The translations under genes and the position numbers were made by a program. Below the pieces are notes generated by a model, which did not search any database, was not told where the DNA came from, and saw only the letters and a list, made by a program, of their open reading frames with translations. 64,000 bases of DNA from Candidatus Cloacimonadota bacterium (GTDB lineage Bacteria > Cloacimonadota > Cloacimonadia > Cloacimonadales > Cloacimonadaceae). The stretch lies in assembly GCA_020532545.1 (NCBI GenBank), contig JAJBAW010000008.1:1-64000 (forward strand), given 5' to 3'. This document shows, piece by piece, positions 1 through 64,000 of the stretch; within the stretch, counting starts at the first letter, position 1; each line of letters starts with the position of its first letter.

Positions 1-150
1 ATCAATGGACCTGTTAACAAATTGAAATTGTGCTACATACCTATCTTTTGTGACCCCCTTAGAAAAGTTTTCCTTGCCAACTGCAACGACCCTGATAAAA
101 GTGGATACTTAAAAGGGTTTCATTCCAGAAATAAGGTCTGTGAAAAGTGA
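1..150 (+). pseudogene. Remnant of ISL3-like transposase C-terminus (cut by window edge)
   Basis: Frame 1 is open from the window edge to a TGA at 148-150. Its 49 residues begin with 'INGPVNKLKL' and continue to 'FCDPLRKVFL'. The pattern G-x-V-N-x-L-K followed about ten residues later by F-x-D-x-L-R-x-x-V-L is what I know from the C-terminal end of ISL3-family transposases. Here the residues between ('CYIPI') and after the motif do not follow the family well, so this is probably a decayed end. The DDE residues would lie upstream, outside the window. Palindromic repeats follow directly. It could also be the intact end of an unusual transposase or a chance match; the call rests on this short motif alone. 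Confidence 0.4.
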
Positions 151-220
151 ATCAAAGGCAGCAGAAAGCAGCAGAAAGACCATACTATGAGAGTGCGGAG
201 CACGACAGCGTTTATCGCCT

Positions 221-407
221 TAGCCCAGCAGGTAACTGCTGGGGCGGCTGGCAGATGGATTCCTGAGTCCGGAGCGTAGCGCAGGACGGTACTTATCCGC
301 CTATCAGCTGTCGTCCTGCGCTACGCTCCGGACTCAATGTGGCAATACACCGCTCCCCAGCAGTCATCTGCTGGGCTATTGGCATTCGCCTTTCGTCCTA
401 CCGGACT
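221..407. repeat. Palindromic repeat element R1 (nested inverted repeats)
   Basis: A perfect 24-bp inverted repeat (265-288 with 312-335, spacer 23) is nested inside a second imperfect pair (about 223-247 with 351-376, core GCCCAGCAG..ACTGCTGGGG). The right part, read on the minus strand, runs AGTCCGGTAGGACG, then a GAATGCC box, then TAGCCCAGCAG (about 361-407). The same order of boxes occurs on the plus strand at 8333-8380, so this is a dispersed family, probably a REP/MITE-like non-coding element. No ORF is supported inside it. Confidence 0.75.
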
Positions 408-747
408 ATACTGCAATTACTAATGTAAAAGCCAGGATTGGGGCCTAAACAAAATTGAACTAAATAGTACACAGATACTGAGATTCTGCCAGCCGATTCC
501 ACAGAGCTTCAATCCATCACAAAACGCTAATCTAAAAATAGAGCTTGACTGCAAAAGCAACTATAGAGAAAGTTGCACTAAGCTTGTTTAAGCTTAAGAT
601 TGCGTGAAAAAATGAGAACTATCATGCTCTCAAATAAATTTAATAATATGGCTTGAAATTTGCAACAAACTTTTGAGACCTCTCTATTTATGCTCTATAG
701 ATCCAGAGACTGAATACAAGGAGTATCACAATACTCAAGGAGTTCTT
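408..747. other. Non-coding gap, no gene seen
   Basis: AT-rich sequence between repeat R1 and the small ORF at 748. It holds a short inverted repeat AAGCTTGTTTAAGCTT near 579-594. No plausible ORF with a ribosome binding site and no recognisable RNA was found. Confidence 0.5.
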
Positions 748-885
748 ATGCGAAAGCTGTCATTAGCAGGATTCATCCTGATTGGCGTGGGCGTAGCCAT
801 GGACCAAAGCCCTATGCAGGTATTACACACTATCGCATCTTCCTTTGAAAATGCCCCCTGGCATTTACCTGCTCCACACGGATAA
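748..885 (+). CDS. Small hypothetical peptide, 45 aa
   Basis: An ATG at 748 follows a good ribosome site (CAAGGAGTTCTT, AGGAG at -11). The product starts MRKLSLAGFILIGVGVAMD, a positively charged N-terminus plus a hydrophobic run that could act as a signal peptide or single membrane helix, and ends after 45 residues. An upstream in-frame start at 673 lacks a ribosome site. The next gene begins 48 bp downstream, so it may share a transcript with the secreted protein at 934. I know no family for it. It may be an untranslated or decayed ORF; only the start context argues for it. Confidence 0.35.
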   Translation: MRKLSLAGFILIGVGVAMDQSPMQVLHTIASSFENAPWHLPAPHG

Positions 886-933
886 GTGCAGCTCACAAAC
901 CAGAAGAATATGTAAAACTTATTAGGAGAACCC

Positions 934-2412
934 ATGAAAAAGATTCTTATTATACTACTCAGCCTGCTGGCCTGCATAGTCTGCTATGCAAAATCTGGAT
1001 ACATCAGCACAATATCGATAGATGAATTGGAGTATTTTATCCCAAAAAATACTTATCTTTGTTCTGATAACAGTATCGTGATCCTCTGTAATGCAGGCTA
1101 TATGGATTGGGAGGGGTGGTGGAATTACGGAGCATTGATCATAAAACTTGACCCTCAAGGTAATTTATTGTGGCAGAGGGGGCCTTATTCCTTTCGTGAT
1201 GAAAACAATCGAGCTAGCGAGGCAGAGCAAACTTCGGTTCATTCCCGCTGGAGTGATTATGATTACATCATAGGTACCGGGATAGATAGTGACGATAGGG
1301 TGCATTTCATTATGTACAAGCCACAAAATTATTTCACCGGGTCTATAGACACAAACGGGACAGTTATTACGAATGAGCAAAAATCGTTCGCGGTCTGGCA
1401 TAGCTATTTCAGCAAAGCCATGCGCCTGCCCAATGGTGAAATATTGGCCTGCGGGAGAATAAGCAAGACTTCAGCGGCTGTATATCATGCTGCCTTTTTT
1501 CGGATGAGCGCACTGGGAGATTCTTTGGCCGCAAATTATTATCCGACAGATTTGAGGTATTCTGCAGACTCAACCACCGGTAGAGGCCTGGTGCAAAAAG
1601 ACGATAATTCTGTCTATATTGCCTGCTCTCTTGGTTCTGATGATCTGAGTATCCTGCATGCAGATCTGGATGGAGCCATCCAGAGCCGCTACGACATTAG
1701 TGGCTTTGATCTATGGCATGGTATGTCGATGTTTTGTAATTCCGATTCATTGATGGTGTTTACGATAGACGAAAATCAGAGCACGATTCTAAGCACTATT
1801 GATGCAGTGGGGAATATACATTCCTATAATATTGGCTCCGATTTGTTCAGCATTTGCTCGGTGGCATTTGGAGCAGATCATTTTGTTTTGTTGGGAGGGG
1901 GGTATCCATTCGATAAGGCCATATTAGCAAAATATGATCATAAGCTCGAAAACAACTGGATTGAAAATTATGATGAGATAACCCTGCAATTTGCCTACCA
2001 TTCTCCTAAGCATAATTTAGATATTTTAAAAATCGATTCAGAAGCTTGCATTTACTTTGTTGGGACTATCAATTATTATGATATTGCAGTGGCAAAACTT
2101 TTACCAAATGGGCAAGTGCCAAACTTGGACGAAGTCCAAGTGGTAGCTTCAGCTCCCATCATCGCCTATCCAAATCCGATGAAAGATCAGCTCGATATCA
2201 AACTCACACAGGATGATGGGGCAGTAGTTGGTGAAAATCGCATCGAGATCTACAATATCAAGGGGCAATTAGTACGCTCTGTCCAGCTCAGCAAAGGCGA
2301 AACCCAGTGGGATGGGAAAGACAAACAAGGGCAGAACTGTCCCAGTGGCATTTATCTGCTACGTGTGCCCGGCCATGCTGCTGTTACAAAAAAGATATGC
2401 AAGAGCTATTAG
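934..2412 (+). CDS. Secreted protein with C-terminal FlgD-like/T9SS-type sorting domain, 492 aa
   Basis: Residues 1-19 form a signal peptide (MKKILIILLSLLACIVCYA) and the start has an AGGAGA site just upstream. The middle is beta-rich, with repeats such as 'LDPQGNLLWQRG' and 'LPNGEILACGR' that recall delta-60/beta-propeller-like repeats seen in secreted proteins of this lineage; no catalytic motif is visible. The last 85 residues are a FlgD/Ig-like module: 'IIAYPNPMKDQLDIKL', 'IEIYNIKGQLVRSV', 'WDGKDKQGQNCPSGIYLLRV', ending KKICKSY. In Bacteroidota this module is the outer-membrane secretion and anchoring signal; a like role here is inferred. It is monocistronic or follows the small ORF at 748. 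Confidence 0.85.
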   Translation: MKKILIILLSLLACIVCYAKSGYISTISIDELEYFIPKNTYLCSDNSIVILCNAGYMDWEGWWNYGALIIKLDPQGNLLWQRGPYSFRDENNRASEAEQTSVHSRWSDYDYIIGTGIDSDDRVHFIMYKPQNYFTGSIDTNGTVITNEQKSFAVWHSYFSKAMRLPNGEILACGRISKTSAAVYHAAFFRMSALGDSLAANYYPTDLRYSADSTTGRGLVQKDDNSVYIACSLGSDDLSILHADLDGAIQSRYDISGFDLWHGMSMFCNSDSLMVFTIDENQSTILSTIDAVGNIHSYNIGSDLFSICSVAFGADHFVLLGGGYPFDKAILAKYDHKLENNWIENYDEITLQFAYHSPKHNLDILKIDSEACIYFVGTINYYDIAVAKLLPNGQVPNLDEVQVVASAPIIAYPNPMKDQLDIKLTQDDGAVVGENRIEIYNIKGQLVRSVQLSKGETQWDGKDKQGQNCPSGIYLLRVPGHAAVTKKICKSY

Positions 2413-2683
2413 GGGGGGTAACGCTGGATTCATCCGGCAGTTTCGCTGGCTTCAGCCGGCCGTAGCGCTATCTTCAGACAGCGGTCCCAACCAGTTTGCT
2501 GAGCAGGCAACCTTCTCAGCAAGCTGGTTCCACCTTTCCCAAGGCCTTTGCCCTATCTCGACACGAGGCGTATCGAATCCAGCAGCTTCCCCCGCCCTAT
2601 CTATCAACCCTTATACTCTTTATCCGTGTAAATCCGTTTGATCTGCCCAATTGCTGTGACTATATGAATCAGTTGGAATAGTT
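2413..2683. repeat. Repeat R3, degenerate copy
   Basis: Contains TAACGCTGGATTC, then CTTCAGCCGGCCGTAGCGCT and CTTCAGACAGCGG (about 2419-2486). This matches in order the element at 36827-36960 (TAACGCTGGCTTTAGCCGGCCGTAGCACT..CTTCAGACGG) but lacks the second palindromic arm. Short ORFs crossing it have no ribosome site and are not called. Confidence 0.5.
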
Positions 2684-3862
2684 TCATCTTTCATCCCCTA
2701 TCTCGATCATCTGCAATTCCTGGTAAAAATCTCTCCAGCCCACATTCCGGTAAGTTCTGTCCCGCCAGCTCTGCTGTCCGGAATATACCAGCCGGCCTTC
2801 ACCTGCACCGGAGACCAAGGCTCTGAACTTGCCCAGATTGCTATAGAAAGAGTGGTTGATCATGGCAGCAGATTTGATTTCAATGGGATATGCTCTTCCG
2901 GCTTTTTCCACAATGAGATCGACCTCGGTCCCGTTTGATTCGCGAAAGAAACTGAGGGGAGGATTAATCCCACGGTTATGATAAAACTTCAGCGCTTCAC
3001 AGACAATGAGAGTTTCGAAGAGATTGCCCCGCAGAGGGTGACTGGCCAGATCATCGGCATCCCTGATTTCTAGCAACCTGCAGGCAAGCCCGGTATCATA
3101 GAAATACAGTTTGGGACTTTTGATGAGGCGTTTGGATACATTGCCATGCCAGGAGGGAAGCAAATAGATGATATAACTGGCCTGGAGCACGCTTAACCAA
3201 TTGCTCACGGTTTTTGTATCTACCCCGGTATCATTGGCCAGCGATACCTTGTTCAGAATGCCACCCGTTCTGCCTGCACATAAAGAAAGGAATCTGCCAA
3301 AGGCCTCTATATTCTGCACATTCATAAGCTGCCTTACATCCCTTTGCAGGTAGGTCTGGATATAGGAATCGTAAAACACTCCTGGATTCATCTGCTGAGC
3401 AACCAGTCTGGGATAAAAACCACGATAGATCACCGTGTTTAAGTCTAGATCAACTTCGGGGTAGGCTTCTTGGCTGCTAAAGGGAAGCAACTCCAAAACC
3501 GCCGTCCGTCCCGCTAAGGATTGCGATACATCCCGCATCAGGGAAAATTGATTGGAGCCCGTAAGTACAAATTGACCCTCAATCTGATTGATATCCACCA
3601 ATTCTTTGAGAAAAGATAAGATGCTGGGGGCATACTGGAATTCATCCAGGATGTAGTTTGCCTTGGGATCATCGATCAAGGCTGCTGGATCCTCATTGGC
3701 GATTCTGCGGGTAATAAGGTTTTCCAAGTCCAGATATTTATGGCTGGGATAGGCCATTTTAGCCAAAGTGGTCTTGCCGGACTGTCTGGGACCCGTGATG
3801 GTAATGATCGGAAAACCTTTGCAAAGTTCGGGTAGCAGGGCCTCAATTGTACGTGTTATCAT
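2684..3862 (-). CDS. AAA-type ATPase with DUF4143 domain, 392 aa
   Basis: The N-terminal ATPase has a Walker A motif 'GPRQSGKTTLAK' (about residues 24-35) and a Walker B region 'YILDEFQYAPSIL' near residue 90. The C-terminal half carries the DUF4143 signature: 'YFYDTGLACRLL', 'LRGNLFETLIV', and near the end 'FFRESNGTEVDLIVE' plus 'AYPIEIKSA', a PD-(D/E)xK-like arrangement. The length fits the family. I chose ATG 3862 because AGGAG lies 6 nt upstream; the TTG at 3868 abuts that site. Members are scattered among bacteria and often behave as mobile or toxin-like accessory genes. The cellular role is unknown. It stands alone between repeat-bearing gaps. Confidence 0.9.
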   Translation of the reverse strand: MITRTIEALLPELCKGFPIITITGPRQSGKTTLAKMAYPSHKYLDLENLITRRIANEDPAALIDDPKANYILDEFQYAPSILSFLKELVDINQIEGQFVLTGSNQFSLMRDVSQSLAGRTAVLELLPFSSQEAYPEVDLDLNTVIYRGFYPRLVAQQMNPGVFYDSYIQTYLQRDVRQLMNVQNIEAFGRFLSLCAGRTGGILNKVSLANDTGVDTKTVSNWLSVLQASYIIYLLPSWHGNVSKRLIKSPKLYFYDTGLACRLLEIRDADDLASHPLRGNLFETLIVCEALKFYHNRGINPPLSFFRESNGTEVDLIVEKAGRAYPIEIKSAAMINHSFYSNLGKFRALVSGAGEGRLVYSGQQSWRDRTYRNVGWRDFYQELQMIEIGDER

Positions 3863-4149
3863 GGTCAACTCCTATGTAAAACCGGAATCAGATTCTCAAT
3901 CTACATAAATTATGCGGTTGAATATCTGTCAAGTCATTCTTCGCTTTAGCTCAAAAAGAGGAATTTGTTGTGCCCAAAGCCTCGTAGATAAATGTGGGGT
4001 TAGGTTCTCTTTCAGAAAAAACACCAATTCCATATCCATATTTTCTACTTGCCTTGAAAGACTATGGGCAAGGGTTTTGCTACATCCGTATCCGCATTTT
4101 TATGGCTGCCTGGAAAGAGGCCCTGAATGAACGCCTTAAAATACTATAG

Positions 4150-4235
4150 GCTATGAAAACGTCTTGTAGCAAATGGCAGCCTGTGATGTGGCGGTTAAAA
4201 ACCACCACTTATATTCTTTCAAGGATGATGTGAGT
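4150..4235. repeat. Repeat R2, degenerate copy
   Basis: AAAACGTCTTGTAGCAAATGGCAGCC followed by GTGGCGGTTAAAAACCACCAC and TATATTCTTTCAAGGATGATG matches the fuller copy at 4493-4590 almost base for base over about 80 bp. The first hairpin is missing. Confidence 0.7.
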
Positions 4236-4492
4236 TCTTTGCCAGGAATATACCAACCTGCCTTAAAAGACTCCAGGCAAGGGTTTTAACCCTTGCGCTA
4301 TGAGCTATAACCTGTCCCAAGAATCTTTCCCCGCCTCTGAAGGCAGGACACCCGCAGCTCTATTTCCTCTTTCATATATTATCTGTATTGGGTAGCGATC
4401 TGAAATCTTTATCATTCGATGCTTAGGGATATTGGACTTCCATTTCGAAGCCATCTTCATGATCTGAGTAAATATAAAGATATGGCTGCGAG

Positions 4493-4590
4493 TGCCTGGC
4501 CTTCAAAGGCCAGGAAAACGTCTTGTAGCAAATGGCAGCCCCCTAGCGTGGCGGTTAAAAACCGCCACCTATATTCTTTCAAGGATCATG
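4493..4590. repeat. Repeat R2, full copy with two hairpins
   Basis: Hairpin A is CCTGGCCTT-CA-AAGGCCAGG (4496-4515). Hairpin B is GTGGCGGTTAAAAACCGCCAC (about 4548-4568). They are joined by CGTCTTGTAGCAAATGGCAG and followed by TATATTCTTTCAAGGA. The same two-hairpin order recurs at 37323-37415, 33 kb away. The layout is REP-like. Confidence 0.75.
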
Positions 4591-4757
4591 TGAGCTATAC
4601 TGCATACGGGGTATCAATGTCGGGAAAAATCGGTGAACCGCATGCCCTTAAACGATTCACCAGCATAGACTAATACTGAGGGCACAATAAATGGGAGAAT
4701 CTGCCCCTGGATTTTCCCGCTTGACAGACTGACAGCTTTGAGATAGGAGTATTCACA

Positions 4758-6044
4758 ATGAATTTTTACTGTACAAAATTGAGGTTTACGATGAAGAACC
4801 AGGCCCTGCTGCTTGTCATAATAATGCTTTTACTGGTCTCTGGCTTTGCTGGATGCTCCAAGAATAAAAACTTACACAAAAAAGCCCTGAACTTTTTAGA
4901 AAGGGGAGATTACGATAGAGCCACCATGCTGGCAGCCGAATCGCTCTTGCTGAAGCCGGATTATGATAAAGCCATTTATACCCTGCAGGAGGCTTATCCC
5001 AAAGCCAATCAAAGACATCTGGATGAGATATCCGCGCTGAAAGACAGCGAAAACAATGATAAATGGGAGTTCATTCTGGATGAATATACAGCTCTGGAAA
5101 AGCTGCATCGCTCAGTGCGCAAGCTACCCCCTCTCAGCGATCCCCATAGTGGTGTCCGCCTGATATTTGACTCCAGGGATTACAGCTCCGCTATCAATGA
5201 GGCCAGAACAAATGCCGCCGAAAACTATTATCAAAAAGGCATCCGTCAGAGCAGGATAGACAGCAGCCGCAGCTCGCAGAAAAAAGCCGCAGGTTTCTTC
5301 CAATCTGCCTTGAATCTGGTTCCGGATTTCAAAGATAGCGCCTCCCGCTATGAAACTGCCCGGCAAAATGCCATTACCCGCGTCGCCATCACCGCTTTTG
5401 AAGATAAATCCGGCGCTCATGGCCGCTATGGAGCCATTGCCGATATCCTTGCCGATCTGGTGCTCAGTTACATTATTTATGATCAGGACAATTGCGAATT
5501 TGTGGAGATCATCACCCGGGCGCAGATGGATCAAGTGATGCAGGAGCAGGAACTGAGCACTTCAGGACTCGTGAATGAATCCAGCGCCGCCCGCATTGGG
5601 CTGCTTTTAGGGGCACAGGAGATCTTGAGCGGCAGAATATTGCAAGTGGACTATATCTCACCCCGGATCACAGCTCTTGATGTGCACGAAACCGCCAATG
5701 TCGATATCGAGGATGAGAGCCAGGAGCAATCGACTAATAAAGAAGTGAGCTGCCACTTTCGCAAATATACCAAAAGATCTGGCTTGCAGATTTTAGCTTC
5801 CTTTTCCGTGGTGGATGTATCTACCGGGAGAATTATGCTGCAGAAAAGCCTGAGCGGATCTCAGAACTTTGAAGCGGAATGGGGCGAAGTCATCAGTGGC
5901 GATGTCCGCGCGCTCAGCCCCAGCCAAAAGAATCTTGCCCAAAAGGGTGAGCCCTCTGCCCCCACAGCCAAAGAAATGGTCAATGAAACCCTGAATGTGC
6001 TCAGCAGAGATATCGCCTCTTACTTTTTCGAATATATCAAATGA
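4758..6044 (+). CDS. CsgG/LpoB-like lipoprotein, 428 aa
   Basis: The N-terminus has a lipoprotein signal, 'LLLVSGFAGCSKNKN', with the acylated Cys near residue 33. Residues 40-190 are helical and TPR-like ('RGDYDRATMLAAESLLLKPDYDKA' type repeats). From about residue 205 there is a CsgG-like domain: 'RVAITAFEDKSGAHGRYG', 'EIITRAQMDQVMQEQ', 'IGLLLGAQEILSGRI'. The family covers curli exporters, LpoB-type enzyme activators and FlgO-like proteins; with no csg genes nearby a general envelope-assembly role is more likely than curli export. ATG 4758 has AGGAG at -15; ATG 4791 (MKNQALLL) with GAGG at -11 would give a more usual signal peptide. It overlaps the LPP20 gene by 4 bp (ATGA), so the two are translationally coupled. 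Confidence 0.8.
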   Translation: MNFYCTKLRFTMKNQALLLVIIMLLLVSGFAGCSKNKNLHKKALNFLERGDYDRATMLAAESLLLKPDYDKAIYTLQEAYPKANQRHLDEISALKDSENNDKWEFILDEYTALEKLHRSVRKLPPLSDPHSGVRLIFDSRDYSSAINEARTNAAENYYQKGIRQSRIDSSRSSQKKAAGFFQSALNLVPDFKDSASRYETARQNAITRVAITAFEDKSGAHGRYGAIADILADLVLSYIIYDQDNCEFVEIITRAQMDQVMQEQELSTSGLVNESSAARIGLLLGAQEILSGRILQVDYISPRITALDVHETANVDIEDESQEQSTNKEVSCHFRKYTKRSGLQILASFSVVDVSTGRIMLQKSLSGSQNFEAEWGEVISGDVRALSPSQKNLAQKGEPSAPTAKEMVNETLNVLSRDIASYFFEYIK

Positions 6045-7357
6045 AATATCTACAGCTACTGGCGATCTTGATCCTGCTCTGCTCTTGCAGCACAAATAGT
6101 ACCTTGCCTGCCTGGATCGATGGCTTTGAGCATAATCCGCAGTATTTTAGCGCCCTCAGCGTGGTAAGCACGCGTCAGCCGGATTACAAAGAACTGGCCC
6201 GGGATTATGCCGCCCGGGAGATTGCCATGCAGATCAGCACCAAGATCGAGAGCGATGTAAATATCAACGATAGCGAAAGATACGGCATCTCGCACACAGA
6301 GTATCTCTCCCAGATTCGCAGCAGTACATCCGCCCGTCTGAAGAACCTCAGCCCTGTGCGCAGCTATGAAGACGGTCAAAAATACTATGTGCTCTATCGC
6401 CTCAGCAAAGCAGATTACTATGCCGAGCGCGCAGTTCTGCGAGACAGAGCCCTGGCCAAAGCCGCTGATCTTTTGGGGAAATACGATCTTAATCAAAACT
6501 CTCCCGCCTCAGGTATTTTGCTGCTGATCTCAGCTCTGGACGGTGTCGCAGAATTCCTGGACATGCCGCTGATCTATGGGGGGCAGGATCTGGGCACAGA
6601 GATCTTTGCGCGGCTTTACGATCTACCTCTGAAGCTGCAATACGTCTGGGATAGTGCCTATCTGGAAGTGACCGCCAAGGATTCCAAGCCCATCCTCATC
6701 GGTGGGACCACCTTCCTGGTCGATCAAGAGACTCCAGCCCCCAAAATCCCGCTGAGTTTCAGCTCTGATACTATCAAAATCCCGGCTTCAGCTTTTAGCG
6801 ATAACCAGGGCAATTTTTCGATCACAATCAACAGGATAGATAGCTTTGCAGCCACTCAATATATCGATCTATGCTTTGACCAGCATCATTACGATGCGCA
6901 TTTTCAAAACTCCACGGCTCTGGGTATCTGGCAGAACCTGCACTTCGTCCCCCAAAGGCTGAAGCTAAAGGTTTCCCGGCCCCAGGTTTATCTGGATTAT
7001 GCCTACATCTCCGGTTATCAAAGCGGACAGAGTGAATCCGTGGGTGGCGCTCTGGCCAATCTCAATCTGGCGCAGAGCTCAAAAGCGGAGGATTCCCAGT
7101 ACATCATCCAGATCAGAATCTTCCCCAAAGATGGGGACTACCTGTCCAGGCTGAATTACTATACCACCTTTGCCGATATCCATCTTACCTTGCTGGATCC
7201 AAAGACCGGTGCCACAGTGAATTATCTGGAACAGAAGAATCTGAAAAGTGGCGGAAACAGCCGCGAAAATGGCCAGCGCAATGCCGAAAGAGATGCGGTA
7301 AAGGAAATCTGTAATACGCTATTGTACCGGCTGGTTTATAGCTATTTGATCCAATAG
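6041..7357 (+). CDS. LPP20-like lipoprotein, 438 aa
   Basis: The lipobox 'LILLCSC' puts the lipidated Cys at about residue 16. Residues 22-130 match the LPP20 pattern: 'PAWIDGF', 'DYKELARDYAAREIAMQI', 'YYVLYRLSKADYY', typical of outer-membrane lipoproteins that pair with CsgG/FlgO-like proteins. The C-terminal half is beta-rich, ends in 'RENGQRNAERDAVKEICN', and has no motif I recognise. It overlaps the upstream CsgG-like gene by 4 bp, which implies one complex or pathway in the outer membrane. The gene downstream points the other way and ends 22 bp from its stop. Confidence 0.8.
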   Translation: MKYLQLLAILILLCSCSTNSTLPAWIDGFEHNPQYFSALSVVSTRQPDYKELARDYAAREIAMQISTKIESDVNINDSERYGISHTEYLSQIRSSTSARLKNLSPVRSYEDGQKYYVLYRLSKADYYAERAVLRDRALAKAADLLGKYDLNQNSPASGILLLISALDGVAEFLDMPLIYGGQDLGTEIFARLYDLPLKLQYVWDSAYLEVTAKDSKPILIGGTTFLVDQETPAPKIPLSFSSDTIKIPASAFSDNQGNFSITINRIDSFAATQYIDLCFDQHHYDAHFQNSTALGIWQNLHFVPQRLKLKVSRPQVYLDYAYISGYQSGQSESVGGALANLNLAQSSKAEDSQYIIQIRIFPKDGDYLSRLNYYTTFADIHLTLLDPKTGATVNYLEQKNLKSGGNSRENGQRNAERDAVKEICNTLLYRLVYSYLIQ

Positions 7358-7379
7358 CTCGGGTATCGGCTAAAAAGGG

Positions 7380-8036
7380 CTATTCGTAGATCGTGTCACC
7401 TATTCTGAGACGCGTAACATAGATCAGTTCACACGCGCCATTGCCGATATCTTCACGCGATACGCTGCTGCCCCAAGCGGCGATCATCCTGCCATTCCTG
7501 CTGGCCTCTACATCCACGAGATGCCCTTCAATGCGGATCAGCTCACCTTTTCTGGCTTTCTGCATGGCTTTTTTGATGTTTTTAGTGGCCGGAATCAGAT
7601 GGTTGTTTGACATGTGAAATTGCACATATTGGGGATCTATAGTGGCGTTCTTCTTCATATTGAACAGACAGAAGCGAGAGGTCTGCCGGAACGTCATCTG
7701 CTTCAGATACAGTGGCATATCTCCCCAAACCAGGGCAAAATCGTAAGGAGCAAGTTCGTTCATAAAGCCGTGCAGATAGCGTTTTTTGCTGACCAATTGC
7801 CCGTCTATAGTGTATGTGGCCTTGGCGCTCATCACCACCATGCGCTTGCCAAAATTCAGCACAGGCAGAGCCTCACGCAGGCTGTCAGCCTGAATAGGAT
7901 CGTGGCTAACGTTGATGGGATCGCTTTCTAATGCCTGGCTGCCTTCGGCTTTGGTAAGCGAGAGCAATAGCAGGCTGACACTGACGGTTACCAGTAAGGC
8001 ACACACGGACAAGATGATGATATCGACTCTGCGCAA
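7380..8036 (-). CDS. Membrane-anchored conserved hypothetical protein, 218 aa
   Basis: One N-terminal membrane helix (residues 5-27, IIILSVCALLVTVSVSLLLL) is followed by a soluble domain. The run 'LVSKKRYLHGF..LAPYDFALVWGDM', then 'FHMSNNHLIPATKNI' and 'RKGELIRIEGHLV' recall an uncharacterised family of short membrane proteins in proteobacteria; I can give no function. The start is TTG with AGGGGAA a few bases upstream; no better in-frame ATG lies close. It is convergent with the LPP20 gene and alone on its strand. Confidence 0.65.
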   Translation of the reverse strand: MRRVDIIILSVCALLVTVSVSLLLLSLTKAEGSQALESDPINVSHDPIQADSLREALPVLNFGKRMVVMSAKATYTIDGQLVSKKRYLHGFMNELAPYDFALVWGDMPLYLKQMTFRQTSRFCLFNMKKNATIDPQYVQFHMSNNHLIPATKNIKKAMQKARKGELIRIEGHLVDVEASRNGRMIAAWGSSVSREDIGNGACELIYVTRLRIGDTIYE

Positions 8037-8188
8037 ATGGGTTCCCCTTTATATGTGTTCTGGGAATACAAATCTCTTGATGGGCGAGAATGTCAAGAAT
8101 TAATTGAAAATGGGGGAAGGATAATTGAGAATGGGGAATTGAAAATTGAGAATTTTGGAGGTCGTTTTGAGCTTGGGATGGAATGAAT

Positions 8189-8396
8189 AGAGAATGGGAA
8201 AAATGCCTGTGAGTTTTGGTAGGAAGGAAGGCCAAAAGAGAATGGAAAAAAGCCAATAAGTCCGGCAGGGCGGAAGGCGAACAGAGAATGGAAAAATGCC
8301 GATAAAGTCCGGTAGGACGCAAGACGAATGCCTGTAGCCCAGCAGTTAACTGCTAGGGACGGAGCATGTTCCCTATTAGTCCGGTGAGGACGACAC
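8189..8396. repeat. Tandem degenerate repeats merging into repeat R1
   Basis: The start AGAGAATGG(G)AAAAA recurs at 8189, 8237 and 8283 (period 46-48 bp), each followed by a GTCCGG(T/C)AGG-type box. The last unit runs into AGTCCGGTAGGACG (about 8327), GAATGCC and TAGCCCAGCAGTTAACTGCT, the order seen in R1 at 221-407 on the opposite strand. Minus-strand ORFs across this stretch are repeat artefacts. The rest of the 8037-8553 gap is low-complexity GA-rich DNA plus the promoter below. Confidence 0.6.
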
Positions 8397-8494
8397 TTCA
8401 GACAGCAAGCCATAGGCAGAGGCTATCCAATTCCCCAAAGATCGATGTCCGGCCACCATCTTCTACAATAAAATTGCTAAATACAAAAATCAGC

Positions 8495-8524
8495 TTGACA
8501 AATATTCCCCAATTGCTTTCATGC
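8495..8524 (+). promoter_or_regulatory. Conserved upstream element of barrel gene A (probable promoter)
   Basis: CTTGACAAATATTCC, then ATTGCTTTCATG, is nearly identical to the region upstream of the paralogous gene at 17790 (TTGACA at 17732). TTGACA is a consensus -35. The -10 would be TTCATG or nearby after 17-18 bp, which is poor, so the exact start site is uncertain. Conservation between the two copies is the main support. Confidence 0.5.
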
Positions 8525-8553
8525 GAAAAATAGGAAAAATAGGAGCTCCAGAT

Positions 8554-9042
8554 ATGTTCAAGAAGATTCTGATCGTCCTCTTTGTGTGCCTTAGTGCACA
8601 TTTGGTAGCTATGGATAAATACGATACTGCCATGGGCGTGCATTTTGGCACATCTACCGGCAATGGTTACAGCATCCGTAAATGGGGAGAGTCAAACGCA
8701 TACCAGGTGACTTTTGCTGCTTACACCACCAGAAAACATCATCCCTACAGCATCACGCGGAAAAACTCGGTCTCTTTGGGAGCGAATTACCTTTGGGGCC
8801 TTCACGATTCCGAGCGTTACAAATTTTATGTGATGACAGGAATGTCCTACACTGTGCGCAGGATCCGGGAAGACGGCATTTGGAGAAGCGCTGACCGCTG
8901 GACTGTAGGTGCCGGGCCGGGATTCGAATTTGAGTTTTCCGACCGTTTTCATGTGAGCATAGAGCTGCCCATGACTTATAACGACAAGGATGATATCACG
9001 ATGTACATACCCTCTGGGGGATTCTACTACTACTTTAAATAA
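8554..9042 (+). CDS. Small predicted outer-membrane beta-barrel protein A, 162 aa
   Basis: A signal peptide (MFKKILIVLFVCLSAHLVA) is followed by alternating polar/aromatic strands and a C-terminal 'SGGFYYYFK', as expected of a small outer-membrane barrel ending in an aromatic strand. It is clearly paralogous to the gene at 17790: both contain 'YDTAMG.HFGTSTGNGYSIRKWG', 'KNSVSLGANYLW' and 'FEFEFSDRFHVS'. The other copy has about 16 extra residues in two loops. ATG 8554 has AGGAG at -13; the in-frame ATG at 8521 has none. A strong terminator follows. The ligand or function is unknown. Confidence 0.8.
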   Translation: MFKKILIVLFVCLSAHLVAMDKYDTAMGVHFGTSTGNGYSIRKWGESNAYQVTFAAYTTRKHHPYSITRKNSVSLGANYLWGLHDSERYKFYVMTGMSYTVRRIREDGIWRSADRWTVGAGPGFEFEFSDRFHVSIELPMTYNDKDDITMYIPSGGFYYYFK

Positions 9043-9085
9043 GTTTGTACTTTTATTAAGTCATAATGGCTTATAATATGTCATA

Positions 9086-9120
9086 TAGAGCAAGCACTTA
9101 GCTTGCTCTATTTTTGTTTT
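9086..9120 (+). terminator. Rho-independent terminator of barrel gene A
   Basis: A perfect 10-bp stem, TAGAGCAAGC (9086-9095) with GCTTGCTCTA (9101-9110) and a 5-nt loop, is followed by TTTTTGTTTT. Confidence 0.95.
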
Positions 9121-9373
9121 GACAAGTGACAGATTGTGTCACTTTTGAAAGCGATTTACACAAAAGGGGAAAAATGGGATGCAAAAGGAAAAGAGATCAA
9201 AACTACTTAGAAGCTCATTGGGAGAAACTGAATTACGCCCATATGATTAAACTCAGAATCAGGTTAGGCTCTAGCCGTGCCCTGTAGGGGTTGTCCCAAC
9301 CGGATAGTGATTGTATAATATGAGGATGGATGAGGAACTCAAAATGCAAGTGAAGAGGCAATAGGATAAAATA
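9121..9373. other. Non-coding gap with a small palindrome
   Basis: AAGTGACA-GATTG-TGTCACTT (9124-9144) is an 8-bp inverted repeat followed by TT. It could be a second weak terminator or a protein-binding palindrome. Nothing else is seen before the terminator of the minus-strand adhesin gene. Confidence 0.45.
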
Positions 9374-9401
9374 GCCGTCGGTCTCTAGTGAAACCGACGG
9401 C
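9374..9401 (-). terminator. Probable terminator of adhesin gene 1
   Basis: On the minus strand GCCGTCGGT..ACCGACGGC (9-bp perfect stem, 10-nt loop that can pair partly) is followed by TATTTTATCC. It sits 31 bp after the stop codon of the large minus-strand gene. Confidence 0.7.
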
Positions 9402-9432
9402 AGGATGTAAGTTTAGATTGTTATCGGGTATC

Positions 9433-12400
9433 TTACTTCATTAGGATCATTTTACGGGAAGATGAATAGGAGCCGCTGGTCATGCGGCAAAAATATACTC
9501 CGCTGGTTACTTTTTGGCCGCTATCACCTATACTGTTCCAGACAATAGAGTATTTACCAATATTTTTTACTTCGTTTACAAGGGTTTTCACCAACTGTCC
9601 CTTCACATTGTAGATCTGGAGAGACACTTTATCAGCTGCCTTGACACTATAACTGATAGTAGTTTCCGGATTAAAAGGATTCGGATAGTTATTGTGAAGT
9701 TCAGTGATACTGATCGGCGCATTGGGATCATCATTGGCAACTTTGCCACTAGAGGTAACATCGTCCACGAAGAGGGTGAAAGCATCATCGGACACACACT
9801 GGATACCAACATACACATTTCCTGTATATCCAGCTAGTGAATACGTGTATTGAGTCCAATCCAATGGAGCCTGAATATAGCTAGCACCGCTGATGATGGT
9901 GAAATCCTCAGGATCTGTCCCGGTAGTGGAAACACCAACATTGAATCTCTCTAGGCCATATGTGGATACGTGAGACCTTGCCCAGAAGCTAATCTGGGTA
10001 GGATTGATCAGAGCTGGTGTGATTAACCAGTCATTGTTGGGAGGGATAGTCGCTGCAAAGCAGGCCGCCATCTTGATTCCACCATGAGGCGCGATTGCTG
10101 TGAGGTTAGGAGTAGTGGCTGATGGTACAAAGATAATGTAAGCCATCGGTGAGGCAGAATTCGGGAAAGTGACCCCGGAGATGTTGTAGGTACCGCTTAG
10201 ATCAACGTCCACGCAGGTCCATGGAGCAAACAGCAAGGCGAAATTATCGTAGGTCTCAAAACCCTCCTCTAAGAGGGTTTCGCTAGCAACTAGATGGAAA
10301 TCCACAGTAGTAGTCTGTCCGTTCACCACAAGCACTCCAGACTGGGTCACAGAGGAGTAATTCGGATGACTTGCAGTCACTGTTACCGTTCCTACTCGCA
10401 CCTGCATGTTATAGGCTCCATTGGCGTTGGTGGTAGTGGTTACATTGCCACAGCTTACAGTGGCACCAATGATGACAGTATTTGACGTGTTGTAGATTGT
10501 ACCAGCTATGTTACCGCTCTGGGCGATCATCTGAATGTTCTGAGTTGTCGTTTGCTGTCCCACGATCACTACGTTAGGCTGGGAATAGGGATGGAAACCG
10601 AACTTGGAGGCGGTCACCGTGTATGTGCCAGTATAAACAGGAAAACTATACACACCATCCACATTGGACGTTCCGGTGTACGCGCCGGCATTCACAACTG
10701 CCCCTTCAATTGGTTCGTTGGTAACAAAATTGCTAACAGTTCCGGTAAGCAAACCCATAACACCTTTGTGGATATTGTTCGAGATGAAACCAATGGAAAG
10801 TACGTCATTTGTATACACTGCTTTCACAGCATAATTATAGACACCAGGAGGCAGATTTACCCAGGCATTGTCAGTAAAATTGAGGGGAGTGATGCTCGTA
10901 GGGGTAAGCAGTGTCCACAACGCTTCGTTGTCGGCATCTGCAGCAAGCAGGCGATATATCTTATAGCCCTCTAAGGCGCGATCGTTTCTAAGCTCAATTG
11001 GTTTATTGACTGCAGCTGTATTGATGGTCTTTCCCATATCTTTGGCAGCTAGAGTGCCTAAAATATGAGTGTTTTCCTTAAAAGCAAGAGGCTGTAGTTT
11101 GCTAATCTTAGAAGGCGTGCCAAAACCGACATACCCTTGGATGTTCCAGTTGTAATTCAGGCCAGGGGCATTATTTGACAGGGTTGTCCAGGGTCCCCCC
11201 AGATTCATCATATTACCAAAGCCTTCGAGAGCAGGTCCTGCATCACAACCGGCAGGATAACCGCTGATTACGTTTAAGTGATAGCCTATCCAAATCTCCT
11301 CGCTTCCGGATATAAATATGGGGCTATCCAGAAGAACTGTATTGTAAGTGTTCAGAGTGGGCGTGAAGAGCTGGTCAATAACCATGGTTCCTGGAGTTGT
11401 AGCCGTTCCTCCCGTCCAGACACGGACTGAGAAAATACCAGGTTCAGCCAGCCAGACTTTCACTGCTTGCAGACAGTAACCTGCATATCCCATCAGGGCA
11501 TTGGCAGGAAACCGGATAGCGACATCAAAGTCTGCAATGCCGCCTGTGCCGATGCTGTTATAATTTGCGCCACTGTCATAATGGAGCCATGTTGGTCCAA
11601 TAGGGCCCGGCTCACTCCAAGTAACAGCAACATTGCTGAAATCAGCAGATTCGGTAGCCACAACCTGTAGGGGAGGGAAGGCAATTTCGTTCAAAATGAC
11701 AAGGCCCATATTAAGGTTTGTGTTGTCCACTACTACCTGGCCCGTGCCTCTATGATATCCGGTTACCATTACCTCATAAGTGTAAGTTTGATTGATATAT
11801 ACGTTGGGTATCATGAAATTACCGGTAGCACTGGTGGTTGCAGTGTAGGCTTCAAAACCATTGAGCCTGATCGTTGCGTTAGAAATTCCCTCAGTGGGTT
11901 GGTTGCTACCAACGATGCGTCCGGAAACAGAGACTTGACCTAAGGGCAAGAGAGTGAAGTCTTGGGTAGCGGCCTGGTCTTCCACAATGCTTACCGGATG
12001 GGTTACCACATTGTAACCGTGAATGGTAGCACTGACTTGGTGTAGACCTTCCCCCAAAAACGGGAAGCTGTAGGTTCCGTTTGCTGTGGTGGTAAAGTTA
12101 AGATTGGTATCGTCAATTGTGACGGTGGCTCCTGGTAGAGGGGTTGTTCCTGCGTAAACCGTGCCACTAAGCGAACCAAGTCCATTGACGATGAATTTGA
12201 AGGTGGTCTTGGGGAATATAGCTTCAGGTGTGACAGCAGGAGGAGCGCTGGGATCAAAATCTGGTGCATCACCATATACAAAGCGGGTGCGGGCAGGGAT
12301 TGTACCGCTTTGAGTAACGAACAAATCTGTAGCAGAATAGAAAGAAGTATCCATCGGCCGTTCAATCATCACCACAAGGTTCCCTCCGCTATATGCATAT

Positions 12401-13644
12401 AGAGTCGTAAGGTGGATTGGGATAAGATTGGCACCGCTGGGATAATCAACCGTGCCATTAAAGACCAGGCTCAGCTGCGAGGAAGGGATCCAGCCGGCAG
12501 ACAGATCAGTCTGCGTGGTTTCTCCTACCCAGATCTTGGTTGGCTTTGCGGGTATAGTGGTAGAAAAGTTGTTATAGAACTGGATTTCGGAGAGCAGTCC
12601 TCCGGTGTTGAGTTCCGAGGAAAGATATATTGTCTCAAACAGCGAGTTCTTCCAATAAAAATCCATTGGTATGCGCCCGGTGCTTCCGCCAGCTCCAACT
12701 GTAACTTCCTCGAAAATTTGAGGTCGAACTACAATGTTCAGGTGCTGACTTTCGTTATTTGAGGGGATCTCGTCACCCGGCAGTACGACCTTGCCATAGA
12801 TGTAGGTAGGACCGATTGCGTTGGGAATCCATGGAATAGTGAAGGTTTGAGACTCGTTTGGGGCGATCACGGTGCCAGCTACTGATCCCAGCACAATTCC
12901 ACCTTCTTTCATCAGTTTTACCTGATAGCTGCTCTGTGATGCAGTACCGTTATTGTCAATACTGATCACATAATCTGTGGATGACCCCAGGCCTGGCGTT
13001 GTGTTGCCAGTCACGCTTAAGCAGGCGAGGTCATTAGCAGTGCTCTGACCTGTGTAGAAAAATGTTGTCTTGGGGAATTGGCCTGAGAGTGTTGCGTTGA
13101 TGGGAGGAGCGGAGGGATCAAAGTCTGTTATGTTTCCAAAAGCGTCGAGAGCTCGGGTCGTACCAATCGTCTGGCATAAGAATTGGTCCGCGTCCGCGTA
13201 GGAATTCGTATCCATCGGACGTTCCACCATCATTACCAAAGCTCCCCCATTGTAAAGAAGCGACGTGGTAAAGGGAATATTGATCGTATTTATCCCCGAG
13301 GGGAAATTGACGCTTCCAGAAAAAACCTGTATCAGCTGTGTAGAAGGGACCCATCCTGCGCTTAGATCTGTTTGGGTAGTTGTGCCCAGCCAGATCTTGA
13401 CGGGCATATTCGGAAGATCTGTTATGAAGTCGTTGTAAAAAGCAACTCCGGTTATAGTTCCGTTGATTATTTGCAATTCATCTTGATAATATACACACTC
13501 ATACAATGAATTCATACTATGCATATTTAATGGTTTCTTAGCTGCCTGATTGCCTGTGCCAATAGTCACTTCGCTGGCATGCAGGTTCATTGAAACCAAG
13601 GCAATACCGCAAACTATCATGAGTAATAATGATAAACGTTTCAT
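9433..13644 (-). CDS. Very large secreted adhesin-like protein with carboxypeptidase-regulatory and cleaved-adhesin domains, 1403 aa
   Basis: A signal peptide (residues 1-23) is followed by two copies of a roughly 180-residue module (about 24-200 and 310-490). Each has 'FYNDF/FYNNF', 'PVKIWLG/PTKIWVG', 'TTQTDLSAGW' and 'VMMVERPMDT/VVMIERPMDT'. Then come carboxypeptidase-regulatory-like folds ('SGTVYAGTTPLPGATVTI', 'ISNATIRLNG', 'EGAVVNAGAYTG', 'IGATVSCGN'). A cleaved-adhesin domain starts near 1125 ('EEGFETYDNFALLFAPW', 'PPNNDWLITP', 'SDDAFTLFVDDV'). The C-terminus is a FlgD-like sorting module ('NNYPNPFNPETTISYS', 'IYNVKGQLVKTL', ending RKMILMK). It is presumably surface-exposed, binding glycan or protein; no protease motif is visible. 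GGAG precedes the ATG. The neighbouring gene 13879-17283 shares the adhesin and sorting domains. Confidence 0.9.
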   Translation of the reverse strand: MKRLSLLLMIVCGIALVSMNLHASEVTIGTGNQAAKKPLNMHSMNSLYECVYYQDELQIINGTITGVAFYNDFITDLPNMPVKIWLGTTTQTDLSAGWVPSTQLIQVFSGSVNFPSGINTINIPFTTSLLYNGGALVMMVERPMDTNSYADADQFLCQTIGTTRALDAFGNITDFDPSAPPINATLSGQFPKTTFFYTGQSTANDLACLSVTGNTTPGLGSSTDYVISIDNNGTASQSSYQVKLMKEGGIVLGSVAGTVIAPNESQTFTIPWIPNAIGPTYIYGKVVLPGDEIPSNNESQHLNIVVRPQIFEEVTVGAGGSTGRIPMDFYWKNSLFETIYLSSELNTGGLLSEIQFYNNFSTTIPAKPTKIWVGETTQTDLSAGWIPSSQLSLVFNGTVDYPSGANLIPIHLTTLYAYSGGNLVVMIERPMDTSFYSATDLFVTQSGTIPARTRFVYGDAPDFDPSAPPAVTPEAIFPKTTFKFIVNGLGSLSGTVYAGTTPLPGATVTIDDTNLNFTTTANGTYSFPFLGEGLHQVSATIHGYNVVTHPVSIVEDQAATQDFTLLPLGQVSVSGRIVGSNQPTEGISNATIRLNGFEAYTATTSATGNFMIPNVYINQTYTYEVMVTGYHRGTGQVVVDNTNLNMGLVILNEIAFPPLQVVATESADFSNVAVTWSEPGPIGPTWLHYDSGANYNSIGTGGIADFDVAIRFPANALMGYAGYCLQAVKVWLAEPGIFSVRVWTGGTATTPGTMVIDQLFTPTLNTYNTVLLDSPIFISGSEEIWIGYHLNVISGYPAGCDAGPALEGFGNMMNLGGPWTTLSNNAPGLNYNWNIQGYVGFGTPSKISKLQPLAFKENTHILGTLAAKDMGKTINTAAVNKPIELRNDRALEGYKIYRLLAADADNEALWTLLTPTSITPLNFTDNAWVNLPPGVYNYAVKAVYTNDVLSIGFISNNIHKGVMGLLTGTVSNFVTNEPIEGAVVNAGAYTGTSNVDGVYSFPVYTGTYTVTASKFGFHPYSQPNVVIVGQQTTTQNIQMIAQSGNIAGTIYNTSNTVIIGATVSCGNVTTTTNANGAYNMQVRVGTVTVTASHPNYSSVTQSGVLVVNGQTTTVDFHLVASETLLEEGFETYDNFALLFAPWTCVDVDLSGTYNISGVTFPNSASPMAYIIFVPSATTPNLTAIAPHGGIKMAACFAATIPPNNDWLITPALINPTQISFWARSHVSTYGLERFNVGVSTTGTDPEDFTIISGASYIQAPLDWTQYTYSLAGYTGNVYVGIQCVSDDAFTLFVDDVTSSGKVANDDPNAPISITELHNNYPNPFNPETTISYSVKAADKVSLQIYNVKGQLVKTLVNEVKNIGKYSIVWNSIGDSGQKVTSGVYFCRMTSGSYSSSRKMILMK

Positions 13645-13842
13645 AGATTATCTCCTTATTCCACTTTAATCTTATAGTTTATAGACTTAGTACCATTAAT
13701 AATACCCGCCTTAGCAGAAGCTGAATTCCCATAACTTGAAAATCGCAGGTATTCTAAGTCAAAATCATATCGATGTTAGACATTAAATAATGTGCTACAT
13801 GACCTTGTTATTGTTAGAGGTAAGATCGTCCGAATATATAGC

Positions 13843-13868
13843 AAAAAAAGGCAGGCGTAATGCCTGCC
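13843..13868 (-). terminator. Terminator of adhesin gene 2
   Basis: Read on the minus strand: GGCAGGC-ATTAC-GCCTGCC followed by seven T. It lies 11 bp after the stop at 13879. Confidence 0.95.
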
Positions 13869-13878
13869 TTGAGATTTC

Positions 13879-16800
13879 CTACTTGATCATAATCATCTTT
13901 TTTGTGCCAGTATAATTTCCGGTAGTTACTCTGCAGTAATACATACCGCTGGATACAGCATGCCCAGCGGAATCCCTGCCGTTCCAGACAACGCTGTGAG
14001 ATCCAGACTGGCTTGGACCGTTCAGGAGGGTTTTTACCAATTGTCCCTTCAGATTGTAGATTTCTAGCGCCACATTGGAAGCATTTTCCAAGGTGAAACG
14101 GATGGTTGTTTCGGGGTTGAAGGGATTAGGGAAATTACCGTGAAGTTCTGTGGCAAGCGGTGGAGTGGAGGATTCGGGATTGCCCACATACCCGCCTGTG
14201 CTGTGTATGGAAAAGTCATCTACATAAAAGGTGGAGGCATCATTGGAAACGCAGCGTATGCCGATCCTTACTGACTGGTTGTTATAAGCGCTAAGGTCGT
14301 AGGCAAATGCCGTCCAATTTGCCGGAGCAGTAACGTAACTTCCACCAGAGATATATTGGAAGCTGTCCGTACTGATGCCATTAGAGGTGGAAACTCCGAC
14401 CCGGAAACGCTCCAGACTGTTATCTGCAGAGTGTGATCTAGCATAAAATCTCATGGCACTTCCGGTTCCAAGGTGCACACTGGGCGAGATCATCCAGTCG
14501 TTATTGGGTGGCACCGAAGACACAAATGATGCTGCCATCTTGGATCCACTAAAGGCAGAGACGAAGGTAAGAGGTGGATTAGTAGCGCTTGGATTCATAA
14601 TAACATATGCCATCGGATTCCCAGACCCAGGAAAACTATTGTTCGGATAGCCGTAAGTTTCCACGTTGTCAACATCGATCATGGTCCAAGGTGCGAAGAG
14701 AGTAGTGAAATTAGCATAAGACTCAAAGCTATCCTCAAAAACCACCGGTCCGAGCTGAATGTCCACTGTTACAGTCACTGTTTCGGGAGCGGACTCGCCA
14801 TTGTCATAATTTGCGGAAACTCCGTAGGTGTACGTACCCGCAGGTCGGTTAGCGTCCGTGAAAGTTGTGGTGGCAGTATTTGTGATGGCCTGGATCAAGT
14901 TTCCATCGCGGTAGATTTTGTAGCCTAGTAGGTTGCGTAGAGGCGGGTCCATTGATTCCTGAGGCGCTAGCTGATTCAGTGCGCTTAAGGCATTTCTGCC
15001 CCCGGTGGTAACATCATCCAACAGGAAAACGAAAGCGTCGTCTGAGACACATTGGATACCGAACCGGATCTGCTGGCCCGCATAGGCACTGAGGTCATAA
15101 CTATAAAGAGTCCAATCCACTGGTGCCTGTAAATAGTTGGCTCCACTAATTATCGTATAGTTAGATGGAAGCACTCCTCCTGTGGAGATACCAACCTTGA
15201 AGCGTTCCAAGCCATATTGTGCACTGTAGGACCTGGCCCAGAAATTCAAGTGGTTTCCAGGATTGGGCATAAAGAGCTGAGACATCATCCAGTCGTTGTT
15301 GGGAGGGGTGGTCGCTGCAAAGCAGGCCGCAACTTTGGCTCCGCCATGAGCAGGCACCGAAGTAATAGGGGGTGTTGTAGCACTTTGATTGAATATGATA
15401 TAGGATTGTGCGGCAAAGGCATTTGGCCAGGTGGTTCCTGCGATGTTATAGGTCGGACTCATATCAACGTCCACCAGGGTCCAGGGAGCGAATGAAAGAG
15501 AAAAATTTGGGTAAGACTCAAAGCCATCAGTAAAAGGAGGCTGAGGCGGTAGGTCGGGAGCATCCCAATCCAATATAACATCATCACCGTTAACTGCTAC
15601 AGTTAGGTTATTGGGTGGATTGACCGGTGGATAAACCGTTGTAGAGGCGGGACCAGCCGGATTAGATTCCCCTGATGTATAATATGCCGTCACTGTATAG
15701 CTATAGAGTCCAGGCAGTAAATTCATATCATTGTAACTAACAGTGGAGAAATTTGTTACTGTGCCGACTAATGCTCCATTGCGGTAAATCTTGTATCCCA
15801 ACAGTTCGCGGGTCGGAGGATCGGGCAGAGTGGTAGCTGACCGGGAAATTCCGGTGCTGCGAAGGAGTTCTGCTGCCAGCTGGGAATTTACCGGTTGAGG
15901 ATTCGGAACTGAATATGGACCAACATGCACATCGTCCACCAAAAAGATAAAACTGTTCGTTGACACACATTGTATGCCGAAACGAATGGTTAGCCCAGTA
16001 TAACTGCTCAGATCAAAGGTGTACTGTGTCCAGTGCTGCAACGCTTCCAGAAAGTCAGGCCCGCTGATGATAGTGAAATCCGCTGGATTGGTTCCACCCA
16101 GGGAAATTCCCACCTTGAAGCGAGCTAGGGAGTGGACGAGACTTTTGTAAGTCTCTGCATAAAAATCAAGGAAATAATCAGATCCTATAACAATAGGCTC
16201 AGAGATCAGCCAGTCATTGCTGGGTGGAGAGGTAGTTGCAAAAGAAGCAGCCATCTTGTCTCCGCTGTGGGCGACCACCGTGTCGGTAGGTGGAACTGTA
16301 TTATTAGGATTGAATATAATATAAGCCATTGGACTGAATTGGTTTGGAAATTCGTATGAGACATGTCCGTAAGTGCCACTCTGATCTACGTCTACACATG
16401 TCCATGGGGGGAAATTTAAAGAGAAATCTGTATAAGCCTCAAAGCTGTCAAAGAACTCTTCCGGACCTATCCTAAAGTCATCCAAGCTGAGAAAGAATCC
16501 CCTGTTCGAATTGTTGTGGATAGCAAAACGGATTGTTAGGCCCACGTAAGAACTGAGGTCATAGCTGAACAATGTCCAGTCCAGCGGTGCATCAATCGGG
16601 AGCGTGCCACTAATTACATTGAACTGCGAGGGAATTATGCTACCATTAGATATGGCCACACTAAACTGATTTAAAAGATAGGTATCGTTGAGTGATCTAG
16701 CATAGAATTTGAGAAAATCTCCGGGTTGGACAACCATAGTCGGAGAGATCAGCCAGTCGTCATTGGGCGGTGTGGTAGAGGAAAAGCTTGCTAACATTTT

Positions 16801-17283
16801 GTTACCGCTATGAGCTGTCATTGACCCAGAAAATGGCGGGGTGGTAGCACCGGGATTAAATACAATAAAAGACTGAGGTGCAAAGACATTGGGCCAGGTA
16901 TGGCCTTGTATCCCGAAAGTACCGCTTTGATCAACATCGATCAGTGTCCAGGGAGCGAAGTTCAGCGCCCAGTCCGGGTAGCTCTCGAAGCCATCAGAAA
17001 ATCCTGCCACCTCGGTAGCCGGAGCATTCCAGTTAAGTTGGACATCATTGGAATTCACTACTACAGCGGTCAGGTTAGAGGGAGGATTCAGCCTCAAATC
17101 TCTGGGCTGAAGTTCCTCAGCAGGATTAACTTGTTTGATAGCAGTTTTAGCACACTCTGGTTCTCCACTAAACTCCATTAAACCTTGAGTGAAGGGGGTA
17201 TCTGAGTTGCTAAATGATCCTGAAAAAGCAGCGAGTGCTGCAGCCAGGGTGAGGATCAAAAGCAGAAATAAACTCTTTTTCAT
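13879..17283 (-). CDS. Large secreted protein with four cleaved-adhesin domains, 1134 aa
   Basis: A signal peptide covers residues 1-19. Four tandem cleaved-adhesin-type (jelly-roll) domains start near residues 95, 278, 588 and 850. Each has 'FESY/FEAY', 'F.PWT..DVD', 'PPN(N/D)DW(L/M)(I/M)S' and a terminal 'DDF/DDV'. Fibronectin-III-like linkers lie between them ('LLGYKIYRNGALVG', 'YSYTVTAYYTSGES'). The C-terminus is the FlgD-like sorting module ('GNFPNPFNPETTIRF', 'IYNLKGQLVKTLLN', ending KKMIMIK). Such domains are known from gingipain and adhesin regions, where they bind host or matrix ligands; here a substrate- or cell-binding role is inferred. A GGAGAAG site precedes the ATG. The two large adhesin genes have separate terminators, so they are separate units. 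Confidence 0.9.
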   Translation of the reverse strand: MKKSLFLLLILTLAAALAAFSGSFSNSDTPFTQGLMEFSGEPECAKTAIKQVNPAEELQPRDLRLNPPSNLTAVVVNSNDVQLNWNAPATEVAGFSDGFESYPDWALNFAPWTLIDVDQSGTFGIQGHTWPNVFAPQSFIVFNPGATTPPFSGSMTAHSGNKMLASFSSTTPPNDDWLISPTMVVQPGDFLKFYARSLNDTYLLNQFSVAISNGSIIPSQFNVISGTLPIDAPLDWTLFSYDLSSYVGLTIRFAIHNNSNRGFFLSLDDFRIGPEEFFDSFEAYTDFSLNFPPWTCVDVDQSGTYGHVSYEFPNQFSPMAYIIFNPNNTVPPTDTVVAHSGDKMAASFATTSPPSNDWLISEPIVIGSDYFLDFYAETYKSLVHSLARFKVGISLGGTNPADFTIISGPDFLEALQHWTQYTFDLSSYTGLTIRFGIQCVSTNSFIFLVDDVHVGPYSVPNPQPVNSQLAAELLRSTGISRSATTLPDPPTRELLGYKIYRNGALVGTVTNFSTVSYNDMNLLPGLYSYTVTAYYTSGESNPAGPASTTVYPPVNPPNNLTVAVNGDDVILDWDAPDLPPQPPFTDGFESYPNFSLSFAPWTLVDVDMSPTYNIAGTTWPNAFAAQSYIIFNQSATTPPITSVPAHGGAKVAACFAATTPPNNDWMMSQLFMPNPGNHLNFWARSYSAQYGLERFKVGISTGGVLPSNYTIISGANYLQAPVDWTLYSYDLSAYAGQQIRFGIQCVSDDAFVFLLDDVTTGGRNALSALNQLAPQESMDPPLRNLLGYKIYRDGNLIQAITNTATTTFTDANRPAGTYTYGVSANYDNGESAPETVTVTVDIQLGPVVFEDSFESYANFTTLFAPWTMIDVDNVETYGYPNNSFPGSGNPMAYVIMNPSATNPPLTFVSAFSGSKMAASFVSSVPPNNDWMISPSVHLGTGSAMRFYARSHSADNSLERFRVGVSTSNGISTDSFQYISGGSYVTAPANWTAFAYDLSAYNNQSVRIGIRCVSNDASTFYVDDFSIHSTGGYVGNPESSTPPLATELHGNFPNPFNPETTIRFTLENASNVALEIYNLKGQLVKTLLNGPSQSGSHSVVWNGRDSAGHAVSSGMYYCRVTTGNYTGTKKMIMIK

Positions 17284-17731
17284 TTCTTCTCCTTTATTGA
17301 TTCATTATTTTGCTTGTGTTTAAACCCACAAGTCTAGTGGCAAGGGTAGACAAATTCTGTCTGTGTTTGAAATTGCTGTGAAAAACAATCATTACAATCT
17401 GTTTCATATTCTACATCCCATATTCTAATGCTAAAGAAGTATAGGAATATATTCTGTAGGATTGTGTCAAGTAGATTTTTCATACAGGCATTTCAACTTT
17501 TTGATAATGTGATATCGTGTTACTGTTTACAGAGATCAAGTCAATTTCAAATCACATGTTCATGACGTCGCAGCATCACCGTTCCCGGGTCTGCAGATCA
17601 GAGCCTTCGGATATTTGCTAGCTTCCTTATATATATGCAGTTGTAGATAAGGTTTTAAGTAAGATAAGCACGCAGCAGCATATCCAAACCTGCCATCCTC
17701 TTGCATAATATAGCTGAATCTAAGAATCCGC
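17284..17731. other. Non-coding gap, nothing recognised
   Basis: AT-rich DNA between the start of adhesin gene 2 and the promoter-like element of barrel gene B. A minus-strand ORF at 17560-17760 has no ribosome site or family. Its right end repeats the sequence context found upstream of barrel gene A. Confidence 0.5.
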
Positions 17732-17761
17732 TTGACAAATATTCCATCGATTGCTTTCATG
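17732..17761 (+). promoter_or_regulatory. Conserved upstream element of barrel gene B (probable promoter)
   Basis: CTTGACAAATATTCCATCG then ATTGCTTTCATGAGAAA copies the element at 8495-8524 with one extra base. TTGACA at 17732-17737 is a consensus -35; the -10 is weak. Confidence 0.5.
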
Positions 17762-17789
17762 AGAAATATAGAATAAAGGAGCTGAAGAC

Positions 17790-18326
17790 ATGGTTAAAAA
17801 GATACTGATCGTCCTCATGGTATGTGCCAGCGCACATTTGTTAGCGATGGATGCATACGATACTGCCATGGGTCTGCATTTTGGCACATCCACCGGCAAT
17901 GGTTATAGCATCAGAAAGTGGGGAAAGTCGAGCGCCTATCAGGTGACTTTTGCAGCTTATGCTACCGGGCAACGCGATCCGAACTATCATAACAGCGATT
18001 TTACTCATAACGAATACCATACTGCGCGTAAAAACTCGGTCTCCCTGGGTGCGAATTACCTTTGGGAACTTCACGATTCCGATCGGTACAAGTTTTATGT
18101 AATGACCGGAATGGCTTATACCATGCGCAAGGTCAAGCGCTACTATGCTCCTGATGACAACAAATGGGTTCGGGATGACCGCTGGACCATCGGGGCTGGA
18201 CCGGGATTTGAATTCGAGTTTTCCGACCGTTTTCATGTAAGCGTGGAACTGCCCATGACCTATAATAACAAAGACGATATCACCATGTACATACCATCCG
18301 GGGGATTCTACTACTATTTCAAATAG
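17790..18326 (+). CDS. Small predicted outer-membrane beta-barrel protein B, 178 aa
   Basis: Paralogue of the gene at 8554. It has a signal peptide (MVKKILIVLMVCASAHLLA), 'YDTAMGLHFGTSTGNGYS', 'KNSVSLGANYLWELHDSDRY' and a C-terminal 'SGGFYYYFK'. The extra residues sit at two places ('RDPNYHNSDFTHNEYH' and 'RYYAPDDNKW'), as expected of extracellular loops of a barrel that vary while strands are conserved. AAGGAG lies at -14 from the ATG. No intrinsic terminator is obvious. The two copies bracket the two adhesin genes, which suggests a duplication or a functional link. Confidence 0.8.
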   Translation: MVKKILIVLMVCASAHLLAMDAYDTAMGLHFGTSTGNGYSIRKWGKSSAYQVTFAAYATGQRDPNYHNSDFTHNEYHTARKNSVSLGANYLWELHDSDRYKFYVMTGMAYTMRKVKRYYAPDDNKWVRDDRWTIGAGPGFEFEFSDRFHVSVELPMTYNNKDDITMYIPSGGFYYYFK

Positions 18327-18553
18327 CTGATAGCAAGATGCTGCTTTTCAATCGGGTACTATTCCCAGCTTTTTCTATAAGAATAAGAAAGCTCTTGACG
18401 ACAAATTGGGGTTTGAAATAGTGTAAAAAGAGTTACTTCTTTTGCTGTAATTATTACAGAATGTCTTCTACAAAGAAACTGTACGGAAATGAGTTTAAAG
18501 CTTCTTAAGAATTTGAAGCAGAACTAAGTAAAGAATAAATTGAGAGGTCTGAA

Positions 18554-19648
18554 ATGAGAAAATATCTCATGTATCTGGTTTTGTTTAATCTGTTGTTTAT
18601 AGTAGGGTGTGCCCAAGTGCCACAATCAGTTGGCCTTCCTTGGAATAGATCATTATCAAGCGAAAAGATTTTACCCGCATCAAAAATATCGGTTTCTGTA
18701 GAGTGCAAGTCCACGCCGCTTTTAGGCTCTGATCAGTTGGTTAACGATGAAATAGCCGCGACAGTTAACGAACTTCTTACACGCAGAGGATTTATCGTAA
18801 GCGAACAAAATCCCAAGTACAGAATGAAGGTAAAATACCAGACAGAGGTCACCAGACAGAAAGTTCTAATGAGCAGTTTATACTCAAGCAGTAACGCAGG
18901 TTATTATGACTCTTCATTAGGATACTCAGGATTGGGGGTCATATTTGCACTCTCAATGGCAGCAGCATCAGCGAGTAATACGAACTATTCTCAGAACATC
19001 AATGTCGAATATGATACCTACAAGCATAGTCTGACCTGCGAAATATACTCTGAACGCGATCAAGTTATTTGGCAAAATGAAACATTTATTGATAGCTATC
19101 AATTAGATATTTTGAGCAGATACATACCCTTATTGCAAATAGCTTTTTCAGCTCTGCCCACTACTAATGAAGTGGTTCCCAGAGTAGAAAAACTAAAAAG
19201 TGACAGAATCGCTGATTTTGCCCAGACATACTTGAGCCACACACTTCTCATGTCCCCGGCTCTGCCAAATTACATCAAAATCATAGATCCGCGCGACTAT
19301 AATTCCTCCTCAAATTATATTCCTCGTGGCATATCTGATCCTTCTGCAATTATGGCATATTTGGATTTATTGAGTACTGCCGAGTACGCCATCCCAAACG
19401 GAGATGAAAAAGATTGGCAAAACCCTACTAAGAAATCACTTTGGGCAAACGCATTTTTGATCGGAAGATACTATCTGGGTCAAGATGAAACACCTGTAAA
19501 TGTAGTAATTAGCCTGAAAGGAACACCTAACTATTATACTGTAGATAAATGCCGTTTGGTGAGTGACAAGTTGTACCAGCAGTACCTTTACAAGCACAAT
19601 GCATGGAAAAGTGCTTTAGTTAATTACTACAATTTCTTTGAAGAGTAG
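18554..19648 (+). CDS. Hypothetical lipoprotein, 364 aa
   Basis: The lipobox 'LLFIVGCAQ' places the lipidated Cys at residue 19. 'GFIVSEQNPKYRMKVKYQTEV' and the following glycine/serine-rich hydrophobic stretch ('GYSGLGVIFALSMAAASAS', about 124-142) resemble the glycine-zipper segment of DUF4136-type lipoproteins, but I cannot assign a family with confidence. The C-terminal 130 residues have no known motif. A GAGAGGT site precedes ATG 18554. A TTGACG..TAGTGT pair near 18395-18424 could be its promoter. It stands alone. Confidence 0.75.
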   Translation: MRKYLMYLVLFNLLFIVGCAQVPQSVGLPWNRSLSSEKILPASKISVSVECKSTPLLGSDQLVNDEIAATVNELLTRRGFIVSEQNPKYRMKVKYQTEVTRQKVLMSSLYSSSNAGYYDSSLGYSGLGVIFALSMAAASASNTNYSQNINVEYDTYKHSLTCEIYSERDQVIWQNETFIDSYQLDILSRYIPLLQIAFSALPTTNEVVPRVEKLKSDRIADFAQTYLSHTLLMSPALPNYIKIIDPRDYNSSSNYIPRGISDPSAIMAYLDLLSTAEYAIPNGDEKDWQNPTKKSLWANAFLIGRYYLGQDETPVNVVISLKGTPNYYTVDKCRLVSDKLYQQYLYKHNAWKSALVNYYNFFEE

Positions 19649-19677
19649 TATCCAGTTTACAGAGAGAAACTATCAGG

Positions 19678-19716
19678 TTCGGACATGCAATTCCTGCTAG
19701 GGATCGCATGTCCGAA
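19678..19716. other. Perfect inverted repeat between lipoprotein and next gene
   Basis: TTCGGACATGC (19678-19688) with GCATGTCCGAA (19706-19716) forms an 11-bp perfect stem with a 17-nt loop. No T-run follows on the plus strand. It may be a terminator without U tract, an RNA stabiliser or a protein site. Confidence 0.5.
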
Positions 19717-19845
19717 ATTAACCATCTCTTCAAAGCACCAGGGTCAAGAAACTTGAATCGAGACCTGAGCCCGATAATCCATCCCACCAGCATAATCCCT
19801 GTGACAATTAACCTTTCCATGCAGACGCCTTTGCTTCGATTTATC

Positions 19846-19878
19846 TTGACATATTTGCAGGTTTGAATAGATTATAAT
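19846..19878 (+). promoter_or_regulatory. Promoter of gene 19899
   Basis: TTGACA at 19846-19851 and TAGATT at 19868-19873 (16-bp spacer), overlapping TATAAT at 19873-19878 (21-bp spacer, too long on its own). The ribosome site ATAGGAG follows at about 19886. Confidence 0.6.
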
Positions 19879-19898
19879 TAAAAGCATAGGAGTTCACA

Positions 19899-20513
19899 AT
19901 GAAAAGGACCATAGTTTTACTATTAGTCACAGTCTTTAGCCTCGCGCTCTTTGCCCAAAACGCAAAGTCTGAAGCCCTTGGAAGCCTGAATACGGCCAAA
20001 TCCCTGATCGAAAGCGGTCAATATGTAAAGGCTCAGGAAGAACTGGATTACGCCCAGGCGAAGATCAGCGAGATTCTGTCTGAAGACCTGCTGAAGTATA
20101 TCCCAGATGCCCCTGCTGGATATTCCTTGAAAGACAAGAAAGCACAATCTCTGGGACAAGCGGGAGCCATCATTGGCAGCGCAAATTCCGTCTCTGCTGT
20201 GGGAAATTATACCAAGGGCGACGCTGAGATTAGTCTGACCATCGCAGTAGGTGGATTGCCCGGCCAGGCTGCTGGCCTGATGGGTTTGGCAGCAATGTTT
20301 GGCGGCATGACTGATCTCGGAACCAAGACCATCCGCGTAAAAGGCTATAATGCCACTATGGAATATGATAAAGACGATAAATCTGGCTCTTTGACTATCA
20401 AAGTGAGCGAGAAGATTTCGGTGATCGTGAATGGCGAATATCTGCCCAATGAAGATGCGATGAAGACTTTGGCCGAAAAGGTTGATTTCGATTTGTTGAA
20501 GAAAGCCTTCTAA
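19899..20513 (+). CDS. Periplasmic or secreted hypothetical protein, 204 aa
   Basis: A signal peptide ends at 'SLALFAQ' (residue 20). Residues 24-60 form a helical TPR-like segment ('LNTAKSLIESGQYVKAQEEL'). The rest has 'YIPDAPAGYSLKDKKAQSLG', 'GDAEISLTIAVGG', a glycine-rich 'GLMGLAAMFGGMTDLG' and 'VKGYNATMEYDKDDKSGSLTI'. I know similar small exported proteins from diverse Gram-negatives but no function. It has its own promoter-like element and a good terminator, so it is monocistronic. AGGAG lies 7 nt before ATG 19899. Confidence 0.8.
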   Translation: MKRTIVLLLVTVFSLALFAQNAKSEALGSLNTAKSLIESGQYVKAQEELDYAQAKISEILSEDLLKYIPDAPAGYSLKDKKAQSLGQAGAIIGSANSVSAVGNYTKGDAEISLTIAVGGLPGQAAGLMGLAAMFGGMTDLGTKTIRVKGYNATMEYDKDDKSGSLTIKVSEKISVIVNGEYLPNEDAMKTLAEKVDFDLLKKAF

Positions 20514-20532
20514 GAGACTATCTGCTACTTTG

Positions 20533-20566
20533 CCCCCGTTTGTCACCGACGAATGGGGGTTTTCTC
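20533..20566 (+). terminator. Terminator after gene 19899
   Basis: CCCCCGTT..AATGGGGG stem (20533-20540 with 20552-20559), then TTTTCTCT. It lies 19 bp after the stop codon. Confidence 0.85.
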
Positions 20567-20570
20567 TGTC

Positions 20571-21146
20571 TTAATCTGTGAAGGGAGAATCTTCAAAACC
20601 CAGGCTATCGGCCTTGGGCTCTGGTCCGCGACTCAGCGTGAGCCGGATCATGGATCTTTTTTCAAGCTTCGTGCCGGCAGCAGGTTGAGAGCGAATGACC
20701 TCGTTTTGCTCATACTCATCGCTATAGGTAGAATCTACGATGCTGCTTCTGAGATCATAATTCCTGAGCATCACCATGGCATGCTGAAAGCGGTTGCCCC
20801 GCAGATCCGGCACTGTCACCATTTTGCTGCCCTTGCTGATCGCCACATAGATGGTACCTTCCTGTCTGGTCCGGGTTCCCGGTGCGGGAGCTTGACTGAG
20901 CACATGATCCATCTTGATCACTTCGCTATATAGTGAATCCTTGACCACCACGTGCAGTTTCGCATCGTTAAGCACTTTTTTGGCCTCGGCCAATCCCATG
21001 CCCACCAGGAATGGGGTTTCTACCTTTTTGGGGCGACCAAAAGCCAGAGGAAGCAGCAGTTGGCTAAAAATGAACGCAGTTACGAAGATAATGCCCAGTC
21101 CTATTCCGAACATATATCCCCATTTTTTCAGGTCCGGTTTGTTCAC
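20571..21146 (-). CDS. Membrane-anchored PASTA-domain protein, 191 aa
   Basis: One N-terminal membrane helix (residues 11-34) precedes two PASTA domains (about 42-108 and 109-176), with 'VETPFLVGMGLAEAKKVL', 'VLSQAPAPGT', 'VTVPDLRGNRFQHAMVML' and 'VIRSQPAAGTKL'. PASTA domains bind peptidoglycan or muropeptides in penicillin-binding proteins and Ser/Thr kinases; here no kinase or transpeptidase is attached, so it is probably a periplasmic wall-sensing or anchoring subunit. The start is GTG with GAGG 6 nt upstream. It is the last gene of the operon with rsmB, 7 bp after that gene's stop, an order I know from other phyla. Confidence 0.88.
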   Translation of the reverse strand: MNKPDLKKWGYMFGIGLGIIFVTAFIFSQLLLPLAFGRPKKVETPFLVGMGLAEAKKVLNDAKLHVVVKDSLYSEVIKMDHVLSQAPAPGTRTRQEGTIYVAISKGSKMVTVPDLRGNRFQHAMVMLRNYDLRSSIVDSTYSDEYEQNEVIRSQPAAGTKLEKRSMIRLTLSRGPEPKADSLGFEDSPFTD

Positions 21147-21153
21147 TTTTTCC

Positions 21154-22470
21154 TCACTTTATCTTTTGCATTTTGGCGGCAAAAGCCCCGTCCATGTGGT
21201 GTTTGAAGGGGATAGTCTTCATAAAGCCCTTTTCGGTATAGGCTTTGGGGATGTATTTCTGAGCCGGGATCAGTTTGAAATTGGGATTATGCGCCAGAAA
21301 GCGCTCGATCTGAGCTTCGTTTTCCTGGGGATTCATAGTGCAAGTGGAATAAACCAAATAGCCTTCCAGCTTCACAAAAAGCGCTGCATGATCCAAGGCT
21401 TTGGCTTGCAATTTGATCAGCCCGGGAATGTCGTTGTGTGCCTGCCATCTGAGATCTGCCTTGCGGGAGAAGACACCCCAGCCGGAGCAGGGTGCATCCA
21501 CCAGGACTCTGTGATAAGCCGGGGCCACGGGGCCATAGGTCAACGCATCTGTGGTGATCTGCTTGATATTGGATATTTGCAAGCGGTCTGCAGCTTGTTT
21601 CAGCAGCTTCATCTTTTGAGGTATCCTATCCACCGCAATCACTTCTCCGGTGTTGTTCATCCGTTCTGCAATGTAGGTGCATTTCCCTCCCGGAGCGGCG
21701 AAAAAGTCCAGCACAGATTGCTCTGGCTGGGGGTCCAATAGTTCAATAACCATAGCCGCCGAGGTATCCTGCACCGAGAAATAGCCTTCTGAAAAGGCAA
21801 CTTCATTCAGAACCTCAGGAGCCTGTTTGGTGGTAAACATCATCTTGCTGGCCTCACAGGGTTGAATCTCGATCCCTCTGCGGGTAAAATACTTCTGCAG
21901 TTTTTCAGGAGTGGTAGCCAGGGAATTTACCCGGATATGCAAGACCGGATTCTCGTTGAAATACATAGCCAGATACTCTGTGGATTCTTCACCAAAGAGC
22001 TCAATCCAGGTCTTAATCAAATCCGGAGGATAGGAATGCTCATAGGCAATCCTGAGCATGGGATCCTCTGGATACTTGGTCTTGTCCTCCCTGAGATAGG
22101 CCCTGAGAATAGCATTTACAAAATCTGCCACGCCTTCGGAAAGAACTGTTTTGGCCAATTCCACTGTTTCATTCACGGCCGCATGGGGTGGAATGCTATC
22201 CAGATAGATGATCTGGTACAATCCCAGATAGAGCATGATCTTGATCTTGAGATCGGTGGATTCATACTTCTGGGCGTCCGTGTAGTGCGAGAGGATAAAG
22301 TCCAGCTTTTGGCGCATTTTGACCACACCCTTCACCGTGGTATAATACAGGGCGACGTCTTCGTTGTTCGCTTTCAGCTTTTTGGCTCTGCGAGTGAGCA
22401 GGGTATCGGAAAAATCTCCGTCTTTAAACACTCTCAGGATGGTAGTATATGCTTCAGATCTAAAACTCAT
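21154..22470 (-). CDS. rsmB: 16S rRNA (cytosine-967-C5)-methyltransferase RsmB, 438 aa
   Basis: An N-terminal NusB-like RNA-binding domain (residues 1-135, 'YHT-type' helices with 'IIYLDSIPPHAAVNETVELAK') precedes the Rossmann methyltransferase domain: SAM motif I 'DFFAAPGGKCTYIAE', motif IV 'VDAPCSGWGVFSRKADLRW' with one catalytic Cys, and motif VI 'VYSTCTMNPQENE' with the other. Length is normal. The start ATG overlaps the ruvA stop by 4 bp, so translation is coupled. The enzyme methylates C967 of 16S rRNA. Confidence 0.95.
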   Translation of the reverse strand: MSFRSEAYTTILRVFKDGDFSDTLLTRRAKKLKANNEDVALYYTTVKGVVKMRQKLDFILSHYTDAQKYESTDLKIKIMLYLGLYQIIYLDSIPPHAAVNETVELAKTVLSEGVADFVNAILRAYLREDKTKYPEDPMLRIAYEHSYPPDLIKTWIELFGEESTEYLAMYFNENPVLHIRVNSLATTPEKLQKYFTRRGIEIQPCEASKMMFTTKQAPEVLNEVAFSEGYFSVQDTSAAMVIELLDPQPEQSVLDFFAAPGGKCTYIAERMNNTGEVIAVDRIPQKMKLLKQAADRLQISNIKQITTDALTYGPVAPAYHRVLVDAPCSGWGVFSRKADLRWQAHNDIPGLIKLQAKALDHAALFVKLEGYLVYSTCTMNPQENEAQIERFLAHNPNFKLIPAQKYIPKAYTEKGFMKTIPFKHHMDGAFAAKMQKIK

Positions 22471-23069
22471 TTTGCCCTCTGATATAGTCTTTTAATCACT
22501 TCTTTGATCAATTTCTCCTCGGGAAATTCGCGTTCTTCAGGACCCAGGAGTTTCAATTCCCGCTGGATCAAGCCTGCATTGAATCCCAAGGCCATCAAGG
22601 CACTTTCCACTTCTTGCAGCGGTGCATGGACCATGGCGATTTGAGAGGCATCCACATAGTCCATCAATTTGTGGACCTTGTCTCCCAGTTCCACGATCAG
22701 GCGTTGAGCGCTCTTTTTCCCGATGCCGGGAACTTTTGTGAGCAGCCCCTCTTCCCCACTTTGGATACTTCGCACAAAGGCGGGTATGCTCAGGGTGGAG
22801 AGAATGGAGATAGCAGTTCTGGGGCCGATGCCGCTGACTTTGGTGAGCTGGGTAAAGAGTTCGCGTTCGCCAAGTGTGGCAAAACCGTGGATGCGCACAT
22901 CGTCCTGCGAAATACTGAGGAAGCAGTATAGCGAACACTCACTGCCCACCGGTGGCAGGCTTTCGTAGGTAGAAACGGGTATCTTGAGCTCCCAGCCTAT
23001 GCCCATAGTTTCGATCACCGCTATTACGGGGCTTTTCTGAGTGAGAATGCCTTTGATGTATTCGATCAT
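22467..23069 (-). CDS. ruvA: Holliday junction DNA helicase subunit RuvA, 200 aa
   Basis: 'MIEYIKGILTQKSP' is the typical RuvA N-terminus. Residues 67-130 carry the two helix-hairpin-helix motifs ('LTKVSGIGPRTAISILS', 'LTKVPGIGKKSAQRLIVE'), and the C-terminal domain III ends 'EKLIKEVIKRLYQRAK'. RuvA tetramers bind the Holliday junction and load the RuvB motor. ATG 23069 overlaps the ruvC stop (ATGA), which fixes the start; a longer in-frame start at 23084 would run further into ruvC. ruvB is not in the window. Confidence 0.95.
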   Translation of the reverse strand: MIEYIKGILTQKSPVIAVIETMGIGWELKIPVSTYESLPPVGSECSLYCFLSISQDDVRIHGFATLGERELFTQLTKVSGIGPRTAISILSTLSIPAFVRSIQSGEEGLLTKVPGIGKKSAQRLIVELGDKVHKLMDYVDASQIAMVHAPLQEVESALMALGFNAGLIQRELKLLGPEEREFPEEKLIKEVIKRLYQRAK

Positions 23070-23551
23070 GTGACTTTTTCCCATTTGATGCGGTTAAAGT
23101 GTGTGGTGGCTATGGCCAGGGCGTCATAGGCATCATCGCGCAGCTTGGTCTCGCTGAGCGGATATAGTTTATTGATCATATAGCGCACTTGCTCCTTGGT
23201 GGCATTTCCATTGCCAACCACCGCTTTTTTGACTTCACGGGGGCTGTATTCCACGAAAGGAATTCCTTGCTGGGCCAAGGCCAAAAGGATTACTCCCCGG
23301 GCATGACCCAAAACAAAGATGCTTTTTATGTGTTTCTGAAAGAACATCGTTTCGATCGCCGCATAATCCGGTTTGTACTCTTTGATGACCCCTACGATAG
23401 ACTCGTAGAGCTGACAAAGACGCTGACCCAGATCCGGCTGACGAGTTACATCGATCAGATCACAGCCCGCAGCTATCACTTTGCTTTTTTCATATTGGAT
23501 GAGCCCATAACCGCAATAGCGGCTACCAGGATCTATCCCCAAGATCATCAC
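23066..23551 (-). CDS. ruvC: Crossover junction endodeoxyribonuclease RuvC, 161 aa
   Basis: 'ILGIDPGSRYCGYGLI' holds the first catalytic Asp, 'YAAIETMFFQKH' the Glu, and 'KLRDDAYDALAIATTH' the C-terminal Asp pair, all as in RuvC resolvases. The start is GTG 23551 (followed directly by ATG 23548); GAGGA lies 10 nt before the GTG. It is 6 bp after yebC and overlaps ruvA by 4 bp. It resolves Holliday junctions made during recombination. Confidence 0.95.
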   Translation of the reverse strand: MMILGIDPGSRYCGYGLIQYEKSKVIAAGCDLIDVTRQPDLGQRLCQLYESIVGVIKEYKPDYAAIETMFFQKHIKSIFVLGHARGVILLALAQQGIPFVEYSPREVKKAVVGNGNATKEQVRYMINKLYPLSETKLRDDAYDALAIATTHFNRIKWEKVT

Positions 23552-23557
23552 AGAATA

Positions 23558-24310
23558 TCATTCCTCAGATGAAAGCTCTGCCATTACCTCGTCGGACAGC
23601 TCAAAATTGGAATAAACCTTTTGGACATCATCCAGCTCTTCCAGCATATCAATCAACCTGAGCAGTTTCGAGGCTACTTCATCGGCGTTGACGGTGGTTT
23701 TTGGCACTCTGGTAAGCTCGGCATTTTCCACTGGAAATCCGGCCGCTTCGAAATTGGCCAGAACAGTGTGAAATTCTGTGGGAGAAGTATATATTTCAAA
23801 ATATTCTTCCCCCATTTGCACGTCTTCTGCACCAGCTTCCAAGGCTTGCATCATAAATTCGTCTTCATTGAGGCCGGCCACAGGAACATTTAAATAGCCT
23901 TTAAAATCAAAATTCCAGGATACCGCACCGGATTCAGCCAGATTCCCGCCATATTTTGACAGGGTATGACGCAATTCTGCCACAGTACGGTTTCTGTTAT
24001 CGGTCATCACGTCTATCACGATGCCCACTCCAGCCTGGCCGTAGCCTTCATAGGTAATCTCTTCATAAGAGACACCTTCGATCTCACCTGTGCCGCGCAG
24101 GATAGCGCGTTCGATGTTTTCGCGCGGCATATTGGCTGCTTTGGCCGTGAGAATGGCGGTTCTCAGCCGAGGGTTAGTATCGACGTCGCCGCCACCATTT
24201 TTTGCTGCCAGAATAATTTCTTTGACCAAACGGGTAAATATCTTGCCCCGCTTAGCGTCGGCTGCACCTTTTTTGTGCTTGATCGAGCTCCACTTGTTAT
24301 GTCCTGACAT
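23558..24310 (-). CDS. yebC: YebC/PmpR (TACO1) family protein, 250 aa
   Basis: The N-terminal signature 'MSGHNKWSSIKHKKGAADAK' and 'MPRENIERAI', 'YEGYGQAGVGI', 'TDNRNRTVAELRH' identify the family. Length is standard. Members were first described as transcription regulators and later linked to relief of ribosome stalling on proline-rich stretches. Association with ruvC-ruvA is a widespread gene order. It follows the EF-G-like gene by 14 bp, so two translation-related genes head the operon. Confidence 0.95.
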   Translation of the reverse strand: MSGHNKWSSIKHKKGAADAKRGKIFTRLVKEIILAAKNGGGDVDTNPRLRTAILTAKAANMPRENIERAILRGTGEIEGVSYEEITYEGYGQAGVGIVIDVMTDNRNRTVAELRHTLSKYGGNLAESGAVSWNFDFKGYLNVPVAGLNEDEFMMQALEAGAEDVQMGEEYFEIYTSPTEFHTVLANFEAAGFPVENAELTRVPKTTVNADEVASKLLRLIDMLEELDDVQKVYSNFELSDEVMAELSSEE

Positions 24311-24324
24311 ACTTACCTCTTTAT

Positions 24325-26382
24325 TTAATTAACTTCGTTGTCTTGCCAGGCGGCTACCACCTTCTGAGTAATATCTTCCGGGACTCTCTCGTAGTGAGAG
24401 AATTCTTGTGTAAAGCGTCCTCGGCCTTGAGTAAATGATTTCAGCGCAGTATAATATCCATACATCTCCACCAGAGGCATCTGAGCAGAAAGGTATTGCT
24501 TCTTGCCACGCTGTTCCATACCCATGATCCGGCCTCTGCGAGTGGCGATATCGCCCATCACATCGCCCATATATTCGCTGGGAACGATGATTACGATATC
24601 GTAAATGGGTTCCAGCAGGATGGGTTTGCATTTCTTGAAGCCTTCTTTGAGGGCCACTGATGCGGCGATCTTGAAAGCCATTTCGGAGCTATCCACATCG
24701 TGGTAACTGCCGTAATATACTTCCACAGCCACGTCCACCACTTTGTAACCTGCGATGATACCCTTTTCCAGGGTCTCCAAGAGGCCTTTTTCGATGGCAG
24801 GGACAAAGTTTGAGGGAATCACACCGCCCACGATGGCATTGATGAATTGGAATCCTTCTCCACGCTCGGTGGGTTTGATTCTGAAATATACTTCTCCGTA
24901 TTGGCCGCGGCCACCGGATTGTTTTTTGTGCTTATACTGGCTTTCCGCACTGCCAACGATAGTCTCTTTGTAGGGAATGCGCGGGGTTTTGAGTTCAGCT
25001 TCTACTTTGTAACGGTTTTTCAGCTTTTTCAAGACCAATTGCAATTGCTGGTCTCCCATGCCGGAAAGCACGTTCTCATGAGTTTCCGCATTGAGCTCGT
25101 AACGGATGGTAGAGTCTTCTGCGATCACCCTTTGGAGGCTGCTGCCAATCTTGTCTTCATCGGATTGGTTTACGGCTTTGATGGCCTGCCAGGTGGTGGC
25201 TGCAGGCAGCACTACCGGCTTGATGGCATGGCGGGCATTCAGAGCCACGATGCTGCTCATCACACGGGCATTTTTCAGCTTTACCAAAGAGCCGATCTCG
25301 CCAGCTCTGAGTTCAGAGCAGTCATGACGGTTTTTTCCGAACATGTAGAAAGTATTGCCAGCTTTGTCTTTGGCATCTTTTTCCGGGTTGTAAAATTCAT
25401 TACCGGTTTTGAGTGAGCCTGAGAAGAGCCTGACAAAGGCAAAGTCGCCCATGCTGGGATCTGCATAAAGCTTGAAGATATAACCCAAAAGTTCGCCATC
25501 AGGGCTGGCGATGAATTCTTTGGGCTCACCGTCTTCCACTAGTTCGATCTTGGGACAATCTGCAGGAGAAGGCAGATAAGCGATAATCGCATCTACAAAA
25601 GCCATTACACCCACACCGGTTCCAGCGCTGCAGACAAAAGCCGGGACAATATCGCCTGTGGCAATGCATTTTCTGAGCCCTTCCATCAAGCGACCTTGTT
25701 CCAATTCCATGTTTTCCAAAAACTCGTTGAGCAAAGCTTCATCAGTCTCGGCCACAGCTTCCATGAGCTGCAGTCTGGCATCTTCCATCTGATCTTTCAT
25801 ATTGGCAGGAACATCTACTTCGCCGGCGGCTGTGTAAGCTTTTTGCATGACTACATCCACCACGCCTTCAAAGGCTCCTTCTTTGCCAATGGGAATGTGG
25901 ACTTTCACGGGTCTGAGATCGCTATTCTCGTGGATGGATTCCAGAGTCTTCTCATAGTCCGCGTGTTCGTTGTCCATGCGGTTTACCAAGACGATCTTGG
26001 CTTTGTTTTTGCCCTCTAACTGCTCCAAAGCGAGCTCAAGGCCCACTTCAAAACCGCTGGAAGCATTTGCCACGATTACCACGCTTTCCACTGCGGGAAG
26101 GGCAACCACGGTATCGCCAACAAAATCCGGATAACCGGGGGCGTCCAGGATGTTGATCCTGTGATCTTTATAATCTACGTAGCCGATGGCTAGCCCCAAA
26201 GACATCTTTTTCGCGATTTCTTCCGGGTCAAAATCGAGTACGGTATTGCCTTCATCAATTTTACCAAGTCTATTGGTAGTATTGGTTTGATTAAAGATTT
26301 GTTCTGCCAAAGTAGTCTTGCCAGCTCCGCTGGAACCGACTAACATTAGATTGCGTAACTTCTTCATTGAGTATTCTTTCAT
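24325..26382 (-). CDS. Elongation factor G-like GTPase, 685 aa
   Basis: G1 is 'GSSGAGKTTLAE'. The switch I region reads 'DPEEIAKKMSLGLAIG' instead of the RGITI core of canonical EF-G. G3 is 'LDAPGYPDF' and G4 'LVNRMDNEH'. Domains II-V follow, with 'ETIVGSAESQYKHKKQSGGRGQYG'-type domain IV residues (here split in text) and 'PILLEPIYDIVIIVP' in domain V. DAPG for DTPG and the altered switch I mark it as an EF-G2/EF-G-like paralogue rather than the main translocase. Such forms are linked to ribosome recycling or specialised translation. GAGGA precedes ATG 26382. It is first in the operon with yebC, ruvC, ruvA, rsmB and the PASTA gene. Confidence 0.9.
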   Translation of the reverse strand: MKEYSMKKLRNLMLVGSSGAGKTTLAEQIFNQTNTTNRLGKIDEGNTVLDFDPEEIAKKMSLGLAIGYVDYKDHRINILDAPGYPDFVGDTVVALPAVESVVIVANASSGFEVGLELALEQLEGKNKAKIVLVNRMDNEHADYEKTLESIHENSDLRPVKVHIPIGKEGAFEGVVDVVMQKAYTAAGEVDVPANMKDQMEDARLQLMEAVAETDEALLNEFLENMELEQGRLMEGLRKCIATGDIVPAFVCSAGTGVGVMAFVDAIIAYLPSPADCPKIELVEDGEPKEFIASPDGELLGYIFKLYADPSMGDFAFVRLFSGSLKTGNEFYNPEKDAKDKAGNTFYMFGKNRHDCSELRAGEIGSLVKLKNARVMSSIVALNARHAIKPVVLPAATTWQAIKAVNQSDEDKIGSSLQRVIAEDSTIRYELNAETHENVLSGMGDQQLQLVLKKLKNRYKVEAELKTPRIPYKETIVGSAESQYKHKKQSGGRGQYGEVYFRIKPTERGEGFQFINAIVGGVIPSNFVPAIEKGLLETLEKGIIAGYKVVDVAVEVYYGSYHDVDSSEMAFKIAASVALKEGFKKCKPILLEPIYDIVIIVPSEYMGDVMGDIATRRGRIMGMEQRGKKQYLSAQMPLVEMYGYYTALKSFTQGRGRFTQEFSHYERVPEDITQKVVAAWQDNEVN

Positions 26383-26537
26383 GTTTTTCCTCGTGTGTTT
26401 ATCTCATTTTCATAGAATTCTTGTAGCGTTAAACCATGATTTCTGCTTCCTTGTAGCTGTCAATGCTTTTGTTTGTTCTTGACACATAAAGCAGGATCAG
26501 AAAATATTGAATCAAATTAAATCAAGGAGGTTCCAGC

Positions 26538-26831
26538 ATGGAACAAGAACCACGTTCTTTTACAAGTCAGAGCAATCTGAGTCCTCAGCAAAATATGGCT
26601 CCGGTAATGACCATCGGGAATTGGATCGTTACCATGATCCTCGTAGCCATACCCATCGTAAACCTCATTATGCTGATAGTGTGGGCGGTTAGCTCTACAG
26701 AAAACCCCAATCGCAAAAACTGGGCTATCGCGACTTTGATCTTTATTGGTATTCTCATTGTCTTGAACATACTTTTCCTTAGTACCATGATAGGTATGAT
26801 GGGAGGATTGATGGAAATGTTCGGCGGCTGA
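26538..26831 (+). CDS. Small two-helix membrane protein, 97 aa
   Basis: The ribosome site is near-perfect (AAGGAGG 7 nt before the ATG). After a polar 24-residue N-terminus there are two membrane helices, 'WIVTMILVAIPIVNLIMLIV' (about 28-47) and 'IATLIFIGILIVLNILFL' (about 64-81), joined by 'STENPNRKNWA', then a Gly/Met-rich tail. The 'P.VNL.M....WA....NP.RKNWA' pattern is common in small uncharacterised bacterial membrane proteins. TTGACA at 26479 with AAATAT 17 bp later may be its promoter. A strong terminator follows. Confidence 0.85.
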   Translation: MEQEPRSFTSQSNLSPQQNMAPVMTIGNWIVTMILVAIPIVNLIMLIVWAVSSTENPNRKNWAIATLIFIGILIVLNILFLSTMIGMMGGLMEMFGG

Positions 26832-26871
26832 ACAAGCCCCTGATTACATACTTTATCGTTAAAAACTAATC

Positions 26872-26909
26872 TCCCCCGGTTTTGCTTCGGCGAAATCGGG
26901 GGATTTTGT
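26872..26909 (+). terminator. Terminator of the small membrane protein gene
   Basis: TCCCCCGGTTTTGC-TTCG-GCGAAATCGGGGGA is a 14-bp stem with two G-U pairs and a TTCG tetraloop, followed by TTTTGTT. Confidence 0.85.
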
Positions 26910-26935
26910 TGCGCAGCGTTAAATGGATTTACAAA

Positions 26936-29020
26936 TTACTGTGAGAGTATATATAAGACGTAAGCCATAGTCTCCGCGGTGCTCTTCAGACTCTGTCTGC
27001 GATCGCCAGAGCCGGTATGCCCTTCATTTTCATAGAGCCGGTACAAGACCTTGGAGGTCCCGAGATTATTCTGGCGTAGCTTTTGAGCCCATTTCAAGCC
27101 TTCCCAATAGCTCACCCGGGTATCCTGCCAGCCACTGCTGATCAGCATTTCCGGCAAATCTGCTGGACGAACATTGTCATAGGGACTGTAGCTCAACATA
27201 TAGGCAAAAGCAGCCTGGTCATGAGGATCGCCCCATTCCAGATATTCCTGGCTTGTGAGAGGCAAACTATCATCCAGCATAGTATTGATCAAATCCACAA
27301 AGGGCACGCTGGCAATCACCATGCGCATCGCCCGGGGAGCAAGATTTGTGACTGCTCCCATCAAGAGTCCACCGGCACTGCCCCCTTCGATCACAGTTTG
27401 AGCCGGAGTGGTAAAGCCTTTTTGCTGTAGATAAGTGAGACATGCGATGAAATCCGTAAAGCTATTCATTTTGTTTTGCAGCTTGCCGTCTTCATACCAA
27501 GTTTGTCCCAATTCTCCCCCACCTCTGATTCCTGCTATGGCATAGATAAATTCCCTATCCAATAAGGAAAGACGATTCGCCCAAAAGAAAGGATCTTCAA
27601 TGTCCCCATAAGCGCCGTATCCTTCCAACCACAGAGGATGGGGGCTGCTGAGGTCCAGATCGCTCCTGTGGATGATAATCAGCGGAATCAAACTGCCATC
27701 CTGAGCAGTAACATTTGCCGTGGTGCAGATGTAATTTTCAGGGTCGTAGCCTTTGGGCAAAGGGTAGGCATAATGCAGGGTCTGCGTTCCATTGGCAAGG
27801 TCATAGCGGAAGATTCGCGTCGGATGCAGATAACTTTCCACAGAGTAATATAGATAGGGTTCATCTGCCAGAGTGCCTCCCCAAAAACCAAGATCGGAGG
27901 CCTGCTCTGGAATAAAACTGGAAATCTCCTGAACTGTATCCAAGCTATACACGCGCAGCACCTTGCTTCCTTCTTTCCTGCGAATAAACGCCAAACATCC
28001 ATCTTGCAGCCAAAAAGAGGAAAGCGGACTGCCCTCTACACCAGGGATGATTTCTGTCCAACTTTCCATACCGGGTTCTGATAAAGAGCACCTTGCTATG
28101 GATCCGTCCGGGCACCACAGATCAGTTTGGAGATAGAGCTGCCCTGCCAGAATATCAGGATAATACGTTACGCCTGTGCGAGCTGGAGCGATCAAATGAA
28201 AACCTGAACCGGGAGAACGGGTGTCCATGTGCCAGGCCTGATTGGTGTTTTTGCTCTCAGAAAGCAGGACGGTATAGTTTCTATCCCTGCAACTATACAA
28301 AGAAAGATCAAATTGGGCATCTTCCAATTGCACGAGGGTTTCGGTTTTAAAGGTTTTGAGATCAAGCAGTTGGCACAGGTTTGTTTGCCAGCGTTCGTTT
28401 ACTCTGGTGATCAGGGCATGGCGGCCATCACGACACCAGATAAATTCTGAGATGTCCTGCAGATCGGTAGCTTTCGTTTTTCCGCTGTGCAGGTCTTTGA
28501 AGAAAAGCTGGTATCTTTCATTGCCACTGAAATCGGCAGAATATGCCATTGTTTTCCCATCCGGGCTGATCTGGCTAAAACCCAGGGCAAAGAATTCCTC
28601 CCCTTTGGCCAGCACATTTTCATCCAAAAGCAGTTCGTCTTTTCCGGAGCCAGCTCTGCGCCAATGACTGGGGTAGGCCTGTTTCTTATGTTGGCGACTG
28701 AAATAAAGGTATCCTTCATAAGGGTAAGGGGCGCTTTCTTCCAGTTTTGGAATCCGGCTGAGGAATTCCTTGAAGAGCTTTTTGGAGAGACTGCGAGCGG
28801 GTTTTAGGGCTGCTTTAGTGTATCTGCTCTCAGCTTTTAGCACCTGCCCCAGGGCGGGATCGTCTCTACTCTTCAGCCAGTTCCACGGGTCCACCAATTG
28901 GACATCGTGCACAAAAGTAGTATCTGGCCGTGAGGGCGCCAAAGGGATGGGCAATTGTGCAGCCGGCAGCGTAGCCCAAAGGCTGATGATCCAGAGGATG
29001 AGGATGTATCTATTCTTCAT
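26936..29020 (-). CDS. Prolyl oligopeptidase family (S9A) serine peptidase, exported, 694 aa
   Basis: A signal peptide (MKNRYILILWIISLWATLPA) precedes the S9A N-terminal segment 'DVQLVDPWNWLKSRDDPAL', the seven-bladed propeller (about 60-400) and the alpha/beta-hydrolase domain. Catalytic Ser lies in 'VIEGGSAGGLLMGAV', Asp in 'SSGWQDTRVSYWEG', His in 'YENEGHTGSG'. 'YGAYG' and 'RGGGELGQTWYEDGK' match oligopeptidase B/prolyl oligopeptidase. It would cut short peptides in the periplasm, fitting a peptide-fermenting life. The ATG at 29020 has AAAGGA at -12; the TTG at 29035 overlaps that site. It is monocistronic. Confidence 0.93.
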   Translation of the reverse strand: MKNRYILILWIISLWATLPAAQLPIPLAPSRPDTTFVHDVQLVDPWNWLKSRDDPALGQVLKAESRYTKAALKPARSLSKKLFKEFLSRIPKLEESAPYPYEGYLYFSRQHKKQAYPSHWRRAGSGKDELLLDENVLAKGEEFFALGFSQISPDGKTMAYSADFSGNERYQLFFKDLHSGKTKATDLQDISEFIWCRDGRHALITRVNERWQTNLCQLLDLKTFKTETLVQLEDAQFDLSLYSCRDRNYTVLLSESKNTNQAWHMDTRSPGSGFHLIAPARTGVTYYPDILAGQLYLQTDLWCPDGSIARCSLSEPGMESWTEIIPGVEGSPLSSFWLQDGCLAFIRRKEGSKVLRVYSLDTVQEISSFIPEQASDLGFWGGTLADEPYLYYSVESYLHPTRIFRYDLANGTQTLHYAYPLPKGYDPENYICTTANVTAQDGSLIPLIIIHRSDLDLSSPHPLWLEGYGAYGDIEDPFFWANRLSLLDREFIYAIAGIRGGGELGQTWYEDGKLQNKMNSFTDFIACLTYLQQKGFTTPAQTVIEGGSAGGLLMGAVTNLAPRAMRMVIASVPFVDLINTMLDDSLPLTSQEYLEWGDPHDQAAFAYMLSYSPYDNVRPADLPEMLISSGWQDTRVSYWEGLKWAQKLRQNNLGTSKVLYRLYENEGHTGSGDRRQSLKSTAETMAYVLYILSQ

Positions 29021-29035
29021 GTAAATCCTTTTCAA

Positions 29036-29307
29036 ATGCCATACCTCTATTTAAGCGGAAGGTATGTCCCGCTTCTTTCCATGTCTATCAAGCAATTATC
29101 AGGCAGTAACACAGGATTCCCGCATCTAATCATAAGCTAGCTTCTGTATTTTAGCTTTTTCATCCCGTGGCCCTTCCGCATAGCCTGTGCTGGAGTTGAT
29201 GTGCAGATCAGAGGATTTTTTCCTGCTATCTCCACGTCATCTCCAGGGCAACGGATAGGGCAGGCACTCCTACCTGAAGTAAATCTAATATTCAAAGTTC
29301 ATCAATA
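29036..29307. other. Non-coding gap, nothing recognised
   Basis: Between the divergent start of the peptidase gene and the tRNA terminator. No ORF with a start signal, no repeat and no RNA fold were seen. Confidence 0.5.
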
Positions 29308-29345
29308 CAAAAAAAGCGGCCACATACTGATGTATGCAGGCCGCT
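29308..29345 (-). terminator. Terminator of tRNA-Ala
   Basis: On the minus strand AGCGGCC (29345-29339) and GGCCGCT (29321-29315) enclose an inner TGCATAC..GTATGTG stem, followed by at least six T. Confidence 0.9.
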
Positions 29346-29351
29346 GATATG

Positions 29352-29427
29352 TGGTGGAGCATAGCGGGATCGAACCGCTGACCTCTTGACTGCCAGTCAA
29401 GCGCTCTCCCAGCTGAGCTAATGCCCC
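29352..29427 (-). tRNA. tRNA-Ala (anticodon GGC)
   Basis: The minus strand reads GGGGCATTAGCTCAGCTGGG at the 5' end and closes with GGTTCGATCC and ATGCTCC-A-CCA. The acceptor stem has the G3-U70 pair that marks tRNA-Ala. The anticodon loop CTGGCAG, on stem CTTGA/TCAAG, gives anticodon GGC. The CCA end is encoded. It is 76 nt long. A TTGACA box lies upstream (29480-29475, minus strand). Confidence 0.97.
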
Positions 29428-29666
29428 AAAGGAGGTGTCGTTTAGTTTCGTCAATCTTTTGATCTGAGTTATTTTGTCAAGCTGAAAAAAGCCGATGTTT
29501 TTCATAATTAGGCTGATCCTATTGATTATTAAGAGCTTAAGCAATTGATAAACCTTGTTTGACATAGCCAACCACCGCTAAAGTAAAAATATTCCTTGTA
29601 TAAAAACGCAAGATAAGAATAGTGGCTCTCTGAATAAGAATATTATGATCCAAAGTGGAGGATAGA

Positions 29667-31451
29667 ATGCTCGAAGATCTCAGAAAGAGACAAAAGATCA
29701 TCATTTATTTCGTGGCCGTGATTTTCATCCTGGGGATGGGAGCAATGGGCATAACGGAGATTTTAAGACCGAAGCCTTATCTGGGCAAAGTGGAAGGAAA
29801 GAAGATCTCCTTGGAGATGTATCAATCCAAACTGCAAGAAGTGTATGCCAGATACAGCGAAAGCAATCCAAATCAACCTATTGACGACAACACCCGCCGT
29901 TCCCTGGAAGGCTCTGCCTGGCAGGAACTGGTAGATGGTATCCTCTGGGACAAACAGATCAAAAAACATAAGATCAAAGTTACCGATAGTGATATCTTGA
30001 CAGAGATGCAAAACAACCCCCCGCAGGAGCTGATGCAAAACGAATCGCTGCAAACCAATGGCAGATTCGACAAAGGCAAGTACCTTGCGGCCTTGAAAAA
30101 TGCTCCGGATTTCTTCTTGATGATGGAGGATTACGTAAGCAGTTACCTTCCTCGTAAACGTCTGCAAGAAAAGATCCAAGCTAAAGCCGGTATCACCATC
30201 GACAGCCTGAAAGCAGAGTATAAAAAAGAAAATGACAAGGTCTCCGGTGAGATTTTGTTCTTTGATTACAATACCATCACCGATGTCACAGTCAGCGATG
30301 ACAAGATCAGTGAATACTATGAAGCACACAAAGAAGAAGAATATAAAAAAGGCCCCGCTACCCGTGTGATGTATCTCTCATTTAATGTAGCCCCATCTGA
30401 TAAGGATTTTGCAGAAGCCAAGCGCACTGCTGTCATGATCAGGGAACGCATTATGAAGGGAGAAGATTTTGGCGAACTGGCCCGCGAATATTCCGAAGAT
30501 CCCGGCTCTGGCCAAAACGGTGGATCCCTGGGAGAATTTGGCAAAGGCCAGATGGTTCCCGAATTTGAAAAAGCCGCCTTTGCCCTCGAAGAAGGTGCAA
30601 TATCCCAGCCGGTGAAATCTGACTTTGGTTGGCACATCATCCGCTTGGACAAATGGGTTGATCGCAATCCTGAAGTATCCAAAGTGGAAGCCAGCCATAT
30701 CCTCTTCAAAGTGGAAGCCAGCGAAACCACCAAGGGTGAATTAGAAGAAAAAGCCCTGGAAGCTCAGAAGATGCTCAAGAAAAAGAACATCGAAGATGTG
30801 GCCAAAGCTTTTGAAATGGAACCTAAAGACAGCGACTGGGTGGCCCACGATGCTCAATACATCCCTGGAATTGGCCAAAACTCCCAACTTTTAGCCTGGA
30901 TGATCAAAGCCAAGAAGAACCAAGTTTCTGAGCTTGTCCGGGATCAGCAACAGAATATCATCGTTGCCAAAGTAGTGGACAACGCCAAGGTATATTACGA
31001 AGACTTTGAGAAAGTAAAATTGCGCATCAAGTACGAACTGGAGCGCGAGATGAAGATCGCCAAAGCCAAAGTGAAAGCAGACGAATTTGTAGCCAAATAC
31101 ACCCCTGCGGAGTACTTTGCCAAAGCCGAAGCTGAGGGCTGGAAAGTTACCGAAGTTCAGAATTACAAACGCGGTAACAACACCCCTGGCATCGGAGTAT
31201 CCGAAATGTTTGCCGATCAAGCACTCGCCCTGGAAGCCGGCCAGACCACAAAGCTGATCCATGATCCCAAAGGCAGCTACATCTTTAAGGCCACCATCCG
31301 GGAAAGACCTGACCTGGTAGCTTTTGAGAAAAATAATGATGAGCAGAAAAGGATCCGCGAGAGTCTCGAAAGCAAGGCCTGGAATCGCTGGTATCAAGAA
31401 ATGCGTGAAAACGCTGAGATCATCGATCGCCGCGCCGAATTCGGCATGTAA
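29667..31451 (+). CDS. PpiD/SurA-type peptidyl-prolyl isomerase (foldase), 594 aa
   Basis: An N-terminal membrane anchor (residues 10-32, 'IIIYFVAVIFILGMGAMGI') is followed by a SurA-N-like helical chaperone segment (35-190). A parvulin domain covers about 215-310 ('FGELAREYSEDPGSGQNGG', 'PEFEKAAFALEEGAISQPV', 'FGWHIIRLDKW'). A second, degenerate parvulin-like domain starts at 'KVEASHILFKVEAS' (about 330-420). The C-terminal part is helical. It acts on newly exported proteins in the periplasm. ATG 29667 has GGAGG 5 nt upstream; the GTG at 29655 overlaps that site. A terminator follows, so transcription is separate from the phosphohexomutase gene. Confidence 0.92.
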   Translation: MLEDLRKRQKIIIYFVAVIFILGMGAMGITEILRPKPYLGKVEGKKISLEMYQSKLQEVYARYSESNPNQPIDDNTRRSLEGSAWQELVDGILWDKQIKKHKIKVTDSDILTEMQNNPPQELMQNESLQTNGRFDKGKYLAALKNAPDFFLMMEDYVSSYLPRKRLQEKIQAKAGITIDSLKAEYKKENDKVSGEILFFDYNTITDVTVSDDKISEYYEAHKEEEYKKGPATRVMYLSFNVAPSDKDFAEAKRTAVMIRERIMKGEDFGELAREYSEDPGSGQNGGSLGEFGKGQMVPEFEKAAFALEEGAISQPVKSDFGWHIIRLDKWVDRNPEVSKVEASHILFKVEASETTKGELEEKALEAQKMLKKKNIEDVAKAFEMEPKDSDWVAHDAQYIPGIGQNSQLLAWMIKAKKNQVSELVRDQQQNIIVAKVVDNAKVYYEDFEKVKLRIKYELEREMKIAKAKVKADEFVAKYTPAEYFAKAEAEGWKVTEVQNYKRGNNTPGIGVSEMFADQALALEAGQTTKLIHDPKGSYIFKATIRERPDLVAFEKNNDEQKRIRESLESKAWNRWYQEMRENAEIIDRRAEFGM

Positions 31452-31486
31452 CTAAGTATATTTACAGGATACCCTGTACAATAATA

Positions 31487-31522
31487 GGATGCGGAAACCT
31501 GGCGGTTTTCGCATCCCTTTTC
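31487..31522 (+). terminator. Terminator after the PPIase gene
   Basis: GGATGCGGAAACC with GGTTTTCGCATCC (13-bp stem including a G-U pair, short loop), then CTTTTC. It lies between the stop at 31451 and the next start at 31540. Confidence 0.75.
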
Positions 31523-31539
31523 ATAATAAGGAGAAAATA

Positions 31540-32895
31540 ATGAGCAAACTCATGGCCAGCGTAAGCGGTGTGAGAGGAATATTTGGTGAGAGTCTCACCC
31601 CACCCATCGTGCAAAAATACGTAAGCAGCTTTGGCCTCATGCAAAAGAAAGCGCATGGCAAAGGCAAAATTATCATCGGCAGAGATAGCCGCACCACAGG
31701 AGAAGCTATGATGCATATCGTGGCCAGCACTCTGATGAGCATCGGTCTGGATGTAGTCTATCTGGGCATTGCCTCCACGCCCACAATTCTCTTGGCAGTA
31801 GAAGAAAGTGACGCCATCGGTGGCATCGCTATTACCGCTTCACATAATCCGCCAGAGTGGAATGCGATGAAGTTTGTGGATAGCGATGGCATGTTTTTGG
31901 CTCCGCAAAAGGCCGCAGAATTCTTGTCCTCTGTGGATCAGGATATCCCCTGGGCAAACTGGGCAGAGATCGGCAAGTTTACTCTGGACAACTACGCCAT
32001 TCAGCGGCATTTGGATAAAGTTTTAGCCATTGAGTATTTGGATATTGCTAAGATCCGCTCCCGCAATTTCAAAGTGGTGCTGGATAGTGTAAATGGAGCT
32101 GGTGCTTTCACTTCCGAGACCTTGCTTAAGGCTTTGGGCTGCGAAGTGATCAGCATCAATAGCGAACCCACCGGCATCTTTGCACATCCTGCCGAGCCTC
32201 TGAATAAGAATTTAGGCCAGCTCGAAGAAGCTGTGCAACAGCATCAGGCTGATCTTGGTTTTGCCACAGATCCCGATGTGGACCGGCTTTCCATCGTATC
32301 CGATAAGGGCAAATGCATCGGAGAAGAGCTCAGCATCGTGCTCTGCGAACTTTTTGTGCTGCCTAAAAGAAAGGGTGACATCGTGGTGAATCTCTCTACT
32401 TCAATGCTTTCGGATGATATCGCCAAAAAGTTTGGCGTCAAAGTCCATCGCACCAAAGTTGGCGAAATCAACGTCGGCAAAAAGATGCAAGAGATATCCT
32501 CCCCCATCGGTGGAGAAGGCAATGGCGGCATTATCTGCCCGGATGTGCATTATACCCGCGATGCTCCGGCTGGGATGGCGCTAATTCTGGGACTTTTGGC
32601 AGAAAGTGGCAAAAGCATCTCCGAACTGGTGGCAGAATTGCCCAAATACTATTTTGCCAAAGATAAACTGGAACTGAGACCCTCCGATATGCAAGCTGCC
32701 ATGGCTAAAGTGCCCAAGATCCTGGAAGGATACGAGATTGATACCCAGGATGGCATCAAAGGCACGAAGGCAGATCATTGGATACATGTACGCAAATCTG
32801 GCACAGAACCGATCATCAGAGTATATGTAGAGAGCTCCTCGCAGGCTAAAAGCGATGAGATCTGTCAGAACACTTTGCAGGCCTTGAAGGTATAG
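31540..32895 (+). CDS. Phosphohexomutase (phosphoglucosamine/phosphomannomutase family), 451 aa
   Basis: 'ASVSGVRGIFGESL' starts domain 1; the phosphoserine loop is 'GIAITASHNPPEWNAMKFV' (about 90-108); the Mg-binding loop is 'TDPDVDRLSIV' (about 243); the sugar loop is 'GGEGNGGII'; the phosphate loop at the C-terminus is 'HVRKSGTEPIIRVYVES'. The family interconverts hexose 1- and 6-phosphates; GlmM-like and ManB-like members cannot be told apart by eye. A link with ManA (45796) for GDP-mannose supply is possible. The start at 31540 has AAGGAGA upstream; the 17-residue upstream extension from 31489 runs through the terminator and is rejected. Confidence 0.92.
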   Translation: MSKLMASVSGVRGIFGESLTPPIVQKYVSSFGLMQKKAHGKGKIIIGRDSRTTGEAMMHIVASTLMSIGLDVVYLGIASTPTILLAVEESDAIGGIAITASHNPPEWNAMKFVDSDGMFLAPQKAAEFLSSVDQDIPWANWAEIGKFTLDNYAIQRHLDKVLAIEYLDIAKIRSRNFKVVLDSVNGAGAFTSETLLKALGCEVISINSEPTGIFAHPAEPLNKNLGQLEEAVQQHQADLGFATDPDVDRLSIVSDKGKCIGEELSIVLCELFVLPKRKGDIVVNLSTSMLSDDIAKKFGVKVHRTKVGEINVGKKMQEISSPIGGEGNGGIICPDVHYTRDAPAGMALILGLLAESGKSISELVAELPKYYFAKDKLELRPSDMQAAMAKVPKILEGYEIDTQDGIKGTKADHWIHVRKSGTEPIIRVYVESSSQAKSDEICQNTLQALKV

Positions 32896-32896
32896 G

Positions 32897-32963
32897 GTTT
32901 TAACGTTTTAGCGTTTTAGCGTTTTAAGGTTTTAGGGTGGGGCAGCTTCTGTTCCACCCTAAA
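32897..32963. repeat. Repeat R5: five GTTTTA octamers plus hairpin
   Basis: Five tandem octamers of GTTTTANN (32897-32936; AAC, AGC, AGC, AAG, AGG endings) run into a 10-bp stem TTTAGGGTGG (32931-32940) with CCACCCTAAA (32954-32963). Related octamer-plus-hairpin units occur at 47281-47341, 47396-47446 and 50619-50677. It sits between convergent genes and could also help end transcription, though no T-run follows the hairpin. Confidence 0.65.
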
Positions 32964-32989
32964 TGTATCTGGAAGATGTCAGGCGGATA

Positions 32990-33721
32990 TCAGCTCAGAC
33001 TTAGTTGATAGCACAGTATCGCCGCAGTCATCGCCACATTCAGCGATTCCATCTCTCCTGCCATGTCTATCCTCAGCGTGGTATCGGCTTTCCCCAGCAG
33101 CTCTGGATCGATGCCATGAGCTTCGCTACCCAGGATGTAGATTTCATTCTCTGGGGAAGGAACGTGCCGGGAAAGACCAATGGTTCCACCCATATCCAAG
33201 GCTATCAGTCTGGCTTGTTCGGCGCTCAGATCTTCCGGGCTCACATAGTGGAAAGGCAGCTTATATACCGCTCCCAGCGAAGCGCGTATCACCTTGGGGC
33301 TAGCGATTTCGCAGCAATCTTCGGAGAGCAGGATGCCATCGATCCCAAAAGCGGCAGCGGTGCGGAAGATGGTGCCCAGATTTCCCGGGTCCGAAATTCG
33401 GTCCAGGTACAGAGCTCTTTTGTGCTTTTGCCGACGCTCCTCTGGAAGGTGAAAAAGCCCGGCCAGATCGGCTGGATTTTCGCTTTCACAGATCCGCTGC
33501 ATTTGATGTGGGGTTAATTCATAGCTGGTAATTCCAGCAATCCCTGTAAGCGGACGCTTCACATAATAGAGTTCAGCAGGCCTTACGCCAAAGACAAGCA
33601 ATTGATCGATAAGACGCTGACCTTCGACCACCACCAGCTTCTGTTCTTGCCGGTATTTCTTTTGTTTCAACTTCGCAAGATAGCTGATTTTCTGCTTTGA
33701 AATCTCTTGTTCTGGATGCAT
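32990..33721 (-). CDS. TrmH/SpoU-family RNA 2'-O-methyltransferase, 243 aa
   Basis: Residues 1-90 form the substrate-binding domain ('YLAKLKQKKYRQEQKLVVVEG', 'LYYVKRPLTG'). The SPOUT domain has motif 1 'LDRISDPGNLGTIFRTAAAFG', motif 2 'IYILGSEAHGIDPELL' and motif 3 'IDMAGEMESLNVAMTAAIL', with the expected trefoil-knot residues N, R, E and N. It resembles RlmB/TsnR-like enzymes that methylate 23S rRNA; the exact target cannot be told. The start faces the gap with the DnaA-box cluster. Confidence 0.92.
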   Translation of the reverse strand: MHPEQEISKQKISYLAKLKQKKYRQEQKLVVVEGQRLIDQLLVFGVRPAELYYVKRPLTGIAGITSYELTPHQMQRICESENPADLAGLFHLPEERRQKHKRALYLDRISDPGNLGTIFRTAAAFGIDGILLSEDCCEIASPKVIRASLGAVYKLPFHYVSPEDLSAEQARLIALDMGGTIGLSRHVPSPENEIYILGSEAHGIDPELLGKADTTLRIDMAGEMESLNVAMTAAILCYQLSLS

Positions 33722-33755
33722 TCTATAGCTCCTTAATTTTCAGTTAACTACAGAC

Positions 33756-33863
33756 TTGTCCACATTCCTTTGTGGATAAACCCTTCTGTCTATATTGCTG
33801 ATAATCAATGTTATAACCATCTATTTCCTTTCTGTCACAAAACTTATCCACAGCTTATACACA
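33756..33863. other. Cluster of four DnaA-box-like sites (candidate origin or DnaA-controlled region)
   Basis: The 161-bp gap between 33722 and 33882 holds TTGTCCACA (33756-33764), TGTGGATAA (33771-33779, i.e. TTATCCACA on the minus strand), TTATCCACA (33844-33852) and TTATACACA (33855-33863). Three match the TTATNCACA consensus exactly and one has a single mismatch. The last two start 11 bp apart, about one helical turn. AT-rich DNA (33780-33843) separates the two pairs. Single TTATCCACA sites also occur by chance elsewhere in the window (42554, 46995). No dnaA, dnaN or parAB gene lies in the window. Confidence 0.55.
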
Positions 33864-33882
33864 AGTCTTACAAGTGCCTGAT

Positions 33883-35592
33883 TTAGTATAAGATAGTAAG
33901 CTTTTTGCGCATTTTCTTGCTGCCACTATTCAGCTCCAGCAGGTAGATCCCCTGCGCAAGTTTATCAAAGCCTGGCACAAGGTCCAGCTTGAGCATTCCA
34001 GGACTTTGGCTGGGCACATTAAAGTGATAGTTGATCAGCCTTTGCCCTTTGATGTTGTACAGTTTCAGGCTCACTGACTTGTCACTCCTCTCTTCAGAGT
34101 ACCACTCCAAAAAGGCCAGCCTCAGATCTCGGATGGGATTGGGATAAATCAGCAGAGCAGGCTCTGGAGACTCGTAGCTATAGTCCCCTGCCAAGGCGGA
34201 TGATACATTATTCGAGCGATCGATAGCATAGATCTTGTAGCTGCCGTTTGCAGCAAAATCGAAAGAGAGCTCAAATTCTTCCGCGTAGGCTCTGGGATAG
34301 ATCTCAAAGTTCAACTCGCCACTTTCCAGACGGTAATACAGTGAATCCACATCCACTGGCGCTTTGAGCTGCAGATAGAGCTTGCCGAAGCGGGCAAATT
34401 GCCGGATCAATTCAGGCCTTGCGGGTGGGGTGATGTCTTCCCCCAAAGCCAGATTAACCAAGCTCAACCAGCCCGTTTTGCCAAATTCCATTTTCATGTA
34501 GGTCTTCCAGGCCGCATCAAGATTGTAACGAATATCCGGGTACCAGAGGGCGAGGCTGGAAAGATTGGACTCCGGCCAGGCCAGAGTGTATGATGAGGCC
34601 AAAATCATCTCTTTGAGCAGGGTCAATAAGGGGCTACTGTCGATGAGTCCCGCCTCATGAATCCTGGTCAAGAATTGGGTAATATCCACATCGGCATAAC
34701 CGGAATTCATCTCAAAAAGCTCTTCCCGGATGGCGGCCAAGTCCCCGGCTACAGGCCTCAAAGCCCTTGAAAAGTCTTTGAAGGCTTGATAAAAGTCATC
34801 GGCCTTATCCGTCTTGACTGCCGAACAGGTTGTGGTGTAATGGTATATGGAAGGGTTGTTCGCGCTTCCGGGTAAATATGAATCTGTATAAAGTTTGGGC
34901 AATTTCGCAGCTAAAAGCTCTGGATCGCCTGCCAATACAGGCACGATCTCAGAATAGGGAAAGCCTTGTACGGGAACCTGATCTGCGGAGCCGACGATGA
35001 TATCGGCATAGTGCCTCAAAGTGTGCACAATCTCTATGCTCTGCATACTGCAGGCATCAAAAAGCAGTATATCCAGCTTGGGCCCAGCACTCAGAGCAGA
35101 GGCCAGCTCACCATTGGCTACACCGATTATATTGCCAGTGCCTTGATCCGGAGCGATATACTTGGGATTCTTATACCAGCTATCGGCATGAGACCAGATA
35201 ATCAACATTTTATGCTGAGAAGGATAGCGAGCAAAGCCCCAGCGGATAAAGTTTTTGAGTTCGCCCGGATCTCCGCTATCGATGGTGCCTAGTTCCTGGA
35301 TGGCGGTGGATGCGATCCAAGGGGATTGGTTTTCCTTGATCAAGTAACGCGTGGCACCAGACACCGGCAAATCCACCTGCACCACGAGCTTGAGATCCTT
35401 GGCCTGAATAGCTCTCTCCATCTGTATAATATCCTCTACAGCAAAAGAGGAAAGGTCGTTATCCGCTGCCATATAGACCAATACAGTCCAATCCGTGGCA
35501 AAAAGAGAGCTAGCACCCAGGATAAGCAAAATAGCCAGGAGCAACAGGGCTTTAGGCATCTGGCCCTTTTTGCAGATAGGGGAGCTTGGCAT
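33883..35592 (-). CDS. Clostripain-like (C11) cysteine peptidase with C-terminal sorting domain, exported, about 569 aa
   Basis: The signal segment 'ALLLLAILLILGASSLFA' precedes the C11 start 'WTVLVYMAADNDLSSFA'. The catalytic His is in 'MLIIWSHADSW' (usual form DHGSGW) and the Cys in 'ILLFDACSMQSIE' (usual DACLMG). The C-terminus is a FlgD-like sorting module ('LLIYPNPIRDLRLAFLEW', 'LKLYNIKGQRLINY', ending KKLTILY). It probably cleaves after Arg/Lys at the cell surface. ATG 35592 follows GGGGAG at about -17; 35559 and 35631 are other possible starts, the last without a ribosome site. It ends 20 bp from the DnaA-box cluster. Confidence 0.87.
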   Translation of the reverse strand: MPSSPICKKGQMPKALLLLAILLILGASSLFATDWTVLVYMAADNDLSSFAVEDIIQMERAIQAKDLKLVVQVDLPVSGATRYLIKENQSPWIASTAIQELGTIDSGDPGELKNFIRWGFARYPSQHKMLIIWSHADSWYKNPKYIAPDQGTGNIIGVANGELASALSAGPKLDILLFDACSMQSIEIVHTLRHYADIIVGSADQVPVQGFPYSEIVPVLAGDPELLAAKLPKLYTDSYLPGSANNPSIYHYTTTCSAVKTDKADDFYQAFKDFSRALRPVAGDLAAIREELFEMNSGYADVDITQFLTRIHEAGLIDSSPLLTLLKEMILASSYTLAWPESNLSSLALWYPDIRYNLDAAWKTYMKMEFGKTGWLSLVNLALGEDITPPARPELIRQFARFGKLYLQLKAPVDVDSLYYRLESGELNFEIYPRAYAEEFELSFDFAANGSYKIYAIDRSNNVSSALAGDYSYESPEPALLIYPNPIRDLRLAFLEWYSEERSDKSVSLKLYNIKGQRLINYHFNVPSQSPGMLKLDLVPGFDKLAQGIYLLELNSGSKKMRKKLTILY

Positions 35593-35653
35593 TGTCGCCA
35601 CGCTCCCCTTGGAAATCATGCTGATTTGCATCTATATAAGCTATATCCGCGTC

Positions 35654-36733
35654 TTAATAAGGATAATCCATGGCTTCTTCCAGGCCTTGTAGAACCCGGA
35701 TTCCACCCTGACACAGGGCTTCCATCTCTTTTTCGCCGGGGTACAGATAAACTTTGGCGATGAAGGAGCAGCGGTCTGTAATCTCATCCACGATGAAACT
35801 GTTGTAAACCAAGCCGCCGGAGAGGAAGATACCATCTACTTTTCCACTGAGCGCTGCTGCTGAGGCGCCAATTTCCTTGGACACCTGATAGCACATGGCT
35901 TCCAGGATCAATTTGGCTTTTTTATCGCCTTTCTGGATGCGTTCATCTACTTCGATTCCGCTATCTGTGCCCAGATATGCCATGAGGCCAGCAGTTTTGG
36001 TGAGATATGTATTCAGCTCTTTCTTCGTGTATTCTCCGCTGTAAGCCATGTCAATCAGATCACCGATGGGCAAGGCTCCGGCTCTTTGCGGGGAGAAGGG
36101 TCCCATGCCCAAAAGGGCGTTATTTACATCCACCACTTTCCCGCCTTTGATCGCTGCCACAGAGATGCCGCCACCCATGTGCACACCGATGAGATTTACC
36201 TGGGAGATGTCTTTACACACTTCTTTGGCCATCAATCTGGCGATATAGCGTATGTTCAGAGCGTGAAACAGGCTTTTGCGCTCGATCTCAGGAATGCCGG
36301 AGATTCTGGCGATATCCTCAAATTCATCCACCACCACAGGATCTACGATAAATCCCGGGATATGCAACTCTTCCGAGATTGCATTGGCGATAAAGGCTCC
36401 CAGATTCGAGGCATGAATCCTCCCCCACAGAGCGGTATCTTTCAAATCGCGCATCATGGAAGGGCTGATCTTCATCGTGCCGCCCTTTACAGAGCGCAGA
36501 AGTCCGCCTCTGCCCACCACTGCATGCAGGCTTTTGGGGTCAACGTTATTTTCGCGCATAGCTTTCATTACCAGAGCTTTACGAAAGTCATATTGTTCGA
36601 TGATGCCGGCAAAAGGCTCAAGCTCTGCCGGGTCATGACGCAGAGTCTTTTCAAAAAGAGGGGTATGCCCTTCATGCACAGCTATTTTGGTGGATGTGGA
36701 GCCAGGATTGATCGCGAGAACGCGGTATTTCAT
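35654..36733 (-). CDS. buk: Butyrate kinase, 359 aa
   Basis: 'VLAINPGSTSTKIAVHEG' is the acetokinase-family N-terminus. 'AVVGRGGLLRSVKGGT', 'FVDP'-like 'GFIVDPVVVDEFED', 'LIGVHMGGGISVAAIKGG' and 'LSGGLVYNSF' are specific to butyrate kinases over acetate kinases. It makes ATP from butyryl (or branched-chain acyl) phosphate. The partner phosphotransbutyrylase is not in the window. GGAGGTAAT precedes the ATG. Its presence fits fermentation of amino acids to short-chain acids. Confidence 0.95.
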   Translation of the reverse strand: MKYRVLAINPGSTSTKIAVHEGHTPLFEKTLRHDPAELEPFAGIIEQYDFRKALVMKAMRENNVDPKSLHAVVGRGGLLRSVKGGTMKISPSMMRDLKDTALWGRIHASNLGAFIANAISEELHIPGFIVDPVVVDEFEDIARISGIPEIERKSLFHALNIRYIARLMAKEVCKDISQVNLIGVHMGGGISVAAIKGGKVVDVNNALLGMGPFSPQRAGALPIGDLIDMAYSGEYTKKELNTYLTKTAGLMAYLGTDSGIEVDERIQKGDKKAKLILEAMCYQVSKEIGASAAALSGKVDGIFLSGGLVYNSFIVDEITDRCSFIAKVYLYPGEKEMEALCQGGIRVLQGLEEAMDYPY

Positions 36734-36826
36734 ATTACCTCCAGGGTGTTTATTATTTTTATGTTTTCAAAGTTCAAACCGGGCGTAATCCTGTCAATCA
36801 TTTTTAGCTTGTGAGGCAAGTGGAGT

Positions 36827-36960
36827 ACGTAACGCTGGCTTTAGCCGGCCGTAGCACTGTCTTCAGACGGTGCGTGTCCCAGCCGTGTAAAGCGTTCTTT
36901 CAAATGCAGATACTGCCGCCTCACGCACCGTCTGAAGACAGTGCTACGGTGCCGGTGTGT
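36827..36960. repeat. Repeat R3, full palindromic copy
   Basis: A perfect 28-bp inverted repeat (36849-36876 with 36922-36949; arm contains GTAGCACTGTCTTCAGACGG) has a 45-nt spacer that includes AAAGCGTTCTTTCAAATGCAG, half repeated just after the element (CATTCTCTCAGATGCAG near 36978). A degenerate single-arm copy is at 2419-2486. It would form a very stable cruciform or RNA hairpin. Confidence 0.8.
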
Positions 36961-37080
36961 GTCCTATCTTTGTAAATCATTCTCTCAGATGCAGATCTTG
37001 CACATTTCACGCATTAGCTGAAGCTGATTCGAGAAGATGCGATAACCACAAAAGGGCATACCATTCATGAGGCACGGAAT

Positions 37081-37246
37081 TTCAGATAGAAAACCAACAG
37101 CAACATAACATATGAATGCCGCGGGCATGCCATTTCAGATAGAATACGGCATAAGGCTCACAACCCGAGTCCTGTAGGGACGCTATTTCAGATAGAACAG
37201 GGCGTAAGGTTCACAACCCGAGTCCGAGGGACGGCAGTTCAGATAG
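37081..37246. repeat. Tandem repeat, period about 53 bp, TTCAGATAGAA core
   Basis: TTCAGATAGAA begins at 37081, 37134 and 37187, with TTCAGATAG at 37238 (steps 53, 53, 51). Between them runs GGC(A/G)TAAGG(C/T)TCACAACCCG, then AGTCC..AGGGACG. The first unit is more diverged. Confidence 0.8.
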
Positions 37247-37322
37247 TCGCAGGACGGCACCTGATCCCTCAATAGATAATCCGCCATTATAGCTGGGGGT
37301 ATATTGGTTCATAGAGCTGCGG

Positions 37323-37415
37323 GTGCCTGGCCTTCAAAGGCCAGGAAGGAGTCTTGTCTTGGACAAAAACTTTGGGCGTGGCGGTTAAAACCGCCACCTG
37401 GATTCTTTTAAGGAA
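37323..37415. repeat. Repeat R2, distant copy
   Basis: GTGCCTGGCCTTCAAAGGCC hairpin (37323-37347), GTCTTG, then GTGGCGGTTAAAACCGCCAC (about 37379-37398) and GGATTCTTTTAAGGA. Same order as 4493-4590, with the linker changed. Confidence 0.75.
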
Positions 37416-37451
37416 GAGGGGAGATTGTGACGGCAGGAGGCGGAGGCAGCC

Positions 37452-37547
37452 ACTGGACGCGAGACGCATCCAATCCAGAAACTCTGCTATCGGATTCTTC
37501 AACTGGACGCGGGACGCATCCAATCCAGCAGTGCCGCAATCGGATCC
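37452..37547. repeat. 50-bp direct repeat, two copies
   Basis: ACTGGACGCG(A/G)GACGCATCC then AATCCAG and CGGATTC/CGGATCC, at 37452-37497 and 37502-37547. Together with the items above it fills the gap 36734-37713, in which I see no gene. Confidence 0.75.
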
Positions 37548-37713
37548 ACTGGCTATGCTGAGATTTCAGCGAAGCTTTTTATCAAACTGCTGTACATAGT
37601 TATATCTTGCCTTCCGTCCCCACTGACAGACTTGCTTTAAAAAAACAAGTTCCTAGCTCAAGCAAGGCTACGGCGAATGATCTGGATGGTCAAATTTATC
37701 CGATTCCTGTTAG

Positions 37714-38109
37714 CTATCCTACCTTACTCAGATAAGCCCTCATCGTCTCAAGGTTCTTTTTTTGGTATTGGTAAACCCGGAATGCCCCTCTATAATGCAG
37801 TTCATCCAGCTTTGAGAATTTGAGGTAATAGATGTTCCAAGTCCAGAGATAGCCCTTGTCTTCGAAGCTAATGTAGTCTTCCCCCAGATAAAGGTTTTGG
37901 ATGATCCCCTGCAAATATAGCTGTTTTATCTCATGAAGCATCTCAGATTTCGTGAGAAGCTCGCTACCGGAGATGATTTTGTGGGGGTAAAAGCCCTGGT
38001 ACAGATGCAGCTTACGCAGCCTATATATCATGTAGCAGACCAGCCAGATCGCGCAATACGTGCCAAGCGAAATCGTAAACGCAGTAAGAAAGTAAGATGA
38101 GTTACACAT
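37714..38109 (-). CDS. Single-pass membrane protein, hypothetical, 131 aa
   Basis: GAGGAGAAATA directly precedes the ATG at 38109. Residues 5-30 form a membrane helix ('FLTAFTISLGTYCAIWLVCYMIY'). The cytosolic part is rich in Tyr, Leu and Lys ('IKQLYLQGIIQNLYLGEDY', 'YYLKFSKLDELHYRGAFRVY'). I recognise no family. It is alone on its strand, divergent from the DUF1292 gene. Confidence 0.65.
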   Translation of the reverse strand: MCNSSYFLTAFTISLGTYCAIWLVCYMIYRLRKLHLYQGFYPHKIISGSELLTKSEMLHEIKQLYLQGIIQNLYLGEDYISFEDKGYLWTWNIYYLKFSKLDELHYRGAFRVYQYQKKNLETMRAYLSKVG

Positions 38110-38194
38110 TATTTCTCCTCTTTAGCTTGATAAATATTTACAGCAGATCCAATTATCCTTCCGGTCATTTGTCTGTCAACAACTTTTCCCCCAC

Positions 38195-38266
38195 AACTCC
38201 CGCAGCCCCAAACCTCAGAACTCCCGCACCCCCAAACCTCAGAACTCCCGCACTCCTAAGCTCCCC
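38195..38266. repeat. 24-bp tandem repeat, about 2.6 copies
   Basis: AACTCCCGCA(G/C)CCCCAAACC then TCAG at 38195-38218 and 38219-38242, plus a partial third unit AACTCCCGCACTCCTAAG. It lies just upstream of the promoter-like pair of the DUF1292 gene. Confidence 0.8.
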
Positions 38267-38278
38267 CTCATTTTTAGC

Positions 38279-38306
38279 TTGCCAGATTCTGAGCATTTTA
38301 AATAAT
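38279..38306 (+). promoter_or_regulatory. Promoter of the DUF1292 gene
   Basis: TTGCCA (38279-38284) and AATAAT (38301-38306) with a 16-bp spacer, 25 bp before the ATG, in an otherwise non-coding region. Confidence 0.5.
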
Positions 38307-38330
38307 GGCAAAAAACTAAGGGAGATTATC

Positions 38331-38708
38331 ATGACTGAGAAACATATTGACCCAAACCTAAAAAACGAAGCCCATGAAGACATGGACGATGAACTCGACA
38401 GCGTCATCACTCTCGAGATGGAAGATGGCAGCGAGAAAGACTTCGTCGCACTGGAGACCCTGGAGCACGAAGGAATAAGCTACATTGCTCTTTCCGAAGT
38501 GAATTCCATGGACTATGACGTCCTGCGTTTTGTGGAAATGGATGAAGTCATGGAACTCAGCATCATCGAAGACGACGAAGAATATGATCTGATCACCAGT
38601 CTGTTCAAGGCAAAACTCGAAGCAATGTACCTTGAAGGTGAAGAAGACGAAGAATTCGAAGATGATGATGACGATGACGAAGACGAAGAGGATGAAGTCG
38701 AAAAGTAA
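38331..38708 (+). CDS. DUF1292-like acidic protein, 125 aa
   Basis: The body 'VITLEMEDGSEKDFVALET', 'YIALSEVNS', 'VLRFVEMDEVMELSIIEDDEEYD' follows the DUF1292 (YrzB-like) pattern of a small beta-rich domain. The last 25 residues are almost pure Asp/Glu. GGGAGATTATC places the start at 38331; a longer in-frame start at 38097 runs through the tandem repeat and is rejected. Function of the family is unknown. The acidic tail could bind metal or a basic partner (inference). Confidence 0.82.
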   Translation: MTEKHIDPNLKNEAHEDMDDELDSVITLEMEDGSEKDFVALETLEHEGISYIALSEVNSMDYDVLRFVEMDEVMELSIIEDDEEYDLITSLFKAKLEAMYLEGEEDEEFEDDDDDDEDEEDEVEK

Positions 38709-38760
38709 TTGACTTCAGAAATGCTGGCAATCTTTGGGGTCGAAGATTGTTGACTACAAA

Positions 38761-38873
38761 AGACTTGTGCCTTTGGCAAGCCGATACTCTTCATCTCAGC
38801 CTTGGGCAGGCTGAATTGTCGATTTGCTGATACCCGGCAGTATTGGCGCTTTAGTAAGAAGCGGCACAAGTCT
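38761..38873 (+). promoter_or_regulatory. Candidate structured RNA leader upstream of gene 38893
   Basis: P1 pairs AGACTTGTGCC (38761-38771) with GGCACAAGTCT (38863-38873), 11 perfect pairs closing a 91-nt domain. Inside, P2 pairs CCGATACT (38781-38788) with AGTATTGG (38839-38846) with one G-U. P3 is the hairpin TCAGCCT-TGGGC-AGGCTGA (38796-38814). P4 is CGCTT-TAGTAAG-AAGCG (38847-38863), stacked against P1 and sharing one base with it. No T-run follows; the AGGAAGG ribosome site comes 8 nt later. It matches no riboswitch class I can recall. It could instead be a dispersed palindromic repeat. Confidence 0.45.
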
Positions 38874-38892
38874 ATAACTAGGAAGGATAATT

Positions 38893-39363
38893 ATGAGTAT
38901 CGAATCACTCTTATCACATCCCTTTGAACTGGAGCTGAAAACAAAGATTTCGCAAAGCATGATCAATGAGGCCCTGGCGCTGAAGGAACTACCGACACCA
39001 GTCCAGAAAGTTGCGGTGGAAATCTTGAATGACATGATCAGGATACACGTTCAGACCAGTATCTTTCTGATGAAAAACCTCAGTGTGGATGCCAGAATCC
39101 TCGGAATCGATCTCGGTAAAAGGAAATCTACCGTACACGTTGAACTCCTTGGTACGGCAGGTGGTATCATCAAAAAACTGCTGGGCCTGCTGAAGAGCAA
39201 AACGCCACAGATCAGTATAAATGACAATATATTGGACATAGATATTACAGACACCCTACTGAAGTTCTTCCCCAGCGCTGCAGCCGGCATCTTGGACGAT
39301 GCAAAAGTGCATATTCTGGGCCTGACATCGGGCTTCCTAAACCTGGGCATCAAAAAGGTATAG
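38893..39363 (+). CDS. Hypothetical protein, 156 aa
   Basis: AGGAAGG 6 nt before the ATG supports the start. No signal peptide. The sequence has an N-terminal helical part ('MINEALALKELPTPVQKVAVEIL') and a C-terminal part alternating hydrophobic and charged residues ('STVHVELLGTAGGIIKKLLGLL', 'ISINDNILDIDIT', 'AKVHILGLTSGFLNLGIKKV'), possibly membrane-peripheral and beta-rich. It recalls small DUF-type proteins with a lipid- or membrane-binding fold, but I assign no family. The structured leader just upstream suggests post-transcriptional control. Confidence 0.65.
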   Translation: MSIESLLSHPFELELKTKISQSMINEALALKELPTPVQKVAVEILNDMIRIHVQTSIFLMKNLSVDARILGIDLGKRKSTVHVELLGTAGGIIKKLLGLLKSKTPQISINDNILDIDITDTLLKFFPSAAAGILDDAKVHILGLTSGFLNLGIKKV

Positions 39364-39586
39364 CGACAAAGACTGACCTTCCTTAAGCTAAACATATAAA
39401 CATCCAGACAATTAAAGAACAGATTCAGGAACCGTGCTAGAGCAGCATTTTGGCATCTTGAAAACAAACTCCAAGATTTTTTCCTTGACCTTTGTGGCAT
39501 ATTTGTAGGCTGACTTTAGGTGCTGATTGTTTTTTAAAAGCCAATTCAGCAAGAGAAAAGATAATGATATACATGAGGTAAATAAA

Positions 39587-41473
39587 GTGACAAAGACAGA
39601 GTTAATTCCCCTAATCACTCAACAAGCAAAGACCGCCAGACAGGCGATTTTGCAGATGACCACCTTATCTGGCAGCGGCCACCCGGGTGGATCTATGTCC
39701 AGTATCGACGTGATTTTATCCATATATAATACTATGCGTCATGATCCCAAGAACCCAGATTGGGCCCAGCGGGATCGCATGGTGTTTTCCATCGGCCATA
39801 TTTCCCCTGCGGCCTATAGCGCTTTGGGGATCATGGGCTATTTCCCTCTGGATGATGCCATTGCGCAGTTCAGGAAATGTGGCAGTATCTTTGAAGGCCA
39901 TGTGGAACGCGAAGTGCCGGGGATAGAATGGAGCAGTGGCAATCTGGGACAAGGACTCTCGGCAGCCACAGGCTTTGCCATCTCTGCCAGAATCAGAGCT
40001 ATGGATTATCACACTTATGTGATTATGGGCGATGGCGAACAGCAAAAAGGGCAGCTTTCCGAAGCCCGCCGCTTTGCCAGTAAATTTAAACTGACCAACC
40101 TCACAGCAATTATTGACTATAACCAATTGCAGATCTCGGGCTCTATTCATGATGTAATGCCGCAAAGCATTCGCCAGAACTGGGAATCAGACGGCTGGCA
40201 GGTGATGGAAGTAAACGGGCATGACATCCCTCAGATTTTGAATACTCTGGAAGAAGCAAAATCTGCAGAAAAGCCTGTAATGATCCTTGCTCATACCACT
40301 ATGGGTAAAGGCGTGAGCTTTATGGAAAACAAAGCCAAATACCATGGCTCTACTCTGTCTATAGAGAAATGTGAAGAAGCTCTAAAAGAGATAGATATGC
40401 CCTCCGAACTGCCCAAATATCAGAAAATGCGGGCAGAATTCAAAGCCAATCTGCAGCATCAGCACCCAGAATTTCATAGCACCTTCGATCTGCAGCCTGG
40501 AAAACCCATTTTGTACAGCGCTGAAAGTGATTGTCGCAGCGCCTGGGGAAATGCCATAGTGGATCTGGGAAAGATCAATCGCGAAAGCACTACGCCCATC
40601 GTGGTAGTGGATTGCGATCTGGCCGTCAGCGTAAAAACCACCGCTTTCGAGAAAGAATTTCCAGAGCGGTTTTTGCAAAGCGGAATCATGGAACACCACG
40701 CCGCAGTGATGAGCGGAGCTATTTCTATCACAGGGATTCAATGCTTTTGGGCTGGTTTTGGAGTCTTTGGCATAGATGAAACCTATAATATGCAAAGGCT
40801 GAACGATATCAACCACGCCAATCTTAAGACCGTGCTTACCCACGTGGGTATCGATGTGGGCGAAGATGGCAAGACTCACCAATGTGTAGATTATATATCC
40901 TTGGTGCGCAATCTCTTTGATACCAGGATCATCTGTCCGGCAGATGCGAATCAGACAGATCGTATCATACGCTGGTTGATCGATAAACCCGGAAACTATG
41001 TTGTCGCCATGGGACGCTCCAAACTCCCGATCATCAAAGACTCTGAAAATGAGCTTTTCTTTGGTGAGGATTACAGCTTTGAATATGGTAAGGCTGATGT
41101 GCTGCGTACAGGCAAAAAAGCAACTGTATTTGTGTGCGGAACGCCTGCAGGCAGAGCGGTAGAGGCTGTCGATGCCCTGCGCGCAGAAGGCTCCTCCATC
41201 GAGCTGATCTATGTGTCCAGCCCTCTTGCCCTCGATGCCAAAATGATTGCAGAGGCAGCCAAGCGCGGCCCTATCATCAGCATCGAAGATCACAGCATCC
41301 ATGGCGGACTCGGATCCAGTATCGCAGAGGCTATCCTGGATGTGAAACATCGCACCCGGCTCACCCGCATCGGAGTCGAAGCTTATCCAATATCCGGAAC
41401 TTCCCAGGAAGTTTACGAAGCCTTTGAAATGGATACCGCTGCTCTGATCAAGCGTATCAAAGCGGCTCTGTAA
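39587..41473 (+). CDS. tkt: Transketolase, 628 aa
   Basis: Thiamine-diphosphate domain: 'SGSGHPGGSMSSIDVI', 'SSGNLGQGLSAATGFA', 'IMGDGEQQKGQLSEA' and 'IIDYNQLQISG' (GDG..N cofactor motif). The pyrimidine-binding domain and C-terminal domain follow ('LQSGIMEHHAAVMSGAIS', 'THVGIDVGEDGKTHQ', 'EDHSIHGGLGSSIAEAIL'). It is full length, not split into two subunits as in many anaerobes. Role: non-oxidative pentose phosphate pathway. I chose GTG 39587 with GAGGT 6 nt upstream; the TTG at 39527 would add 20 atypical residues without a ribosome site. Confidence 0.93.
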   Translation: MTKTELIPLITQQAKTARQAILQMTTLSGSGHPGGSMSSIDVILSIYNTMRHDPKNPDWAQRDRMVFSIGHISPAAYSALGIMGYFPLDDAIAQFRKCGSIFEGHVEREVPGIEWSSGNLGQGLSAATGFAISARIRAMDYHTYVIMGDGEQQKGQLSEARRFASKFKLTNLTAIIDYNQLQISGSIHDVMPQSIRQNWESDGWQVMEVNGHDIPQILNTLEEAKSAEKPVMILAHTTMGKGVSFMENKAKYHGSTLSIEKCEEALKEIDMPSELPKYQKMRAEFKANLQHQHPEFHSTFDLQPGKPILYSAESDCRSAWGNAIVDLGKINRESTTPIVVVDCDLAVSVKTTAFEKEFPERFLQSGIMEHHAAVMSGAISITGIQCFWAGFGVFGIDETYNMQRLNDINHANLKTVLTHVGIDVGEDGKTHQCVDYISLVRNLFDTRIICPADANQTDRIIRWLIDKPGNYVVAMGRSKLPIIKDSENELFFGEDYSFEYGKADVLRTGKKATVFVCGTPAGRAVEAVDALRAEGSSIELIYVSSPLALDAKMIAEAAKRGPIISIEDHSIHGGLGSSIAEAILDVKHRTRLTRIGVEAYPISGTSQEVYEAFEMDTAALIKRIKAAL

Positions 41474-41493
41474 AACTTAGAATATTAGAAGAA

Positions 41494-41521
41494 GTCCCGG
41501 CTTGTATCTAAAAGCCGGGAC
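41494..41521 (+). terminator. Hairpin after transketolase, terminator-like
   Basis: GTCCCGGCTT with AAGCCGGGAC (10-bp perfect stem, 8-nt loop) 21 bp after the stop. Only ACTTTG follows, so termination would be weak or factor-assisted. Confidence 0.5.
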
Positions 41522-41591
41522 ACTTTGAAAGGCTACTAAATGGCTATAAACGCAGTATTTTCACAATGAAGGAAAGACCTTAGCGCACGCT

Positions 41592-43049
41592 ATGAACAAA
41601 GATTTTCTAAAGCCTGTACTTATCATCGCTGTGGCAGCAATACTTACCGGCGTAGTGGCCTGGGTATTGCCCGTTTGGAACAATGATGTTTTCACCATTC
41701 GCAAGATGCCCTGGTTTTCCGCGCTGCTCAATTCAGATAAAGACACGGATCCTCCGGCTGCCCAGCAAAAGAAGATCGCCGATACGCCCAGCCCTCTGCG
41801 TCCTTTTTTGAACAAGCTGGGAGCGATGAAACCACTGACCGGGAAAACGGCTTTTATCGAAGAGACTTCGGGCTCTGCACCCAGGAAGCTCAGGATCGCC
41901 TATTTCAGCGATTCCATCATCGAGGGCGATCTCATCACCGCTCCACTAAGGTCCACCCTGCAAGACATCTACGGTGGCACAGGCGTGGGCATGATGCCGA
42001 TCACCTCCATAGTGTCCGGTTTCAAGCAAACCATCCGCCACGAATTCTCCCGCAATTGGGAAACCATCTCGTTCATGACTCGTGATAAAGGCGATGTTTC
42101 TCTGGGCATCACAGGCTATACCTTCATTCCCCGGTCTTACTACATGGAACAGAAGAAGATCGAGACCGACAGCCCGGATAATATCGAGAGCCCGGATAGC
42201 CTTTTCGTAAGTGATAGTCTGGCCACTGCACCAGCGAAACCTGTAGAAACCAGGATCGCCAAATTCTATGTGCAAGACGATCCTTGGGTGGAATACCGAG
42301 CGGTAGATATTGCTGGTGGGGCCGCATATTTTGAAGGCATCAAGCTCTATTATAGCCATGCCACAGACAGCTCTATAGTGCGGATATCCTATGATTCAGC
42401 TCCCCCCGTCACCAGACAGCTCAAGGCCGGGAACTCCCTGCAAGCATTGAATATCAGCCCCGGCACACCAATTAAGCGCATCCGCCTGAGCTTTTCCAAT
42501 AAAGACCCCCTGCACCTTTATGGCCTGTCTTTCGATGAAGATCGCGGCATCTATGTGGATAATTTCCCCATCCGCGGCTATTCCGGGATGTACTTTCAGC
42601 GCATCCATGCTGAGATTCTGCGGGCTTTTCACCAAAACTTGAATTACGATCTGGTGGTCTTGCAGTATGGAGAAAACGTCTCCAATCCCAAGAATACAGA
42701 TTATGAGAATTACAAACGCGCCATGATCCGGACCATCGAATATATCCAAACCGCCATGCCCAAAGTGCCGATCCTGATCGTCAGCGCGCATGATCGCAGC
42801 ATCAAAGTGGGCACGAAATACCAGACTTCACCGGATATCCCCATTTTGGTGAAGACCCAAAGCGAATTTGCCAAAGAAACCGGCTGCGCCTTTTGGAATC
42901 TCTATGAAGCGATGGGCGGCTACAATTCCATGCTGGGACTGGTGAACCAAAATCCTCCTCTGGCTGGGAAGGATTACACTCACTTCACCCGGCGGGGAGC
43001 AGATTATGTGGCTGAATTGCTGCTCAAATTCCTCAAAGGAGAGTCGTGA
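41592..43049 (+). CDS. SGNH/GDSL-type hydrolase, membrane-anchored, 485 aa
   Basis: One N-terminal membrane helix (residues 8-30). The SGNH block I is 'RIAYFSDSIIEGDLI' (Ser about 107), block III 'LVVLQYGENVSN' (Asn about 360), and block V 'GKDYTHFTRRGADYV' with Asp and His at about 461-464. The catalytic domain is interrupted by a beta-rich insert (about 200-310), probably a carbohydrate-binding module. Such proteins transfer or remove acyl groups on extracellular glycans. GAAGGAAAG lies 18 bp before the ATG, further than usual. The next gene starts inside its stop codon. Confidence 0.85.
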   Translation: MNKDFLKPVLIIAVAAILTGVVAWVLPVWNNDVFTIRKMPWFSALLNSDKDTDPPAAQQKKIADTPSPLRPFLNKLGAMKPLTGKTAFIEETSGSAPRKLRIAYFSDSIIEGDLITAPLRSTLQDIYGGTGVGMMPITSIVSGFKQTIRHEFSRNWETISFMTRDKGDVSLGITGYTFIPRSYYMEQKKIETDSPDNIESPDSLFVSDSLATAPAKPVETRIAKFYVQDDPWVEYRAVDIAGGAAYFEGIKLYYSHATDSSIVRISYDSAPPVTRQLKAGNSLQALNISPGTPIKRIRLSFSNKDPLHLYGLSFDEDRGIYVDNFPIRGYSGMYFQRIHAEILRAFHQNLNYDLVVLQYGENVSNPKNTDYENYKRAMIRTIEYIQTAMPKVPILIVSAHDRSIKVGTKYQTSPDIPILVKTQSEFAKETGCAFWNLYEAMGGYNSMLGLVNQNPPLAGKDYTHFTRRGADYVAELLLKFLKGES

Positions 43050-44326
43050 GCCGGCGCCAGATTCCCATGGTTTTGCTACTGCTGGTCAGCCTGACTCTGC
43101 TTTTGGCGCTTAGCAAGTCTGATAGACAGCAGGCCCTGCTTTTTACCGAAGACGAATATCCCGAAGACATGGACACCCTGGAGGAATTTATTCAGAGCTA
43201 TTATCTCCTGCTGGATAGCGATAGTTATATCAAAGAATATAGCTTTATCCATCCTGAACACAATCACCTTACCAACGAAAGTCCCGCTCTCACAGATTTT
43301 TACCGCAAACTCCTGGAACTAAGGGCTGGAAGACGTGAACAGGTGGTAATATACCAGATCGGAGATTCGCATATCCAGAGCGGTTTCTTTTGCGGAACTG
43401 CCCGCAGCGCACTTCAAAAGTACTTTGGCAATGCCGGCCGGGGACTAATCTTCCCACATAAACTGGCAGGGACAAACCAACCTGATGATTATCAAATCTC
43501 CTCCAGCAGCCGCTTTGGCAGCATTTCCAAACCCCGCAGCCTCAGCGGATATACTCTGGAAGTCACAAACCCGGCCACACTGAGGGTCAAGACCAATTCC
43601 TTCTTCCAAATTGACAGCAAATTCGACCAAATCAGAGTTTTTACCGATGGTAATGCAGATTTCAGCGCTGAACCCGGCTTCCTGGAGACTGCCCGTGAAG
43701 ACAATCGGGCTTGCAGCAGCCATCTGCTTAGCTTCGCCGATATGAAAAGCGAGGCTGAAGTAAAGCTCCCCGGCAGCATGCAGCGCCTTTATGGCCTGAG
43801 CCTGGAGCGCCAGGAAAGAGGCCTCCTCTACCACAGCATGGGCATAAACGGAGCGGGCTTTTACAATATGGCAAATGAGCAGCAATTCTTCCAGCAGATC
43901 GGCATCTTGGAGCCGGATCTGATCATCATATCTCTGGGCACAAACGACGCTCAGGGACGCTATCGTGACGATGTGATGAAGGCCAATCTCAAGCTCTTTA
44001 TGAAGAATCTACAGGCCGCTAATCCCAACAGCGCCATACTCTTTACCCTCCCACCGGATTCATACAAAGGTGGCAAGCCCAATACCGCGATCAGCAGCGT
44101 CGAAGCCAGTATCCGCGAATATGCTGCGCAGCACGATCTGGCCTGGTGGGAGCTCAGATCTGTGATGGGCGGAGCTGGCAGCATCAATACCTGGCGCCAG
44201 AGCAAGATGGCTGCGCGTGACCTTTTGCACTACACCCCCAAGGGCTATATGTTGCAAGGACATCTTTTTTATCAAAGCCTGGTCAAAGGCTACAAAGCTT
44301 ATAGCGAAAACGGGGAATCCAGATGA
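43046..44326 (+). CDS. Second SGNH/GDSL-type hydrolase, membrane-anchored, 426 aa
   Basis: GTG start overlapping the previous stop (GTGA). A membrane helix covers residues 6-24. Block I is 'VVIYQIGDSHIQSGFF' (Ser about 107), block III 'IISLGTNDAQGRY' (Asn about 297), block V 'ARDLLHYTPKGYMLQG' (Asp, His about 392-395). 'LFTLPPDSYK' and 'AAQHDLAWWELRSVMGG' match GDSL-like proteins paired with MBOAT transporters. It differs enough from gene 41592 to be a distinct member rather than a recent duplicate. It overlaps the MBOAT gene by 4 bp. Confidence 0.87.
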   Translation: MSRRQIPMVLLLLVSLTLLLALSKSDRQQALLFTEDEYPEDMDTLEEFIQSYYLLLDSDSYIKEYSFIHPEHNHLTNESPALTDFYRKLLELRAGRREQVVIYQIGDSHIQSGFFCGTARSALQKYFGNAGRGLIFPHKLAGTNQPDDYQISSSSRFGSISKPRSLSGYTLEVTNPATLRVKTNSFFQIDSKFDQIRVFTDGNADFSAEPGFLETAREDNRACSSHLLSFADMKSEAEVKLPGSMQRLYGLSLERQERGLLYHSMGINGAGFYNMANEQQFFQQIGILEPDLIIISLGTNDAQGRYRDDVMKANLKLFMKNLQAANPNSAILFTLPPDSYKGGKPNTAISSVEASIREYAAQHDLAWWELRSVMGGAGSINTWRQSKMAARDLLHYTPKGYMLQGHLFYQSLVKGYKAYSENGESR

Positions 44327-45786
44327 GCCAAATCTGGCAAAGCGTGCTGGAATCGCTCAATTACAATCAGGCGAGTCCTCTGCTTTTCAATAGCACATTT
44401 TTCCTCTTTTTCTTTATTCTCGTGCTCCTGATCTATCCTCTGGTGGTAAACCACACCCGCATCAGAGTCTGGTATCTGCTGTCCGTCTCGCTTTACTTCT
44501 ATTTTAAGACCAGCGGCATCTTCGTTGTGCTTTTGCTCATCACAGCTTTGGTCAATTTTGCCTTGGGTGCGGCAATCCACAAAAGCGACAGCAAAAATAG
44601 CCGGCGAGCCTGGCTGGGGCTCAGTCTATTCTGGAATCTGGGGACTCTGGGCTATTTCAAATACACGAACTTTATCCTTGAGATCGTGAATCAGATTTTC
44701 GGCGGCTCTATCCCCATGATGGACATCTTTTTACCGGTTGGTATCAGCTTTTTCACCTTCCAGACCTGGAGCTACACCCTGGATATATACTACAAAAAGC
44801 TGGATCCCATTCGCAGCTTCACGGATTTTGCCTTTTTCGTCTCTTTCTTCCCGCAACTTGTCGCCGGCCCCATCGTGCGAGCCTCTTACTTTATCCCGCA
44901 GATTCATAAAAAGCTGGAATTGGATGAGGATACCATCGCCAGGGCCTTGGTGCTGATCTTCGCCGGCTTACTTAAGAAAGGCGTGATCGCAGACTACCTA
45001 TCGGTCAATTTTGTGGATCGCATCTTTGAGAATCCTGCGCTTTTTTCCGGGATGGAAAATCTCTTCGGAGTCTATGCTTACGCACTGCAGATTTACTGTG
45101 ATTTCAGCGGGTACTCCGATATCGCCATAGGTTTGGCAGCTTTGATGGGCTTTAGCCTGCCCATCAACTTCCTTAGTCCCTATAGGGCGCATAGCGTTAC
45201 GGATTTCTGGCGCCGCTGGCATATTTCGCTGTCCACCTGGCTGAGGGACTATATTTACATCCCCTTGGGTGGAAATCGCAAAGGCAAGAGCCGGCAATAT
45301 CTGAATCTGGGGATCACCATGCTCTTAGGCGGCCTCTGGCACGGTGCGAGCTGGAATTTCGTGTTTTGGGGCGGCCTGCACGGAGTGGCTTTGATCTTCG
45401 ACAAAGCCTGGCTGGGCCTGAGGATAGCCCATACCAAGGTAATGAAGGTGATCGGAGTGATAGTCACCTTCCATTTCGTCTGTTTTGCCTGGATCTTCTT
45501 CCGCAGCCGCACCTTTGCCAGTGCCTGGCTCATGATTAACCGCATTTTTACCGCCTTCAACCTGGCTTTGTTCAAACAGTGGTTCAATGAATACCAGATT
45601 ATCGCCTATCTTATCGTCATTGGTTTCCTGGCGCACTGGCAACCAGATTCCTGGCAACAGGCCTATGAAAGATTTTTGGGCAAAATGCCCTGGCCTGTCA
45701 AATCCCTGGCTTTGGCCCTGGTGATCTGGATCCTGTTCCAGGCAAAAAGCGCAGATATGCAACCCTTTATCTACTTCCAATTCTAA
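44323..45786 (+). CDS. MBOAT-family O-acyltransferase (AlgI/DltB-like), 487 aa
   Basis: About ten membrane helices. Family motifs are 'FFPQLVAGPIVRASYFIPQ', 'DFWRRWHISLSTWLRDYIY', 'IPLGGNRKGKSRQYLNLG' and the active-site His in 'MLLGGLWHGASWNFVFWGG' (about residue 336). MBOAT proteins pass acyl groups across the membrane to extracytoplasmic SGNH enzymes that acylate polysaccharide. ATGA overlaps tie it to both SGNH genes, so the three are almost surely one machine. The nearby ManA suggests a mannose-containing target (inference). Confidence 0.95.
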   Translation: MSQIWQSVLESLNYNQASPLLFNSTFFLFFFILVLLIYPLVVNHTRIRVWYLLSVSLYFYFKTSGIFVVLLLITALVNFALGAAIHKSDSKNSRRAWLGLSLFWNLGTLGYFKYTNFILEIVNQIFGGSIPMMDIFLPVGISFFTFQTWSYTLDIYYKKLDPIRSFTDFAFFVSFFPQLVAGPIVRASYFIPQIHKKLELDEDTIARALVLIFAGLLKKGVIADYLSVNFVDRIFENPALFSGMENLFGVYAYALQIYCDFSGYSDIAIGLAALMGFSLPINFLSPYRAHSVTDFWRRWHISLSTWLRDYIYIPLGGNRKGKSRQYLNLGITMLLGGLWHGASWNFVFWGGLHGVALIFDKAWLGLRIAHTKVMKVIGVIVTFHFVCFAWIFFRSRTFASAWLMINRIFTAFNLALFKQWFNEYQIIAYLIVIGFLAHWQPDSWQQAYERFLGKMPWPVKSLALALVIWILFQAKSADMQPFIYFQF

Positions 45787-45795
45787 GGAGACAAG

Positions 45796-46992
45796 ATGAA
45801 ATACTTGAGACCCGCCCTGCAGCCCTATCTTTGGGGCTCCCACAGCTTTATCCAAACCTTTTTGCAGACCAATGAATCCGGCCCGCTGGCCGAAGCCTGG
45901 TATGGCGCTCATCCCAAAGCTCCCTCCCTGGTAGATGGACGCAAACTGAATGAAGTCATAAGTACAGATCCAGCCTACTGGATTGGATCACAACATTATA
46001 AACTACCTTTCTTAATGAAGATCCTCGCCGCAGAACAGGCCCTCTCCATCCAGGTGCACCCTTCCAAAAGCCAGGCTGAAATGGGCTTTGCCCGTGAAAA
46101 TGGGTTGGGCATTGCACTCAGCGACCCCACCCGCAACTATCAAGATGACAATCATAAGCCCGAACTGCTCATGGCTCTAACTGATTTTTATGCACTCTGC
46201 GGTTTTCGGATGCATTCTCAGATTGTGGAAGCTTTTCAGCACTGCGGAATAGATGGGATTTTCCAAAACTTCCCGCGCCTTGCAGAAGAACCCAGTGGCA
46301 CGAGCCTCGCCCTGCTCTATGAAGAGATCATTAGCAGCCCGCCTCAGGCAGATCTGAAGGCTATTCTTTCAAAGCTTCCTGCCGAAGGTAAATGGGGTCA
46401 GGAGATCCATTGGATGCACGAACTTATCAATCTCTATCCCGAAGATAACAGCGTGATCTCTCCCCTACTGATGAATCTGATCCAGCTCAAACCTTACCAA
46501 GCCATCAGCCTTGAGGCCGGAATAGTACATGCCTACCTCAGAGGCGCTGGCATCGAGATCATGGCCAATAGCGACAATGTGCTGCGGGCTGGACTCACTC
46601 CCAAACATATCGATACTGCAGAACTGCTCAGAATCATGCGGACGGAGGCATATATACCAAAAATAATCTCTCCCTTGCCGAGGGCAAACCAGCTTTTGGA
46701 GTACCCAACCACCATCGCAGATTTTGCCCTGTATCGCGTGCAGCTTCAAGGGCAGATGAAACTCCCCACTATTCCCGGCCCCAAAATCCTGCTCGGCCTG
46801 CAAGGAAGAGCAGAACTTCGCATAGGAGCGCAAGGCCTGATGCTGGGTAAGGCAGATTGCGTCATCATTCCTCATGAAGAACAGGGAATCACACTGGTGG
46901 GAGAAGCAGACATAGTGATGGCAAGCCTGCCTGGAGCAGCGCTCTCCAGCGGCTTTGATCATTTTTGCTATGATCTGATCAACGACAATTAA
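45796..46992 (+). CDS. manA: Mannose-6-phosphate isomerase, class I, 398 aa
   Basis: Zinc ligands lie in 'LSIQVHPSKSQAE' (Gln, His about 84-86), 'DDNHKPELLMAL' (Glu about 121) and 'LEAGIVHAYLRGAGIEIMA' (His about 245). 'SDNVLRAGLTPKHID' is the family signature. It interconverts fructose 6-phosphate and mannose 6-phosphate. AAGGAGAC precedes the ATG, 9 bp after the MBOAT stop, so it is the fourth gene of that operon. The reaction feeds mannose nucleotides for surface glycans. Confidence 0.95.
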   Translation: MKYLRPALQPYLWGSHSFIQTFLQTNESGPLAEAWYGAHPKAPSLVDGRKLNEVISTDPAYWIGSQHYKLPFLMKILAAEQALSIQVHPSKSQAEMGFARENGLGIALSDPTRNYQDDNHKPELLMALTDFYALCGFRMHSQIVEAFQHCGIDGIFQNFPRLAEEPSGTSLALLYEEIISSPPQADLKAILSKLPAEGKWGQEIHWMHELINLYPEDNSVISPLLMNLIQLKPYQAISLEAGIVHAYLRGAGIEIMANSDNVLRAGLTPKHIDTAELLRIMRTEAYIPKIISPLPRANQLLEYPTTIADFALYRVQLQGQMKLPTIPGPKILLGLQGRAELRIGAQGLMLGKADCVIIPHEEQGITLVGEADIVMASLPGAALSSGFDHFCYDLINDN

Positions 46993-47280
46993 GCTGTGGA
47001 TAATTGGCATAATGTAGGGGCCTTGAGCATAATATAGGGGCCCTGGGCAGGCCCAAACGACCAATTGGACAAAGTGCCGAAGCCTTGGGCTACATCACCG
47101 AATGCCCCTGCTATCAGCTTGCTTTTAAAGAAGTTTCGAGTCGAAATGACTCGAAATCTCAAGTGACCTCGAATCAAAGGCAAATCAAAAGCAAGATCAG
47201 GGCCAAAGGGTGAAATTCGTTTGATACCGGCGCATAGCACATAAAAGCTTGGAAAAACTCAAAATACAATGAATACTGGT
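46993..47280. other. Non-coding gap with short repeats and a hairpin
   Basis: GCATAATGTAGGGGCC (about 47008) and GCATAATATAGGGGCC (about 47028) form a 20-bp-spaced direct repeat. TTTCGAGTC-GAAAT-GACTCGAAA (47134-47156) is a 9-bp perfect hairpin without T-run, possibly the end of the manA transcript. One isolated DnaA-box sequence lies at 46995-47003. Confidence 0.55.
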
Positions 47281-47341
47281 ATGTCGGCGGAGCAGGAGTC
47301 CGCCACTACGATAAAACGATAAAACCCTAAAACCCTAAAAC
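47281..47341. repeat. Repeat R5 copy
   Basis: GGCGG-AGCAGGAGT-CCGCC hairpin (47286-47304), then CACTAC and four octamers NNTAAAAC (47310-47341). Confidence 0.7.
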
Positions 47342-47395
47342 CTCTTTTAATCCAATCAATCCAGCCAATCCGCCCGATCCGCGTTCTATTGTGCT

Positions 47396-47446
47396 GTAGG
47401 CGGAACAGGAGTCCGCCACTACGATAAAACGCTAAAACCCTAAAAC
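47396..47446. repeat. Repeat R5 copy within the duplicated thiolase leader
   Basis: GGCGG-AACAGGAGT-CCGCC (47399-47417), CACTAC, then three NNTAAAAC octamers (47423-47446). It heads the leader segment that is duplicated before the intact thiolase gene. Confidence 0.7.
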
Positions 47447-47534
47447 CCTCATCTCCAACTTTGCCATTGACTAAAATGCCGCCTTTGTTTATGTGGAATA
47501 CAAAAGAAATAATCATAGAAAATCTGGAGGAAAG

Positions 47535-47657
47535 ATGAAACAACCAGTAGTAGTATGCGCAAAACGCAGCCCTATCGGAAATTTTGGCGGAGTCTTTAAA
47601 GATGTATCCGCGATCCAGCTTGGGGTGCACACCTTGCAATCTATCTGGCAGATTTGA
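47535..47657 (+). pseudogene. Truncated duplicate of thiolase 5' end
   Basis: Codons 1-35 match the intact thiolase at 50761 with six base changes, all synonymous third positions. The 82-bp leader (47453-47534), with the same ribosome site, is also shared. After CAA (codon 35, ending 47639) homology stops abruptly, and the frame meets TGA at 47655-47657, leaving a 40-residue ORF. It cannot make a thiolase. The following bases belong to the 3' end of an unrelated sorting-domain gene in another frame. Confidence 0.9.
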
Positions 47658-48015
47658 AAGCAGAAAAATAGCGGTGTCAGAATGCAAAGAATTCCTTCAG
47701 ATCAGGATAGGTAAAACAGAAGAACCTCCTGTGCCCTCAATAACGCAGTTATTCCATAATTACCCTAACCCCTTCAATCCTGAAACGACAATCAGGTTTG
47801 ACCTTGCAAAGCCAGGCCCTGTTACAATTGATGTGTTCAACATCAAAGGGCAGAAGATGAAAGCACTTGTTAATGATAGCTTTATTGCCGGACAACATTC
47901 CATAATATGGAATGGAACTGACAGTAAAGGAAAGCCTGTAGCTTCAGGAGTATATTTCTACAGAATGACCACTCCTAAAAGCACCTTGGTTCACAAGATG
48001 CTTTTGATGAAATAG
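47641..48015 (+). pseudogene. 3' fragment of a sorting-domain protein gene
   Basis: From 47641 the frame encodes about 124 residues: a short lead-in, then the complete FlgD-like sorting module ('LFHNYPNPFNPETTIRF', 'IDVFNIKGQKMKALVND', 'WNGTDSKGKPVASGVYFYRM', ending HKMLLMK). No signal peptide or start signal exists; the upstream part of the gene was replaced by the thiolase fragment. A GGGGCG..CGCCCC hairpin (about 48029-48048) follows the stop. Confidence 0.85.
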
Positions 48016-48072
48016 TAGAAACTTGTTTGGGGCGGGTTTACTCGCCCCATGCAATTTATAAAAGGAGTACTC

Positions 48073-50487
48073 TTGAAAAATTTATTTATCTTTCTGATCT
48101 GTTTGTTACCTGTATTAGTTATGTGCACAACTCGAACTGTGTCTCTGGATGGCACGCAGCAATACTTGAGTATACAGGAAGCCGTAGATGCTTCAGTGAA
48201 TGGTGATGTGGTTTTGGTTTATCCGGGTAGATATGTAGAGAATATAAATCTGTTAGGGCAGAGCATATCACTGGTCAGTCTTTTTGCAACTGATCCTCTG
48301 CAATCATACATTGAAAATACTGTAATTGATGGCAATCTTAACACTTGCATCCGGGTAGTAAATGGTGAGACACTCACCATCTCAGGTATTACCCTGGTGA
48401 ATAATGAACAAGGTAACTATAGCGGTGACCTGAGTTATGCGGGGGGTGGTATATATCTAAAGCTCTATTCTCAAGTCATCGTTAACGACTGCATTATTAG
48501 AAATTGCATCGCTCAGTCCGGTGGAGGCATATCTGTTAGTAGGCATTCAAATCTATCATTGTCGAACGTAAAGATATTTGACAACCAAGCCTTAACATTA
48601 GGTGGAGGAATTGCGTTTGATGAATCCGATGCTTTGATTTTTGATCCTGTTGCACTATGCTCAGTTTACAATAACTCAGCAACCAGGGGCATGGACATTA
48701 GCTTCACCTTTCATTATGAGACGCAAAATAGTTACAGTGTCAACTTACTGCGAGGAAGTAGTGTTTTATCTGAACCGGATGGATATTTTATAGGATACAG
48801 AAATTGCAATGTAAGCTTGAACATCCAGCAAGGCTACATAACTCAGATAGATAGTGATCTCTATGTCTCTCCCGATGGTGATGATGCAAATACAGGTCTC
48901 TCGGCCGAATCTCCGATGCAATCCATCGTTTACGCCATGCAGAGAATTGCCTCCAACTCCGCAAGCCCCAGAACGATATATTTAGCAGAAGGAACTTATT
49001 CTAATTCCTGCAACAACCAACTCTTTCCTGCTGGAGTAAAATCGCACGTAAGGGTAATAGGTGCGGGAATGGATGATACAGTACTGGATTGTGAATTCCT
49101 GCGCACAGCCTTGAATGCTTGGTATGCAGATGATATTGAGATAGCCAATATGAAGATTGTTAACTGCAGGTCTTCCTATACCTTTCCTCTGGGAGTCTTG
49201 TATGGGTCAGACATTTATCTTCGTGATCTGAAATTTGAAAATAACTATGGATCTCTGTCATCCGGATTAACCATTGGTTATTGTGACAATATTATTATAG
49301 AAAACATCATTGCCGGGAATACGACTTATCATAAAGACCTGATGACGATCAAGGGCTTTGAATGCGACAACTTACTGATAAATAACTTTATCTCTGCGTA
49401 TAATACAATTACCGATTGGGAATATAATAAATTAGGCCTTAATTTTAGTTCTTGCGATTTAATCCTCCGCAATTCTATAATAGCGAACAACTATGCCCAA
49501 GATGCCTGGCCTTTTTTCTATACTAACATCTATCCTGGATTCGAGGACTTCAATCTGGATATGAGCAATGTGTTGATCATCAACAACACGATGTATGACT
49601 GCAGTTGGGTGGATAATCCGATTTACATGCAAAATCGGTTTCAGCCAATGCAGATCAACAACTGCACTTTTGCCAATAACTCAGCCAATGCCTCCCTCAC
49701 CAGCATTATAGGCGGTGCCGAGATCAGGAATCTGGTCTCATATAACCCTGGAACGCCTTACGAGCTTTATTTAAATAACTATATCAGCAATACTGGGTTG
49801 AGTTATGAGGCCAGCATCAGCAATAGCCTTTTCCGATCGGGAACTGTAGGCAGCTCTTTGCCCGACCTGGTCACTCTTACTGATAATATCATGAATTCCG
49901 ATCCCTTGTTTCTGGGCACCGTGGATACAAATCTTAGCATAGATCAGCCGGAATACTATCAGCTTAGTTCGCTATCACCCTGCATAGATAGCGGCACTCC
50001 TGATCTTGCAGGAATGAACCTTGCACCCATGGATCTGGCAGGTAACGACCGTGTTTGGAATGGCAGGATAGATATGGGCTGCTATGAATACGGTTCTAAG
50101 CCTTATGTGGGGATAGATGATCCGGAATTGCCCCCTCCCCCAGATAGGATTTTGATATCGGCCTATCCCAATCCACTCTTCAATACCAGCAAGGCAGCGG
50201 GAGTGTTTATCGAATTCACCTTACCTGGAAAGCCTGCTGCAGAGCCAGTTCTTGATATCTTTAATGTGCGCGGGCAGAAGGTAAAGACCATGCGGCTTAC
50301 CGAAAGCTACAACAGCCTTATTCACAAGGCTGGCTTAGCAGGTGATGTAAAACAAAATGGGGAGTTCTATTCCACTGTATGGAATGGCAAGGATGATAGG
50401 AACAGACCCCTTGCTTCTGGAACCTATATCGTGAAGGTGAGGGCAGACCGAATGGTAGCAACCACCAAGATCACGATTATTAAATAG
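48073..50487 (+). CDS. Secreted parallel beta-helix protein with sorting domain, 804 aa
   Basis: A signal peptide (MKNLFIFLICLLPVLVMC) is followed by 'LSIQEAVDASVNGDVVLVYPGRYVENI', the usual entry to a right-handed beta-helix, here listed in parts: 'SIQEAVDASVNGD' and 'VYPGRY'. Repeats such as 'GGGIYLKLYSQVIVNDCIIR' and 'GGGISVSRHSNLSLSNVKIF' build the helix. A second helix section begins at 'SPDGDDANTGLSAESPMQSI'. The C-terminus is the FlgD-like module ('ISAYPNPLFNTS', 'LDIFNVRGQKVKTM', 'LASGTYIVKVRAD', ending TKITIIK). The fold is shared by pectate-lyase-like and adhesin proteins; no lyase residues are evident. AAAGGAG lies 5 nt before TTG 48073; ATG 48049 is in frame but without a site. 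Confidence 0.85.
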   Translation: MKNLFIFLICLLPVLVMCTTRTVSLDGTQQYLSIQEAVDASVNGDVVLVYPGRYVENINLLGQSISLVSLFATDPLQSYIENTVIDGNLNTCIRVVNGETLTISGITLVNNEQGNYSGDLSYAGGGIYLKLYSQVIVNDCIIRNCIAQSGGGISVSRHSNLSLSNVKIFDNQALTLGGGIAFDESDALIFDPVALCSVYNNSATRGMDISFTFHYETQNSYSVNLLRGSSVLSEPDGYFIGYRNCNVSLNIQQGYITQIDSDLYVSPDGDDANTGLSAESPMQSIVYAMQRIASNSASPRTIYLAEGTYSNSCNNQLFPAGVKSHVRVIGAGMDDTVLDCEFLRTALNAWYADDIEIANMKIVNCRSSYTFPLGVLYGSDIYLRDLKFENNYGSLSSGLTIGYCDNIIIENIIAGNTTYHKDLMTIKGFECDNLLINNFISAYNTITDWEYNKLGLNFSSCDLILRNSIIANNYAQDAWPFFYTNIYPGFEDFNLDMSNVLIINNTMYDCSWVDNPIYMQNRFQPMQINNCTFANNSANASLTSIIGGAEIRNLVSYNPGTPYELYLNNYISNTGLSYEASISNSLFRSGTVGSSLPDLVTLTDNIMNSDPLFLGTVDTNLSIDQPEYYQLSSLSPCIDSGTPDLAGMNLAPMDLAGNDRVWNGRIDMGCYEYGSKPYVGIDDPELPPPPDRILISAYPNPLFNTSKAAGVFIEFTLPGKPAAEPVLDIFNVRGQKVKTMRLTESYNSLIHKAGLAGDVKQNGEFYSTVWNGKDDRNRPLASGTYIVKVRADRMVATTKITIIK

Positions 50488-50760
50488 TAGCTAAACTGGT
50501 GTGATTTATCCCTCTGCGAATTGAGGATTATCTTGCATAGCAGTAAGGTTATAGCTGAACTCAGCTTTGCCCTGAATCCAAAAAGCGTTAAAAATAAAAG
50601 CGTAAATCCCAGTCTATGCCGAACAGGAGTCCGCCCATACTGTAAAACCTCAAAACGATATAATGCTAAAACCCCCAACTCCAACTTTGCCATTGACTAA
50701 AATCAGGCGTTTGTTTAAATGGAATACAAATGAATAAATCATAGAAAATCTGGAGGAAAG
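50488..50760. repeat. Gap with R5 copy and thiolase leader (original copy)
   Basis: A degenerate R5 unit (GCCGAACAGGAGTCCGCCCA near 50618-50637, then TAAAACC-type octamers) precedes the 82-bp leader 50679-50760. The leader matches 47453-47534 at all but nine positions and holds the ribosome site CTGGAGGAAAG. Confidence 0.7.
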
Positions 50761-51960
50761 ATGAAACAACCAGTAGTAGTATGCGCAAAACGCAGCCCTA
50801 TCGGAAACTTTGGCGGAGTCTTTAAAGACGTGTCCGCAATCCAACTCGGGGTGCACACCTTGCAAGCAATCTTTGCTGAAACCGGCGTCAAGCCGGAGAA
50901 CATCGACGAAGTGATCGTCGGCAATGTCTGCGGAGCAGGCCTTGGGCAAAATGTAGCCCGTCAGATCAGCATTCATGCTGGAATCCCGGATTCTGTACCC
51001 GCCTATACCGTGAACAAAGTTTGCGGAAGCGGCATGAAAGCTATCGCTCTAGCTGCCATGATGATCGCCTGTGAAGAGGCAGAAATCGTGGTCGCCGGTG
51101 GCACTGAAAACATGAGCCAGATCCCTTATGCACTTCCAGACGCCCGCTGGGGTGCCCGCATGGGAGACAAAACCATGGTGGATTTGATGATCCGCGCTGG
51201 TTTGTCCGACATCTTCAACGACTATCACATGGGCTTGACTGCCGAAAATCTGGCAGAAAAGTATCATTTAACCAGACAGGAGCAGGATGAATTCTCTGCA
51301 AAGTCTCAAAACAAGACTGAAGCCGCCCAAAAAAGTGGCCGCTTTAAAGATGAGATTGTGCCGATCTCCATCCCTCAACGCAAGGGCGATCCGGTGGTAG
51401 TAGACACAGACGAAATGCCCCGCGCCGGCGTGACCGCAGAAGGTCTGGCCAAATTGCGCCCTGCCTTCAAAAAAGATGGTACAGTCACAGCCGCCAGCAG
51501 CAGCGGAATCAACGACAGCGCCGCAATGCTGCTCATCATGAGTGAAGACAAAGCCAAAGAGCTGGGTCTGACTCCTCTGGCCTGGTTTGTGCAAAGTGCT
51601 TCAGCCGGTGTGGATCCTGCCATCATGGGCTTTGGTCCTGTACCTGCCATCAAGAAAGTTCTCAAAAAGAGCGGCTGGTCGTTGGGTGATGTGGAATTGG
51701 CAGAGCTGAACGAAGCTTTTGCTGCTCAGTCACTTTCAGTATTCAAAGGTCTGGAAGAAGAGGGTTTGGGAAAACTGAACCTCGATATCGTAAACGTCAA
51801 TGGTGGAGCCATCGCGCTGGGCCATCCCATCGGTGCCAGCGGAGCCCGCATCATTGTTACTCTTTTACATGAAATGAAACGCCGTGGAAACAAGAAAGGC
51901 TTGGCCTCTCTGTGCATCGGTGGAGGAATGGGAATAGCAAGTTTATGGGAGATGAAATAA
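50761..51960 (+). CDS. thlA: Acetyl-CoA C-acetyltransferase (thiolase), 399 aa
   Basis: The acyl-binding Cys is in '[16 protein letters not shown]' (about residue 88), the catalytic His in '[13 protein letters not shown]' (about 352), and the second Cys in '[12 protein letters not shown]' (about 385). Length is typical of a biosynthetic/degradative thiolase. It condenses two acetyl-CoA or cleaves acetoacetyl-CoA. The next gene starts 2 bp after its stop. With that aminotransferase it could finish lysine breakdown (see findings). GGAGGAAAG precedes the ATG. Confidence 0.96.
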
Positions 51961-51962
51961 AC

Positions 51963-53207
51963 ATGTCAAAAAAACTAACACTCGATAAAAGCATGGCAAT
52001 GTATGAGGAAGCGTTAAAAACAGTTCCTGGTGCAGTGGCCGGAATCCGTCGTCCTTACAACTTCGTTCAGGGCGAATACCCGATTTATTTTGAACACGGC
52101 AAAGGTGGACGCATCACCGACGTCGATGGCAACGAATATATAGACTATCTTTGCGCTTATGGCCCGATCATCATCGGTTACCGCGAAGAAGAAATCGATA
52201 AAGCAGTATATAAACAGATAAGTGAGAAAGGCTTTTGCTTCTCTCTGACTCAGCCGATCCAGAACGACCTGGTGCTCAAACTCAAAGAAGTGATCCCCTC
52301 ATGCGAGATGGTAGCTTTGGTGAAAACCGGCTCTGATGCCACCACCATTGGCATACGCGTAGCCCGCGCCTATACCGGCAAGAAAAAGGTCGCCCGTTGC
52401 GGTTATCACGGCTGGCACGACTGGTGCGTGGAAGTCAAGGGTGGAATACCGGAAAAGCTCTATGAAGACGTCCTGGAATTCCATTACAACGACATCGACA
52501 ATCTGGAAGCCATCCTGAAAGCGAATAAAGACGATATGGCCGCCATCATCATCACCCCCGTAGGTCACCCTCTGGGTGCACCTGTGGAAATGCCCAAGCC
52601 AGGATATCTTGAGGCTGTGCGTGAGCTAGCAGACAAGTATCACTGCGTGCTCATTTTTGATGAAATTCGCACCGGTTTCAGAGTAGCTCTCGGTGGTGCC
52701 CAGGAATATTTCGGAGTCACTCCTGATCTCACCACGGTGGGAAAAGCCATGGCCAACGGTTATGCCGTAGCCGCTTTGGTAGGCAAAAAGGAAGTCATGC
52801 AGGTTTTGACCAAAGATGTCTTCCTCTCCTCCACCTTCTTCCCGAATAGCGATAGCATCGTAGCAGCGCTCAAGACCATCGAGATTTTGCAAAGAGACAA
52901 GGTACTCGAAGTCATCACCGCCAAGGGCAATAAATTTGCTGCTGATGTGCAAAAAGTGATCGATGAATCCACGCTGCCCGTAGAATTCAGCGGCGGCCCC
53001 TGGATGCCTTTCATCACCTTCCTCAAGGATGACAATGGCCTCTACAAAAAGATGAGAGTAAAGTTCTATACCGAGCTGATTCGCCGCAAGGTCTTCTTGC
53101 AGCCATATCACCACGGTTATATCTGCTACAGACATACAGATGAAGATCTGGCTTATAGCGCACAAGCCATCAAGGAATCCTTGGACGCATGTAAATCCAT
53201 GGTCTAA
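51963..53207 (+). CDS. Class III aminotransferase (GSA-aminomutase-like; possible 3-aminobutyryl-CoA transaminase), 414 aa
   Basis: PLP-binding features: '[18 protein letters not shown]', 'CGYHGWHDW', '[14 protein letters not shown]' (Asp about 229) and the Schiff-base Lys in '[18 protein letters not shown]' (about 261). It resembles glutamate-1-semialdehyde aminomutase, but no heme-pathway gene is near and it is coupled to thiolase (2-bp gap). In 'Candidatus Cloacimonas acidaminovorans' a HemL-like enzyme, Kat, was reported to transaminate 3-aminobutyryl-CoA to acetoacetyl-CoA, the substrate of thiolase; this gene is a good candidate for it (inference). The start at 51963 is favoured over 51912, which lies inside the thiolase gene. 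Confidence 0.88.
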
Positions 53208-53221
53208 AAGGAGTAAAATAA

Positions 53222-54814
53222 GTGGCAAAATACATCTTCGTAATGGGTGGGGTGCTATCCTCTTTGGGCAAAGGGATAGCTACAGCCTCAATAGGGCTGT
53301 TGCTAAAATCCATGGGCTACAAGGTAGTACTGCAAAAATTTGATCCCTACCTGAATGTGGATCCCGGGACCATGAGCCCCTTCCAACATGGAGAGGTTTT
53401 TGTCACAGATGATGGAGCCGAGACCGATCTGGACTTGGGACATTATGAACGCTTTGTAGATCAAGCCCTAAGTCGTGCAAGCAGTTGCAGCGCCGGCCAA
53501 GTCTATGAAAGCGTGATAACAAATGAACGAAAGGGAATTTACCTGGGCAAAACTGTCCAGGTAATTCCCCATGTTACGGATGAAATCAAGCGTCGCATCA
53601 CGGCTCAGGCCGAAGGCAATGATTTTGTGATCTCCGAGGTCGGAGGCACCGTGGGCGATATCGAAGGTCTGCCATTTTTGGAGGCTATTCGCCAGTTGCA
53701 TCTCGATCTGGGCAATGAAAACACGCTGAACATCCTGCTCACCTATGTGCCCTATATCAAGACAGCCGGTGAGCTGAAAACCAAACCTTCTCAGCATAGT
53801 ACCTACAAACTCAGGGAAATCGGAATTCAACCTGATATCCTGCTCTGCCGCAGTGAAAAGCCCTTTGGCGAAGAGATCTATGCCAAGATCTCGCTTTTCA
53901 CCAATGTGCGCAAAGAGTGTGTGATCAATGCGATCGACGTGAAATGCGTCTATGAAATCCCCATGAACTACCAAAGAGCCAATCTTCCTGAGATCATCTG
54001 CCGGCATTTCAAGATGGAAAGCTGCGCCATCGATCTCTCGCACTGGCAAGAGTTTCTGGACGATCGTGAAAAAAGCGAAGGCACTGTGAAGATAGCAGTA
54101 TGCGGAAAATACGTCAAGCATCAGGATGCCTACAAAAGCATCGTGGAAGCACTGTATCATGCCGCTGCCAGGCTGAAGAAAAAGATCATCATCACCTGGG
54201 TGGATACCGAACGGATATTTGGCAACGGTGATCTGGACAAAGAGCTTTCCGGCATAGACTGCATACTCATCCCCGGAGGTTTTGGCATTCGCGGCATTGA
54301 TGGCAAGATCGCCATCGCCAAATACGCGCGGACCAAAAACATCCCGCTCTTGGGCATCTGTCTGGGAATGCAGGTAATGGCGGTGGAATTTGCCCGCAAC
54401 GTCTGCAAGATGGAGCAGGCACATAGCACCGAATTTGACTTGGGCTCACCCGATCCCGTGATTCACCTCATGGAAAAGCAGCTTTATAGAAAGCTGACAG
54501 GCGGCTCTATGCGTTTGGGTGCATACACATGCAAGCTGAGCGAGGGTAGCCTGGCTCACAAAGCCTATGACGCTCTGGAAATTAGTGAAAGACACCGGCA
54601 CCGCTATGAGTTTAACAATGACTACCGGCAACGCCTGATGGATGCAGGGCTGAGCCTCAGCGGAGTGTCCGAGGACAATCTCATGGTGGAGATCCTGGAG
54701 TATCCGGCTAATGATTTTTACATTGGGGTGCAATTTCACCCTGAATTCAAATCCCGCCCCCATCGCCCGCACCCTCTTTTTGTAAATCTATTGCGAGCTG
54801 CGATCAAGGCTTAG
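53222..54814 (+). CDS. pyrG: CTP synthase, 530 aa
   Basis: The synthetase domain has 'VMGGVLSSLGKGIATASIG', 'FDPYLNVDPGTMSPFQHGE' and 'EVGGTVGDIEGLPFLEA'. The glutaminase domain has 'PGGFGIRGIDGKI', the nucleophile in 'LLGICLGMQVMAVEFAR' and His-Glu in 'IGVQFHPEFKSRPHRPHPLF'. It makes CTP from UTP, ATP and glutamine. The start is GTG 53222 with AAGGAG at about -13. It ends directly before the aspartokinase ATG. Confidence 0.97.
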   Translation: MAKYIFVMGGVLSSLGKGIATASIGLLLKSMGYKVVLQKFDPYLNVDPGTMSPFQHGEVFVTDDGAETDLDLGHYERFVDQALSRASSCSAGQVYESVITNERKGIYLGKTVQVIPHVTDEIKRRITAQAEGNDFVISEVGGTVGDIEGLPFLEAIRQLHLDLGNENTLNILLTYVPYIKTAGELKTKPSQHSTYKLREIGIQPDILLCRSEKPFGEEIYAKISLFTNVRKECVINAIDVKCVYEIPMNYQRANLPEIICRHFKMESCAIDLSHWQEFLDDREKSEGTVKIAVCGKYVKHQDAYKSIVEALYHAAARLKKKIIITWVDTERIFGNGDLDKELSGIDCILIPGGFGIRGIDGKIAIAKYARTKNIPLLGICLGMQVMAVEFARNVCKMEQAHSTEFDLGSPDPVIHLMEKQLYRKLTGGSMRLGAYTCKLSEGSLAHKAYDALEISERHRHRYEFNNDYRQRLMDAGLSLSGVSEDNLMVEILEYPANDFYIGVQFHPEFKSRPHRPHPLFVNLLRAAIKA

Positions 54815-55987
54815 ATGGCGATTATCGTAAAGAAGTTTGGTGGCAGTTCGGTAGGCAGCGTACCGCAGATTCAAGCCATCGCCAAAAGACTGGCCCGGGA
54901 TTATCATCGGGGCGATCAATTGGTCCTGGTGGTTTCTGCCATGGCCAAGACTACAGACGACCTTTTTAGCCTCGCCTATGAGATCACCAAACATCCCTCC
55001 CGCAGAGAGATGGATATGCTGCTCACCGCTGGTGAACGCATCTCTATGTCGCTGCTTTCACTTTCGCTTCTGGAAGAGGGGATTCCCTCCATATCCTTTA
55101 CCGGCTCGCAAAGCGGGATCATCACCGATGACCATCATGGCAACGCCAAGATACTGAAAGTCAATGCTTTCCGCATCCATGAAGAATTGGCAAAAGACAA
55201 AGTCGTGATCGTGGCTGGATTCCAAGGAGTGAGCACGGGCAAGGAAATAACCACCCTCGGACGTGGGGGTTCTGATACCTCTGCAGTAGCCCTGGCTTGC
55301 TATCTGGGGGCAGAACGTTGTGAGATCTATACTGATGTGGCAGGAGTCTATAGCGCAGATCCCAGAATAGTGCCCAAGGCAAAGCTGCTGCCTGAAATCA
55401 GCTTTTTAAATATGCTGGCCTTAGCCTATAATGGCTCCAAGGTCTTGCATCCCAGAGCAGTGGAATTTGCCTGCAAATACAAAGTTCCGGTGGAAGTCAA
55501 ATCATCTCATACCTTTGCGCCGGGAACTATGATCAAAAACGACGAAAGCACCGAGGATATAGCTATGGAAGAACTTCAAATAAATGCCATCGCCCACAAA
55601 GAAAACATTTTGCGTTACCTGATTCCCCCTGATGCAAAAGCCCTGCTGCTGCTGAATAATTGGAAGAATGAGATCTTTAAGATAAGCAGGCAAGATGATG
55701 TGCTGGAGCTGTATATCGAGGCCAAATATGAGCCTGAGATCGATTATCTCTTGGCAGAATCCGGCTATGAAGAAGTTTCCAAAGATCGGGATTTGGGCTT
55801 TGTGATCCTGGTAGGACTTGGATTGGCGGCAGATCCTGCCTTTATGGCCAGGGTAATGAAACTAACCGAAGACAATGAAGTCAAACGCATTACACACGGT
55901 GAACGGAGTCTGGAACTTATGTTGCCTACCCAGCAGGTGGCAAAAACTCTCGCCCTCTTACATCAGGAATTTTTGGAGAACAAATGA
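54815..55987 (+). CDS. lysC: Aspartate kinase, 390 aa
   Basis: 'IIVKKFGGSSVGSVPQIQA' is the kinase N-terminus; 'LVVSAMAKTTDDL', 'GERISMSLLSLSL', 'TTLGRGGSDTSAVALACYL' and 'IYTDVAGVYSADPRIVPKA' complete the active site. The C-terminal 140 residues form two ACT-type regulatory domains, less conserved than usual ('RYLIPPDAKALLLLNNWKN'). It phosphorylates aspartate at the head of lysine, threonine and methionine synthesis. The ATG follows the pyrG stop with no gap and overlaps metG by 4 bp. Confidence 0.94.
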   Translation: MAIIVKKFGGSSVGSVPQIQAIAKRLARDYHRGDQLVLVVSAMAKTTDDLFSLAYEITKHPSRREMDMLLTAGERISMSLLSLSLLEEGIPSISFTGSQSGIITDDHHGNAKILKVNAFRIHEELAKDKVVIVAGFQGVSTGKEITTLGRGGSDTSAVALACYLGAERCEIYTDVAGVYSADPRIVPKAKLLPEISFLNMLALAYNGSKVLHPRAVEFACKYKVPVEVKSSHTFAPGTMIKNDESTEDIAMEELQINAIAHKENILRYLIPPDAKALLLLNNWKNEIFKISRQDDVLELYIEAKYEPEIDYLLAESGYEEVSKDRDLGFVILVGLGLAADPAFMARVMKLTEDNEVKRITHGERSLELMLPTQQVAKTLALLHQEFLENK

Positions 55988-57993
55988 AATACATCGTTAC
56001 CAGCGCTCTGCCCTATGCCAATGGCAAGCTGCATGTGGGTCATGTGGCTGGAGCTTATCTGCCCGCTGACATCTTCGTACGCTATCTGCGCCTGAGAGGC
56101 GAAGACGTAATCTACATCTGCGGCACAGATGAACACGGCACCCCCATCTCGATCTCTGCAGACAAAGAAGGGGTCCAGCCCATTGACGTGGTAAACCGCT
56201 ATCATGATAGCATCAAAGCCGCTTTTGACGGCATCGGCATAGAATTTGACAACTTTTCCGGCACCGCCCGGCCTGAGCATTATGAGCTCGCACAAGAGTT
56301 CTTTTCCGATCTTTATGCCAATAGCCATATCGTGGCCAAAACCACCATGCAATTCTATTGCCAGCACGATGCCCGCTATCTGCCAGACCGTTATGTAGAA
56401 GGGATCTGCCCAAAATGTGACAGTCCCGGAGCCCGCGGCGATCAATGCGACAAATGCGGACAGACCTATGAGACCACCTTGCTGAAAAGCCCAAAATGCA
56501 AGATCTGTGGCAATGAACCGGAGATCCGCGAGACCAAGCACTGGTTCATCCAATTAGCCCACTTTACCGATCAACTCAAGGCTTGGATTGCTCAGAAGGA
56601 CTATTGGAAAGAGAATGTGCGCAACTTTATGCTCAATCTCCTGGAGCAAGGCCTCATCGAGCGCTCCATCACCCGGGACCTTAGCTGGGGAGTACCAGTG
56701 CCTTTGCCCGAAACAGAAGGGAAGGTGCTCTATGTGTGGTTTGAAGCTCCCATCGGCTATATCTCATCCACCGTGGAATGGGCCAAAAAGATGGGCAAGC
56801 CAGAGCTCTGGAAGGACTATTGGCTGGATCCGGAGACTCACATGGTTCACTTCATCGGCAAAGATAATATCATCTTCCACGCCTTGATCTGGCCGGCCGT
56901 GCTGATGGGGCAAAACACCCCTTACTGCCTGCCGCATGATATTCCCGCCAATGAGTTTATGAATCTGGAAGGTGAGAAGATCTCCACCAGCCGCAATTGG
57001 GCGATCTGGGTGGATGAGTTTGTACAGGATTTTGACGGTGAATATCTGCGTTACTATCTGGCTGCCAATGCGCCAGAGCGTCAGGATGCAGATTTCAACT
57101 TCAAGGACTTCCAGCTTAAAATCAATGGCGAACTCAACAACGTGCTGGGCAACCTGGGACACCGGGTCTTCAGCTTTGCCGCTTTGAACTTTAATTCCCT
57201 CATCGAACAGGTGAGCCTGGATGAAGCCGCCCAAGCGGTGCTCACTCAGGCAGATAGCACCATGGCTGAGATCGCATCCTCCTACGAAGATTATCAGGTG
57301 AAACGCAATACCAGACTGATCATGGATATGGCCAGATCCGGCAACCGCTATTTTGAAGAGCAAAAGCCCTGGCTCAATATCAAAACAGATAGAGAGAAGG
57401 TGAAACAAACCCTTTGGGTATGTGCCTCACTGCTGCAGCGCATCTCGGTAGCCCTCTCCCCCATCTTGCCCAGGCACATGAAGGCACTGAGACAGATGAT
57501 GTCCCTGCCGGACTTGCAGTCTTGGGACGATGCCTTTGTGCAGAGAGATTTTACTCTAGGTGAGTTCAAGCCCCTTCTTAAAAAGATCGAAGATGAAGCC
57601 ATCCAGGCCCAGCTTGACAAGCTGCACGCCAAAGCCCAGGACAAGCCCCAAAAGACCTATGAACCGGTGAAAGAACAGATCAGCTTTGAGCAGTTCTCCG
57701 CTCTTGATCTGCGCCTGGCCAAGATCCTGGAGGCAAAGCCCGTGCCCAAGACAGATAAGCTCTTGCACCTGAAGGTAGATCTGGGTTTTGAACAGCGGGA
57801 ATTGGTGGCCGGCATTGCTCAGAGCTACAAAGCTGAAGATCTGATCGGCAAAACGGTAACCATGCTCGTAAATCTGGAGCCCCGCAAGATCAGAGGGGTT
57901 GTCTCCAATGGCATGATCCTGGCCGCGCACGATGATGACGGCCTGCACGTGGTTTTAGCTGATGGGGGATCCCCTGGCTCCCCTGTACAATGA
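55984..57993 (+). CDS. metG: Methionyl-tRNA synthetase, 669 aa
   Basis: The HIGH-type motif is 'YANGKLHVGHVAGAYL' and the KMSKS-type motif is 'EGEKISTSRNWAIW' (KISTS). Zinc is bound by 'GICPKCDSPGARGDQCDKCG' and a following 'CKICG' pair, as in the E. coli type. The C-terminal Trbp111-like tRNA-binding domain starts at 'FSALDLRLAKILEAKPV' (about 565). Start and stop overlap both neighbours by 4 bp (ATGA). Confidence 0.97.
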   Translation: MKYIVTSALPYANGKLHVGHVAGAYLPADIFVRYLRLRGEDVIYICGTDEHGTPISISADKEGVQPIDVVNRYHDSIKAAFDGIGIEFDNFSGTARPEHYELAQEFFSDLYANSHIVAKTTMQFYCQHDARYLPDRYVEGICPKCDSPGARGDQCDKCGQTYETTLLKSPKCKICGNEPEIRETKHWFIQLAHFTDQLKAWIAQKDYWKENVRNFMLNLLEQGLIERSITRDLSWGVPVPLPETEGKVLYVWFEAPIGYISSTVEWAKKMGKPELWKDYWLDPETHMVHFIGKDNIIFHALIWPAVLMGQNTPYCLPHDIPANEFMNLEGEKISTSRNWAIWVDEFVQDFDGEYLRYYLAANAPERQDADFNFKDFQLKINGELNNVLGNLGHRVFSFAALNFNSLIEQVSLDEAAQAVLTQADSTMAEIASSYEDYQVKRNTRLIMDMARSGNRYFEEQKPWLNIKTDREKVKQTLWVCASLLQRISVALSPILPRHMKALRQMMSLPDLQSWDDAFVQRDFTLGEFKPLLKKIEDEAIQAQLDKLHAKAQDKPQKTYEPVKEQISFEQFSALDLRLAKILEAKPVPKTDKLLHLKVDLGFEQRELVAGIAQSYKAEDLIGKTVTMLVNLEPRKIRGVVSNGMILAAHDDDGLHVVLADGGSPGSPVQ

Positions 57994-59453
57994 TGCGAAA
58001 AAGCCTTCTGATCCTGCTCTTTATCACCAGCTTGCTTTTTGCTGCTGAGTTCAGGGATGGCCACCTCTATCTTGAGGTGAATCTTGCCACAGGATCGAGC
58101 CTTAACATAGAAAGCAGCTCCGTGAAAATCAGCGATGAGACTGAGCTCTTTCAGAATAATCTGCAAGGGAAACTAGAGATAGCGCTGCCGGTCTCGGATC
58201 AGGAAAATCGCTATGGCATCATCGACAAGATCGAAAAGATCTGCGCCACTGACCCCAAAGACGCTGTGCAAAGAGAATACTTTGTTTGGGAAGACGACCA
58301 TCTGGTCCTCAGAAAGGAATGCATCTACTATAGGCCGGAAAGCTTCAGCACCAGCGCCCGGGCCCAGAAATATGCTGAAGCGCTGGGCATTTTTCCCCAG
58401 AGAATTCAACTCATTCCCGTGGTAAACGCCACCATATCTTTCAAAGATGCCAGCAGAAAGATTTACTATTTTGAAAGCCCGCTGAAGATCATATCAGGTC
58501 AGCTTTGGGTAGATGGGGTGCCCTATGAAGGGGAGTTTAGGCTCAAAGTGGTCGAAGACAAATTGGTGCTGAATCAGATCGTGCCCATAGAGGAATACAT
58601 CGCCGGGGTCATTCCCAATGAAATCGGCAATTACAGCCCCATGGAAGCCCTCAAAGCCCAAGCTGTGGCAGCCAGAAGCCATGCCGTGAATCTGCTCTTG
58701 TACAACCGCCACACCAAAGACGGCTACGATCTGTGCAATAGTACCCACTGCCAGGTTTACAAAGGCAAATACCGGCGCAATGAAGCCATCGAAACTGCCG
58801 TAATGTACACCGCTGCTGAGATCATGACCACCCCTGAGCAAGTAGCTGATGCCACTTACCACAGCAGTTGCGGAGGCAAAACGGAATCCTCACAAGCGGT
58901 CTGGAAAGGCAATTATATCCCGCATCTCAGCGGCTCTACCTGCATTACCGAAGCAGATCAATATGATCTTTCCACCGAAGCAGGAGCGGCCAATTGGCTG
59001 AAAATCAAACCCAAGACCGATGGCATGAGCACTTGGGAAAGCGCCACACTCCATTGGGAAAGGCAGATTAGCAGTAAAGATCTGGCCAAAAACCTCGGAC
59101 TTTCCAAGATTAATAGCATTGAGATCCTGGAGCGTGGGCGCTCCGGACGCATCCTGAAGCTAAAGATCAAGGGTAACAAAGATATCATTTTAAGCGGAGA
59201 ATACAAAATCCGCCAGGCTTTTGAGGCACTACCCTCCTCATATTTCTACTTTGAGGGAGCGGCTGGCAGACCCATCATTTACCCGCCAGCCACAATAACA
59301 ATTATAGGCCGCGGCTCCGGACACGGAGTGGGCATGTGCCAAGTGGGAGCCCTCAGGATGGCCAGACAAGGCCTTGAATATGCAGACATTCTGCAGGTTT
59401 ATTACCCCAAAACCGTAATCAACACAGATTGGATTTATGATGAACAACCCTAA
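57990..59453 (+). CDS. SpoIID/LytB-domain protein, exported, 487 aa
   Basis: A signal peptide (about residues 2-19). The N-terminal half is beta-rich. The SpoIID domain has 'PIEEYIAGVIPNEIGNYSP', 'EALKAQAVAARSHAVN', 'LCNSTHCQVYKGK', 'YHSSCGGKTESSQAVW' and 'GRGSGHGVGMCQVGALRMA'. SpoIID of Bacillus is a lytic transglycosylase for stem-free peptidoglycan; in non-sporulating Gram-negatives the domain probably acts in wall remodelling. ATG 57990 overlaps the metG stop; ATG 57993 is next to it. It overlaps hslO by 17 bp. Confidence 0.92.
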   Translation: MMRKSLLILLFITSLLFAAEFRDGHLYLEVNLATGSSLNIESSSVKISDETELFQNNLQGKLEIALPVSDQENRYGIIDKIEKICATDPKDAVQREYFVWEDDHLVLRKECIYYRPESFSTSARAQKYAEALGIFPQRIQLIPVVNATISFKDASRKIYYFESPLKIISGQLWVDGVPYEGEFRLKVVEDKLVLNQIVPIEEYIAGVIPNEIGNYSPMEALKAQAVAARSHAVNLLLYNRHTKDGYDLCNSTHCQVYKGKYRRNEAIETAVMYTAAEIMTTPEQVADATYHSSCGGKTESSQAVWKGNYIPHLSGSTCITEADQYDLSTEAGAANWLKIKPKTDGMSTWESATLHWERQISSKDLAKNLGLSKINSIEILERGRSGRILKLKIKGNKDIILSGEYKIRQAFEALPSSYFYFEGAAGRPIIYPPATITIIGRGSGHGVGMCQVGALRMARQGLEYADILQVYYPKTVINTDWIYDEQP

Positions 59454-60318
59454 TGAAGCCCTGCTGCGCGGCAGCATAGAAGATAATCAATTTCGCCTTT
59501 TTGCCTGTGAGACCACAGCGATAGTTCAGCAGATCAGAGACATACACGATCTGTACCCGCTGCCCTCAATCTTGATGGGACGTCTGATTACGGCTGTAGC
59601 TCTGATGAGTGGCGAACTCAAAGCCCCGCAGGGCGAGATCTCTATCCGTATTGATGCGAAAGGTCCCCTAAAGGGCGGCATAGTTATTGCAAACAAAGAA
59701 GGTATGCTCAAAGGCTATGCTTTTGTGCCCCAGCTCTGGCTGCCGGAAAATCAGGACAACTTCCAGGTAGGCAAAGCCTTGGGCAAAGGAACCTTCACGG
59801 TAATTCGTCAAAGCGGACTCAAAGCCCCCTATCAAGGCAAGATTGAGCTGCAGGATGGCGAGATTGGCAGCGATCTGGCCTACTACTATCACCAAAGCGA
59901 GCAACTGCCCTCAGCAGTGAATCTGGGCGTTTTAATAGATCAGGAAGCCCGCATTCGGGCCGCAGGCGGAATCATGATCCAGGCCCTGCCCCAGGCAGAT
60001 AAAGAACTCGCCCTGCAGATCGAAGAGAACATGAAAAACACCCCCAATGTCTCTGACCTCATGGATATGGGCATGACTATCAAAGAAATTCTGGAAAAGT
60101 TTGTGCTGAAAGGCCTGTCCTGGCAGATCAGCAAGAGCACTCCCATCCGCTTTCAATGCGATTGCAGCAAAGAACGTTTTGCCCGTGGTCTCCTGCTTTT
60201 GGGCAAAGCGGAATTGCAAGACCTGCGTGAAGATATCTCTCCCGTTTGTCACTATTGCAGCGCAGTCTATACCTTCACAAAAGATGAGATAGAAGATCTG
60301 ATCAAGAGTTTGGATTAA
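59437..60318 (+). CDS. hslO: Hsp33 redox-regulated chaperone, 293 aa
   Basis: 'EDNQFRLFACETTAIVQQI', 'ALMSGELKAPQGEISIRI' and 'KGGIVIANKEGMLKGY' follow Hsp33. The redox switch is at the C-terminus: 'FQCDCSKERFARGLLLLG' (CxC) and 'VCHYCSAVY' (CxxC), all four zinc cysteines present. It holds unfolding proteins under oxidative stress, notable in an anaerobe. The start overlaps the spoIID-like gene by 17 bp; ATG 59440 directly follows ATG 59437. Confidence 0.96.
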   Translation: MMNNPNEALLRGSIEDNQFRLFACETTAIVQQIRDIHDLYPLPSILMGRLITAVALMSGELKAPQGEISIRIDAKGPLKGGIVIANKEGMLKGYAFVPQLWLPENQDNFQVGKALGKGTFTVIRQSGLKAPYQGKIELQDGEIGSDLAYYYHQSEQLPSAVNLGVLIDQEARIRAAGGIMIQALPQADKELALQIEENMKNTPNVSDLMDMGMTIKEILEKFVLKGLSWQISKSTPIRFQCDCSKERFARGLLLLGKAELQDLREDISPVCHYCSAVYTFTKDEIEDLIKSLD

Positions 60319-60319
60319 G

Positions 60320-63028
60320 ATGAAAAAAACCTTATTACTATTTACCCTGATCACCCTCTGCCTGAGTGCCAGCACTGCTTTTGCAGCCCCAAAGGTGAAT
60401 GCTGATGACCTGCGTTTCTTGCTGAACCGGGAGCAATTTGAGCTGATTCAGCACTATGAGAACGACTTCTTGCTCTTGGCCGACAGCCCCGTTCTGGACG
60501 ATCAAAAAGCCTTGCTGGAATATGCGCAGAGAACAAAAAAGGTGGATTTGGCCGCAAGGCTACACTTTCGTCTCGCCCTGGAAACCGGCTCTCTGGAAGA
60601 TGCCCTGCAATGGCTGATCCTGCAAAGCGTTGTGCCAGAGGATTCCACCGCTCAGCAGATCAAAACCCTCCTGCTTTCTGCCAGTTTTAAGAACCCGGCA
60701 GATTCACTGGTCTATGCCTATTACAGCGGTATCAGTGAAGAATTGGATATGGAAAAAATCCAAAGCCTCAGCGCATACAACGCTGTGATCGAAGCCAATG
60801 CCAAAAGCTTCCTGGACGAAATTTCCACTCTGGAAAGCAGCTACGAAGCTCTGGAATTGATCGCCTCTTTCTACGAAGTCTATCCGAAATCCCAATGGCA
60901 CCAAGCCGCTTTTTATTACCATTTATACCATCTTTCCCAGCTCAAAGACTTTGACCAGATTCAAAACGTGATCAATGAACAAAAGGATAAATCCCCCGCT
61001 CACGCCTATATTGCAGCCCTTTTTCTGGCCAGCCCTTCCAATCGAAAGCAGCAAGCCGATGCCGGCACCAATCAAAAGTTCTTAAGCAAAGCTCTCAAAG
61101 CCCTATCCACTGCAAGTTTAGCAGATAGCGCCATTGTGCTGCACGATTCCTATTCCAAGGAAACCTGGACCAACCGGGTTCAATTGCAAAAAGTGAAAAC
61201 CCAGTATTATTACGAGCTTTCCCTCTACAAACCCAAAGCCAAGGGCGGCCCTTTATACGGCGATGAAGATGAACTGATCCGCCTGTTCAAAAAGCCCAAT
61301 AAAGAGCAATTAAAGCTCTTTGATATGATCGACAAGGTCTCTTTCGCCACCAACGATCAAGGTGAATTGGCTGAACTGTATTTTTGGCGCGGCAAGCTAA
61401 ACGCCATGTATCGCCAGTCCAAGTATCAAAAAGAGGCCATCAAAGATTTTGGCCAGTGCCTGATCTACGGCACGCCCCGCAAACAATATGATCCCCAAGC
61501 CTTAGCCATGATCACCAAGATCCTGGAAAAAAGAAGAATCAACCAAGGCCCCCTGGAGCATCTTCGGAAAGTCTTTGATTATGACGGCATCATCTTTGAG
61601 GATACGCACGCTTTTGATGACCAGCGCTATACACGCGTAGCTTTGGCAGATTATGACAACGATGGCCAGCTCGATATCCTCTTCAATGGTCGCAATATCT
61701 ATCGCAATCTCGGTTCTTTCAATTTCACAGCACACCCTGATACATCCGTGTTTTTACATGGCAATGGCGGTATCTGGGCAGATTTTAACCGAGACGGTCT
61801 CCTGGACTACGTGAGCCTCTCTCACAATTCAGATGGTGTGGGAGACGCCCTCATGAAACAAAATCCGGATCATACTTTTGTAAGAGTGAATGCCAAAGCC
61901 GGCGATATTGATGATCAAATGCCCACCGAGGGCGCGGCTTGGGTGGATATCAACCACGACGGTTTTCCCTCTTTATACATGGCAAATTACGAAGTCTGGC
62001 AGGAGCAGAGCGGTTTCCCGGATTTCTTCTGGGAAAATGAGGGAGGCTTTTTCAGTGACAAAAGCCAGGAAAGAGGCTTCCTGCTACCGGCATACACCAC
62101 CGAACCCGGTCTGGCCGGACGCGGAGTAGCTCCGGCAGATTTTGATAACGACGGGAAACAGGAAATCCTGGTGACAAACTATCGCCTCAACCGCAACTTT
62201 CTCTACAAACAGGCCGATTCTCTCTTTATCGATGTAGCCGCACTTTATGGCGTGGCGGGAGAATATAAGAATGGCTATTACGGCCACAGCATCGGAGCGG
62301 ATTGGGGAGATATCGACAACGACGGCGATCTGGATTTGATCATCGCCAATCTGGCCCATCCCCGGTTTTTGGATATCTCAGATACAACGATGCTCTTGCG
62401 CAATGACGGCCTTACTCATCGAGTGGTAGGCGCAGATACCCTTTACTACTGGCTGTTTACGGACATTACAGAAGGTAGCGGCATCAGCTATGATGAACTG
62501 CATGCCGAGCCGCTGTTTTTCGATGCCGATAACGATGGTTTTCTTGACCTCTATATCACCAGCGTCTATGAAAACGACCGCAGCTATCTGTATCACAATA
62601 ATGGCGATGGAACTTTCACCGATATCACCTTCCTGTCTGGGGCCAGAGTTTACAATGGCTGGTCCTGCGCAGCGGGAGACCTGAATCGTGACGGCCTTAT
62701 CGATCTGGTAGTCGGCAGTGGAAACGGCACTAAGATCCTGTGTAATGTAACTGATACAGACAATAAAGCTCTGTATGTCAAGCCTGTTTTTGATAAAGGC
62801 AGCACCCTGCTAATTCCTATCGATAAAGACACGTCCCAGCATCCCAATAGCCCCGCTTTTGGTGCCCGGGTAAAGCTCTATCTCATAGATAGTAGCGGCC
62901 ATACCTACAGCCTGATCCGTGAGCTCAGCTCCGCCAAGGGCAGCAGCACCCAAAATGCTCCGGAATTGCACTTTGGCCTGGGCCAGAGCCAGCTCCTGCG
63001 CTATGAACTGTTTGAGCCCAAACCATGA
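60320..63028 (+). CDS. Exported VCBS/FG-GAP repeat protein with helical N-terminus and UnbV-like C-terminus, 902 aa
   Basis: A signal peptide ends at 'STAFAA'. Residues 25-420 are helical and TPR-like. From about 430 there are VCBS/FG-GAP blades with calcium-type loops: 'ADYDNDGQLDIL', 'ADFNRDGLLDYV', 'ADFDNDGKQEIL', 'GDIDNDGDLDLI', 'FDADNDGFLDLY', 'GDLNRDGLIDLV'. The C-terminus 'FGARVKLYLIDSSGHTY..ELHFGLGQS' resembles ASPIC/UnbV. It lacks the FlgD sorting module found on other secreted proteins here. A propeller joined to a solenoid suggests a periplasmic or surface scaffold. It begins 1 bp after hslO and overlaps the deaminase gene by 4 bp. Confidence 0.87.
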   Translation: MKKTLLLFTLITLCLSASTAFAAPKVNADDLRFLLNREQFELIQHYENDFLLLADSPVLDDQKALLEYAQRTKKVDLAARLHFRLALETGSLEDALQWLILQSVVPEDSTAQQIKTLLLSASFKNPADSLVYAYYSGISEELDMEKIQSLSAYNAVIEANAKSFLDEISTLESSYEALELIASFYEVYPKSQWHQAAFYYHLYHLSQLKDFDQIQNVINEQKDKSPAHAYIAALFLASPSNRKQQADAGTNQKFLSKALKALSTASLADSAIVLHDSYSKETWTNRVQLQKVKTQYYYELSLYKPKAKGGPLYGDEDELIRLFKKPNKEQLKLFDMIDKVSFATNDQGELAELYFWRGKLNAMYRQSKYQKEAIKDFGQCLIYGTPRKQYDPQALAMITKILEKRRINQGPLEHLRKVFDYDGIIFEDTHAFDDQRYTRVALADYDNDGQLDILFNGRNIYRNLGSFNFTAHPDTSVFLHGNGGIWADFNRDGLLDYVSLSHNSDGVGDALMKQNPDHTFVRVNAKAGDIDDQMPTEGAAWVDINHDGFPSLYMANYEVWQEQSGFPDFFWENEGGFFSDKSQERGFLLPAYTTEPGLAGRGVAPADFDNDGKQEILVTNYRLNRNFLYKQADSLFIDVAALYGVAGEYKNGYYGHSIGADWGDIDNDGDLDLIIANLAHPRFLDISDTTMLLRNDGLTHRVVGADTLYYWLFTDITEGSGISYDELHAEPLFFDADNDGFLDLYITSVYENDRSYLYHNNGDGTFTDITFLSGARVYNGWSCAAGDLNRDGLIDLVVGSGNGTKILCNVTDTDNKALYVKPVFDKGSTLLIPIDKDTSQHPNSPAFGARVKLYLIDSSGHTYSLIRELSSAKGSSTQNAPELHFGLGQSQLLRYELFEPKP

Positions 63029-64000
63029 AACACTTTCGCAGCAATATCTTTAACCCGATCTCCCCTACCGAGGTGGATTTTCTAGCCGACCATGTCCTGA
63101 GCTTTGATGCTGAAAAGATCCACGCCATCACCCCGTTTGCGAACTTCTCAGGGGCCTGGGAAGACTATCGGGAGCACATCATCCTGCCCGGTCTCATCGA
63201 TCTGCACGTGCATCTTTCACAATATCGCATTCGGGGAATGTATGAACCGGCTCTCTTGCCCTGGCTGAAAGAGCACGTCTTCCCCGAAGAAATGCGCAGC
63301 AGCGATCCCGATTATGCCCGTGGATTAAGTCAGGATTTTTATCGGGCTTTACTGAAACGCGGCACCACCTTTTCTGTGATCTATACAGCGCCATTCCGCC
63401 AGGCCGCTGACATCGCCTTTGAAGTGGCTCGCGAACTGGGAATTCGCGCCAAAATCGGCATGACGATGATGGACATGAATTCTCCAGAGGGAATCCTGCA
63501 CAGCACGGATTATGCCCTGAAGCACAGTATCGAGCTCTTTGAAAAGTGGGACAGCCCTAATCTGGGCTATATTTTCAGCCCCCGTTTTGCCCCCACTTGC
63601 TCCGAAACCTTGATGCGTGAAACCGGTAAATATGCGGCTGAACACAAAGCCTTTATCCAAACCCATCTCTCCGAAAACATAGAAGAAACCAGGTGGGTAA
63701 AACAGCTTTTCGGCCAGGAAACCTACACCGAAGTCTATGCTGACTATGGCATTCTAGGCCCACGCACCATCCTGGGACACGCCATCCATCTTGCGGATAC
63801 CGAGCTGGATCTGCTTGCTCAAAGCGGCTCCAATATCGCCCACTGTCCGGATTCCAATTTCTATCTGAAAAGTGGAGAATATCCCCTGAAACGCATGGAA
63901 GACAAGGGCATAGCCTTTGCCCTCGGTAGTGATGTGGGAGCGGGCACCACCCTGAATATGCTTTACCATGCCAAACAGATGAATTTCCGCCAGAGCGAAC
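63025..64000 (+). CDS. guaD: Guanine deaminase-like amidohydrolase (cut by window end)
   Basis: ATG 63025 overlaps the previous stop. The metal site is 'LPGLIDLHVHLSQYRIRG', 'IQTHLSENIEETRWVK', 'TILGHAIHLADTEL', 'IAHCPDSNFYLKSGEYPL' and 'IAFALGSDVGAGTTLNML', in the order and spacing of guanine deaminase, including the Ser-Asn-x-x-x-x-Gly run that contacts the purine. It turns guanine into xanthine. The frame is open for 325 codons to the window edge. Purine salvage or breakdown is the likely role. Confidence 0.88.
   Translation, partial: MKHFRSNIFNPISPTEVDFLADHVLSFDAEKIHAITPFANFSGAWEDYREHIILPGLIDLHVHLSQYRIRGMYEPALLPWLKEHVFPEEMRSSDPDYARGLSQDFYRALLKRGTTFSVIYTAPFRQAADIAFEVARELGIRAKIGMTMMDMNSPEGILHSTDYALKHSIELFEKWDSPNLGYIFSPRFAPTCSETLMRETGKYAAEHKAFIQTHLSENIEETRWVKQLFGQETYTEVYADYGILGPRTILGHAIHLADTELDLLAQSGSNIAHCPDSNFYLKSGEYPLKRMEDKGIAFALGSDVGAGTTLNMLYHAKQMNFRQSE

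Follow-up and report, generated by a model that had tools for sequence, protein, structure and literature searches.

A compact cluster of DnaA boxes in the gap upstream of an RNA methyltransferase gene of Candidatus Cloacimonadota was found to be an old and real site, whose internal spacing is fixed and whose gene neighbourhood has mostly stayed the same. We read it, with a probability of about 0.62, as an extra-origin, non-coding DnaA-control locus that would carry an ordered complex and work like datA or DARS, and it probably helps to time the start of replication, in the manner of E. coli datA. The initial annotation had proposed a replication origin here, with a DnaA-binding, datA-like site as its second choice; it is this second choice that fits the evidence best.

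The DnaA boxes and their surroundings

The window, as we call the whole 64-kb stretch of DNA that was analysed, lies on contig C141 of a 3.04-Mb draft genome. The features at the site are listed below in window coordinates.

32990-33721, minus strand: gene for a SpoU/TrmH-family RNA 2'-O-methyltransferase (trmH), with an MRM3-like substrate-binding domain and SpoU_methylase
33744-33752, plus strand: possible weak fifth box (TTAACTACA; TTATCTACA in relatives), 12 bp from D3, picked out by eye
33756-33764, plus strand: DnaA box D3 (TTGTCCACA, one mismatch), oriented as the tandem pair and 88 bp from D2, start to start
33771-33779, minus strand: convergent DnaA box (TTATCCACA on the minus strand), facing D3; in most genomes of the family (f1) its offset from D1 is fixed at +83 to +85
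33791-33816, no strand: spacer dyad resembling two IHF half-consensus elements (YAANNNNTTGATW / WATCAANNNNTTR), centred at about 33803.5, from sequence only
33844-33852, plus strand: DnaA box D2 (TTATCCACA), 11 bp from D1 on the same strand
33855-33863, plus strand: DnaA box D1 (TTATACACA), first of the tandem pair, with a column information of about 1.9 bits over 31 aligned family sites
33883-35631, minus strand: gene for a clostripain-family (C11) protease with a T9SS sorting tail, the usual neighbour, its 3' end facing the site
35654-36733, minus strand: butyrate kinase gene (buk), the next gene out, conserved in the block

The four boxes in 108 bp (33756-33863), three exact and one with one mismatch, were confirmed as first described, with starts at 33756, 33771, 33844 and 33855 and the last two exactly 11 bp apart. 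The AT-rich character of the gap was likewise verified (65% AT over the intergenic 33722-33882), and the gene-strand pattern claimed for the flanks is broadly visible in the list of open reading frames. Several relatives carry a one-mismatch box at the place of the possible weak fifth box. A phage search of the locus gave no match.

No other 108-bp stretch of the window is as dense in DnaA boxes, and in 60 Markov simulations of 64-kb sequences the maximum was one exact box per 108 bp; for a 108-bp stretch with three exact boxes, the Poisson expectation over the whole genome is about 0.001. Genome-wide, 125 exact boxes were counted, compared with 36 matches to the reversed pattern, so that single, scattered boxes are enriched too. 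Clusters across the genome were judged from 100 of these 125 boxes, and a further cluster on the remaining contigs is possible.

Conservation of the geometry and of the spacer

All 46 f1 genomes with an assembled locus have the site, and the tandem pair D1-D2 stands upstream of trmH in every assembled f1 locus. A first search at the trmH locus, for a tandem pair 11 bp apart and then for the other boxes, had recovered it in 34 of 36 f1 genomes; the larger count adds G016, where the site lies next to buk, and further f1 genomes. Within f1 the site is absent only where trmH and buk are also missing or where a contig ends: trmH, buk and the site are missing together in G003, G064 and G065, and the buk contig of G062 ends 681 bp downstream. 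A cluster on contig C266 of G062 was rejected as the site, its spacing (pair + 114 bp) being that of the dnaA 5' cluster. Named relatives with this locus belong to Candidatus Cloacimonadota, among them Candidatus Syntrophosphaera thermopropionivorans, and at least seven further families of the order carry the site, usually just downstream of the C11-protease gene.

The layout is order-wide: a tandem pair 11 bp apart, a spacer of about 75 bp and a third box in the same orientation. When it was written as an exact signature (D1 and D2 11 bp apart, D3 85-88 bp after D2, all in one orientation), it was found in 40 of 125 phylum genomes, one copy in each and never two, and the reversed control gave 0 matches. 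The source window itself misses the exact signature because of the single mismatch in D3, and the signature was not found in the sister families f12 and f13. Some genomes have extra boxes, at offsets close to multiples of 11 bp (+22 to +24, +33, +77). The site is non-coding, outside oriC and, in its exact signature, single copy.

Outside f1, a box cluster 3' of the C11 gene was seen in G038, G039, G040, G043, G044, G049, G053, G054, G057, G058 and G059; in G039, G044 and G054 the third-box spacing is absent, and in the outgroup genomes G050, G051 and G055 no recognisable cluster was found 3' of C11. The geometry sometimes stands beside genes other than C11 (loci L171, L172 and L319). The cluster of G042 is at the opposite side of an ABC-C11 operon, that of G041 adjoins speD-like and speE-like genes (named by eye) and that of G052 a T9SS-tail-like ORF. 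Separately, DnaA-box clusters were noticed inside the coding sequence of a secreted protein of about 790 aa in G054 and G044 (L158:3981-4150, L163:3878-4030); they coincide with a repeated NLST peptide and may be a coding coincidence. In G020, at about 1.372 Mb (L116:1850-2060), DnaA-box-like words recur every 40 bp in a tandem repeat array.

Over the 31 aligned family sites the boxes hold about 1.9 bits per column and the spacer 0.38 bits. The f1 spacer has conserved columns arranged symmetrically around +59.5, counted from where D1 starts (49/70, 55/64, 48/71), and the best IHF-consensus registers are +60 (forward) and +47 (reverse). In the outgroups, which were not used to find the dyad, the best registers were +59/+60 and +47, with the best dyad centres at 59.0 and 59.5. 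Among shuffled consensus strings, 0 of 3000 were as extreme in both the f1 and the outgroup sets, a figure that is inflated by kinship. The outgroup match to IHF is weaker than that of f1 (best single-site match p ~0.05), and in the source genome the right half of the dyad reads TATCAGCAATATA on the minus strand, with 2 of 9 defined positions off. The resemblance was noted post hoc in f1, the motif is imperfect and the sequences are related, not independent; we therefore treat a putative IHF/HU-like site in the spacer as a lead and not as proof. The box geometry is fixed and the register of the IHF-like dyad constant, with a consensus match that is imperfect. HU/IHF-family genes gave two strong matches each in the source genome (G000) and in G020, and one weak match in G000.

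Conserved boxes around a spacer whose sequence is mostly not conserved could also be produced by a passive titration cluster of the B. subtilis kind, which would soak up DnaA without an ordered complex. Nor need conservation mean a strong switch, given that the B. subtilis clusters outside oriC act weakly and collectively (PMC5295017). Strict spacing and orientation over many genera, a single copy and a conserved dyad nevertheless exceed what titration needs, and we regard this explanation as rather unlikely.

Neighbouring genes and the position of the origin

In f1 the order along the DNA is buk, C11 protease, site, trmH. No C11 gene was found at this place in G015, Syntrophosphaera and genus g4, where the site still lies between buk and trmH. 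Since the f1 boxes mostly lie about 30-150 bp upstream of trmH, in the region where its promoter would also lie, and DnaA is a known transcription factor (PMC4447404), the site could be a promoter element by which DnaA would couple trmH expression, through repression or activation, to replication. The neighbourhoods speak against it. trmH is the family-specific neighbour of the site and is absent from this position in other families, and outgroup families possess trmH without such a box cluster. The geometry persists where the next gene beyond the site is hisS (G043, G053, G059), nadC (G057) or pgk (G040), and where that gene converges on the site, namely an M16 peptidase gene in G044 and a class V aminotransferase gene in G038. 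With the gene beyond it so variable, the site is not a promoter element of trmH. Where two genes converge there is no obvious promoter, so the function common to all these loci cannot be that of a promoter, and the promoter role was rejected as the shared function. Even near trmH the two can be parted, by an extra gene of about 105 aa between them in g4 and by an insertion of about 150 bp in G030, and in G060 the assembled trmH is frameshifted (split over three frames, L204:8408-9144; a decayed gene or an assembly error) with the upstream DnaA site intact. The site is independent of trmH, and control of the TrmH-like gene, also suggested in the initial annotation, does not agree with its being kept where trmH is elsewhere and between converging genes in two genomes. 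We judge the promoter explanation to be distinctly unlikely. The g4 gene (FYFDLLQQY...ILQLRIE) is conserved in three genomes (L065, L066, L067), without a Pfam match.

The fixed gene neighbourhood would also suit some other task in which DnaA takes part, for instance the organisation or positioning of the chromosome, or a different protein that recognises a similar sequence. This is very improbable, as the boxes match the DnaA consensus at the source genome's own dnaA flanks, where the same 11-bp pairing occurs.

Those flanks bear on the origin as well. The dnaA gene lies on contig C145, with boxes 33-157 bp upstream and 84-283 bp downstream (L003:3891-4024 and 5463-5662, with CCTACTA-type trio repeats by the last downstream box). 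Using the definition of DnaA-trios from PMC8287927, we found in 13 of the 13 family members checked that the downstream cluster carries a box and, within about 26 bp, CCTAC(T/A)A-type trio repeats; the upstream cluster of the members checked has no trios. At the site itself only two weak, chance-like trio matches were seen among 34 genomes, and this unwinding motif is absent. The gene next to the downstream cluster is lipoprotein-like, not dnaN.

In the single-contig relative G020 (2,246,820 bp), GC skew was calculated from forty 20-kb samples and placed the origin at dnaA, with a score of 0.95 versus 0.14 at the site; 0 of 2000 permutations scored as high as dnaA. The site is 447 kb from dnaA in G020, which is 20% of the chromosome, the distance to oriC being taken from this one genome. 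GC skew in the window has no minimum at 33.8 kb, where the cumulative curve is flat. Gene-strand bias in G020 did not significantly favour dnaA (p ~0.2) and peaked at 320-530 kb, and it is thus uninformative as an origin marker. A search of open PMC papers on Cloacimonas or Cloacimonadota with replication origin or DnaA returned nothing relevant.

An oriC at the site, for which the clustered boxes in an AT-rich gap had spoken in the initial annotation, was rejected as extremely improbable, with dnaA elsewhere and flanked by box clusters on both sides, trios downstream of dnaA and not here, and the skew origin at dnaA. The oriC of Cloacimonadota is likely the dnaA 3' region with its DnaA-trios.

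A proposed datA- or DARS-like mode of action

In E. coli, datA promotes the hydrolysis of DnaA-ATP, and its deletion causes over-initiation; DARS promotes the release of ADP from DnaA and has a core of DnaA boxes I-III. For the Cloacimonadota site we propose that DnaA would occupy D3 and the tandem pair D1-D2, all in one orientation and on either side of a bendable spacer, and that an HU/IHF-family protein would bend the spacer at the mid-spacer dyad, joining the two DnaA groups. The complex would then alter the nucleotide state of DnaA, or tie up DnaA after the fork duplicates the site, with the outcome that oriC next to dnaA would fire once per cycle. Binding, bending and a regulatory effect are here predicted from the arrangement of the sequence, which is compatible with inactivation (datA-like), reactivation (DARS-like) and ordered titration alike. 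We thus call the candidate site datA/DARS-like in its putative mode of action and do not file it as a member of either.

The binding sites of datA are conserved more than its spacers (PMC4585315), a contrast also seen at the present site, and an IHF-dependent loop model has been put forward for it (PMC10380432). As measured here in E. coli MG1655, a perfect IHF site follows an exact datA box (+0) at +65, and the next exact box, in the same orientation, comes at +162. Both loci are non-origin, non-coding, intergenic and single copy, with same-orientation boxes on either side of an IHF site or, in the present case, of a putative IHF-like dyad. However, the Cloacimonadota site is shorter (about 98 bp from D1 to D3), begins with a tandem pair 11 bp apart and has an imperfect dyad where datA has one clean IHF site; in G020 it is separated from dnaA by about 20% of the chromosome, it shares no neighbourhood with datA, and sequence homology is not claimed. 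DARS1 and DARS2, compared by description, likewise lie at a distance from oriC and are non-coding, each a cluster of three or more boxes whose spacing is fixed (PMC4585315); Fis is involved at DARS2. The B. subtilis clusters are extra-origin as well (PMC5295017), but there six clusters have a weak collective effect, whereas each genome with the present exact signature has it once, in a fixed geometry. Tandem DnaA boxes are also found in bipartite origins with DnaA-trios of the B. subtilis and H. pylori type, a description that fits the dnaA flanks and not the site, which is without trios.

A review contrasts datA and DARS of E. coli with B. subtilis, in which clusters outside oriC matter little (PMC5295017). 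We tentatively suggest, as a possibility somewhat short of even odds, that a datA-like DnaA switch composed of boxes and an HU/IHF-bent spacer may be an old, largely position-fixed locus of the Cloacimonadota, a phylum remote from the Enterobacteria; if this is true, control of DnaA through such a site would be either ancient or independently evolved. The analysis yields a defined 110-bp DNA segment that can be tested in vitro, and the likely oriC of the Cloacimonadota has also been located, in the dnaA 3' region with DnaA-trios. A conserved site of constrained spacing in an uncultured phylum, distant from E. coli and B. subtilis alike, suggests that dedicated chromosomal sites control DnaA more widely than in E. 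coli.
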